From an uncultured Alphaproteobacteria bacterium (GTDB lineage: Bacteria > Pseudomonadota > Alphaproteobacteria > Sneathiellales > Sneathiellaceae): DNA of 43,351 nt. A program made the translations under genes and the position numbers. The notes beneath the pieces are model-generated. The model saw only the letters and a program-made list of their open reading frames with translations. It did no database searches and was not told the DNA's origin. Shown here piece by piece: positions 1-43,351 of the stretch. How positions within the stretch are numbered: position 1 is the stretch's first letter; every line of letters starts with the position of its first letter. The stretch covers positions 1-43,351 of the forward strand of contig CAJXWA010000010.1 in NCBI GenBank assembly GCA_913062525.1. Reading direction: 5' to 3'.

Positions 1-316
1 ACTGGAGGGTAGGAACCTTCAGATTTTGAAAAACGGTGAGTTCAGAGAAAATGGCAGGAACCTGAAATTTACGGCCCATGCCCATGCGGGCAATTTCCCG
101 AGCGGGCAGGGGCGTGATATCCACGCCATCAAAAAAGATAGTTCCATCAGTAGGTGCGAATGTTCCGCTGATGAGGTTGAAAATCGTTGATTTACCGCAG
201 CCATTGGGCCCGATAAGGGCGGTTAAGCTTCCTTTTTCAAGGCTTAACGAAAAACCGTCTACTGCCTTTAGGCCGCCGAATCTCTTGGTAAGGGAATGAA
301 GCTCAAGAAATGACAT
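1..316 (-). CDS. ABC transporter ATP-binding protein, UrtD/LivG type (partial)
   Basis: This is the N-terminal 105 residues of an ABC importer ATPase; the rest lies beyond the left edge. It begins at the ATG complementary to 314-316 (MSFLELHSLTKRFGG). The Walker A motif GPNGCGKST is at about residues 39-47. The stretch GMGRKFQVPAIFSELTVFQN leading to the Q-loop is the form found in LivG and especially UrtD ATPases of branched-chain amino acid and urea/amide (HAAT) importers. It would power uptake across the inner membrane together with permeases presumably encoded further left. It is divergent from the periplasmic binding protein at 574, which probably belongs to the same importer. Family assignment is firm; the substrate is inferred only. 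Confidence 0.9.
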   Translation of the reverse strand, partial: MSFLELHSLTKRFGGLKAVDGFSLSLEKGSLTALIGPNGCGKSTIFNLISGTFAPTDGTIFFDGVDITPLPAREIARMGMGRKFQVPAIFSELTVFQNLKVPTLQ

Positions 317-511
317 GTTAGTTACTCTTAGACATAAGTAGACATACGAAACTGAGCGTCGAAACATCAGTAAACAAACGAAAATTTTATAGGCGTACAA
401 AAGGTAATGCTCATTTTTTACTCATAACCTCAAATAAAACTTATTTTTTTAGTCGCAGCACTTGAAGTAGGCCCGAAATTAGACATAAAGATCGCATCTG
501 AGGTCTAGATG

Positions 512-532
512 TAAATCATTTTTTATGATTTA
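512..532. promoter_or_regulatory. Perfect 8-bp inverted repeat upstream of the binding-protein gene
   Basis: TAAATCAT (512-519) and ATGATTTA (525-532) flank a 5-nt T spacer, 41 nt before the ATG at 574, in the divergent region between ABC ATPase and binding protein. Size and position would suit an operator for a dimeric regulator; an mRNA leader hairpin is the alternative. No regulator can be assigned. Confidence 0.35.
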
Positions 533-573
533 TTATTGTTTGTAAACGAATAAAATATAAATGGGGGTCGTCG

Positions 574-1743
574 ATGTTAAAACTTACACGTAGAAAACTT
601 CTCGTATCAGCAAGTGCCGCAGCCGCGGTAAGTAGTATCGGTATGCCAGCGATAGCAGCAGGCAAAACAATTAAAATTGGTGCTGTGCAGCCCTTCTCTG
701 GCGGGTTGGAGCTTTTTGGGAAACAAGCCCAAATGGGGCTTGATTTAGCGACTGCAGAAATTAATGCGGCAGGCGGTATCATGGGCCATAAGGTCGAAAT
801 GTTGTATGAAGATAACAAAACCGACCCAAAAACGTCAGTGGAACGTGCCCGTAAAGTTATTCAGCGCGATGATGTGATGGCTGTGTCAGGCCCGATTACG
901 TCTGCGGCGCGAGATGCAATGGCAGGGACCATGAAGCGCCTGAAGACACCTCTTCTATACGCAACGAATTATGAAGGCGGCATTTGCGATCGTTATTTAT
1001 TCTCGTTTAATACCGTACCTAATCAAGATACTGCGCCGCTTATTCCCTACCTAAAGGATCAAGGTATTGGAAACAGCTATTACATGTTTGGCGCTGACTA
1101 TGTTTGGCCGCGCAATATGTTTAAGGCTGCGGGCGAGATGATCAAGCAGGTGGGCGGACAAGCTCTTGGGGAAGAATATACACCGTTTGGGGTTAAAGAC
1201 TTCTCGTCTGTTATTCGGAAAATTGCAGATTCTGGCGCAAAAATCCTATTGTTCGCGCTGCCGGGCGCAGATGGTATTACCTTCATTAAACAAGCTGAAG
1301 AATTTGGTTTGATGAAAAAAGTTACCATTGCATTTTTGGGATTTGCTGAAACTTATCTCGGTGCGTTCGGCGCAGGGAAAGGGGAGGGCATGTATGCAGG
1401 CCTTCCAATGGTTGCCAATTCTAAAGAAGCCGGCGTGCAGGAATTTGTATCAAAAATCCGCAAACGCGAGGGTGATGATGCCATCGTCTCATTCTACGTT
1501 ATGACCCATTACAATTCCCTAATGGCTGTAAAGGCTGGTATGGAAAGAGCGGGCAAAGTGGATAAAGAAAGCTTGATTGACGGCATGGCAGGGCTTTCGT
1601 TCGACATTCCTACGGGTAAAGCAAGCATTGCAGCTGAAGATCACCATGTGGCTATGAACATGTATATTGGTAAAACAGGCGGCGGTACGCTGAATGTGGA
1701 GAAATCGTTGGGCCTGATTACGCCATCTCGTCAGTGCGGCTGA
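574..1743 (+). CDS. Periplasmic amide/urea-type ABC substrate-binding protein
   Basis: A 389-residue type I periplasmic binding protein of the branched-chain amino acid/urea/amide group (Peripla_BP_6, related to UrtA and AmiC). A Tat-like signal is visible: TRRKLL with Arg6-Arg7, then a hydrophobic Ala-rich stretch ending near AIAA at residues 26-29. The mature start KTIKIGAVQPFSGGLELFGK is the first strand-loop of this fold. The ATG at 574 follows a G-rich ribosome site at 563-567. It would capture a small polar ligand and pass it to the divergently encoded transporter. A hydrolase gene follows after 24 nt, suggesting that the ligand carries an amide-like bond. Ligand identity cannot be read from sequence. 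Confidence 0.85.
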   Translation: MLKLTRRKLLVSASAAAAVSSIGMPAIAAGKTIKIGAVQPFSGGLELFGKQAQMGLDLATAEINAAGGIMGHKVEMLYEDNKTDPKTSVERARKVIQRDDVMAVSGPITSAARDAMAGTMKRLKTPLLYATNYEGGICDRYLFSFNTVPNQDTAPLIPYLKDQGIGNSYYMFGADYVWPRNMFKAAGEMIKQVGGQALGEEYTPFGVKDFSSVIRKIADSGAKILLFALPGADGITFIKQAEEFGLMKKVTIAFLGFAETYLGAFGAGKGEGMYAGLPMVANSKEAGVQEFVSKIRKREGDDAIVSFYVMTHYNSLMAVKAGMERAGKVDKESLIDGMAGLSFDIPTGKASIAAEDHHVAMNMYIGKTGGGTLNVEKSLGLITPSRQCG

Positions 1744-1767
1744 ACCTAGAAAATATGTGAGGATAAA

Positions 1768-2496
1768 ATGCAAACTCAAAAAATAACAAAAGACCTCAGC
1801 GATGCTATGCCTTTGGTATTCAGCTCTTTAAATCTAAAGGCTGATTGTAAGCGGGTTGGGCTCGTTATTGTTGATGAAATCAACGGGTTTGCAACGGTGG
1901 GGGCGGGAAATCTCGCCCCGCCAACTCCCAATGAACAAGTCTCCACCATGGTTTCAGAAACCGATCGGTTAGCGCGAAAGTTTACAGCGGAAAATTGGCC
2001 AATACTTGCATTTCTGGACACTCATGTTCCCGGCAAGGAAGAGCCGCCCTATCCCCCGCATTGTGAAAGCGGGACCGGTGAAGAAGAGTTGGTGCCTGAG
2101 CTAAAATGGTTGGAAAAAGATACGAATACAACGCTGGTGCGCAAAGATTGTATCAATGGGTTTATCGGTGCCTTTGCTGATGATGGGACAAATGCAGTTG
2201 TTGAATGGGTAAAGGCCAATGGCATAACGGATTTGTTGGTGGTGGGTATTTGCACTGATATTTGCGTGATGGATTTTGTGCTCACCAGTTTAAGCGCCCG
2301 TAATCACGAAATGATGCCGGGACTTACCAATATTCATGTTTACGACAAAGGGTGTTCCACTTACGATTTACCTAAAGAAGTGGCGCTGGAAGTCGGCTTG
2401 CCGGCAGCTGCCGCCCATCCTCAAAATATTACACATTATATGGGGCTCTATTTTATGGCTTCGCGTGGTGCAAATCTGGTGAATAATATTATCTAA
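1768..2496 (+). CDS. Isochorismatase-family cysteine hydrolase, nicotinamidase-like
   Basis: A 242-residue cytoplasmic hydrolase of the isochorismatase/nicotinamidase superfamily. The catalytic triad fits Asp36 (VIVDEINGF), Lys126 (VRKDC) and Cys166 (CTDICV). Asp84 and His86 (LDTHVPG) plus His98 (PPHCESGTGEEEL) match the metal site and PPHC signature of nicotinamidases such as PncA, so an amide substrate is more likely than isochorismate. It starts 24 nt after the binding protein with GAGGA before the ATG, so the two are probably cotranscribed and it may cleave the imported ligand. Nicotinamide is the simplest guess, but related N-carbamoyl or other amide hydrolases share these residues. Confidence 0.85.
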   Translation: MQTQKITKDLSDAMPLVFSSLNLKADCKRVGLVIVDEINGFATVGAGNLAPPTPNEQVSTMVSETDRLARKFTAENWPILAFLDTHVPGKEEPPYPPHCESGTGEEELVPELKWLEKDTNTTLVRKDCINGFIGAFADDGTNAVVEWVKANGITDLLVVGICTDICVMDFVLTSLSARNHEMMPGLTNIHVYDKGCSTYDLPKEVALEVGLPAAAAHPQNITHYMGLYFMASRGANLVNNII

Positions 2497-2593
2497 GAAC
2501 ACATTGATCCATTTGAACAAGTCGTTAATTACATGTGTTCTAGTGAAACCGTCTGATAAAAATGTTTCTTAGGTAATATAGGTTGAGTATCAA

Positions 2594-2974
2594 ATGCGCT
2601 TCGAAAAATTGAGGTCTTGGGCAAGAGCGGTTAAGCGAGATGTGATCGCCTTATGGATTGCAGCAAGAGACACTCGAACGCCTTGGCATGCTAAAGCGGT
2701 TGCCATTATCGTCGCTGCTTATGCCTTGTCTCCTATTGATTTGATCCCAGACTTCATTCCAATTATCGGTTATTTGGATGACATTCTTCTCGTCCCGCTT
2801 GGTATTCTTCTCGCGATATGGCTTATTCCGGCATCGTTGATGGTGGAATTTCGGAAGAAGGCCGATGAACTTGAAAAGCGACCAGTCAGTCGTATTGCCG
2901 CTGTGCTAGTCGTTCTAGCTTGGGTAATCTGCGGGTTATGGTTGGTGCACTGGTATCTGAATTTTAACGCATAA
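2594..2974 (+). CDS. DUF1232 (YkvA-like) small membrane protein
   Basis: A 126-residue protein of the DUF1232/YkvA family. The family signature is clear: WHAKAVAIIVAAYALSPIDL, followed by IPDFIPIIGYLDD at about residues 36-68. Hydrophobic segments at about 36-55, 65-83 and 100-120 suggest two or three membrane spans, and the N-terminus is basic. Members have no settled function. It is preceded by a 97-nt gap and followed by 157 nt before phnA, so it may be a single-gene unit. Nothing ties it to phosphonate metabolism except position. Confidence 0.8.
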   Translation: MRFEKLRSWARAVKRDVIALWIAARDTRTPWHAKAVAIIVAAYALSPIDLIPDFIPIIGYLDDILLVPLGILLAIWLIPASLMVEFRKKADELEKRPVSRIAAVLVVLAWVICGLWLVHWYLNFNA

Positions 2975-3068
2975 ATTCAACTTATAAAAATGATTATTAA
3001 TATCGATTTTACTTATTCATAATCTGTTTCTATACTCTTCATAAGCCTGTAACAGTGAAGTAGCATCG

Positions 3069-3097
3069 TTGCAGATTGCGCTGTAAAATATTATAAC
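3069..3097 (+). promoter_or_regulatory. Candidate sigma-70 promoter for phnAY
   Basis: TTGCAG (3069-3074) and TATAAC (3092-3097) are separated by exactly 17 nt and lie 35 nt before the phnA start. The -10 matches consensus at five of six positions; the -35 is weak. This is a plausible promoter for the phnA-phnY pair, by inspection only. Confidence 0.35.
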
Positions 3098-3131
3098 CGC
3101 AATGAATTTTTGACGAGTAAAGGACAGATGA

Positions 3132-4370
3132 ATGTCGAAAGATAATGTGACGGTAAATGGCCGTGAATATGCATGGCCCAAACAACCGGTCGTCGTCGTA
3201 TGTATTGACGGCAGCGAGCCTGCATATATCGAGCAAGCCATCAGAGATGGTGTGATGCCGTATATGGAAAAAGCTTTGACCTCTGGTGCTGATTTGCGCG
3301 CTGAATGTGTTGTGCCAAGCTTCACTAACCCGAACAATCTTTCAATTGTCACCGGACAACCACCGAAAGTACACGGAATTTGCGGCAACTATTTTTATGA
3401 CGTTGAAGCCGACGCAGAGGTTATGATGAATGACCCTAAATTCTTGCGTGTACCGACAATATTTAAAGCCTTTTTTGATCAAGGTGCGAAAATTGCCGTT
3501 GTCACTGCGAAAGATAAACTTCGCACATTGCTTGGTAATGGTCTTGATGTGACAAGTGGCCGTGCTATCTGTTTTTCATCTGAAAAATCTGCAGAAGCGA
3601 CACTTGCTGAAAATGGTATTGATGACGCTGCAAGCTGGCTCGGACGCGAAGTCCCATCCGTTTATTCCGCAGAATTGAGTGAATTTATTTTCGCCAGTGG
3701 CGTCAAATTGATGGATGAATACAAACCAGATTTGATGTATCTCTCAACAACAGATTATATCCAGCATAAGCATGCGCCGGGAACACCGGTTGCTAACGAA
3801 TTCTACGCGATGCTTGATAAGTATATGGCAGAGCTTGATGCACGCGGAGCGGTTATCGCGTTAACGGCTGATCATGGTATGAAACCAAAATTTGGATCAG
3901 ATGGACAGCCTGACGTTATCTACCTACAAGATGTTCTTGATGAATGGTTGGGTGAGGGCGAAGCGCGCGTTATCCTTCCAATCACAGATCCATATGTTGT
4001 GCATCACGGTGCTCTTGGATCGTTCGCCACAGCCTATATTCCAGCAGATAAACGCGCTGAAGTCATTGAGCGCTTTAAATCTTTGGATGGGATTATGGAG
4101 AGCCTTTCTCGCGAGGACGGTTGTGCTAAGTTTGAATTGCCAGAAGATCGTACCGGCGATATTATTTTGGTATCAACAGTGAATAAGGTGCTCGGTACAA
4201 GCGCGAGCCGTCATGATCTGTCTGCTCTAAAAGAGCCTCTTCGCTCTCACGGTGGTATTTCAGAACAAACTGTTCCGCTACTTTGTAACCGTCCTGCAGG
4301 GGCCATCGATGATGGCCGTCGCCTGCGGAATTTCGATATTTTCGATATGGCATTGAATTTCGCGCAATAG
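3132..4370 (+). CDS. phnA: Phosphonoacetate hydrolase
   Basis: Hydrolyses the C-P bond of phosphonoacetate to acetate and phosphate in the cytoplasm, the last step of 2-aminoethylphosphonate breakdown by the PhnWYA route. The 412-residue protein is full length for this alkaline-phosphatase-superfamily enzyme. The nucleophile Thr65 sits in [10 protein letters not shown]. The two-zinc ligands are visible as Asp26 (CIDG), Asp208 and His212 (TTDYIQH), Asp247-His248 (TADHGM) and His373 ([10 protein letters not shown]). The spacing matches, as I recall it, the Sinorhizobium meliloti enzyme within one residue. The start is the ATG at 3132 after AAAGGA. phnY follows after 8 nt, so the pair is an operon. 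No LysR regulator (PhnR) is nearby. Confidence 0.96.
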
Positions 4371-4378
4371 GAGGCATC

Positions 4379-5815
4379 ATGGCTCAGGGAAGAAACGTTC
4401 GTAACGAGGCGATGAGAATTGCCGGTGAACATGTTACGACAGAAAATAGCATCGATGTCATTAACCCGTTCAGCAATGACGTGGTTGGAACTGTCCCTAT
4501 GGGGCAGGTGGAACATGTTCGGAAGGCTTTTAAAGTGGCTGCTGAATATCAGCCGACATTGTCGCGCCATCAACGATATGAAATTTTACAAAAGGCCGCT
4601 GATATACTGGTTGCCAGAAAAGATGAAATTTCAGACGTTATTACCTCTGAAGCCGGTCTTTGTAAGAAAGATAGTTTGTATGAGGTCGGACGGGCCTATG
4701 ATGTGTTTAGTCTTTCTGCACGTCTTTGTATCATTGATGATGGTGAAATTTATTCTTGTGACATCACGCCTCACGGTAAAGAACGTAAGATTTTTACTTT
4801 GCGGGAACCTCTTACTGCGATCAGTGCAATTACGCCGTTTAACCATCCGTTAAATCAGGTGGCACATAAGATTGCACCGTCGATTGCTACAAATAACTGC
4901 ATGGTTCTAAAACCAACGGAAAAAACACCACTGACAGCACTCTTGCTGGCTGACGTGTTGTATGATGCTGGATTGCCGCCTGAAATGTTCCAGGTAGTAA
5001 CGGGTCTTCCCGGTGACATTGCGGATGAAATGTTGACCAATGAAAATGCAGAACTTGTAACCTTTACCGGTGGTGTTCCCATTGGGAAATACATTGCTGG
5101 AAAAGCGGGCTACAAACGGAAAGTGTTGGAACTTGGTGGCAATGATCCCCTGATTGTTATGAAAGATGCGGATCTTGAAAAAGCATCAGATCTAGCCGTT
5201 GCCGGTTCTTTCAAAAATTCGGGTCAGCGCTGCACTGCCGTTAAACGTATTTTAGTGGACGACAGCATTGGCGATGACTTTGTGGCACTTTTAACTGAAA
5301 AAGCGTCAAAAATGAAATATGGCAACCCCTACGATCCAGAAATGGATATGGGAACCGTCATCAATGAAGCGTCTGCAATTCAGTTTGAAACGCGCGTAAA
5401 CGATGCGATTTCCAGCGGTGCCAAATTGACGTACGGCAATATCCGTGACGGGGCTCTTTACTCGCCAACAGTTGTTGATCACGTTCCGTTTGATTGCGAA
5501 TTGGTCCGCGAAGAAACTTTTGGACCCGTTGCGCCTGTCATTCGCTTTAAGGATATTGATGATGCTATTCGCATTTCAAACTCCACTGCATTTGGTTTAT
5601 CATCCGGTGTTTGTACGGATAACTGGAAAAGTATTCAGCGTTTCATCAAAGAATTGAAAGTGGGCACGGTTAATGTCTGGGAGGTTCCGGGCTACCGTAT
5701 TGAGATGTCCCCATTTGGTGGCATTAAAGATTCTGGCCTTGGTTACAAAGAAGGTGTGTTGGAGGCTATGAAAAGCTTTACTAATTTGAAGACTTATTCC
5801 CTGCCTTGGGACTAA
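4379..5815 (+). CDS. phnY: Phosphonoacetaldehyde dehydrogenase
   Basis: NAD-dependent aldehyde dehydrogenase (478 residues) that oxidises phosphonoacetaldehyde to phosphonoacetate, the substrate of PhnA encoded just upstream. Catalytic Cys285 lies in [10 protein letters not shown], the general base Glu251 in LELGGNDP, the oxyanion Asn155 in TPFNHPLNQ and the cofactor-binding Lys178 in LKPTEKTP. The ATG is preceded by a consensus GGAGG that overlaps the end of phnA, so translation is likely coupled. A strong terminator follows at once. The function rests on the pairing with phnA and on similarity to S. meliloti PhnY; the ALDH fold itself is certain. The transaminase PhnW or lyase PbfA that would supply the aldehyde is not in this window. 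Confidence 0.93.
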
Positions 5816-5830
5816 TCGTTCTTAGTAATT

Positions 5831-5866
5831 AAAAAGGCCGCGTTTAACGACGCGGCTTTTTTTTAT
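5831..5866 (+). terminator. Rho-independent terminator after phnY
   Basis: GCCGCG (5837-5842) and CGCGGC (5851-5856) form a GC stem with an 8-nt loop, extended by A-T pairs and followed by an eight-T run, 15 nt after the phnY stop. It ends the phnAY unit and isolates the kinase gene downstream. Confidence 0.9.
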
Positions 5867-5941
5867 GGATTTTTTTCAGTTTTCTTGATCAACTTGCGAA
5901 CATTAAGGCAACCTAAGTCAGTCCTGCTGGGAAGAAGTTTC

Positions 5942-6826
5942 ATGATAATCGTATTTGGCTCCATAAATATTGATCAAGTGTATCAGGTGGGCAAATTACC
6001 TGCGCCGGGAGAGACTGTACTAGGGGCAGGATACATGCAGGTGCCAGGTGGAAAGGGAGCTAACCAAGCCCTTGCTGCGCGGCGGTCTGGGGCAGAGGTT
6101 ACGATGGCCGGTTGTGTTGGCAGTGATGCTAATGGAGATCTGGCTATGGCGCTCATGAAGAATGATGGCGTCAGTCTGGAACATATCTCCATATGTTCTC
6201 TTCCTACTGGGTGTGCTTCAATCTGGGTTGATGGCCAGGGCGAAAATAGTATCGTGGTTTCTTCAGGTGCAAATGAACAAGCAAGGGCAGAGCAAGTTCC
6301 TGTGGATCAACTCGCATCTTGTGATCTTTTACTGCTTCAAATGGAAGTGGATGCCGCTGAAAATTGGAAACTTTTAGAACATGCCAAACGCCAGAATGTA
6401 TCAACATTGTTGAACGTGGCGCCTGTTGGTTTGGTTCCTGCTAGTGCCCTGTACAATCTAGATTATCTCGTCGTGAACGAAATTGAAGCGGCTGAACTTG
6501 CACGGCAACATCGCTTCGACTTTGCAGACGAAGAAGAACTGGCTCTCATGTTTTCAGAAAAATTTGATCTTTGTTGTCTTTTAACATTGGGTGCTCGGGG
6601 TGTACTCGCAGCAAACGGAAGCCAAATTACTAGGGTTGCGGCAATGGATGTAATGCCTGTAGATACCACTGCGGCAGGTGATAGCTTTATCGGAGGGTTT
6701 TCTGCTGCTATCTCAAAGGGGAATTCGCTCGAAAATGCATTAGACTATGCGACAAAAGTAGCGGCCGTAACTTGTACCCGATTGGGAGCGCAGTCCAGCA
6801 TACCTTTCATTTCTGAAATTACTTAA
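5942..6826 (+). CDS. PfkB-family sugar kinase, ribokinase-like
   Basis: A 294-residue ATP-dependent carbohydrate kinase. The N-terminal FGSINIDQVYQVGKLPAPGE and PGGKGANQALAARRSG (about residues 36-50) are the sugar-binding signature of ribokinases. DTTAAGDSF carries the catalytic base Asp247, with Ala in place of the usual Gly in the anion-hole motif. The ATG at 5942 was chosen because the homology starts at MIIVFGS and a GGAAGAAG site lies just upstream; an in-frame ATG at 5885 would add 19 unrelated residues. It probably phosphorylates ribose or a related sugar. The GntR regulator gene follows 120 nt later on the same strand. No sugar transporter lies next to it, so the substrate is open. 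Confidence 0.88.
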   Translation: MIIVFGSINIDQVYQVGKLPAPGETVLGAGYMQVPGGKGANQALAARRSGAEVTMAGCVGSDANGDLAMALMKNDGVSLEHISICSLPTGCASIWVDGQGENSIVVSSGANEQARAEQVPVDQLASCDLLLLQMEVDAAENWKLLEHAKRQNVSTLLNVAPVGLVPASALYNLDYLVVNEIEAAELARQHRFDFADEEELALMFSEKFDLCCLLTLGARGVLAANGSQITRVAAMDVMPVDTTAAGDSFIGGFSAAISKGNSLENALDYATKVAAVTCTRLGAQSSIPFISEIT

Positions 6827-6847
6827 ATACCAATGGGGTATTTAAGT
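6821..6847 (+). terminator. 27-nt perfect palindromic hairpin over the kinase stop codon
   Basis: ACTTAAATACC (6821-6831) and GGTATTTAAGT (6837-6847) pair perfectly around a 5-nt loop; the kinase TAA (6824-6826) is inside the left arm. No T-tract follows, so it may be a weak terminator, an mRNA-stabilising 3' hairpin, or an operator ahead of the regulator gene. Confidence 0.5.
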
Positions 6848-6946
6848 AGGCGGTAAACTTACGACTAAAGAACCAACAAAAGATAATCGTAATTATAATA
6901 TTGATTTGTGCATCAAGAAAATATTATAAAAAGGAGTGTGTAGAAC

Positions 6947-7729
6947 TTGGTCATGGTTAAGGGGGGTAAGTTTGTGTTGAATTTAGTTGAAAGAGGATAT
7001 TCACGCGCGGGCATTAGTGGCCGCATTGTCCATGAATTAGGACGAGACATTGTCCGTGGCGTATATAAGCCTGGCGAAAGATTGCCTAATGAGATGGCGT
7101 TCATTAATCGATTCAATGGTAGCCGTACGGTAATTCGGGAAGCCTTCCGCGTATTGTCAGCTAAGGGCCTTCTGGAAGCAAGGCAGCGTGCAGGAACAAG
7201 TGTGCGTTCTAGATCCTATTGGAATTTATGGGACCCTGATGTTTTGTCTTGGCATTCTGCCCAAGATTTGGATGAAAATACAATTCGCCAACTGTTTGAA
7301 CTTAGAATGATTGTGGAGCCTGAGGCTGCACGGATGCTAACCCAGAAAAGTCGGATTGCTAAGGCTGTGACTGTGTTGGAAAAAAATTACTTTCTGATGG
7401 AGCGGGCGTGGGATGAAAAAGACTTTGAGAAAGTTAAAAGCCTAGAGATCTCTTTCCATCTGATGCTCATTGATTATTGTGGCAATGAATTCCTTGTACG
7501 TTCCCGATATGCCGTTCAATTAATTTTGCAGCATTGCCAGCATGTCTTATCTAATAATGGAGCTATGGCTCTTGGCGCAGCCCGTTGGTATAGCTTGATT
7601 TTAGAGAAAATTAGGCAAGGGGATGCTGATGCGGTAGCGAGCACCGTCAAATCTTTGGTAGTGAGAGACCGAGAATTGATAGATCAAGCGACTAGTCAAG
7701 AGACCCAAAGCGCCAGTGAGGTTGCCTAG
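6947..7729 (+). CDS. GntR-family transcriptional regulator, FadR/FCD subfamily (DgoR-like)
   Basis: A DNA-binding regulator of about 250-260 residues. The winged helix spans about residues 20-90, with the GntR signature GVYKPGERLPNEMAFINRFN then RTVIREAFRVLSAKGLLEA. The linker WNLWDPDVLSWH resembles the sugar-acid regulators of the DgoR group, and a ligand-binding FCD domain follows. The start is uncertain: TTG at 6947 lies 10 nt after AAGGAG, an in-frame ATG is at 6953, and a GTG at 6974 follows a GGGGGG run. It probably controls the PfkB kinase upstream or a sugar/sugar-acid gene set elsewhere. It converges on the carbonic anhydrase gene with only 14 nt between stops. Confidence 0.9.
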   Translation: MVMVKGGKFVLNLVERGYSRAGISGRIVHELGRDIVRGVYKPGERLPNEMAFINRFNGSRTVIREAFRVLSAKGLLEARQRAGTSVRSRSYWNLWDPDVLSWHSAQDLDENTIRQLFELRMIVEPEAARMLTQKSRIAKAVTVLEKNYFLMERAWDEKDFEKVKSLEISFHLMLIDYCGNEFLVRSRYAVQLILQHCQHVLSNNGAMALGAARWYSLILEKIRQGDADAVASTVKSLVVRDRELIDQATSQETQSASEVA

Positions 7730-7743
7730 AAGGTCGGCTGACG

Positions 7744-8388
7744 TCATTCGGAGTTACTGTTGATCCTGTAGGCTTCGTGAATTTGATCCGCGTTGTCTAT
7801 GTCGACGTTCAAATCACGAAGTAGGCCGTCCTGCAAGCCGTAAACCCAGCCGTGCACAGTAAGTTCTTTTTTATTCCGCCATGCCTTTTGGGCAATGGTC
7901 GTTCTAGCAACATTGCGGACTTGTTCCTCAACGTTCAGCTCACACAGCCGATCAATTTGTTCTTGCTGAGTTGGCAGTGCAGTTATTTCTGAGTAATGCT
8001 GCCTGAGGACATCTTTGATATTGGCAAGCCAGTTGTCAATTTGCCCATGGTCTGTATCTTCTAATGCGGCCCGGATGCCGCCGCAGTTGTAATGACCTGT
8101 GACGATAATGTGTTCAACTTCAAGAACTTCTACTGCGTATTGAATGACAGCAAGGCAATTTGCATCACTATGGGGGACAACGTTTGCCACATTACGGTGA
8201 ACAAAAAGCTCGCCCGGATCCATACCAACAATTTCATTGGCAGGTACACGACTGTCAGAGCACCCAATCCACAAATAATTTGGCGTTTGAATGTCGTTTA
8301 GTTTGCTAAAAAATTGATCATCCATAGCGAGTTTGCTGCGGGCCCACTCGATGTTCCGTTTGAAAAGATCTTTTGGAGTTGGTTTCAT
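7744..8388 (-). CDS. can: Beta-class carbonic anhydrase
   Basis: Interconverts CO2 and bicarbonate in the cytoplasm. The 214-residue protein has the zinc ligands Cys43, His99 and Cys102 and the Asp45-Arg47 dyad (CSDSRVPANE; TGHYNCGG), the plant-type beta-CA arrangement seen in E. coli Can. The start is the ATG complementary to 8386-8388, preceded by AGAGG; the longer reading frame upstream adds 26 residues without homology. It is divergent from paaA, sharing a 200-nt intergenic region. It could supply bicarbonate for acyl-CoA carboxylation in catabolism, but that link is positional only. Confidence 0.95.
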   Translation of the reverse strand: MKPTPKDLFKRNIEWARSKLAMDDQFFSKLNDIQTPNYLWIGCSDSRVPANEIVGMDPGELFVHRNVANVVPHSDANCLAVIQYAVEVLEVEHIIVTGHYNCGGIRAALEDTDHGQIDNWLANIKDVLRQHYSEITALPTQQEQIDRLCELNVEEQVRNVARTTIAQKAWRNKKELTVHGWVYGLQDGLLRDLNVDIDNADQIHEAYRINSNSE

Positions 8389-8508
8389 TTGGCGCCTCTT
8401 AAAGTCGGAACATGAATACAGGTGTCTTTTACATCGCATACATACTGTGACTATAAAAAAAATCAAGGCAATCGCATATCAAAAAATGAACTGAATAGAA
8501 AAAGTTTC

Positions 8509-8554
8509 ATATGATACAAAAAATATTGATTTGTTTTGAAAACTGTATCATATT
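8509..8554 (+). promoter_or_regulatory. Candidate paa promoter with flanking 10-bp inverted repeat operator
   Basis: ATATGATACA (8509-8518) and TGTATCAT AT (8544-8553) are perfect inverted arms 25 nt apart. Between and over them lie a -35-like TTGATT (8526-8531) and, 17 nt on, a -10-like CATATT (8549-8554). A repressor bound to both arms would cover the promoter. The TATGATNC core recalls the half-site described for PaaX in E. coli, but the regulator is not encoded here. Confidence 0.5.
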
Positions 8555-8588
8555 AACAAAAGCAATACAGAAAATAGGTGTGACTGCG

Positions 8589-9542
8589 ATGGATGAAGTC
8601 GATATGGAGCTTGAAAAAGCTTTTCAAAGCAAAATTGATGCTGAGCTTAAAATTGAACCGAAAGACTGGATGCCGGATGCTTACCGGAAAACATTGGTGC
8701 GTCAAATGTCGCAGCATGCCCATTCAGAAGTCGTTGGTATGTTACCCGAAGGTAATTGGCTGACACGGGCCCCATCCTTGAAAAGGAAAGCCATTTTGAT
8801 GGCCAAAATTCAAGATGAAGGTGGCCACGGGCTTTATTTATATAGCGCCGCAGAAACACTGGGTGTCTCTCGCGATGAAATGTATGAGCAACTTCACAGT
8901 GGTAAAGCGAAATATTCATCAATTTTCAATTACCCGACCTTGAACTGGGCCGATATCGGTGCCATTGGATGGCTTGTTGACGGTGCTGCTATCACAAACC
9001 AAATAGCCTTATGTCGATGCTCTTATGGGCCCTATGCCCGGGCCATGGTCAAGGTGTGTAAGGAAGAGAGTTTCCATCAACGCCAAGGCTACGAGATTAT
9101 GATGAATATGTCGAACGGCACGAAAGAACAAAAAGAAATGGCACAGGACGCCATTAATCGGTGGTGGTGGCCAGCGCTGATGATGTTTGGTCCCCATGAC
9201 AAAAATAGTGATCATACTAGCCAATCCATGACATGGAAAATTAAACGGACATCCAATGATGAACTGCGCCAACGTTTTGTCGACGCGACAGTCCCGCAAG
9301 CCGATTATCTGGGCCTTACAGTTCCAGATGACAAACTTGCGTGGAATGAAGAGACCCAAAGTTACGATTGGGGTGAAATCGATTGGGATGAGTTCCGTAA
9401 TGTCGTCGCGGGAAATGGGCTTTGCAATCGTGAGAGATTACAAACCCGCCGCGATGCTCATGATGGGGGCAAATGGGTCCGCGATGCAGCGCTAGCATAC
9501 GCCGAGAAACAAAAGAAACGCATGGCTGATAAAGCCGCTTGA
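8589..9542 (+). CDS. paaA: Phenylacetyl-CoA 1,2-epoxidase, catalytic subunit PaaA
   Basis: Catalytic di-iron subunit of the multicomponent monooxygenase that epoxidises the ring of phenylacetyl-CoA. It has 317 residues when started at the ATG at 8589 ([10 protein letters not shown]), which follows AGGTG; an upstream ATG at 8511 is in frame but lies inside the operator. Iron-binding positions appear as Glu47 ([13 protein letters not shown]), Glu77-His80 ([14 protein letters not shown]) and Glu160-His163 ([12 protein letters not shown]). It is the first gene of a five-gene operon in the standard paaABCDE order. Length is close to the roughly 309 residues of E. coli PaaA. Confidence 0.97.
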
Positions 9543-9558
9543 AGTGAGGAACTAAAAG

Positions 9559-9858
9559 ATGCCAGAAAATAGTACTGAAAGTGAACTTCCTCTATATGAA
9601 GTGTTCATCCGCAGTAAAAATGGATTGCATCACAAACACGCGGGCAGCCTGCACGCACCGGATGCCGAAATGGCCCTAACGAATGCCAGAGATGTCTATA
9701 CGCGCCGGAGTGAAGGGGTGAGTATCTGGGTTGTTAAAGCAACGGATGTTGTGGCTTCTAGTCCTGAAGATAAAGGGAACTTCTACGAGCCAAATGACGA
9801 TAAATTGTATCGCCATCCAACATTCTACAACATCCCTGACGAAGTCGGACATATGTAA
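9559..9858 (+). CDS. paaB: Phenylacetyl-CoA epoxidase subunit PaaB
   Basis: A 99-residue small structural subunit of the phenylacetyl-CoA epoxidase that helps assemble PaaA-PaaC heterodimers. The family pattern is clear: LYEVFIRSKNGLHHKHAGSL near the N-terminus, then HAPDAEMALTNARDVYTRR and SIWVVKATDV. Its ATG lies 16 nt after paaA and follows GAGGA. E. coli PaaB has about 95 residues, so this is full length. Confidence 0.96.
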   Translation: MPENSTESELPLYEVFIRSKNGLHHKHAGSLHAPDAEMALTNARDVYTRRSEGVSIWVVKATDVVASSPEDKGNFYEPNDDKLYRHPTFYNIPDEVGHM

Positions 9859-9882
9859 GCTGAGAGAGCAGGAATAGAAGTT

Positions 9883-10641
9883 ATGAATGACAATGAAATA
9901 CTCTTTGAGTATCTGCTGCGGCTTGGTGATAATTGCGCGATTTTAGGGCAGCGTTTGGCTGAATGGTGCGGTAAAGCCCCTGTTCTTGAAGAAGAATTAG
10001 CCCTAATGAATGTTGGGCTCGATCTTGTTGGGCAAGCAAGACTGTTACTTGACTATGCAGGTAAAGTTGAAGGTGCTGGGCGGGATGAGGATCAATTGGC
10101 CTTCTTCCGGGACACGCAAGAATGGCGCAATTTTCTGTTGATCGAGCAACCAAATGGAGATTTTGCCAAAACAATGGCGCGCCAAATGATTTTCGATTGC
10201 TTCCAGTATCTCCAATTTGAAGCCCTAACAGCTTCAAAAGATAAAACACTTTCTGAGATCGCAGCCAAATCCTTGAAGGAAATTACCTATCATCGCCGCC
10301 ACAGTAGTAACTGGGTGATAAGACTTGGAGACGGTACCGACGAAAGCCATGCAAAAATGCAGGCCGCCATTGATGAACTTTGGGGATTTATTCCTGAGAT
10401 GTTTGACATGGATGCAGTGGAAGATGCCATGGTCGCCGCAGGTATTGGTACTGACGTCAGCGTTTTGCGCGCCCGTTGGGATGACATGATTAATTCCATT
10501 CTCACCGAAGCTACTTTGCAGCGACCTGAAGATACTTGGTCTGTTCGCGGAAGCCGTGAAGGTAAGCATTCAGAGCATCTAGGGTTTTTACTTGCTGAAA
10601 TGCAGTTTCTTCCACGTGCTTATCCGGACGCCAAATGGTAG
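9883..10641 (+). CDS. paaC: Phenylacetyl-CoA epoxidase subunit PaaC
   Basis: A 252-residue ferritin-like helical subunit that pairs with PaaA and stabilises it; PaaC subunits lack a working di-iron centre. Recognisable elements are YLLRLGDNCAILGQRLAEW, then ALMNVGLDLVGQARLLLDYA, and KEITYHRRHSSNWVIRLGDG. It starts 24 nt after paaB and its stop overlaps the paaD start in ATGGTAG, implying coupled translation and fixed subunit ratios. Confidence 0.96.
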   Translation: MNDNEILFEYLLRLGDNCAILGQRLAEWCGKAPVLEEELALMNVGLDLVGQARLLLDYAGKVEGAGRDEDQLAFFRDTQEWRNFLLIEQPNGDFAKTMARQMIFDCFQYLQFEALTASKDKTLSEIAAKSLKEITYHRRHSSNWVIRLGDGTDESHAKMQAAIDELWGFIPEMFDMDAVEDAMVAAGIGTDVSVLRARWDDMINSILTEATLQRPEDTWSVRGSREGKHSEHLGFLLAEMQFLPRAYPDAKW

Positions 10642-11147
10642 ATACCGCCACGATTCCGAGAGACCCGGTATATGATGATAAAAGCATCCGAAAAGTGCTG
10701 GAAATGGTTAAAGATCCAGAGATACCGGTGCTGACAATCGAGGATATGGGGATTGTTCGGAACATTGAGTTTGAAAAAGAAAGCGTTCAAATTTCAATAA
10801 TGCCGACATATTCGGGATGTCCCGCGATGGATGTCATCGCGGAAGATGTAAAGTCTATGCTTGTTCTTCATGGATATAAAAATATAGAAGTAAAAACAGT
10901 ATTGTCTCCTGCCTGGTCTAGCGATTTCATTTCTGAAAATGGTAGAAAATGTTTGGAAGAGTATGGCATTGCGCCTCCGGTATCTGCCGGAAGCAAGGCA
11001 GCAATGATCGGCATAGACGCGGTCGCTTGCCCGCAATGTAAATCAATAAAAACCAAAGTCGTGAGTGAATTCGGCTCAACAGCTTGTAAGGCTTTATACA
11101 AGTGTGAAGATTGCTTGGAACCGTTCGACTATTTCAAATGTGTTTAG
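10635..11147 (+). CDS. paaD: Phenylacetyl-CoA epoxidase maturation protein PaaD
   Basis: A 170-residue protein needed for an active epoxidase, thought to act in iron-sulfur or metal-centre maturation. The N-terminal MIP18/DUF59 domain is at about residues 15-100 (VKDPEIPVLTIEDMGIV, with Cys62 in YSGCPAMD). A C-terminal zinc-ribbon-like part carries CPQC and CEDC pairs and a final Cys next to the last residue. It overlaps paaC by 7 nt and precedes paaE by 10 nt, as expected for the operon. Confidence 0.95.
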   Translation: MVDTATIPRDPVYDDKSIRKVLEMVKDPEIPVLTIEDMGIVRNIEFEKESVQISIMPTYSGCPAMDVIAEDVKSMLVLHGYKNIEVKTVLSPAWSSDFISENGRKCLEEYGIAPPVSAGSKAAMIGIDAVACPQCKSIKTKVVSEFGSTACKALYKCEDCLEPFDYFKCV

Positions 11148-11157
11148 GATACCTTAG

Positions 11158-12237
11158 ATGACCATTTTCCATTCCCTGAAGATTGCAGAAGTAATTCGTG
11201 AAACTGACGATGCTATTTCCGTTGAGTTCGAAATTCCTGCGAACCTGAAAAATGACTACTTGTTTATCCAAGGGCAGCACTTGACCCTTAAAACAGATGT
11301 GGGCGGAGAAGAATTACGAAGATCTTATTCCATATGTAGTGCCGTTGGGGATGACACTCTTCGTGTTGCTATTAAACAAATAGATGGTGGTAAATTTTCG
11401 ACCTTTGCCAACGAAAATCTGAAAGCTGGTATATCTGTTGACGTAATGATCCCGCAGGGAAGGTTTTTTACACCGTTATCTGCAAACAATAAAAAAAGTT
11501 ATCTTGCTGTTGCCGCAGGAAGCGGGATAACGCCGATATATTCAATTATCAAAACAATTTTGCAAACAGAACCAAACAGTAAAGTTGCACTTCTTTATGG
11601 CAATCGTAGAACCTCCAGCGTGTTGTTTTTAGAGCAATTGGAAGATCTGAAGAACACTTATGGAGAGCGACTTAATCTGCTTCATATCTTGAGCCGTGAG
11701 TCTCAAGATAGTGAGATTTTTAATGGACGTATAGATAAACAAAAATGTTTAGACCTTTTTGAAGGTCCCTTGGCCAATTCTCAATTCGACGATGCGTTTC
11801 TGTGCGGCCCTGAGCAAATGATCATGGATGCGAAGGAAGTTCTGCAGAAGAAGGGTGTTTTGAAAGAAAATATTCATTTCGAACTGTTCATTACTGACGC
11901 CTCGATCGCTGCTTCGAAAGCATTAGAAAATTCTTCTGCTTCTATTTCTTCTGGCCCTAAACATACAGTAAAGGTGGTCATCGATGGACGGACAAGTGAA
12001 GTGATTATCCCAGAAGAAGGGGTTTCAATACTTGATGCAGCACTTGAAACAGATATTGATCTCCCATTTGCCTGTAAAGGCGGTGTATGCAGTACTTGCC
12101 GTGCAAAAGTTGTTCAAGGAAAAGTTCGTATGGACTTAAATTATGCTTTGGAAGATGACGAAGTGGCAGAAGGGTTTGTTCTGACCTGCCAATCTCACCC
12201 GTTGACAGATGATGTGATTGTTGATTTTGACGCTTAA
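11158..12237 (+). CDS. paaE: Phenylacetyl-CoA epoxidase reductase PaaE
   Basis: Electron-transfer subunit (359 residues) that passes electrons from NADPH to PaaA through FAD and a plant-type 2Fe-2S cluster. The FAD motif RRSYSIC is at residues 54-60, the nucleotide-binding GSGITPIYSI at 121-130, and LCGPEQM marks the pyridine-nucleotide end. The C-terminal ferredoxin domain has Cys306, Cys311, Cys314 and Cys344 (CKGGVCSTC ... LTCQSHP). It ends the paa unit in this window. The ring-opening and beta-oxidation genes paaZ, paaG, paaH and paaJ and the ligase paaK do not follow, so they must be elsewhere. Confidence 0.96.
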   Translation: MTIFHSLKIAEVIRETDDAISVEFEIPANLKNDYLFIQGQHLTLKTDVGGEELRRSYSICSAVGDDTLRVAIKQIDGGKFSTFANENLKAGISVDVMIPQGRFFTPLSANNKKSYLAVAAGSGITPIYSIIKTILQTEPNSKVALLYGNRRTSSVLFLEQLEDLKNTYGERLNLLHILSRESQDSEIFNGRIDKQKCLDLFEGPLANSQFDDAFLCGPEQMIMDAKEVLQKKGVLKENIHFELFITDASIAASKALENSSASISSGPKHTVKVVIDGRTSEVIIPEEGVSILDAALETDIDLPFACKGGVCSTCRAKVVQGKVRMDLNYALEDDEVAEGFVLTCQSHPLTDDVIVDFDA

Positions 12238-12334
12238 ATTAAAAGTTTAGGATATATTCATTTCCCTCAGGCAAAAAGGCAATATGATGTGCCTACTCAG
12301 CGATGACGCAGGGTAGATATTGGGGGGACCAACA

Positions 12335-14005
12335 TTGTCTGGTAAAAATAGAAATACAGCCGTTTACTACGAGCTTGACGGATATACAACAACACAGAAA
12401 AGGCTACTTGGGCGTCAAGTCGCAGGGGAGAGTTTTCTCCGTGGTTTTGTGAAATCTGCAGACTTGGATGACTTCTATTGCTTCACAGATTATCCCGACA
12501 AATTTGAAGCCTTCACCAATCAAGTCAATGACTATAGAGAAAAACCCCTAAAGACTTCATGGGTTAGCCCGCTTACTTTGAATAAAATGGATGATGTCGG
12601 GTGTCTCTTCTATTCTGGCCCTGGGCTTGAGTCTCTTGGATGGCAGCGGAGACACGTGGGTGCTGCAGCCTACAGTCTTTGCGGAATGACCCATACAACC
12701 TGTTCTCAAGAAGCCATGCAAGCATTTGGTGGGCTTATAACAGGGCCGATTGAAGAGTGGGATGCTGTGATTTGTACATCCAACTCAGTCAAGAAAACCA
12801 TGGAATATGCGCTGGATAACTGGGCGGAGTATTTGGGATCTAGAACTGGATCGAAACCAAAGATACGAGTGCAGTTGCCGCTGCTTCCCCTCGGTATTAA
12901 TTGCGACGAGTTTGAAAGGCCCGATAGCGCTGATGCTTATGTGAAGTCTTTTAAAGAAGAACACAAAATTGGAAAAGATGACGTTGTTGTTTTATTTGTA
13001 GGTCGATTAGCGTCTCACGCAAAAGCTCATCCGCTTCCCATGTACCAGGCTTTAGAGAAAGCGGCGCAGAAAACGAGTCGGAAAATACATTTGGTGCAAT
13101 CGGGGTGGTTCGCAGCTGATGCCATTGAGTCCCAATTTAAAGATGGTGCACGGAAATACTGCCCTTCAGTGAACGCCATCTTCATTGATGGGCGAGTGCC
13201 TGATACCCGAAAGCATATATGGCACGTGGGCGACATCTTCACGACGCTTGCTGATAATATTCAAGAAACTTTCGGAATTACTCCGTTGGAGGCAATGGCG
13301 GCAGGTATGCCGGTTGTCGCGACAGATTGGGATGGATACCGCGAAACCATTCGGGATGGAGTGGATGGTTTCCTTGTTCGAACCACTATGCCAGAACCCG
13401 GAACCGGACGCCCTTTGGCATATCGCTACCAAGTGGGTTATGACAGTTATGACCGTTATATCGGTCAGGTTAGTTTATTCACAAATGTAGACACGGAGCA
13501 TTGTGCAGAGGCATATTTGAAATTAATCGATAATCCAGATCTTCGCCGGAAAATGGGTGACGCTGGCAAAAAGTTAGTAATGGAAAAATATGACTGGGGA
13601 GTGTTAATCCCGCAATATCAAGACCTTTGGGCTGATCTCGCAGATCGCCGGGGAGCTGCTAAGCAAGAAAAAATTACAATTCCTGTGCCGCTAGTCGATG
13701 ATCCTTTTGCGTCATTTGCGCATTATCCAACGCAGCTTATGCTACCTTCGACTCGTTTAAGCCTAGCGGAGGGGGAGCGTAAGAGCGTTAACTTCTATCT
13801 TAAAGATCCTTTAGGCGGTGGTGTTGCTCATTTAATGCCAACGGAAGAAGTTCTGGAGAATATGCTCAGTACTATTGAGGCTGAAGGTGTGTGTAGTATT
13901 CTCGAGATTGCCCAAAAATTCCAGCTAAGGCCGGATAGAATGATCCTGTTTGCGGGATGGCTCGCCAAAATGGATTTGGTGAAAGTGCTTGCAGAAGAAA
14001 TTTGA
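12335..14005 (+). CDS. GT-B glycosyltransferase (family 4-like) with extra C-terminal helical domain
   Basis: A retaining GT-B glycosyltransferase of 556 residues. The C-terminal nucleotide-sugar domain has VVLFVGRLASHAKAHPLP at about 218-235 and the EX7E motif at Glu311-Glu319 (ETFGITPLEAMAAGMPVVAT). The N-terminal half has an uncommon CGMTHTTCSQEAM region. Residues of about 480-556 (PTEEVLENMLSTIEAEGVCS, then ILEIAQKFQLRPDRMILFAG) look like an added winged-helix-type bundle. No ATG fits: TTG at 12335, 7 nt after GGGGGG, is preferred to TTG at 12320. Its target is probably a surface glycan, inferred from the neighbouring second glycosyltransferase. Confidence 0.8.
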   Translation: MSGKNRNTAVYYELDGYTTTQKRLLGRQVAGESFLRGFVKSADLDDFYCFTDYPDKFEAFTNQVNDYREKPLKTSWVSPLTLNKMDDVGCLFYSGPGLESLGWQRRHVGAAAYSLCGMTHTTCSQEAMQAFGGLITGPIEEWDAVICTSNSVKKTMEYALDNWAEYLGSRTGSKPKIRVQLPLLPLGINCDEFERPDSADAYVKSFKEEHKIGKDDVVVLFVGRLASHAKAHPLPMYQALEKAAQKTSRKIHLVQSGWFAADAIESQFKDGARKYCPSVNAIFIDGRVPDTRKHIWHVGDIFTTLADNIQETFGITPLEAMAAGMPVVATDWDGYRETIRDGVDGFLVRTTMPEPGTGRPLAYRYQVGYDSYDRYIGQVSLFTNVDTEHCAEAYLKLIDNPDLRRKMGDAGKKLVMEKYDWGVLIPQYQDLWADLADRRGAAKQEKITIPVPLVDDPFASFAHYPTQLMLPSTRLSLAEGERKSVNFYLKDPLGGGVAHLMPTEEVLENMLSTIEAEGVCSILEIAQKFQLRPDRMILFAGWLAKMDLVKVLAEEI

Positions 14006-14012
14006 TAAATAC

Positions 14013-14042
14013 CGGTGTGAGCCTGATAAAAGGCTCACACCG
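14013..14042. terminator. Bidirectional hairpin between convergent glycosyltransferase genes
   Basis: CGGTGTGAGCC (14013-14023) pairs perfectly with GGCTCACACCG (14032-14042) around an 8-nt loop. It fills the 42-nt gap between two convergent genes. There is no strong T-run on either side, so termination may be only partly intrinsic. Confidence 0.75.
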
Positions 14043-14047
14043 AATAA

Positions 14048-15277
14048 TTAGGTATTCTTTGCAGCAGATTGACGGCGCTCAGCTAAGGAAAGATCCCGGT
14101 CCTTAAAGCGAAGCTGGGCAAGCCGGTTCACGTTCGTTAGACCATCCAGAAGACCTGGTATAACGATGTCAGAAGGTTTGTTTTGCTGGCAGAGCTGTTT
14201 TAACGCAATGCCCATGGTAGCAGGTGCACGGACATCATCATCGATTAACACGCTAATCAGGCCTAGTTCAGCAGCTCTGGTTGCCCGGATATATTGCTCC
14301 AAACGAGGGACTGTTCGCGGGATAATCAATGTTCGTTTATTCATTGATAGAATTTCACAGAAAGTGTTGTAGCCACCCATGGCAACTACCGCAGATGCTT
14401 TATCCATCAAGTTTTCAATGTTACTGTCAAAGGTAACGGATTTCACCTGAGGAAGCTTGCTAATCCGTTCGCGAAAGCTCGTGCGCAAATCAGGTGGCAT
14501 GAAGGGACCGAGTACCAATAAGGCATTCAATGGGAGATCAGTTTCGGTTTCATACGCGCTAAGCACCCAGTCAATCAAAACATCGCCGTCACCGCCGCCG
14601 CCAACTGTCACAAGTACATATGGCTCATCAATTTCTTCCAGTATAGCAGGGTCTGTGGCGGGCTGGACTTTCCGGGGCAGGTAGCCAGTATATGAAACTT
14701 TACGTTTTACATCAGCCGGTAAATCAACACCTTCTAAAGGGTCGTAAAGCTGCTCGACACCGAAAATCCAAATGTCATCGTAGTAATTTTGCAGTGCCGT
14801 AAGGACATTTTTACGCTTCCATTCGGGTACAAGAAGGGAAGGGTCATCGAGGACATCACGAAGGCCAAGCACAAGTTGCGTGCCATTTGCTTTGAGAACT
14901 TCAAGTGTCTCAGCAACTTCACCTTTGAGGCCAAAGGGCTCTTTATCCACGATGAAGATATCAGGATCGAAGGTTTCTGCCGTGTGACGAATGATTGATG
15001 CTCTCATAGCCAGTGTTTGTTCTGTATCGATGTGCAGGCTGAGCGACGTATACTCGCCATTCCGCAGTTTGATGATGCCCGGGATACGAACGAAATCAAC
15101 CCGAGCCTTGAAATCAAAACTGCCAATGATCGGAGAGCCTGAAAGAATAAGAACGGACAAATTTTGGTTTTGTTCAACGAGCGCGTGAGCAAGTGTCCGA
15201 CAACGTCTTAAATGGCCGAGGCCAAAAGAGTCATGACTATAAATTAAAATACGTCTTGCGCTGCCGTCTAAGGACAT
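14048..15277 (-). CDS. GT-B glycosyltransferase, family 28/MurG-like
   Basis: A 409-residue protein with the two-domain shape of MurG-like glycosyltransferases. It begins with ILIYSHDSFGLGHLRRCRTL at about residues 10-29, the glycine-rich GHxxR acceptor loop of this group. In the second half it has VLVTVGGGGDGD and AVVAMGGYNTFCEILSMNKR followed by IIPRTVPRLEQ, the nucleotide-sugar-binding pattern of MurG-type enzymes. No signal peptide is seen, so it is cytoplasmic or membrane-associated. It converges on the GT4-like gene, and the two may modify the same surface polymer. Donor and acceptor are unknown. Confidence 0.8.
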   Translation of the reverse strand: MSLDGSARRILIYSHDSFGLGHLRRCRTLAHALVEQNQNLSVLILSGSPIIGSFDFKARVDFVRIPGIIKLRNGEYTSLSLHIDTEQTLAMRASIIRHTAETFDPDIFIVDKEPFGLKGEVAETLEVLKANGTQLVLGLRDVLDDPSLLVPEWKRKNVLTALQNYYDDIWIFGVEQLYDPLEGVDLPADVKRKVSYTGYLPRKVQPATDPAILEEIDEPYVLVTVGGGGDGDVLIDWVLSAYETETDLPLNALLVLGPFMPPDLRTSFRERISKLPQVKSVTFDSNIENLMDKASAVVAMGGYNTFCEILSMNKRTLIIPRTVPRLEQYIRATRAAELGLISVLIDDDVRAPATMGIALKQLCQQNKPSDIVIPGLLDGLTNVNRLAQLRFKDRDLSLAERRQSAAKNT

Positions 15278-15826
15278 TTAGCCACCCTTGAAAACCAATT
15301 TAGTCCACGTTTATATTTTACTCACTTCGGTATACCGTCCTGTGCGCAAGAATGCACTTACAAAAACAGATTTATCGAAATCTGATTGATAGAGATTCTT
15401 CCTCGAAGCTCTAAATTTCGAAAATAAACTCAAATAAAGTACTATAATAAGCATTTTATTAGAAATAATTTAAATTAGTAATTATTTGTATTTGTTTTTT
15501 GTGTATTGTTGGCTCACAAATTAAAATTATACATAAAAACAACTCCTTAGTGGTTAAATCAATTTGATCTAAAAAAGAAAAATAAAAATAAGTTAAATTT
15601 TTATTAAGAAAAGATAATGACATAAAACATAAAGTATTATTATGGTTTTATAGCTTTTCACATTCAAATTTATAACAGAGAAGCAATTAGAAATCAGATT
15701 GGCTTAAAGGTAACTGGAACAGTTATTATGGTTATAATTTGAGTTATCTAAGTCAATTAGTCTCGTTGTTCTTGGAATGAAAGAAGGCAGAAATATGAAA
15801 ACAATAACCACTTATGGGAGCATTAT
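15278..15826. other. AT-rich non-coding region upstream of the tad operon
   Basis: A 549-nt gap with no convincing gene, containing long A/T runs from about 15420 to 15680. Near the minus-strand glycosyltransferase start is a 7-bp inverted repeat, CAGATTT (15367-15373) and AAATCTG (15378-15384). Near the other end is a perfect TATAAT (15733-15738), 89 nt before flp, without a convincing -35. I see no sigma-54 box and no RNA gene. It probably holds the promoters of both divergent units. Confidence 0.6.
15733..15738 (+). promoter_or_regulatory. Candidate -10 box for the tad operon
   Basis: TATAAT matches the sigma-70 -10 consensus exactly and sits 89 nt before the flp start. The -35 region at the expected distance (about 15710) is poor, so an activator would be expected if this is used. 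In such AT-rich DNA a chance match is quite possible. Confidence 0.3.
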
Positions 15827-16018
15827 ATGATTGATTTTATTGATAAATTTTCTGCGGATGAGAGTGGGGTAACTTCGGTGGAGTATGCCCTTCTTGCTGC
15901 AGCAGCTTCAGCTACGGTCTTAATCGCGGGGGGAGCCTTCTACGCTAAAGTTAGTGCTGCATTGCAGGCAATTGCACTAGAGCCAGTCGCAGATACGGGC
16001 AACGGAAGCGGATTTTAA
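15827..16018 (+). CDS. flp: Flp-type major pilin
   Basis: A 63-residue Flp/Fap prepilin, the subunit polymerised into the Tad pilus. It has a 14-residue charged leader ending in Gly14, then VTSVEYALLAAAASATVLIA. Glu five residues after the cut site and the hydrophobic run are the type IVb Flp signature recognised by the prepilin peptidase CpaA. GGGAG precedes the ATG by 6 nt. It is the first gene of the tad operon; cpaA follows 31 nt on. The tail is short and ends in GNGSGF. Confidence 0.95.
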   Translation: MIDFIDKFSADESGVTSVEYALLAAAASATVLIAGGAFYAKVSAALQAIALEPVADTGNGSGF

Positions 16019-16049
16019 GAACTTAGATTTATAACGGAGGGAGAGTGAA

Positions 16050-16568
16050 ATGTTGGTTGAAACTGCTTTAAAGAGTATCACTCTCTTTCTTCCGCTGCTG
16101 GCGATCGCTTTGATGTTGTGCGCGGCTTTCACTGATTGGACGGTACGGCGAATTTCAAACAAAATATCGCTGTGTTTAGTGGTGCTATTTGGGGCATTTA
16201 CCCTAATACCGGGATGCGTCGATGATGTTATGCCGCATATGTTGGTTTCAGTGGGGATGCTACTGGTATTATTGCCGGTTTATGCCATGGGAAAAATGGG
16301 CGGCGGAGATGTGAAACTTTTGGTTGCCTCTGGACTTTGGATGGGAAGCGATCAAATCACGGAATTTATCCTATACGTGAGTTTCGCAGGTGCCGTTTTA
16401 GCGTTAATTTTGATCTCAGAAAACTTGCGAAATATATGGGAATGGGGCGCTTCGAAGGTGGGGCTTCAGTCCGTGGGTGGGGCCGCATCCAAAGCCATTG
16501 GAATTCCCTACGGAGTCGCAATTTCATTTGGTGGCATAGTTCTCATTTCCAAATCCTATGTGCTTTGA
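16050..16568 (+). CDS. cpaA: Tad prepilin peptidase CpaA/TadV
   Basis: A 172-residue inner-membrane aspartic protease of the A24 family that removes the leader of Flp and pseudopilins. The two catalytic aspartates are Asp29 (FTDWTVRRISNKIS) and Asp87 in the GxGD motif (MGGGDVKLL). Several hydrophobic spans are visible, and the N-methylation domain of larger PilD enzymes is absent, as is normal for TadV. A purine-rich GGAGGGAGAG precedes the ATG. Confidence 0.95.
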   Translation: MLVETALKSITLFLPLLAIALMLCAAFTDWTVRRISNKISLCLVVLFGAFTLIPGCVDDVMPHMLVSVGMLLVLLPVYAMGKMGGGDVKLLVASGLWMGSDQITEFILYVSFAGAVLALILISENLRNIWEWGASKVGLQSVGGAASKAIGIPYGVAISFGGIVLISKSYVL

Positions 16569-16577
16569 GGTAAATAA

Positions 16578-17420
16578 ATGCGCTCTCTCATAATGTTTTT
16601 CTGTTGCCTCTGTTTTTTTGGAGTGGCCGTCTATCTGGCAGTTCAGGTTTTCGTAAAACCTGAAGCTATTTCTGTTAAAGCACACGTTGAAGCGGCTCCT
16701 CGTGTCCATCTTCCTAGCCTTAGAAAGGCTACTTCAAAAGGTGAAATTGTGCAGATGAGCGATGTCGTTTGGATCCCATATTCAGGAAATGATGATTTGG
16801 CGGGTCTTGTAAATCAATCCACCCTTTTGAAGGCAAAAGCGGACTATTTTTCCGTAAACCGATCTGTTGAAGCTGGTGTAATTCTCAAGCGAGAGGATTT
16901 TCTTTGGCCCACAGATAAACGGTTTTTAGAAAATATACTAAAGCCGGAGTTTCGAGCAGTAGAGGTTAGTTTTTTAGAGGGTTTGCTTGAAAAGAAGATC
17001 CTTACAAGTGGTAGTTTCGTTGATTTGTTATGGTCTAATAAAAAAATGAATGACTCTTTTATTGTCGCCCAAAACATCCGAGTGTTGGCGGTCCAGCCAG
17101 ACGGAGGTGGAAATTCCATAGTGCTGTTGGAAGTCAGCACAGCCCAATCAGAGATCATATCGGTTTCCCGTTCGCTTGGATCTGTATCCCTTCTACTTCG
17201 TTCAAAAAATCGGATTAAAAAAGATAAAAATCTGAAAAATGTGCTCCAAAGACTTCGCCTTATGGGGGCCGGAACCGGGGTGTTGCCTCTCCAAGGCGAG
17301 GACAAAATTTTGATTATCCAACGGGGAGAAAAGATCACAGTAATGAATAGGACGAGTGGTCGTCTGCCACAAATCAAAACATCTCTGTTTACCGGGGTTA
17401 CTGAAAGAGGAGTGAATTAA
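16578..17420 (+). CDS. cpaB: Tad pilus assembly protein CpaB/RcpC
   Basis: A 280-residue periplasmic protein with one N-terminal membrane anchor (residues 3-24) and an SAF-like domain (about 45-115: SKGEIVQMSDVVWIPY, then RSVEAGVILKREDFLW). It belongs to the CpaB/RcpC group, which works with the secretin and may bind peptidoglycan or gate the channel. Its stop overlaps the cpaC start by one base (TAATG), showing translational coupling. Sequence is divergent, so identity rests partly on position. Confidence 0.88.
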   Translation: MRSLIMFFCCLCFFGVAVYLAVQVFVKPEAISVKAHVEAAPRVHLPSLRKATSKGEIVQMSDVVWIPYSGNDDLAGLVNQSTLLKAKADYFSVNRSVEAGVILKREDFLWPTDKRFLENILKPEFRAVEVSFLEGLLEKKILTSGSFVDLLWSNKKMNDSFIVAQNIRVLAVQPDGGGNSIVLLEVSTAQSEIISVSRSLGSVSLLLRSKNRIKKDKNLKNVLQRLRLMGAGTGVLPLQGEDKILIIQRGEKITVMNRTSGRLPQIKTSLFTGVTERGVN

Positions 17421-18784
17421 TGTACAGGGTTTTTTTGGTGAGTTTTTTCACATTTCTCTTCGGTTTTTCCCTGGTCGCAGCAGATGAGTTGTTCCTCAAA
17501 CCCAATGAAGGAAAATTATATCGCCTCGGGGCCGTTGTTCGGGATGTTCTGATTACTAACCCCGAAATTGCTGATGTGCAGATGACGCAAAGTAATGGTT
17601 TGTTTGTTTATGGAAAGCAATCTGGACGGACACATATTGTTGCCCTAGCTGATAATGATGTGGTGGTGTTCGAAAGATTTGTAACGGTAAATCGAGACCT
17701 CAAAAAATTGGAGACATTGTTCAAAACTGAATTTCCAGAGTCAAATGTAAGCGTTCAACTTTCTCCTGGCCGATTGATACTAAGTGGAAACGTAGATAGC
17801 GCGTTGACCGCCAAAAGTATATTAAGTCTCGCCAGTGGGTATTTGGTCGGTGGCGAGAAACTGGTGGATACCCTCAAAATTGCATCTCCGGTTCAAGTAA
17901 ATCTCCGTGTTCGGGTCATGGAGATGAATAGAGTCGCTACTAAGAATATTGGCATTAACTGGAACTTGCTCCTCAATCCGGGATCTATGGCCATTAATTT
18001 GATCTCTGGCAGAAGTCCCTTAGCACTGGCTGGAAGCGCAGTTCCCGGATCAACTGTTGCGGCAGGTGGTAGCAGTACACAATTTGGTAGTACCGGAACT
18101 GACGCGTCATTTTCAGCCATAGTTGACGCCTTAGTCGAAGATAAATTGATAACAGTGCTCGCAGAGCCAAATCTAACATCGCGGTCCGGGGAAACAGCCA
18201 ATTTTTTTGCGGGAGGGGAGTTCCCCATTCCCATCGCCTCTGATGACAACGGGGTTACAATTGAGTTCAAAAAATATGGTGTTTTGCTCGACATGACACC
18301 AACGGTTATTTCTCCAAATAGAATACGGCTCCATATTCGGCCTGAAGTCAGTGAGCTGTCCTCTGCTGGGGCCGTGGTTTTGAACGGTATTACAATTCCT
18401 GGCATTGCCATTCGCCGGACAGAGGCGACGATTGAACTCGCAAGCGGGCAAAGTTTTTCTGTGGCAGGCCTTCTTCAAAATCAGAAACGAGACTTGGTGA
18501 GAGAAGTGCCGTGGCTCGGGCAGATGGAGGTGCTGGGGCCACTTTTCCGCTCGAAAGAATATCAAAGCTCTGAAACAGAGTTGGTGATTATTGCGACTGT
18601 CAATATTGTGAAACCTCTCTCACATGCAGACTACGTATCCCCTTTGGCTGTAGACCACCGCAATGAACAAAACATGCGAGGCCCCGAAGCGCTTCCCCAA
18701 AATCGAGATACGGCACCTGAAACCCGGGAAATCCGTACCAAAGATGGCATTAAACTGTATGGCCCGAGGGGGTATATCTTTTGA
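17420..18784 (+). CDS. cpaC: Tad outer-membrane secretin CpaC/RcpA
   Basis: A 454-residue secretin that forms the outer-membrane channel for the pilus. A signal peptide occupies residues 1-21 (ending LVAADE). The N-terminal pilus-associated domain follows (RLGAVVRDVLITNPEIADVQ), then a BON-like segment (LSPGRLILSGNVDSALTAKS) and the secretin core with EPNLTSRSGETANFFAGGEF and GQSFSVAGLLQN. The length is normal for CpaC. It is linked to cpaB by a one-base overlap and to cpaD by a four-base overlap. Confidence 0.95.
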   Translation: MYRVFLVSFFTFLFGFSLVAADELFLKPNEGKLYRLGAVVRDVLITNPEIADVQMTQSNGLFVYGKQSGRTHIVALADNDVVVFERFVTVNRDLKKLETLFKTEFPESNVSVQLSPGRLILSGNVDSALTAKSILSLASGYLVGGEKLVDTLKIASPVQVNLRVRVMEMNRVATKNIGINWNLLLNPGSMAINLISGRSPLALAGSAVPGSTVAAGGSSTQFGSTGTDASFSAIVDALVEDKLITVLAEPNLTSRSGETANFFAGGEFPIPIASDDNGVTIEFKKYGVLLDMTPTVISPNRIRLHIRPEVSELSSAGAVVLNGITIPGIAIRRTEATIELASGQSFSVAGLLQNQKRDLVREVPWLGQMEVLGPLFRSKEYQSSETELVIIATVNIVKPLSHADYVSPLAVDHRNEQNMRGPEALPQNRDTAPETREIRTKDGIKLYGPRGYIF

Positions 18785-19404
18785 TTGTCCTCATGAAAGT
18801 GATCAAGGAGCAATTTCCTAATCGAAAAATAGGTCTCGTTCTTCTGTTGTTGTTTAGTGGATGCCTTGCCGACGATCGTAGTTTTCGAAATCTAGTGCCG
18901 GCAAGTGAACCTGTTCAGGTTCAGTTTTCCCGCTCGAATTTTGTGTTTTATCAAGGCGAGCCGGGTGCAATGTTTATAGATAAAAACGGCGCAGAAATCT
19001 CAACAGCGATGGCCGCACAGAATACTGAACGAGTAGACGAACTCCAGCTGACTGTTTCATCGAGAAAATTGTTCGAGGTTGCTCAAAAACTGAAAGAGAG
19101 TTGGCTTGCTGGGGGCGGCAAAAAAGTATCAGTTCGAGTGGCGAAGAACACAGACTATTTGTCTATCCAGTACATAGAAATGAAAACGGTCGAAATCGGT
19201 TTGAAATTGCCGCGTTGTCATGATGCTAGGGGGAAATACAAGCTGGGATGTGCCGTGAATTCAAATCGGGCATTGAGTTTGGTAACCTATAGCGAGTTAC
19301 AAAAGGGATCTGAGCTTGGTCGTGGGCGATCAGCGTTGGAAAGCGAGAGTATCAACGCGCTGACGCAGAGTAAAAGCGTTAAGTTTCAGGGTGCCGTGAA
19401 ATGA
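18781..19404 (+). CDS. cpaD: Tad pilus assembly lipoprotein CpaD
   Basis: A roughly 200-residue outer-membrane lipoprotein thought to help the secretin assemble. A lipobox LFSGC follows a short hydrophobic stretch, so Cys28 (counting from the TTG) would be lipidated. The C-terminal LGCAVNSNRALSLV fits the conserved GCA..N motif of the CpaD family. The TTG at 18781, overlapping the cpaC stop, has GAGGGGG 8 nt upstream; the in-frame ATG at 18793 is the alternative and would shorten the leader by four residues. The overall sequence is poorly conserved, as usual for CpaD. Confidence 0.85.
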   Translation: MIVLMKVIKEQFPNRKIGLVLLLLFSGCLADDRSFRNLVPASEPVQVQFSRSNFVFYQGEPGAMFIDKNGAEISTAMAAQNTERVDELQLTVSSRKLFEVAQKLKESWLAGGGKKVSVRVAKNTDYLSIQYIEMKTVEIGLKLPRCHDARGKYKLGCAVNSNRALSLVTYSELQKGSELGRGRSALESESINALTQSKSVKFQGAVK

Positions 19405-20648
19405 CTGTTGATCAGACACTCGAGATACCAACCCCCGTAGATAGCGGTATTTCTATGAAAACTGCTGCCGCGTTTGTTTTGGATGCGCAAAGCCTCCAAC
19501 AGATGCGTCTTTGTTTGCCGCGGTTGGGTTTTGAGGTAGAGGGCATCGAACGAGGTGACGTTCGAGATGCCATTAGGACTTATTCAGAGACGCAATCACC
19601 AGAACTTCTAATAGTGGATATATCTGACTTCGATATGCCTCTCTCTGAGCTTGAAATACTGGCAAACGTCTGCGCCCCCGATGTGAGGGTTGTTGTGATT
19701 GGAGATCAAGATAACGTAGGCCTATACCGAAATTTAATGCGCTATGGCGTGTCAGAATATCTGGTAAAACCGCTGCCCTCCGATGTTCTATTTCAATCGC
19801 TCAAGCAAGTGTGCGGAGGAGAAAATATCAATTCCAAAGCTAATAAAACAGGAAAAACAATTGGCGTTATGGGCGCCAAGGGCGGTGTTGGCGGCAGCAC
19901 AATACTTGCCGGATTATCTGACGCCCTGTCGCGGCAATATCATCGCCGGGTAATGATGCTCGATATGAATTTTCATGATGGGGACTTGGCCGTAATTTTT
20001 GGCAAGAGAAGTCAGCAGGGTTTGTTGGAATTGCTGAAATCACCTCATCGAATTGACGAATTGTTTATTGAACGTGTCGCCGTATCTTTGGGCCCAAGGT
20101 TTGATCTGTTATTTGGGGATCAAGCGATCGAGCAGAGAGTCGAGATATCTACGGAAGCGTTGGAAAATCTATTTGAAAGACTTCGGAAAAATTATCATTT
20201 CATTATCTCAGATATCATGAAGACGCCAATTCCGTCAGCCTTGCAGTTGTTAGAAGATTCAGACGTTAGAGTGGTGGTCATGGATAGAGGGCTTGGATCT
20301 ATTCGAACAGTAACGAGAATGCTGAAAAGGCTTCAGGTCGAGCAAAGGCAAAAACAAAATATTGTTATACTGAATAACCCTCGGCCCAGTTTGAAAGGAG
20401 ATGTCTCTTTCCACGATATAGAGGACGTTATTCAATATCCTATTGATTTCGAAATACCATATGACGGACGGAGCTGCGCCGACGCAGCACTTGCGGCAAA
20501 ACCAGTTAGCCAACTTAAAGGCAAAATTGGATCTCAAATAACAGAAATTGCAAATTCACTGGTAGGTCCCGTTTTAGCCGGCCCACAGCAGAATCTTATA
20601 AAAAAAATAGTTTGGGAGGGGCAAAATGTTTGGAAAAAAATTAGATGA
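19401..20648 (+). CDS. cpaE: Tad pilus assembly ATPase CpaE/TadZ
   Basis: A 415-residue polar-localisation protein with an N-terminal receiver-like domain and a C-terminal MinD/ParA-like ATPase. In the receiver part Asp73 (LLIVDISD) and Lys123 (YLVKPLPSD) are kept but the full acidic pocket is not obvious. The deviant Walker A GAKGGVGGST is at 158-167 and LDMNFHDGDL follows. In Caulobacter CpaE localises the pilus secretin. It overlaps cpaD by 4 nt and cpaF by 23 nt. Confidence 0.93.
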   Translation: MTVDQTLEIPTPVDSGISMKTAAAFVLDAQSLQQMRLCLPRLGFEVEGIERGDVRDAIRTYSETQSPELLIVDISDFDMPLSELEILANVCAPDVRVVVIGDQDNVGLYRNLMRYGVSEYLVKPLPSDVLFQSLKQVCGGENINSKANKTGKTIGVMGAKGGVGGSTILAGLSDALSRQYHRRVMMLDMNFHDGDLAVIFGKRSQQGLLELLKSPHRIDELFIERVAVSLGPRFDLLFGDQAIEQRVEISTEALENLFERLRKNYHFIISDIMKTPIPSALQLLEDSDVRVVVMDRGLGSIRTVTRMLKRLQVEQRQKQNIVILNNPRPSLKGDVSFHDIEDVIQYPIDFEIPYDGRSCADAALAAKPVSQLKGKIGSQITEIANSLVGPVLAGPQQNLIKKIVWEGQNVWKKIR

Positions 20649-21996
20649 TAGGCCAACAATGGTGTCTGAGGAGGGCGAAGAATGGAAGAGCCAAGAGCCA
20701 ACACAGCCTCCAAATCAAACCGGCTCAAGAAGTGCCGCCGTATCTGAGGAATTGGTCGAGCGGATCAGGCGTCATTTTTTCGATCTGGTAAATCCTTCAA
20801 TTGCAGCAAGCCTGCCAAAGGACGATCTGATTGGCAAAATTAACAAAGCCGTAATGGAAATTGTCGATCGAGAGAAAATTCCTTTGAATTGGCAGGAGCA
20901 AAGTCAAATTTCTGTGGATATTCTCAATGACATGATGGGCGTTGGCCCCATTGAAATATTGCTAAAAGACGACAGAATTACTGATATTTTGGTGAACGGT
21001 CACGACAATATTTTTGTTGAAAGGGCGGGCCAGCTGGAGCTAACCGATTTAAAGTTTAGAGACGATCAGCATTTATTGGGAGTTGCTCGTAGGATTGCAG
21101 TTTCAGTTGGTCGCCGTATCGATGAAAGCAGCCCCATGGTTGACGCGAGGTTGCCTGACGGGAGCCGGGTCAACATTATTATTCCACCGCTTTCGGTGAA
21201 CGGAACGATCATCTCGATCCGAAAATTTCCCCTCAATTCAACTTCCTTAGACGATCTTGTCAAAAAAGAAGCTTTTACCCAGCAAATGGCTGATTTTTTG
21301 AAAGTCGCGGCTGCCTCTCGATTAAATCTACTTATTTCAGGAGGGACAGGATCTGGAAAAACCACCCTGTTGAATGCGTTATCTGCACATATTGGAGAAA
21401 AGGAACGTGTCGTAACAATTGAAGATGCGGCGGAGATTAACTTGCAACTGCAAAATGTGATTAGTCTTGAAACGCGTCAAAAAAATGTTGAAGGAAGCGG
21501 AGAAATTTCCCAGCGTGATTTACTACGAAATGCATTAAGAATGCGCCCCGATAGAATTATTATTGGTGAAGTGCGGGGGCCAGAGGCCCATGAAATGTTG
21601 CAAGCAATGAATACGGGACATGATGGTTCCATGTCGACCATTCATGCGAATTCCGCTCGGGATGCTTTAAACAGGTTGGAGGATTTGATGTTGTCCAATC
21701 AGCTGAATTCCAATCCGGAAATTATCCGGAAGCAAATATCGTCTGCAATAGACTTGGTGATACATGTTGTTCGTGATTTTAGAGGGCATCGTTATGTGAG
21801 GTCTATTTCTGAAGTTATGGGGATAGAGGGAGAGGTCATTGTTAGTCAGGAGATTTTCAAATTTGTTGATGAAAATAATAGTTATCCCACAGTTTTTTCA
21901 GGAAGTTTTACGCAAAATTCAGTGCGATTGAATTGTATGGATAAAGTCAAGAGATATGGCCGTGAGGTCAATTTGAAACGAGTCATGAAATGGTGA
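20626..21996 (+). CDS. cpaF: Tad pilus secretion ATPase CpaF/TadA
   Basis: A 456-residue hexameric traffic ATPase that drives both extension and retraction of Tad pili. Walker A GGTGSGKTT is at 239-247, Walker B is RPDRIIIGEVRGPEA, and the His box is TGHDGSMSTIHANS. An N-terminal alpha/beta domain (about 45-135) includes DDRITDILVNGHDNIFVERA. The ATG is inside the end of cpaE after GGGAGGGG, and its TGA overlaps the tadB start. Confidence 0.97.
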   Translation: MFGKKLDDRPTMVSEEGEEWKSQEPTQPPNQTGSRSAAVSEELVERIRRHFFDLVNPSIAASLPKDDLIGKINKAVMEIVDREKIPLNWQEQSQISVDILNDMMGVGPIEILLKDDRITDILVNGHDNIFVERAGQLELTDLKFRDDQHLLGVARRIAVSVGRRIDESSPMVDARLPDGSRVNIIIPPLSVNGTIISIRKFPLNSTSLDDLVKKEAFTQQMADFLKVAAASRLNLLISGGTGSGKTTLLNALSAHIGEKERVVTIEDAAEINLQLQNVISLETRQKNVEGSGEISQRDLLRNALRMRPDRIIIGEVRGPEAHEMLQAMNTGHDGSMSTIHANSARDALNRLEDLMLSNQLNSNPEIIRKQISSAIDLVIHVVRDFRGHRYVRSISEVMGIEGEVIVSQEIFKFVDENNSYPTVFSGSFTQNSVRLNCMDKVKRYGREVNLKRVMKW

Positions 21997-22922
21997 CTAT
22001 TTTTGGCACATCTCATGTCACCTCATTACTGACGCTGTTTGCGATTACAGCGTTCTTTAGTGGCGGCTGCTTTTTGGGTATCACCCTATGGAGAGGGTAT
22101 CAATTAAGCAAAAAAATAACCTTACGACTAAATGAATTAACTCCTGAAAGTTCACTTATTGAAAAACGCGGACGCGACCTAATTGATGCACCGGTAAAAA
22201 CCATATCGGTTTTGCGACAGTCTATGACTTACAAAATTTTAGGCGGCGCAATTGTTGTTTTGAGTATCATCTGGATCGTTGCAACGAAGGGATCGCTGTT
22301 ATCGTTAGCTGTCTTCGGGATTGAAGTCAGTGTTATCGCTTTCATTTATTTCGCAACCCGGTACCTACGTTCACTAAAGCTGGAAAAGTTGTCTAACCAA
22401 TTTCCTGAAACCCTTGACATGATCGCGCGAAATGCCCGGGTGGGGGTTACTCTGGAAGAGAGTTTCCAGCATATTCAAAGTGAATTACCAAAACCTATTT
22501 CCTCACTTTTTAGCGAAATATCAAGCAATTTGAGCATAGGTATTCCGTTGGTAGAAAGCCTTGAGAAAATTGTGGTGAAATTGGATTTAAAAGAAATCCG
22601 ATATCTTTCTGCGATTTTGTCAGTACAGCGGAGAAGCGGCGGGAAATATGCAGAAATTATCGGAAAACTTAGTCAAAACATTAGAGATCAACATGAACAA
22701 AAGAAACGAATAAACGCAGTTACTGCGGAAGCCAGAACGGCGGCAAAGGTGGTGGCGATCATCGCGGGTGTTGCTGCTTTTTCAATGATTTTTATCAACC
22801 CGGGACAGTTTGAATTTTTGTTGATTGACCAGAGTGGTCAGTTGCTGCTGATGTATTGTATCGGAAGTATTCTTGCCGGTTTTTTAATAATATTCCGCAT
22901 GCTGAGTTCGTTGAATGACTAG
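21990..22922 (+). CDS. tadB: Tad inner-membrane platform protein TadB
   Basis: A 310-residue polytopic membrane protein with a T2SSF/GspF domain (about residues 145-275: FPETLDMIARNARVGVTLEE, then RRSGGKYAEIIGKLSQNIRD). Hydrophobic spans are near the N-terminus (about 10-32), at about 75-120 and at the C-terminal end. With TadC it forms the inner-membrane platform on which CpaF acts. It overlaps cpaF by 7 nt and tadC by 8 nt. Confidence 0.94.
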   Translation: MVTIFGTSHVTSLLTLFAITAFFSGGCFLGITLWRGYQLSKKITLRLNELTPESSLIEKRGRDLIDAPVKTISVLRQSMTYKILGGAIVVLSIIWIVATKGSLLSLAVFGIEVSVIAFIYFATRYLRSLKLEKLSNQFPETLDMIARNARVGVTLEESFQHIQSELPKPISSLFSEISSNLSIGIPLVESLEKIVVKLDLKEIRYLSAILSVQRRSGGKYAEIIGKLSQNIRDQHEQKKRINAVTAEARTAAKVVAIIAGVAAFSMIFINPGQFEFLLIDQSGQLLLMYCIGSILAGFLIIFRMLSSLND

Positions 22923-23835
22923 TTTCTTTATTCTGATGGGCAGCGGAACCTTATTTGTAATGTCAGTTCTATTGTTTTTTAGCGCAATTCAGCGGCGAAG
23001 ACGGGAGCAATGGGGAGATAGACTAATTACTGTTCTTGAACACAGGTCTATGTCAAATCGTTTGTTTCTACCGACAACCAAAAACGCAGATCTTCTCAAT
23101 GCCTTACCCGAAAATGAAAGCAAACATGATGCTTTGCAGCGGCGAGATAAGGATATTATTTTTTCTTATTTTGGAATGAGTTCTGGGAAAGCTTCGATCT
23201 ATTTTTTAGGTGCTAGGGCAATCATTTCAGCAATATTTTGCTTCTGTTACAAGATAAGTGATGGAATGGGTTTTGTCCCGACGACTAATGATTTTTCTTG
23301 GTATGGATATCTAATTTTGGTGGGCGTGGTTGGGTTTATGGTACCGGAATATATTGTATCAAAACTGTCCAAGCGTCGGAAAGAAAAGATTGAGAAATTG
23401 GCACCTGATGCCATAGATCTTTTAACGCTAACGGTTGAATCTGGAATTTCATTCGATGAGGCATTACAGGTCGTCTCGCAAAGTATGCAGGGATATGGCT
23501 CAGTGCTGGCTGACGAATTGGAGATTTTGGCGGCTGAACTTGTTGTGTTGCCGCACCGGGAGGCGGCGTTTGCCAATTTGGTAGATAGGACGGGATCGGC
23601 GACATTTGGATATTTGAAGTTGGCCATATTGCAGGGTGAAAAATTTGGCGCCCCTGTTGCCGGATCACTTCGTATTGTGGCTGAGGAAAGCCGCCAACAA
23701 AACTTTCTAGATAAAGAAGAAAAAGGAGCCAAATTACCCGTTTATTTGAGCATTCCGTTGATGTTGTTCATATTGCCGCCTGTTGTCGTGGTGTCTGTTG
23801 GACCAGGCTTTATTCAGCTAATGAGATCGTTTTGA
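22915..23835 (+). CDS. tadC: Tad inner-membrane platform protein TadC
   Basis: A 306-residue partner of TadB with a T2SSF domain (about residues 155-290: APDAIDLLTLTVESGISFDE and LKLAILQGEKFGAPVAGSLR). Membrane spans are near the N-terminus, at about 97-150 and at the C-terminus (LSIPLMLFILPPVVVVSVGP). The overlap with tadB argues for equal synthesis of the two platform subunits. Confidence 0.94.
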   Translation: MTSFFILMGSGTLFVMSVLLFFSAIQRRRREQWGDRLITVLEHRSMSNRLFLPTTKNADLLNALPENESKHDALQRRDKDIIFSYFGMSSGKASIYFLGARAIISAIFCFCYKISDGMGFVPTTNDFSWYGYLILVGVVGFMVPEYIVSKLSKRRKEKIEKLAPDAIDLLTLTVESGISFDEALQVVSQSMQGYGSVLADELEILAAELVVLPHREAAFANLVDRTGSATFGYLKLAILQGEKFGAPVAGSLRIVAEESRQQNFLDKEEKGAKLPVYLSIPLMLFILPPVVVVSVGPGFIQLMRSF

Positions 23836-23846
23836 AAGGCGCTGCA

Positions 23847-24644
23847 ATGATCAAAAGAATTATCTTATCCCTAGCCACTGCATTAAGCCTTTCAGGGTGT
23901 ATTTCTTTAAGTGATCTCTCATCAAATATTGAAACAGGTCTAATTGATCCTAAAGGAATGAAGGTTGCCGCTGCACTTTTAAAAAACGGTGATGCGGGAA
24001 CAGCCGCTGGAATTTATGAAAAACTCCTCAATGATCAGCCGACTAATGAGGATCTGTTATATGGCCATGCAACGGCGATTTATGAACAGGGTAAATATCG
24101 GGATGCACTGATTGCATACGAAAAACTAAATGCTGAAACAGGTGGTAATTGCGATGCATTTGTTGGGATGGGGAATAGTCATCTAAAACTGGGAAGGCCA
24201 ACGGTTGCAGGCAGTTTTTTTGCGCAGTGCTTAATGGATGAAAATGATCATGAAGTGGCATTGTTAGGTCGGGCAATCTCTTTTGACGCGATTGGTAAAT
24301 CTAATGAGGCCCTCGCTTTCTACCAAAAAGCAATATCACAAAACCCTCAAGACTTAGGCCTCCGTAATAATTATGGATTATCGCTATTGATGGCTGGACA
24401 AGCACAGGCTGCAATAAATGAATTTGGGAAAATTGCCTTTTCTGAATTTTCAACAGTCCAGATGCGTCAAAATTTGGCGCTGGCATATGCCATGGCCGGT
24501 GATACGGGTGCCGCTGAGAAAGTTGCCGGGCTGGATCTTTCTTCTCAAAGGGTGGCGAATAATATGAAGATTTATGAGTATGTGCGAAATTTACCGGGTA
24601 ATGAGGCTTTAAAATCACTCATATTTCAGGGAATAGTCCAATGA
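23847..24644 (+). CDS. tadD: Tad TPR lipoprotein TadD
   Basis: A 265-residue tetratricopeptide-repeat lipoprotein. The signal ends in LSLSGC, so Cys18 is the lipidated residue. TPR-like helices run through most of the chain, for example DLLYGHATAIYEQGKYRDAL, ALLGRAISFDAIGKSNEALA and QDLGLRNNYGLSLLMAGQAQ. It acts as an outer-membrane assembly factor for the Tad secretin. The ATG at 23847 follows AAAGG by 7 nt; a TTG at 23832 in the same frame would spoil the signal peptide start and is less likely. Confidence 0.9.
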   Translation: MIKRIILSLATALSLSGCISLSDLSSNIETGLIDPKGMKVAAALLKNGDAGTAAGIYEKLLNDQPTNEDLLYGHATAIYEQGKYRDALIAYEKLNAETGGNCDAFVGMGNSHLKLGRPTVAGSFFAQCLMDENDHEVALLGRAISFDAIGKSNEALAFYQKAISQNPQDLGLRNNYGLSLLMAGQAQAAINEFGKIAFSEFSTVQMRQNLALAYAMAGDTGAAEKVAGLDLSSQRVANNMKIYEYVRNLPGNEALKSLIFQGIVQ

Positions 24645-25129
24645 AACGGCTCCGTATTTTCTCGGCCTCAATCCTTCTGTGGCGGCGAGATCGCGGAAGT
24701 GTTGCCGTGGAATTTGGGCTTATAGCTCCAGTTATTTTGGTGTTGGCTTTCACGAGTGTCGAGGTTGGGAAAATGCTGGTAGTTGATAGCATAATGCAGT
24801 CGGCGGCAAATGCTCTCGTGATACAACTTCGCCATAAAAGCGCGGAAGAACGCGCCGAAATCTCAGCCACTACGGTTGCAGCCCTTTTAACGGAAATTCT
24901 CGCATCCAGAGGCAACGGTTGGGTGGATACTGAAAATGTTACCGTTCAACTTTTAAATTTAGACCAAAGGCAGCCAGATACGCCGAGCGGTGGAGGCGGG
25001 GATCAAATGAGGTATTTTTTCTTATATGAATATCAATCAACCACACCGATATCAATTTTGTTTCTAAATGCATCCTCTCTCTCTCGTTCAATTGAAATAA
25101 CGTCGCGAAATGGAGCAGAAGAGATTTGA
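24641..25129 (+). CDS. tadE: Pseudopilin TadE
   Basis: A 162-residue TadE-like pseudopilin. The N-terminus RDRGSVAVEFGLIAPVILVL has the Gly-x4-Glu cut site (after Gly19) and one transmembrane helix, so CpaA should process it. The rest would face the periplasm and form a minor part of the pilus or its base. It overlaps tadD by 4 nt and ends in TGATG, which starts the next pseudopilin. Confidence 0.9.
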   Translation: MKRLRIFSASILLWRRDRGSVAVEFGLIAPVILVLAFTSVEVGKMLVVDSIMQSAANALVIQLRHKSAEERAEISATTVAALLTEILASRGNGWVDTENVTVQLLNLDQRQPDTPSGGGGDQMRYFFLYEYQSTTPISILFLNASSLSRSIEITSRNGAEEI

Positions 25130-25689
25130 TGATCCTAAAACCATTCTCTTCTTTTTATATGTGTACGCAGGGGAGCTTAATGATTGAAGTCGCAGTTGCT
25201 CTACCGGTTCTTGTTCTGCTGCTGTTTGGAGGCTTTGATCTTGTCCGATATGTGCAGGCAGTTGGCAAAGTTGATATGGCTGTCAGTTCCATCGCGGCCG
25301 AATTGCGAGACACTGATGAAATTGTCGTTACAATCGTACCTGAAATTATCGCAGCGGCTGAGAGTACATTATCATTCGGTGAGCTTGCGCCAACAGTCTC
25401 GATCGTGATTGAGGCGATTACTCTCGATCCTCACGGTAACAGTATTACGGCTACGTTGATTAATAATCCATCCACTCTGAACGCCTGCACCGACCCGCTA
25501 GGTTTAGCTGCGTTGCCAGTGGCAAGGGAGCAAGAATTCGCACCTAATCAGTATTTAGTCGTTGTCAAATTGTGCGCTGATTACGGGACGAATTTCTTTC
25601 TTTCATCTCTGATTCCAACATCCGCGCGGCAGATGTCGGCGTCGGCAATTGGCCACGCCAACTCTATTTTCAAAGTCACGATAGAATGA
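25129..25689 (+). CDS. tadF: Second TadE/TadF-family pseudopilin
   Basis: A 186-residue pseudopilin with the N-terminal pattern GSLMIEVAVALPVLVLLLFG: Gly then Glu five residues on, then a hydrophobic helix, as in TadE and TadF. The ATG at 25129 overlaps the tadE stop (TGATG); a TTG at 25126 is also possible. Three Cys residues in the periplasmic part could form disulfides. Named tadF by position and family; TadE and TadF are hard to tell apart by sequence. Confidence 0.8.
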   Translation: MILKPFSSFYMCTQGSLMIEVAVALPVLVLLLFGGFDLVRYVQAVGKVDMAVSSIAAELRDTDEIVVTIVPEIIAAAESTLSFGELAPTVSIVIEAITLDPHGNSITATLINNPSTLNACTDPLGLAALPVAREQEFAPNQYLVVVKLCADYGTNFFLSSLIPTSARQMSASAIGHANSIFKVTIE

Positions 25690-27020
25690 AAATCGTGAAA
25701 TCAAACTTGATTTCACGGCTGTCACAGGACGAGGGCGGTTCTGTTTTAGTTTGGCTGGCTTTTACCTTTTTTCTTCTGTTTGGATCTTTAGCGTTAGCCG
25801 TTGATTTAGCACGGGTTTTTGTCTTTCAAAATCGACTGGATCTGGCGGCCGAGGCATCTTCATTAATAGCAGCTCAAAATTTATATCTGTTACCCGAAGA
25901 CGATTTATTTGCGTTGGCATACGAAGTTGCTCGGAACAAAGTGGAAGATAATCCTTTCCCGTCCTTTACGACAGGAGAGGTGTTACTAGACGATTTCTCA
26001 ATTTCGAAAATTGACGATGATGTGAGTATCGAAGTATCGCTTAAGGGAAAATTGCCGACAACTTTACTTCGATCTTTAAATTTTTTTGAGGACATTGACG
26101 TCCAGGCAACCGCAATTGCCGAAATGACGTTTTCCAAAACTGAGCTGGTTATGGTTCTGGATAGTTCTTTAGTCGCGGAGGCAAGCGGAAAACTTAGTGA
26201 AATCAAAACTGTAGCTAACTATGTCGTTGGACAAGTTGAACGGTTGGTCAATGCGGGAAAAAACATTAAACTCGCAATTGTTCCTAACGCAAACGTATTT
26301 ATGAATGTTGCTCCTAATAAGGGATGGGTTCAATCATCAGATTGGCCGGATGATTTAATCCCGCCAAACGTTCCCGGTGTTACACAGTGGAGCGGTTCTC
26401 TTGAAAATCAACGATGGTGTATTGGGCGCCGCCTAGGAACTGCAGCCGTTTTACCTGTCTCCCCCCTTACGGAGCCATTCCCTTTGATACTGGCAATTAA
26501 TAAAGAAGTCGGAGCAGACGGAATCAATATCTTTTCAATCACGACAGATGATAATTGTGGAAGTTCGCCCATAAGGCCATTGTCAGCCTCGGTGTCTGCT
26601 TTTGGTGGATATTTGGCTGATGTTGACGCTGCAGGCGTTTTTGCAAGGGGGCGTAGTTCTGTCTGGGCTGAGCGGTTGCTGTCACCGAATTGGCAAGGGA
26701 TATGGAATGCAGATGCTGATACGCCGGTAGATTATGGAACGGGTATGCGAAAAGTGGTTTTGTTTCTAACGGGAAGCGGCGACACCGGAAATTCCCAAGA
26801 TGAACAGGATTTTTCTGAAAGCTGTGAACGATTGAAACAATTTGGAGTTAAATTGATCATTCTAAATTATGGAGGTGGGAGCTCTACCAATGCGGGATAT
26901 GAGAGCTGTATTAATGCTGGCGGTTTTTATGGGACATTTGATGAAAGTGCTTCGTTTAAAAGCACTGTGGCAGATTTTGTGAAATCATTGACGTCCTCGC
27001 GGCTAATCGCTTTAAACTGA
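25686..27020 (+). CDS. tadG: TadG-like protein with degenerate VWA domain
   Basis: A 444-residue Tad protein with an N-terminal membrane helix in the TadG pattern (DEGGSVLVWLAFTFFLLFGS, residues 15-34) and AVDLARVFVFQNRLDLAAEA after it. The region from about residue 152 resembles a von Willebrand A domain (ELVMVLDSS), but the metal-binding DxSxS is broken: Asp159-Ser160-Ser161-Leu162-Val163. VVLFLTGSGDTGNSQDEQDF is a likely later strand-loop of the same domain. It is the last gene of the tad operon, overlaps its predecessor by 4 nt and converges on a DUF1853 gene with 3 nt between stops. Confidence 0.85.
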   Translation: MKIVKSNLISRLSQDEGGSVLVWLAFTFFLLFGSLALAVDLARVFVFQNRLDLAAEASSLIAAQNLYLLPEDDLFALAYEVARNKVEDNPFPSFTTGEVLLDDFSISKIDDDVSIEVSLKGKLPTTLLRSLNFFEDIDVQATAIAEMTFSKTELVMVLDSSLVAEASGKLSEIKTVANYVVGQVERLVNAGKNIKLAIVPNANVFMNVAPNKGWVQSSDWPDDLIPPNVPGVTQWSGSLENQRWCIGRRLGTAAVLPVSPLTEPFPLILAINKEVGADGINIFSITTDDNCGSSPIRPLSASVSAFGGYLADVDAAGVFARGRSSVWAERLLSPNWQGIWNADADTPVDYGTGMRKVVLFLTGSGDTGNSQDEQDFSESCERLKQFGVKLIILNYGGGSSTNAGYESCINAGGFYGTFDESASFKSTVADFVKSLTSSRLIALN

Positions 27021-27023
27021 ACC

Positions 27024-27929
27024 TTATAGCGTTGGCAGGCTTTCCCAATTGTCAGGCATGATGAAAATGCGGCACTGTTCAACTACGTCATCTCCATCAA
27101 ATTTTCCAAAGGCGACATATTGGGGTCTATTTGCGTCTAAGACTATTTCTGTTAGTGCTTGATGGGCATTCGGGCAGCCAAAAACACGCCAATCGATATC
27201 ACGTAGCCTGCTCATCCATCGCATCTTTGGTAGAATGCAGTATCGGTTAATATTATCTGTTAAATTTGCTTGCAAATCACTGATTGTGCACCAGAACTGT
27301 ATTTCACAATCTTCGGCTATGCGACCTGGAAGTAATGTCTTTGCCTCTGTTGTTTTGGTTTTCTCAAACAGGACACCTTTTACGAAGGGAGATGATTTTA
27401 TGGGCTCGGATTTAATGTTAGAAAGACTTAAAGTTTTTTTGGCAACCTCAGTCGTGCATAAGGGAAGTTGGTGATCAAATAGGCGATCCAATTTTCGTTT
27501 AAGATTATCCTTTTTGAGAGGACCAACCCAGTTTTCTTCTAATCCTGATGTTGCTGTGTTTGCATAGAACTTGATGGCAAGTTCCCAATGATTGACTTCC
27601 CCGGCATAAGAAAATAACAAATCTAACTCGCCGTGAGTTTTGGTTTCATCCCGGATTTGCAAATTTGTTGCAAGGACGCTGACAGGGGAGATGTTTGAGA
27701 GCCAGTAAAACACAAGATACTCGAAATAGGTACCAAGGTTATATCGCTTCATTCCTGTGAGGAACTCTATAAGCGGGGCCGGGTTGTCTCTAACAGATGT
27801 CAAAAGTGCCGCTGTCTCAGGAAGAGACGCGAGATCAAATTCAGGCCGTGTTTTTGTGAGAAGAGGGGAGCTAATGACCCACTCAAGATCACTGGCCACA
27901 TAGGGCCGAGTGTCACTTGTGTCGATCAT
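27024..27929 (-). CDS. DUF1853 family protein
   Basis: A 301-residue protein matching my memory of DUF1853: LGTYFEYLVFYWLSN near residue 85, HGELDLLFSY and HWELAIKFY, then a long central part and WMSRLRDIDWRVFG near the end. The E.LDL / ELAIKFY pair resembles the acidic-lysine core of restriction-endonuclease-like nucleases, which is a speculation from pattern only. The ATG complementary to 27927-27929 has purine-rich sequence before it; a TTG at 27947 is possible. It lies 44 nt after the VWA gene and is probably the third gene of that operon. Function unknown. Confidence 0.75.
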   Translation of the reverse strand: MIDTSDTRPYVASDLEWVISSPLLTKTRPEFDLASLPETAALLTSVRDNPAPLIEFLTGMKRYNLGTYFEYLVFYWLSNISPVSVLATNLQIRDETKTHGELDLLFSYAGEVNHWELAIKFYANTATSGLEENWVGPLKKDNLKRKLDRLFDHQLPLCTTEVAKKTLSLSNIKSEPIKSSPFVKGVLFEKTKTTEAKTLLPGRIAEDCEIQFWCTISDLQANLTDNINRYCILPKMRWMSRLRDIDWRVFGCPNAHQALTEIVLDANRPQYVAFGKFDGDDVVEQCRIFIMPDNWESLPTL

Positions 27930-27973
27930 CTCACTTTCCCTTTCCAATAGCCCGTTATAGAAACCAGAGACCG

Positions 27974-29440
27974 CTAGCTGGTTTTTAGCAGATCCCGAAT
28001 AACCAACTCCAATTTGCTAAGTGAATTACACACTTCGGCAACAGTGCAGTTGGGTGCAATCTTCGTCATTTCTGAATCGCCCGTGCCCCAAACAGATTTA
28101 CGTTCCGGATTAAGCCAAATCACGCGCTTCGCTCGCTTCTTAATATCCCGCAAAATATCTGCCCGCGGGTCGGCGCCATTAGATCTGCCATCGCCCAAGA
28201 AAATAACGGTCGTCCGGCTATCAATTTCATCAAAAACAAGGTCTCTGAAATCTTCCATAGCTCGGCCATAATTTGTCGACCGACCGCCAAAAATTTCAAT
28301 GGCTTCCGGGATTGCTTCCTCCGGGCCATGCCTTTCAAATAGATCTGTGATTTCACCCAGCGTTCCTGAAAAAGCAAAAGACCTGACGTTGGGTAGAACT
28401 TCGTTCATGCTGTAGAGGAATAACAACAAAAACCGGGCGACTGATGCCACTGACCCACTGACATCGCATACAGCTAAAACCTTTGGCCGATCTTTCTCTT
28501 TTTGTTTCCAGTGCGTTTCAAAAAGCAGGCCGTCGTAGGCCACATTGCGGCGCATGGTTTTTCGAATGTCCAGGTGCCCACGATTTTTAACTTTTCTGAC
28601 TCTGGAATTCATATCTGTTAGGCGCCGCGCCATTTTTCGGACCATGTCTCGCATAATTCGAAAATCTCGGTTTTCGATATTGGAGAGGCGAATTTTTTTC
28701 AAAACTTCTTGGCGGAACTGATTGCTTTTTCCGGCACTGGTTAGCGCAAGTTGACGTTCCACCATATCGCGGGTGGCTTCAAATAAGACTGATAGGCGCC
28801 GTGACAATTCTTCGGCGCCTTCTTCGTTATCTTCGCGCCGTCGATCACTGATTTCTTGATTAACTTCGGCAAGGCCCATTTCATCGAGAACTCGCCGGGT
28901 AAACAAACCCCGCTGAGTGCTCAAAACAATGTTGGATAAACCAATGGCCTCTGCCGCAGCATTCATGGACATGGTCAGACCAGTACGATCAGCTTGCTCT
29001 AACATCTCGAGTAAGGTGCTGGGCTGGGTGCCGCTTCCCTCACTTGGGGATGATGCACTTCCTTCTCCGCCTCCACCGCCGCCATCACCACTGGCGGACG
29101 GGGCGTTTTCAAGGTTGTCTAGGGCTGCAAGTTGGGCATCTTCGCCGCCATCTGAGCTGTCGCTGTTTTCACTCTCATCAATATCACTGACCTGTTCCAA
29201 AAGGTTTTCACCAAGATTGAGATCAGTGTCGATTGTGAAGAAATCGTCAAAACATTGATCGAAGCTAACCATTTCATCTGTGGTCTTTGCCATAACTTGA
29301 GACAAAGCAGATTTCAGTAAATTTCGATCAGAGTAGCCAAGCAGATCGATAGTTCGCGCCGCATCTAACACTTCGCCGATTGAGACAGGGACATCTGCAT
29401 AGCGCAGCATGTCCACAAACTCGGCAAGAGGCCGGTTCAT
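27974..29440 (-). CDS. VWA domain protein, CoxE-like
   Basis: A 488-residue CoxE-like protein with a C-terminal von Willebrand A domain. The MIDAS motif DVSGSVAS (AVCDVSGSVASVARFLL) is intact, with FLGDGRSNGADPRADI further on. The N-terminal part includes an acidic and glycine-rich linker of about residues 80-145. Proteins of this kind pair with MoxR ATPases as chaperone machines that insert metals or remodel enzymes; CoxE acts on molybdenum CO dehydrogenase. The start codon shares a base with the moxR stop (TAATG). No CO dehydrogenase genes are nearby, so the client is unknown. Confidence 0.88.
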   Translation of the reverse strand: MNRPLAEFVDMLRYADVPVSIGEVLDAARTIDLLGYSDRNLLKSALSQVMAKTTDEMVSFDQCFDDFFTIDTDLNLGENLLEQVSDIDESENSDSSDGGEDAQLAALDNLENAPSASGDGGGGGGEGSASSPSEGSGTQPSTLLEMLEQADRTGLTMSMNAAAEAIGLSNIVLSTQRGLFTRRVLDEMGLAEVNQEISDRRREDNEEGAEELSRRLSVLFEATRDMVERQLALTSAGKSNQFRQEVLKKIRLSNIENRDFRIMRDMVRKMARRLTDMNSRVRKVKNRGHLDIRKTMRRNVAYDGLLFETHWKQKEKDRPKVLAVCDVSGSVASVARFLLLFLYSMNEVLPNVRSFAFSGTLGEITDLFERHGPEEAIPEAIEIFGGRSTNYGRAMEDFRDLVFDEIDSRTTVIFLGDGRSNGADPRADILRDIKKRAKRVIWLNPERKSVWGTGDSEMTKIAPNCTVAEVCNSLSKLELVIRDLLKTS

Positions 29441-30387
29441 TAGCGAGTTACCTTTTTAGCTTCCGCAACCATCTTCGGAATTTCTATGTGCATGTTGTCA
29501 ATGTCATCTTCAAATTTTAGAAGCATGTTCAAGGTATTCCGAACGATTTCAGTATCAAGGCTATCTGCGTGCAAGAGAAGTAAGGTCCGAGCCCAGTCAA
29601 TTGTCTCGCTGACGGCAGGGAGCTTTTTCAAATCTTGGGTCCGCAGTTGTTGCACAAACGCAACCAGCTGGTTTCTGAGGTTTTCACTAACTTCAGGAAC
29701 TCTGGTTTCAATGATTTGACGTTCACGGTCGCTGTCAGGGAAGGGAATGTACAAATGCAGGCAACGGCGTTTAAGCGCGTCGCCCATTTCCCGGCTGTTG
29801 TTACTTGTAAGGAAAACGATCGGTTTTGTTTTCGCTTTGATGGTTCCAATCTCAGGGACAGTAATTTGATAATCTGAAAGAATTTCCAGCAAGTATGCTT
29901 CAAACTCATGGTCAGATTTGTCAATTTCATCGATCAACAAAACCGTCTGTTTTTCTGATTTGATCGCTTGCAACAAAGGGCGGGCTTCTAGGAATTGCTC
30001 AGAGAAAAAATGATCACCAAATTGGTGCAATTTATCCATGGAAGCGTCAAGCCCTTGCGCATCCTCTAGCAAATCACCGAGTTTTTCTTTTAGGATTTGT
30101 GTATAGAGAAGCTGCTTGCCGTATTTCCATTCATAAAGCGCTTTGCTTTCATCAAGTCCTTCATAGCATTGCAACCGGATCAGATCAGCGCCCATCAGTT
30201 CGGCGGTGGCTTTTGCAAGTTCGGTTTTACCGACACCCGGAGGGCCTTCTACCAAAATAGGCTTATCCAGTTTTTGAGACAGGTAAATGCACGTCGCAAT
30301 GTGCATATCACATATATATCCGGCGCTTTCAAAACGTTTTTGGATATCTTCGATGGCCGCGGTGGGCTCTTTATCTACAAGTGTCAC
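29440..30387 (-). CDS. MoxR-family AAA+ ATPase
   Basis: A 315-residue AAA+ ATPase of the MoxR group. Walker A is GPPGVGKTELAKA at about residues 42-54, Walker B is TVLLIDEIDKSDHEFE, sensor 1 is VFLTSNNSREMGDALKRRCL. The start is a GTG complementary to 30385-30387. It is the first gene of a minus-strand unit with the VWA protein (one-base overlap) and the DUF1853 protein; it is divergent from alaS. MoxR and VWA partners act together as a cytoplasmic chaperone for maturation of specific complexes. Confidence 0.92.
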   Translation of the reverse strand: MTLVDKEPTAAIEDIQKRFESAGYICDMHIATCIYLSQKLDKPILVEGPPGVGKTELAKATAELMGADLIRLQCYEGLDESKALYEWKYGKQLLYTQILKEKLGDLLEDAQGLDASMDKLHQFGDHFFSEQFLEARPLLQAIKSEKQTVLLIDEIDKSDHEFEAYLLEILSDYQITVPEIGTIKAKTKPIVFLTSNNSREMGDALKRRCLHLYIPFPDSDRERQIIETRVPEVSENLRNQLVAFVQQLRTQDLKKLPAVSETIDWARTLLLLHADSLDTEIVRNTLNMLLKFEDDIDNMHIEIPKMVAEAKKVTR

Positions 30388-30633
30388 GTAAAAGTTCCAT
30401 ATCTGGTGCAGCGAACAGTGCTTGCGGTGTATTATTTTTTATTGTTTTCTTCAAACCGTTCACTTCATTAGCAGGAAAAGTATCATAATTCCAGCCTTTG
30501 AAACTGCATCCAATTGCATCTCACTGGACAGAGACTTCTGGGCGCGGTAAAAGGCGAGGCTAGGCAACAGCTTATTCGTGTAATTGAAATTGTATCCATA
30601 TTGTCTGCCGCCACGGCGACGGAGTTTGAAAAA

Positions 30634-33285
30634 ATGACAACAGCAAAAGAAATTCGGTCCGGATTTTTGAATTATTTCGAAAAGAATGACCATCAGATCG
30701 TTGAGAGTTCACCGTTGGTCCCGCGGAATGATCCTACGTTGTTGTTTACAAACGCGGGCATGGTGCAGTTTAAAAACGTTTTTACTGGTCAGGAAAAACG
30801 ACCTTACGACCGTGCCGTAACAACGCAAAAATGTGTTCGCGCAGGTGGTAAGCATAATGATCTTGAAAACGTAGGCTATACTGCACGCCATCACACCTTT
30901 TTTGAAATGCTCGGAAACTTTTCGTTTGGGGATTATTTCAAAGACAACGCCATTGAACTTGCTTGGAATTTACTGACAAAAGAGTTTGGAATTCCTCAAG
31001 AAAAATTGCTGGTTACTGTCTATCATGACGATGAAGAGGCTGTCGCTCTTTGGAAAAAAATTGCAGGTCTGAAAGACGATCGGATCATTCGGATTGCCAC
31101 ATCTGATAATTTTTGGTCAATGGGTGACACGGGGCCGTGCGGGCCTTGCTCTGAGATCTTTTATGATCACGGAGAGAATATCGCTGGTGGCCCTCCGGGC
31201 TCTCCCACTGAAGATGGCGACCGGTTTATTGAAATTTGGAACCTTGTGTTCATGCAGTTTGAGCAACAAGGCGATGGATCACGTCTAAACCTTCCTAGTC
31301 CCTCCATTGATACGGGTATGGGGCTCGAGCGGGTTACAGCCATTTTGCAAGGTAAGCACAATAATTACGACATCGACATGATGCGAAAACTTATTGAGGC
31401 ATCTGCGGAAGCCTCTAATGTTTCAGCTGATGGCGAGTTCGTGGCTTCTCACCGTGTGATAGCAGACCATCTTCGGTCATCTTCATTTTTAATGGCTGAT
31501 GGTGTCTTACCGTCTAACGAAGGCCGCGGATATGTTCTGCGCCGGATTATGCGCAGGGCTATGCGTCATGCGCATCTGTTGGGTGCGAAGGATCCGATGG
31601 TTTGGAAATTGGTGCCGGCACTTGTTGAAGAAATGGGCGCTGCATTTCCTGAATTGGAACGCGCACAATCATTGATTACTGAGACGCTACGACTGGAGGA
31701 AACTCGCTTCAAGGAAACGCTGGGCCGAGGTCTTAAATTGTTGTCCGATGCCACAGAAACTCTGGAAGATGATGAAGCTTTATCCGGAAGTGTTGCGTTT
31801 AAACTATATGATACCTATGGCTTCCCGCTTGATTTGACCAAAGACATCTTACGCGGTCAGGACAGGGCGTTGGATGAAGCTGGGTTCGATACTGCGATGG
31901 AGAAGCAAAAAGCCGCTGCTCGTGCCGCATGGTCGGGATCAGGGGAGGCCGTAACGGATCGCCTGTGGTTTGACTTATATGATAAACATGGCGCTACAGA
32001 ATTCCACGGCTATCAAACCGAAGTTACCGAAGGTCAAGTTCAAGCCATTATCATCAACGGCGAAGAAGCCGAAACGGCTGCAATCGGTGCTGATGTTATG
32101 GTGATCCTGAACCAGACGTCTTTTTATGGCGAGTCCGGTGGTCAGGAAGGGGATATGGGGTCCCTGAAGTCTGAAAATGGCCTCGAGATTGAGATTACAA
32201 ACACACTCAAAAAAGAAAACTTGTTTATCCATGTTGGTAAAGTATTAAGCGGATCGGTTAGTGCTGGTGATGCCGTTGCGACCCATGTGACAAGCGGCCG
32301 CCGGGCGCGATTGCAGGCTCATCATTCAGCCACGCATTTGCTTCATGAAGCCCTGCGTCAGTTGCTCGGTGATCATGTTATGCAAAAAGGATCACTGGTT
32401 GCAGAAGATCGCTTACGCTTTGATATTGCTCATCAAAAACCGGTGACACCAGAAGAATTAGCTCAGGTTGAGAAAGATGTGAACGACCGCATTCGCGTAA
32501 ACGCTGAAGTGGATATACACATAACAACACCTGCTGAGGCGATCAAATCTGGAGCCATGGCGTTGTTTGGCGAAAAATACGGAGATGAAGTCCGCGTTGT
32601 TTCCATGGGCGGTCCAGATGCTGGTAAAGGCTCAGGTAAGTCATATTCAACGGAACTCTGCGGCGGCACTCATGTGAAGCGAACTGGCGATATCGGTTTT
32701 GTTAAAATCGTTAGCGAAAGTGGTTTGGCTGCGGGTGTTCGCAGGATCGAAGCCGTTGCAGGGGCAGCCGCCCTTGATTATGTAAATCAGCGGGAGAAGA
32801 TCATCACTGATACTGCCGCAGCATTGAAGTCGGCCCCTGCGGAACTTGTTAGCCGGGTTACGGGTCTGCTGGATGAGCGGAAGCGCCTTGAAAAAGAGCT
32901 GAAGGACACACGGAAGAAGCTTGCAACTGGCGGTGCTAGCGCTGATCAAGCTGTTGAAGATGTGGCTGGTGTTTCTTTTGTCGCGCGCTTGCTTGAAGAT
33001 GTACCACCGCGTGATCTGAAACCAATGGCTGATGAAATCAAAGCGCAGATTAAAAGTGGCGTGGTTGTTCTGATTGCGGCTAACGATGGTAAAGCGTCGA
33101 TTGTGATCGGCGTAACCGATGATCTAACAGGTAAAATCAGTGCCGTGGATTTGGTGCGCGCAGGATCTGAAGCGCTCGGCGGTAAAGGTGGCGGCGGACG
33201 TCCTGATATGGCGCAAGCTGGCGGCCCAGACGCCAGCAAAGGATCAGATGCTGTGAACGCGATTAAACTTGCGATGTCCCAGTAA
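30634..33285 (+). CDS. alaS: Alanyl-tRNA synthetase
   Basis: Charges tRNA-Ala with alanine and edits mischarged Ser and Gly. The protein is 883 residues when started at ATG 30634 ([15 protein letters not shown]) after GGAG; the frame is open 40 codons upstream without homology. The catalytic core has [20 protein letters not shown] and [15 protein letters not shown]. The editing domain zinc motifs are [13 protein letters not shown] and [15 protein letters not shown]-Ala domain ends the chain ([15 protein letters not shown]). Full length for the family. recA, its common neighbour in many bacteria, is not upstream here. Confidence 0.98.
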
Positions 33286-33591
33286 TTAATTTTTAACCAG
33301 TTAAAATAGATTTAGAACGGCAGGATCCTATCCTGCCGTTCCTTCTGTGCAATGCGGAAGCACAGAACGCCTCCGAGTGACTCCTCGGATTTCCCTCTGC
33401 ACATATATTTTTATGTCTTGAAAAGGGAAGCCGATTATTGAATTTAATTGATGGCGATGATGTGGCAGTTTCATGATTAAACTATGATATATGGCATCTA
33501 CTTTTCTATCTACAGAGTAAATAGCGGCAGCGCTTCATATTCTGTAGAGGCAACAGAAAGGCCTTTTTTTTAAAGGACCTTGAGGTTGATG
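33286..33591. other. Intergenic region with three hairpins between alaS and the TetR gene
   Basis: A 306-nt non-coding gap between two convergent genes. In the first third are three short inverted repeats in a row: 33315-33341, CTGTGC/GCACAG (33345-33350, 33359-33364) and TCCGAG/CTCGGA (33372-33377, 33384-33389). The last 200 nt are plain and AT-rich. A small RNA is possible but not shown. Confidence 0.5.
33315..33341. terminator. Hairpin terminator after alaS
   Basis: GAACGGCAGGA (33315-33325) pairs perfectly with TCCTGCCGTTC (33331-33341) around a 5-nt loop, 30 nt after the alaS stop. The following bases are only modestly T-rich, so it may be a weak or 3'-end-protecting hairpin. Confidence 0.65.
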
Positions 33592-34221
33592 CTAAGCTGA
33601 TTTCGGATTTTTAACCATTGCTCTTGTTAAGAATTTTGCGAGCAAACTGACAAACTCTTCACGGCTTTTCCCCATGCGGTAAGCTTGGGGTGCGGATGAT
33701 TGAATTATTCCCATCATGGCATGTCCCATTAGCTCAGGGTCGACATCATCGTAGAGCTCGTCTTTGCTTTTGCTCTCGGTCAAAATTTTGATAAAACCCG
33801 CTGCAAATTTACTACGGACAACTTTTGCCGTCGAATCTGTTGGGTCGAAAACTTTCGTATCGACAAGCGCAGAACGGAGCAACCCAGGGTTTTGTTCTGC
33901 AAACTCCTGAATAGCTGTTAGGGCGTAGTTAATATATTCTTCGAAGCTATCGACTCTTGGAATTCGAGATTGCACGAAATCATGCAGGTCTTCTTGAGCC
34001 TCACTAGCAAAGGCCATGAATATTTCACGTTTGTCATGGAAGTGACTGTAGAAGGTCCCATGCGCAACGTCAGCCTCACGCGCAATGTCTTGTGGGCGAG
34101 TTTCATGGTAGCCGTGTTTGATAAATAACTTCCGCGCAGCGGCTAAAAGCCGGTTCCGTTTTTCGGCTTTGCGCTTACTCGCACGATCGGTTGCAATCTT
34201 CCCAACTAGTGCCTCCGTCAT
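33592..34221 (-). CDS. TetR-family transcriptional regulator
   Basis: A 209-residue TetR repressor. The DNA-binding domain covers about residues 20-70: RLLAAARKLFIKHGYHETRP then ADVAHGTFYSHFHDKREIFM. The start is the ATG complementary to 34219-34221 after AAGGGG; the longer frame to 34278 would run into the palindrome at 34273 and is unlikely. It is divergent from the acyl-CoA ligase operon and probably represses it, and itself, with an acyl-CoA or aromatic-CoA ester as the natural inducer by analogy with similar loci. Confidence 0.92.
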   Translation of the reverse strand: MTEALVGKIATDRASKRKAEKRNRLLAAARKLFIKHGYHETRPQDIAREADVAHGTFYSHFHDKREIFMAFASEAQEDLHDFVQSRIPRVDSFEEYINYALTAIQEFAEQNPGLLRSALVDTKVFDPTDSTAKVVRSKFAAGFIKILTESKSKDELYDDVDPELMGHAMMGIIQSSAPQAYRMGKSREEFVSLLAKFLTRAMVKNPKSA

Positions 34222-34272
34222 GTTTGTGTAACCCCTTATTATTTTTTTTGCAGCTGGCGCTGGAGTTTTTAG

Positions 34273-34285
34273 TGACAATTTGTCA
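34273..34285. promoter_or_regulatory. Candidate TetR operator
   Basis: TGACAATTTGTCA is a perfect palindrome around one central base. It lies in the 130-nt space between the divergent TetR (start 34221) and ligase (start 34352) genes. Position and symmetry suit an autoregulatory TetR site controlling both directions. Confidence 0.55.
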
Positions 34286-34351
34286 ATATCCTAAAACACT
34301 ACCAGTCAGCCCGATAAAATTGAACTAAAAAATGTGGGAGAAAAGGCCGGC

Positions 34352-36202
34352 ATGAATAATGCGATACCATTTAGACAAATGAACCGCCCAGAACCGGATA
34401 TCTCCGTCGAGAAAAACTCGGATGGCTCATATCTTATACACAGTAATATAGCAATCGGAGAGTTCGAAACCAATGCCGCGAGTTTCTGGCTCCGATCCGC
34501 AGAAGAGTTCCCTGATCGGCCATTTTTGGTGAAATGTGGCCCCAATGAAGATTGGCCCGAACTCACCTATGGTGAGGCAAGAGATAAAGCAAACCAGATC
34601 AGTACTTGGTTGTTGTCCAAGGGATATTCTGAAGACACCCCCATTCTTATTTTATCGAGCAACAGCTTTGCCCATGCATTACTTGCTATGGGTGCCATGC
34701 AAATCGGTGTTCCAATTGTTCCCGTATCTCCATCGTTTTCATTAATGAGCCGGAATTTTGAAAAATTGAAATACGCAACAGACTTGGTGCAGCCAAAAAT
34801 GATTTTTGCAGAAGATGGAAATGTTTTTGCAAATGCCATAAATGCCCTTGATGGAAATGATTTTGATGTTGTGACAGTTGGAGGCGACCGTCACGGCGGA
34901 ATAACATTTGATGATATCCTTGTGACGGCGGATGACGGCGCTGTAAGTGCTGCACGGTCGCGCGTTGAACACGATACACTGGCCAAAATTCTATTCACTT
35001 CAGGCTCAACCGGGATGCCCAAAGCAGTTCCGAACACTCATCGGATGATATGCGCCGGACAGAAGATGCAGGAGTTAGTCTCTGAACCTCGTGATCCAAT
35101 TGGCGATCAAAGCTATGTTCTCGACTGGTTGCCTTGGCATCATACCTTTGGGGGAAATGTAAACTTCTTTAGCATCATCAGGCTTGCAGGTACTTTATAT
35201 ATGGATGATGGCAAGCCCATACCGGGTTTGTTCGAACGAACCATTGAAAACATAAAACGCATTCGACCCAGCCGCTACAGCAGTGTTCCAACGGCTTATA
35301 GTTTTCTGCTGGACCGCATGGAAAAGGACGAAGAGCTCGTTGATGCATTCTTCGATCGGGTAAAAATTTGCCAATATGGCGGAGCTGCACTGTCACAAGA
35401 ATTGTTCGAGCGCATGCAGGTTCTGGCTATTAAACATACAAAAATGCGCATGCCATTTGGGACCGGTTGGGGATCAACTGAGACAACAGGCATGGGAACT
35501 GCGGTTTATTGGGAAGAAGATCGAGTTGGCCTTATTGGGGTTCCTTATTCAGGCGTACAAGTGAAACTGGTTCCTGTTTCAAATAAGTTTGAAATCCGAA
35601 TTAAAGGACCCCATGTTCACACAGGTTATTACAAACGGCCTGATCTAACAGAGGAATATTTCGATAGTGATGGGTTCTACTGCATGGGAGATGCCGTCAA
35701 CTTTATGGATTTGGATGAATTGGAAAGAGGTCTTGTGTTTAGTGGCCGTGTTTCCGAGGATTTCAAACTGGCAAATGGCACCTGGGTTGAAACAGGGAGT
35801 CTACGGCTTAATTTGATCGACGCGCTGGATCCATTGGTCCGTGATGTGGTTATTGCAGGACACGACCGGGAAAATGTAGGAATACTAATTGTGCCAAACG
35901 AAGCAGTGATGAAGCAAGCCGGTGAAAACGGTTTTGCGGCGGACGGCGTGACGAGCGTTGTTGATACACCTTCTATCTTGGATGCGATTAAAGGGAAACT
36001 CGATCGCTACCATACTGAAAACGGCGGCAAGAGCCGCTTTGTAGCCCATGCGCTTGTCATGGGAGCACCACTGTCAGCCGACAGCAACGAAATAACTGAC
36101 AAACAATATATCAACCAATCTGCCGTTCTCGAAAACAGGGCGGAACTGGTGGAACGACTATACAATGAAGTCTCACCCCCAGAGATTTTACAATTCAAAT
36201 AA
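34352..36202 (+). CDS. Acyl-CoA ligase, feruloyl-CoA synthase-like
   Basis: A 616-residue ANL-superfamily ligase forming an acyl-CoA via an acyl-adenylate. Motifs: LFTSGSTGMPKAVPNTHRM (A3), FGTGWGSTETTGMGT (A5), YCMGDAVNFMD (A7) and FSGRVSEDFKLANGTWVETG (A8); the end has NEITDKQYINQSAVL, with the Lys of the adenylation step. The central DWLPWHHTFGGNVNF and this C-terminus are typical of feruloyl-CoA synthases, so a hydroxycinnamate or similar aromatic acid is a good guess. The ATG at 34352 follows AAAAGG; a GTG at 34334 is in frame. It is the first gene of an operon with a reductase and a FadJ-like enzyme. No aldolase-type crotonase or vanillin dehydrogenase is nearby, so the substrate is uncertain. 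Confidence 0.82.
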   Translation: MNNAIPFRQMNRPEPDISVEKNSDGSYLIHSNIAIGEFETNAASFWLRSAEEFPDRPFLVKCGPNEDWPELTYGEARDKANQISTWLLSKGYSEDTPILILSSNSFAHALLAMGAMQIGVPIVPVSPSFSLMSRNFEKLKYATDLVQPKMIFAEDGNVFANAINALDGNDFDVVTVGGDRHGGITFDDILVTADDGAVSAARSRVEHDTLAKILFTSGSTGMPKAVPNTHRMICAGQKMQELVSEPRDPIGDQSYVLDWLPWHHTFGGNVNFFSIIRLAGTLYMDDGKPIPGLFERTIENIKRIRPSRYSSVPTAYSFLLDRMEKDEELVDAFFDRVKICQYGGAALSQELFERMQVLAIKHTKMRMPFGTGWGSTETTGMGTAVYWEEDRVGLIGVPYSGVQVKLVPVSNKFEIRIKGPHVHTGYYKRPDLTEEYFDSDGFYCMGDAVNFMDLDELERGLVFSGRVSEDFKLANGTWVETGSLRLNLIDALDPLVRDVVIAGHDRENVGILIVPNEAVMKQAGENGFAADGVTSVVDTPSILDAIKGKLDRYHTENGGKSRFVAHALVMGAPLSADSNEITDKQYINQSAVLENRAELVERLYNEVSPPEILQFK

Positions 36203-36213
36203 AGGAAATAAAA

Positions 36214-37248
36214 ATGACAGAGTTAAATAAACAGTGGCTGCTGAAATCTCGCCCTCACGGGGAGCCTACTCTTGATAATTTCGAATTTGTTGAGACAGCT
36301 ATTCCCGAACCGGCTGACGGCGAGTTCTTGCTGAAAACAATTTATATGTCTCTCGATCCGTATATGCGCGGCCGGATGAATGACAGTAAAAGCTATGCGG
36401 TAAGTGTTGAACTGGGGGAGCCTATGTCTGGCGGCGGCATTGCCGTTGTTGTGAAGTCTAACAACGCTCGCTTCAAAGAAGGTGACTATGTTGTCGCAAT
36501 GACTAAATGGCAGGGCTACAGCATTTCAAACGGAGAAGGGGTCATGAAACTGGACCCAGCTGTTGCGCCGATCTCAACCGGTGTCGGAGTTCTTGGGATG
36601 CCAGGCATCACGGCCTACGCAGGCTTACTTGAAATTGGTAAACCCAAAAAAGGTGAAACCGTTGTTGTATCTGCAGCATCCGGCGCTGTTGGATCGATCG
36701 TTGGTCAGGTTGCCAAAATTAAGGGCACTAGAGTTGTTGGCATCGCAGGATCACCTGAAAAATGCGCGTATGTTGTTGATGAGCTTGGGTTTGATATTTG
36801 CGTGAATTATAAAGACGCAGATTTTGTTGAGCAGCTCGGCGCTGCGTGTCCAGATGGGATCGATGTTTACTACGAAAATGTGGGCGGCGCTGTCTTTGAC
36901 GCGGTTTTCCCTCTAATGAACGATTTCTCCCGTATACCGCTTTGTGGCCGCATTGCGAATTACAACATGACTGAAGATCCAGAAGGCCCGAATAAACTTC
37001 CAGCCTTCTTTGGACAAATGTTAGTAAAGCGAATTACTCTTAGAGGTTTCATAAGCTTTGACCATTATGATCTCCTTCCGCAATTCCTGAAAGATATGGG
37101 AAGCTGGGTTCGCGGGGGTCAGGTAAAATACAAAGAAGATATTGTGGATGGCATTGAAAATGCACCAGAAGCGTTCCTTGGATTGCTTAAAGGCAAGAAT
37201 TTTGGAAAGCTGTTGGTTCAAGTTTCAGACGATCCAACACGCGGATAA
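36214..37248 (+). CDS. NADPH-dependent MDR oxidoreductase, CurA/alkenal-reductase type
   Basis: A 344-residue zinc-free medium-chain dehydrogenase of the leukotriene B4 dehydrogenase/CurA group (KQWLLKSRPHGEPTLDNFEF; IYMSLDPYMRGRMND). The nucleotide-binding motif is AASGAVGSIVGQVAKIKG at about residues 152-169. Family members reduce the C=C bond of enones and alkenals such as curcumin with NADPH. Here it may reduce the side-chain double bond of a cinnamoyl-like or enoyl compound handled by the flanking genes. It starts 11 nt after the ligase with AAAGGA before the ATG, so it is cotranscribed. Confidence 0.88.
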   Translation: MTELNKQWLLKSRPHGEPTLDNFEFVETAIPEPADGEFLLKTIYMSLDPYMRGRMNDSKSYAVSVELGEPMSGGGIAVVVKSNNARFKEGDYVVAMTKWQGYSISNGEGVMKLDPAVAPISTGVGVLGMPGITAYAGLLEIGKPKKGETVVVSAASGAVGSIVGQVAKIKGTRVVGIAGSPEKCAYVVDELGFDICVNYKDADFVEQLGAACPDGIDVYYENVGGAVFDAVFPLMNDFSRIPLCGRIANYNMTEDPEGPNKLPAFFGQMLVKRITLRGFISFDHYDLLPQFLKDMGSWVRGGQVKYKEDIVDGIENAPEAFLGLLKGKNFGKLLVQVSDDPTRG

Positions 37249-37295
37249 GTTAAGAATAAAGCTGAAAACAGTCAAAACCTTGGAAGGAAAAATTA

Positions 37296-39380
37296 ATGAC
37301 TGCAATTACTGAATTAGTAAGTTTCGACGTAGAGGGAAGCGTTGGAATTGTGACAGTCGATAATCCCCCCGTAAATGCGTTAAGTGCTGGCGTTCGCGAA
37401 GGTATTAAAGGCGGCATTATTGCTGCAAATAAAGATGATGCTGTTACGTCAATTGTCTTGTTTTGTAATGGTCGCACGTTTATCGCGGGTGCAGATATTA
37501 CGGAATTTGGAAAACCTATGGTGGGTCCAAGCCTGCTTGAAGTTATTGTCGGAATTGAGGGATCTAGCAAACCAGTTGTGGCCGCTATTCATGGCACAGC
37601 GCTTGGCGGTGGCCTAGAGACAGCTCTTGGTTGTCATTACCGGGTTGCAAGTCCAACCGCGAAAGTAGGACTTCCTGAAGTGAAGCTTGGTATTTTGCCA
37701 GGTGCTGGCGGAACACAACGCTTACCACGTGTTGTCGGTGTCCCTATGGCTCTGGAAATGATTGCAGGTGGTGCGCCAATTGGATCTGCGAAAGCAGCCG
37801 AAGTTGGGCTTGTTGATGAAGTGATCGAAGGTGACCTGAGAGCAGGTGCCATTGCGTTTGCTAAAAAAGTGGTTGCTGAAGGTCGCCCACTGGTGAAAAT
37901 TAGTGATCAGGACGAAAAACTGCAAGAAGCAAAAGAAAATCCAGCAATTTTTGATGATTTCCGCAAATCTATCGCCCGGAAAACACGGGGCTTTGTCGCG
38001 CCAGAAAACTGCATTAAAGCGGTTCAAGCCGCAGTCGAATTGCCTTTCGTTGAAGGCCTTAAACGCGAGCGCGATTTGTTCGTTGAGCTCATGGGCGGCG
38101 AACAATCCTTTAGCCAACGTTATTTCTTCTTCTCAGAAAGATTAGCGGCCAAAATTCCTGATGTGCCAAAAGACACACCACTGCTTGATATTAATTCATG
38201 CGGTATTATTGGTGCAGGCACAATGGGTGGCGGTATCGCCATGAACTTCCTGCAGGCTGGTATCCCGGTGATTATCGTGGAAACACAGCAAGAGGGATTG
38301 GACAAAGGTCTGGCGCTGATTAAAAGCAATTACGCGGCGACAGTATCAAAAGGTCGGATGAGCCAAACTGCAATGGATAAATGTATGTCCTTGTTGTCAG
38401 GCACCATCAAGCTTGAAGACATAAGTGACGTTGATATCGTGATCGAAGCGATTTTCGAGAATATGGAAGTTAAGAAAGAAATCTTCCAGAAACTTGATGC
38501 CATTTGTAAAGACGGTGCAATTCTTGCGACCAATACTTCTACATTGGACATTGATGAAATCGGTGAAGCAACTAATCGCCCTGAATCTGTGATTGGTCTC
38601 CATTTCTTCAGCCCGGCAAATGTCATGAAATTGCTTGAAGAAGTGCGCACGAAGAAAACCAGCCATACCGTTATGGCAACGTGTATGGCACTGGCTAAGC
38701 GCATTGGCAAAGTTCCCGCCATGGTTGGTGTCTGCGAAGGGTTTGTGGGTAACCGTATCCTCCATCGCCGTTCAGAGCAGGCGACAGCCTTGCTTATGGA
38801 AGGTGCTATGCCTGCCGATGTGGATCGCGTTCTGTTTGATTTTGGCTTGCCAATGGGACCATTTGCAATGTCCGATTTGGCTGGTAACGATGTGGGATGG
38901 CGTATCCGTCAGGGTAAAGGCGTAACAAGCCCAGTTGCAGATGCAATATGCGAACTTGGACGCTTTGGCCAAAAAACAGGCTCAGGTTACTACGAGTATA
39001 AAGAAGGTAGCCGGACACCAGTATCGGACCCAATTGTCGAAGATATCATTGTAAAAGCTTCTAAAGCTGCTGGTATCGATCGCCGTGATATTTCAGATGA
39101 TGAAATTTTGAAACGGTGCATTTATCCGATGATCAACGAAGGCTCTAAAATCCTTGAAGAAGGTATCGCAACACGCGCTAGTGATATCGATGTTATTTGG
39201 GTTTATGGGTATGGATGGCCAATTTATCGCGGTGGACCAATGAGATACGGCGATGCAATAGGCCTTAAAAACGTCTATGAAACACTGCTGGAATATCAAA
39301 AGGAACATGGTGATTTCTTCAAACCAAGCGCGTTGTTAGAGCGTTTGGCGAAAGAAGGAAAAACCTTCCAAGACGCCTAG
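37296..39380 (+). CDS. Bifunctional enoyl-CoA hydratase/3-hydroxyacyl-CoA dehydrogenase (FadJ/FadB-like)
   Basis: A 694-residue two-domain beta-oxidation enzyme. The N-terminal crotonase domain (1-190) keeps both catalytic glutamates, Glu108 (GGGLETALGCHYR) and Glu128 (LPEVKLGILPGAGG). The dehydrogenase part begins near residue 300 with the NAD motif GAGTMGGGIAM and has VIGLHFFSPANVMKLLEEV and CEGFVGNRI; two C-terminal helical domains follow. It would hydrate the enoyl-CoA and oxidise the 3-hydroxyacyl-CoA to 3-ketoacyl-CoA; a thiolase is needed but is not here. It closes the ligase operon and ends at a strong terminator. GGAAGGAAAA precedes the ATG. Confidence 0.93.
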   Translation: MTAITELVSFDVEGSVGIVTVDNPPVNALSAGVREGIKGGIIAANKDDAVTSIVLFCNGRTFIAGADITEFGKPMVGPSLLEVIVGIEGSSKPVVAAIHGTALGGGLETALGCHYRVASPTAKVGLPEVKLGILPGAGGTQRLPRVVGVPMALEMIAGGAPIGSAKAAEVGLVDEVIEGDLRAGAIAFAKKVVAEGRPLVKISDQDEKLQEAKENPAIFDDFRKSIARKTRGFVAPENCIKAVQAAVELPFVEGLKRERDLFVELMGGEQSFSQRYFFFSERLAAKIPDVPKDTPLLDINSCGIIGAGTMGGGIAMNFLQAGIPVIIVETQQEGLDKGLALIKSNYAATVSKGRMSQTAMDKCMSLLSGTIKLEDISDVDIVIEAIFENMEVKKEIFQKLDAICKDGAILATNTSTLDIDEIGEATNRPESVIGLHFFSPANVMKLLEEVRTKKTSHTVMATCMALAKRIGKVPAMVGVCEGFVGNRILHRRSEQATALLMEGAMPADVDRVLFDFGLPMGPFAMSDLAGNDVGWRIRQGKGVTSPVADAICELGRFGQKTGSGYYEYKEGSRTPVSDPIVEDIIVKASKAAGIDRRDISDDEILKRCIYPMINEGSKILEEGIATRASDIDVIWVYGYGWPIYRGGPMRYGDAIGLKNVYETLLEYQKEHGDFFKPSALLERLAKEGKTFQDA

Positions 39381-39401
39381 GTGTTTCTGGAAACAATGTA
39401 G

Positions 39402-39434
39402 AAAAGCCCCGCATTCTTGCGGGGCTTTTTTTTT
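39402..39434. terminator. Rho-independent terminator between convergent genes
   Basis: GCCCCGC (39406-39412) and GCGGGGC (39419-39425) form a stem with a 6-nt loop, flanked by four A on the left and nine T on the right. It terminates the ligase/FadJ operon. On the minus strand it lies just after, and touches, the MFS stop codon, so it could serve both directions. Confidence 0.9.
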
Positions 39435-40896
39435 ATGCTTCTTTTTTATGAGCCCAAGCAATGTAAAGGGCCGGGATTAGAGATAGAGAAAAAACGAATG
39501 CTGAGATTAAGAACACATCTTCAAAGGTGTTGGTCAGCATTTGAATGTTGTCTGCAGCATCTAAAATGCCGTCCTTTGCAGTACTGGTGGCAATGGTTGT
39601 GTGGTGTTCTGTTCGTGCGGTAATTAATAGCGCCGTGAGGTTTACGCCAATAGTACCGCCAAGCATACGCACGAAATTCAGCGCGCCTGAGGCTTCAGGA
39701 ACCATGAGTGGGGGCACGATTGACAGGGCAAATGTACTGTTCGATGGCATGATAAATCCAAGACCGATACGGCCCACAATGATCCAACCCGCTAAGAATA
39801 GGTAGCTGGTATCTTTGGTCGAAAAACTAATCACTATCGAAGCGATTATGAAGACAGTTTGTCCAAATAAAATCAGCCTGTAGGCCGGCATTTTATCAAT
39901 AAGGCGTCCAACGATGGGAAAGACAAAAGCGAGGAGTAAGCCCGCAGGAAGTAACAGCAAGCCTGCGTCCGTTGCACTGGAAGACTGCACGGTTCTAGCA
40001 AAAAGTGGGATGGTGTAAAAACTGGAAAACATACCCGCGGTTGTAAGTGCGCCAATTACAGCTGAGGATGTAACGCGCAGGTTTTTGAACATTCTAAGGT
40101 CAACTAATGGCGCGGCGCTTTTAATATCCCGCAGGAAAAAAAGCAGTAATGATATGCCTGAAATTAGAAGGTAGGGATAAACGTGAAAGCTGGCAAACGG
40201 ATAAAATTGGCTGTTAGATAATCCCGTTAAGAGGCACCCGACCGACAGGGCAATAAACACTAAACTGCCGAAATTGAATTGTCCGGGTTTTTGATCGGTG
40301 TCTTTATCGGGTAATAAATATGCCCCGCAGCAGCCAGCTATAAAGGCTAACGGGATAACCACGGCAAACGTCGTATGCCAATCCATGCTGTCTGTGATTA
40401 TGCCGCCAATGACAGGCCCCATAGCCGGACCAATGACAACACCCATGCCAAACAGACCCATGGCGCGCCCTCTCATATTGGCCGGGAACAATAGAAAAAC
40501 CAGTGCCATGGACAAAGGCTGCAAAAAGCCGGCACCAGTGCCTTGCAGTAATCGTGCGACTACAAGAACTTCATAACTCTCAGAAAACCAGCCGAGCAGA
40601 CTGCCGACTATAAAAGATGTAATGGCAATTAAAAATGTGAACCGTGGTCCGATACGTTTCATTAGCCACGCGGTTGTCAGCATAGCAACGCTAGACGCAC
40701 ATAAAAACGCAGTGGACATCCATTGAGCAGAACCTTGGGTGATTTGAAATGTCGCCATGATATCGGTCAAGGCGACATTCACCATGGTCGAGGAGAATAT
40801 GGTCGTTAGTAAACCCAGAACGACAGTAAATCCAGCGACCCATTTATAGGAGGAGCCAAACTTTTCGCGAAGCGCTGTGTTTCGATCCATTCTCAT
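39433..40896 (-). CDS. MFS drug/metabolite exporter, DHA2 (EmrB/QacA) family
   Basis: A 487-residue polytopic transporter with about 14 hydrophobic helices. It has the EmrB-type first helix (GLLTTIFSSTMVNVALTDIM), the loop 2-3 motif AWLMKRIGPRFTFLIA and the motif C region MGVVIGPAMGPVIGGIITD. The family exports drugs or organic acids using the proton gradient. The ATG overlaps the CoA-transferase stop in ATGA, so the two proteins are made together; it may export a by-product or the free acid of the CoA ester. No EmrA-like membrane-fusion partner is present. The cargo is unknown. Confidence 0.9.
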   Translation of the reverse strand: MRMDRNTALREKFGSSYKWVAGFTVVLGLLTTIFSSTMVNVALTDIMATFQITQGSAQWMSTAFLCASSVAMLTTAWLMKRIGPRFTFLIAITSFIVGSLLGWFSESYEVLVVARLLQGTGAGFLQPLSMALVFLLFPANMRGRAMGLFGMGVVIGPAMGPVIGGIITDSMDWHTTFAVVIPLAFIAGCCGAYLLPDKDTDQKPGQFNFGSLVFIALSVGCLLTGLSNSQFYPFASFHVYPYLLISGISLLLFFLRDIKSAAPLVDLRMFKNLRVTSSAVIGALTTAGMFSSFYTIPLFARTVQSSSATDAGLLLLPAGLLLAFVFPIVGRLIDKMPAYRLILFGQTVFIIASIVISFSTKDTSYLFLAGWIIVGRIGLGFIMPSNSTFALSIVPPLMVPEASGALNFVRMLGGTIGVNLTALLITARTEHHTTIATSTAKDGILDAADNIQMLTNTFEDVFLISAFVFSLSLIPALYIAWAHKKEA

Positions 40897-42023
40897 GATT
40901 TGCGATCAAACTCTTTGCGGAGCTCGTCATTATGTTGTCCCAATGCAGGGATAGGGCCAAACTGATCTTTAGTTCCCGCAAAGGAGATAGGGGATGCCAC
41001 AAGGTTCACAGGTCCGTTTGGACTTTGCACCGTTGTTCGTTCCAGCTGGGGATGAGCAGATAAGTCCGCAACTGAATTGAGCGCGCCAAAAGCGATGCGG
41101 GCTGCAAGTAGTTTTTCAGCGGCATAGTCTCTGCTCAGTTTTTTGAAAATTTCGTTTATTTCTTCGTGTAATGCAATCCGATTGGCAACACGGTCAATAT
41201 TCGTCAGATATCTTGGATCCTCTACCAGATGCGGCGCGTTTAGGGCCTTTTCACACAGATTTCGCCATTCAGTTTGGTTTTGGATGGAAATTACGATTTT
41301 TTCGCCGTCTCTTGTGTCAAATGCTTCATAGGGTGCGATTGAGGGGTGGCTAAGGCCACCCCGTCCCGGAGCTTTGCCGCCATATTCTTCGTGGAGGAGA
41401 GGGACTGTCATCCAATCGGCCATGCCTGCGAACAGAGTAGATTTAATGGCTTTACCAATGCCAGTTCTCTGGCGTTCATATAGAGCTTCAAGAACTGCAA
41501 CCAAACCATGCATGCCAGCGGCAATATCACAAACTGACACACCTACTCGGCCCGGTTCTTCCGGAGACCCTGTTACCATGGCGAGGCCTGTTTCTGACTG
41601 TACGAGCATGTCGTAGGCTTTCATTTTTGCAAAAGGACCTTCCTCACCATAACCTGATATATCGACGGTTATTAACCGAGGCCGCTCTTGTCTAAGAGCT
41701 TCGCTATCTAAGCCAAACCGATTTACAACGCCGGGGGCCAAATTCTGAATGAAGATGTCTGCTTTTGAAATTATGGTTTTTAAAAGAGTGAGATCTTCGT
41801 TATTTTTGATATCAAGTTGGATTGATTGCTTGCCCCTATTAAGCCAAACAAAATAGGCGCTTTCTCCATTTACGACAGAGTCATATTGGCGGGCAAAATC
41901 ACCTTCTGGGCGCTCAACCTTAATCACACGCGCACCAGCATCGGCAAGTCTGGAGGAAAGGTAGGGAGCCGCTACAGCTTGCTCAAGCGAGACGACGAGG
42001 ATATCATCCAATGGTCGGGTCAT
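40893..42023 (-). CDS. CaiB/BaiF class III CoA-transferase
   Basis: A 376-residue family III CoA-transferase, moving CoA from one acyl-CoA to another carboxylic acid. It starts with DILVVSLEQAVAAPYLSSRL and has VIKVERPEGDFARQYD, LNRGKQSIQLDIKN and DISGYGEEGPFAKMKAYDML, where Asp138 is the expected catalytic aspartate. SHPSIAPYEAFDTRDG and LGQHNDELRKEF near the end are also typical. The first gene of a two-gene minus-strand operon with the MFS exporter, divergent from luxP. Donor and acceptor acids are not predictable. Confidence 0.92.
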   Translation of the reverse strand: MTRPLDDILVVSLEQAVAAPYLSSRLADAGARVIKVERPEGDFARQYDSVVNGESAYFVWLNRGKQSIQLDIKNNEDLTLLKTIISKADIFIQNLAPGVVNRFGLDSEALRQERPRLITVDISGYGEEGPFAKMKAYDMLVQSETGLAMVTGSPEEPGRVGVSVCDIAAGMHGLVAVLEALYERQRTGIGKAIKSTLFAGMADWMTVPLLHEEYGGKAPGRGGLSHPSIAPYEAFDTRDGEKIVISIQNQTEWRNLCEKALNAPHLVEDPRYLTNIDRVANRIALHEEINEIFKKLSRDYAAEKLLAARIAFGALNSVADLSAHPQLERTTVQSPNGPVNLVASPISFAGTKDQFGPIPALGQHNDELRKEFDRKS

Positions 42024-42204
42024 ATTTTTCTTCTTATTTTATTTATGCGAGATGTTAAAAATACTCTCTTTTGGGATAACAACCAATACTAAAAAACTTA
42101 AGCAGAAAACTGTAAAAGGCGTTATCATTTCCTAGGATAAACAGTAGATTATGACAATATAGTTTTTCTTGGCATTTACTTTAAAATGCAATTCGGAGAA
42201 AAAG

Positions 42205-43326
42205 ATGACTAAAAAATCAGTGATTTTACTGTCTGGTTGTGTGACTTTTCTTATGTTGTGTTTAGTGAACTTACCTGCGGCAATCGCTGCTGATCGATTT
42301 GAAAAATATTGGACAGTAAACGAATATTTAACCTACAACCCTCAACAGGTCTCAAAAAGTAATTCGTTTATAAGTCGCGTTAGAGCCGCCGCGATACCCG
42401 CTACAAATATCAAAAAACCAATTCGGATAGCGGTTGTTTATCCAGGATTACAAGCATCCGATTATTGGAGACGTAGTATTGTGTCTTTAGAAAAAAGACT
42501 TAAGGAATTGAAGGCTCCTTATGAATTAGTTTCTCATTTCACAAAACCTGGTCTTACTGTTCATGAGCAGAGTAACAAAATTGGTCAATTCTTAGCTGCA
42601 GGTGCTGACTATTTGATTTTTACGCTTAATGTTAGTCAACACAAACCGTTAATCGAAAAAATTATGAAAGGCGACCAGACGAAAATTATCCTTCAAAATA
42701 TAACGACTCCCTTGAAAAGTTTTAAATTAAGGCAACCTTTTCAATATGTTGGGTTTGATCATGCCATCGGCACAGAATATTTGGTGGAAAAATATTTAAA
42801 GATTTTCGGGGGTAAAGCTGACTATGCGATAATGTACGGATCCCCCGGTTACGTCAGTGAAATGCGGGGCGGGACTTTTTTGCGTCATATGGAAAAACAC
42901 GCAGGAATGAAGCTTAAAGAGTCCTATTATGTGGGGTTCAACCGGAAAAAATCCTATAGGGCAGCGAAGGATTTATTAAAAAATCACTCAAATATTAAAT
43001 TCGTGTTTAGTGCCTCGACGGATATAGCGCTTGGTGTTTTGGATGCTTTACGTGAAGAGGGACGGATGGGCGACATTATTACCAATGGTTGGGGCGGCGG
43101 TAGCGCCGAACTTGATGCAATTCAAACCGGTGACCTAGATTTTACAGTGATGAGAATGAATGACGATAACGGAGTTGCAATGGCTGAAGCTATGGTATTG
43201 GATCAGCTAGGAAACGTAAGCGCAGTTCCCACTATTTTTTCGGGTGATATGGTGCTGGTTGAAAAAAGTATGACTGACAGCGAAATAATGGAACTAAAAA
43301 ACCGTGCCTTCAGATATTCAAAATAA
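42205..43326 (+). CDS. luxP: LuxP-type autoinducer-2 binding protein
   Basis: A 373-residue periplasmic binding protein with a signal peptide (residues 1 to about 28, ending PAAIA). It closely matches Vibrio harveyi LuxP as I remember it: VVYPGLQASDYWRRS, ILQNITTP, YVGFDHAIGT, NGWGGGSAELDAIQ and VMRMNDDNGVAMAEA. Residues that hold AI-2 and its borate are present: Gln83, Ser85, Trp88, Asn165, Arg221, Thr272, Asp273, Trp296 and Arg317. They are offset by a constant 6-7 from V. harveyi Gln77, Ser79, Trp82, Asn159, Arg215, Thr266, Asp267, Trp289 and Arg310. LuxP senses AI-2 with the sensor kinase LuxQ. The ATG at 42205 follows GGAG; a TTG 36 nt upstream is unlikely. Only 25 nt remain after the stop, so any luxQ is outside. 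Confidence 0.93.
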   Translation: MTKKSVILLSGCVTFLMLCLVNLPAAIAADRFEKYWTVNEYLTYNPQQVSKSNSFISRVRAAAIPATNIKKPIRIAVVYPGLQASDYWRRSIVSLEKRLKELKAPYELVSHFTKPGLTVHEQSNKIGQFLAAGADYLIFTLNVSQHKPLIEKIMKGDQTKIILQNITTPLKSFKLRQPFQYVGFDHAIGTEYLVEKYLKIFGGKADYAIMYGSPGYVSEMRGGTFLRHMEKHAGMKLKESYYVGFNRKKSYRAAKDLLKNHSNIKFVFSASTDIALGVLDALREEGRMGDIITNGWGGGSAELDAIQTGDLDFTVMRMNDDNGVAMAEAMVLDQLGNVSAVPTIFSGDMVLVEKSMTDSEIMELKNRAFRYSK

Positions 43327-43351
43327 TGAACCATCAGTTTTAAATAAAACA

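Follow-up and report, generated by a model that had tools for sequence, protein, structure and literature searches.

A LuxP orthologue and a LuxQ-type sensor with a resident-type kinase core form a predicted autoinducer-2 receptor in Sneathiella

We find that a gene at positions 42205 to 43326 of the window (the whole stretch of DNA analyzed, 43,351 nucleotides) encodes an orthologue of LuxP, the periplasmic protein that binds autoinducer-2 (AI-2) as a borate complex in vibrios. The host is an alphaproteobacterium whose GTDB genus includes Sneathiella glossodoripedis and S. chinensis. Together with an adjacent gene for a LuxQ-type sensor, this luxP probably makes up a two-gene AI-2 receptor used for listening only. 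The cytoplasmic PAS-kinase-receiver core of the sensor is of the genome's own CckA-like kinase type and not of the Vibrio LuxQ type. An earlier note on this DNA had recognized a LuxP in an alphaproteobacterial genome, and both points held; it overlooked that luxP has a luxQ partner, that the kinase core of this partner is swapped, and that no luxS is detected.

The luxP frame runs on the forward strand from an ATG at 42205 to a stop codon at 43326 (373 amino acids including a signal sequence, judged by eye to be of the Sec type), with GGAGAA directly 5' of the start. It is the last complete gene of its contig (C10), which ends at 43351. To its left, on the minus strand, lie a CaiB/BaiF-type CoA-transferase homologue (40893 to 42023), which forms the left border of the luxPQ slot, and an MFS-type transporter (39433 to 40896) that belongs to the conserved context but is outside the sensor; both were named by inspection. 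Farther away in the window, positions 16050 to 27020 hold a gene cluster of the Flp/Tad pilus type, with a prepilin peptidase, RcpC, a secretin, a CpaE-like ATPase, T2SSE, two T2SSF, and a TPR protein.

In a phmmer search of PDB chains, V. harveyi LuxP was the top match (E of ~2e-96 over residues 34 to 372; 46% identity), whereas the second-best match, a sugar-binding protein, reached only 5e-14. All nine AI-2/borate contact positions are kept in the alignment to V. harveyi LuxP: Q77, S79, W82, N159, and R215 correspond to Q83, S85, W88, N165, and R221 here, and T266, D267, W289, and R310 to T272, D273, W296, and R317. The offset is +6 through residue 273 and +7 beyond, exactly as the earlier note had proposed. 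Among these residues, we take D267 and W289 to be AI-2/borate contacts of V. harveyi LuxP. A published list drawn from structure 1JX6 names seven of the nine (PMC9687752), and Arg215 and Arg310 are the residues that meet S-THMF-borate (PMC3794749); their counterparts are the two arginines singled out in the note, 221 and 317. Across a 47-sequence LuxP alignment, 8 of the 9 contacts sit in only 37 invariant columns (hypergeometric P of ~8e-8), and their conservation is therefore not due to chance. The AlphaFold (AF2) model of the protein (pLDDT of 93.4) was closest to AI-2-bound 1jx6 (TM of 0.93, 2.0 Å); the VIA Z score was 46.6 against 1jx6 and 30.0 for the best non-LuxP chain. Sequence, fold, and contact residues together thus predict binding of borated AI-2 by the Sneathiella protein.

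Could the pair have retained its pocket residues but shifted to another ligand, such as an unborated furanose or a different borate-sugar diester? LuxP itself crystallizes with other borate esters (4yr7, 4yp9), an AI-2 synthase was not detected in the genome, and a distant relative (L106) differs at three contacts. Nevertheless, all nine contacts are kept here, only 8 of 120 compared proteins deviate from V. harveyi LuxP at any contact (one of them through an unreadable residue), and three LuxPs chosen at random by others all bound AI-2 (PMC12268683). We therefore regard a changed ligand as improbable, although it is the best surviving of the alternatives. L106 itself comes from another alphaproteobacterium; it is 29% identical, has three of the nine contacts changed, and perhaps binds another ligand.

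The gene might also encode a sugar-binding protein of the ribose or allose type, serving an ABC importer and merely resembling LuxP, since it shares the Peripla_BP_4 fold family with such proteins and gives weak E values to RbsB-like proteins. This reading is very unlikely given the wide gap between the two phmmer scores. In addition, the sugar-binding relative 5dte differs at five of the six alignable contacts, keeping only the first arginine; ABC genes are absent beside luxP, where a LuxQ-type sensor gene is found instead; and the protein falls inside the LuxP tree, the placement that the earlier note had asked to see checked. With the LuxP match so far separated, the contacts kept, and the neighbor and tree placement as described, we rejected a generic sugar-binding protein, in agreement with the note.

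The partner gene, luxQ, starts with a GTG at 43304 (43304 to 43351, forward strand; VPSDIQNNEPSVLNKT), overlaps the end of luxP, and exits contig C10 after 16 codons. Its remainder lies on the minus strand of contig C223 (L083) of the same genome: the two contig ends share 20 identical bases, and the reading frame is continuous across them. Unbroken loci in relatives show the same arrangement, with luxP overlapping luxQ (by ~22 bp in most Sneathiella relatives), followed by a xanthine-dehydrogenase-like gene. The join, which is based on the 20 bp, the frame, and synteny, is therefore well supported but not proved. Joined luxQ encodes 869 amino acids arranged as a transmembrane segment, the LuxQ periplasmic domain, a second transmembrane segment, PAS, HisKA (H512), HATPase, and receiver (D801). 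Pfam detects the periplasmic domain (PF09308; 26.9 bits against a cutoff of 25.7) and the HisKA, HATPase, and Response_reg domains of a hybrid kinase, with a subthreshold PAS match. In the AF2 model of the sensor part (pLDDT of 88.9), long helices flank the periplasmic domain, and the best five entries were Vibrio LuxQ periplasmic structures (VIA Z of 18.4 to 18.9; 12.9 for the next fold). Because identity to Vibrio LuxQ across this fold is only ~14 to 18%, contact between LuxP and LuxQ is assumed.

Two relatives raise the question of whether luxPQ is a decaying, nonfunctional remnant: one (G067) has a broken luxP, and in the nearest (L003, 9100 to 11700), luxQ stops before the receiver, which continues in other frames. 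In the source genome, however, both frames are open end to end, and the signal sequence, the nine contacts, and the phospho-acceptors H512 and D801 are intact, making decay highly improbable; a pseudogene was rejected on these grounds. The frame break in L003 may be a real loss or a sequencing error.

The kinase core of this LuxQ has a different affiliation from its sensor. Nine other kinases of the same genome matched it with 260 to 391 bits (32 to 43% identity), compared to 73 to 87 bits (24 to 27%) for Vibrio LuxQ cores. In a kinase-core tree, ten Sneathiella LuxQs formed one clade (100/99) nested with resident kinases (100/99), and ten Vibrio LuxQs fell apart from them. The best PDB matches for the LuxQ of a Sneathiella relative were the histidine kinase 5idj, which we take to be also a CckA, and CckA. 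Since the core groups with resident kinases and apart from Vibrio LuxQ, the protein combines a LuxQ sensor head with a local motor.

The distribution of luxP points to an old presence of luxPQ with vertical descent and losses. In the LuxP tree, the alphaproteobacterial proteins fall into a single supported group, apart from Vibrio. This group has 34 rows, among them one Magnetococcia row and one Oceanospirillaceae row (five of the 34 rows carry no class label, namely the Sneathiella LuxP studied here and those from four genomes of the same class), and the Sneathiella LuxPs are a clade inside it. The outgroup, L106, is on a very long branch, and we therefore do not rely on the root. luxP occurs in 10 of 26 genomes of the order and in 9 of 385 genomes of the class sample. 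Wherever both flanks were readable in Sneathiella, luxPQ lay between the same two genes. The CaiB-type neighbor was present in the luxPQ-bearing loci examined and also in luxP-less ones, without luxPQ between; in luxP-less relatives, the slot is either empty or filled by an unrelated gene of ~222 amino acids. Where the trees are resolved, luxP, luxQ, and CaiB branch alike, but gain and loss within the genus were judged by slot content because most of the CaiB gene tree lacks resolution. The slots that lack luxPQ, together with the one decayed luxP (G067; L203, 1001 to 1815), which has stops and lost contacts next to a luxQ 5' part that is still open, argue for loss, and the single conserved slot argues that luxPQ is old and vertically inherited in Sneathiella and sometimes lost. 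Old inheritance, one of two routes suggested in the earlier note, thus fits these data; luxPQ may first have entered the Alphaproteobacteria by an ancient transfer. The ~222-amino-acid gene (product beginning MISFxEIRAKAEENAGG) is found between CaiB and XdhL in L193 to L198, L200, and L204.

The patchy occurrence of luxP might suggest that a vibrio recently donated luxPQ or that the assembly is contaminated. This is the least probable alternative and was rejected: an AU test excludes a clade of Sneathiella and Vibrio LuxPs (P = 6e-5), the slot and its neighbors recur genus-wide, the three genes branch similarly, estimated contamination is 0.03%, and the luxPQ-less slots and decayed luxP suggest loss.

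We did not find LuxS in the source genome, in which luxS, LuxU, or LuxO could be missed because the assembly is only 84.8% complete. LuxS was also absent from 26 of 26 genomes of the order, 19 of which are at least 90% complete, and from all 25 alphaproteobacterial luxP genomes searched, whereas it was present in 17 of the 24 other luxP genomes searched (taxa assigned from record titles). SahH, the alternative to the LuxS route, is present in the source genome. Since no luxS was detected, the system most likely senses AI-2 from other species, as a listener and not as a quorum circuit. AI-2 has been proposed as an interspecies signal, and the sea is rich in boron. S-THMF-borate from other marine bacteria would enter the periplasm and close LuxP, changing the LuxP-LuxQ complex. 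This change may shift the kinase/phosphatase balance of the CckA-like histidine kinase, which carries a receiver domain itself. Phosphate would then pass to a phosphotransfer protein and a response regulator that are resident in the genome, and not to a LuxU-LuxO pair. The genome encodes five Hpt domains, one of them in a 129-amino-acid frame.

Partners encoded beside luxP in other genomes share the sensor but vary in output. All 30 scanned partners matched the LuxQ periplasmic domain (one below the curated cutoff), and their outputs comprised kinase, kinase-receiver, kinase-receiver-Hpt, GGDEF-EAL, GGDEF, and SpoIIE. These were typed by BLAST with Pfam-defined domains, which left 27 of 101 tree rows with no assigned output; the LuxP tree requires at least four output changes. 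By taxon, Sneathiella has resident-type kinases, Stappiaceae and Oceanospirillales have GGDEF-EAL, Campylobacterota have GGDEF, and one desulfobacterium has SpoIIE. We consider it likely, if with somewhat less confidence than for the Sneathiella receptor itself, that LuxP and the LuxQ periplasmic domain constitute a reusable AI-2 ear, present in several phyla and joined to swapped outputs (kinase, GGDEF-EAL, GGDEF, or SpoIIE), and that many of its owners, including every alphaproteobacterium tested, lack luxS and eavesdrop.

Individual loci illustrate the variety. A GGDEF-EAL partner follows luxP in Labrenzia, Stappia, Zobellella, and Marinobacterium (L009, L025, L033, and L047), and such sensors are predicted to place c-di-GMP under AI-2 control. 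In a Desulfococcaceae genome (L023, 9233 to 11467), a SpoIIE phosphatase is the output of the LuxQ-type sensor.

Sensing of borated AI-2 was long thought special to Vibrio, and owners of the receptor that lack the synthase would be clean cases of one-way listening at sea. Judging from the exchange of the cytoplasmic part, a single sensor head can probably be reused with kinases or c-di-GMP enzymes. Cultured carriers (S. glossodoripedis, S. chinensis, Labrenzia, Stappia, and Kiloniella) make direct testing possible. The near confinement of LuxP to Vibrionales, as the earlier note put it, reflects the older literature: LuxP and LuxPQ were considered Vibrio specific in 2004 (PMC524169), and LuxP was still stated to be present only in Vibrio in 2020 (PMC7584622). 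The confinement itself does not stand. Rezzonico and Duffy described LuxP homologues in Oceanospirillales and deltaproteobacteria in 2008, with complete LuxPQ restricted to Vibrionales (PMC2561040), and 267 LuxPs have since been listed in Proteobacteria and Deferribacterota (PMC12268683, 2025). LuxP outside Vibrio is therefore already catalogued, and the swapped output is the newer element; a literature search that lacked most subscription papers returned no paper on LuxP in Sneathiella or on GGDEF-EAL proteins with a LuxQ-type sensor.

Compared to LuxP-LuxQ of V. harveyi and V. cholerae, the Sneathiella system is alike in having luxP directly upstream of luxQ, the LuxQ periplasmic fold, the kinase-receiver layout, and a LuxP that is close in sequence with every ligand contact. 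It differs in having a kinase core from another histidine kinase subfamily (H-box GGIAHDFNN, against SHEIRTP in Vibrio LuxQ), and, unlike the Vibrio AI-2 system, it has no detected luxS and an overlap between luxP and luxQ. The LuxPs of Neptuniibacter, Marinomonas, and deltaproteobacteria resemble it in lying outside Vibrionales, beside PAS-containing regulators, and in genomes where luxS was at that time unfound; alphaproteobacterial luxPQ pairs are not reported in the available text of that study (PMC2561040). Similarly, the 2025 set (PMC12268683) agrees in the broad occurrence of LuxP but, in the portion available, treats LuxP as a binding protein for import and makes no mention of partner genes, of swapped outputs, or of Sneathiella. 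Finally, Sinorhizobium meliloti is likewise an alphaproteobacterium that lacks luxS and is able to sense AI-2; its LsrB, however, binds unborated AI-2 and imports it (PMC3386761), whereas the Sneathiella system is of the LuxP type and is predicted to signal across the membrane.
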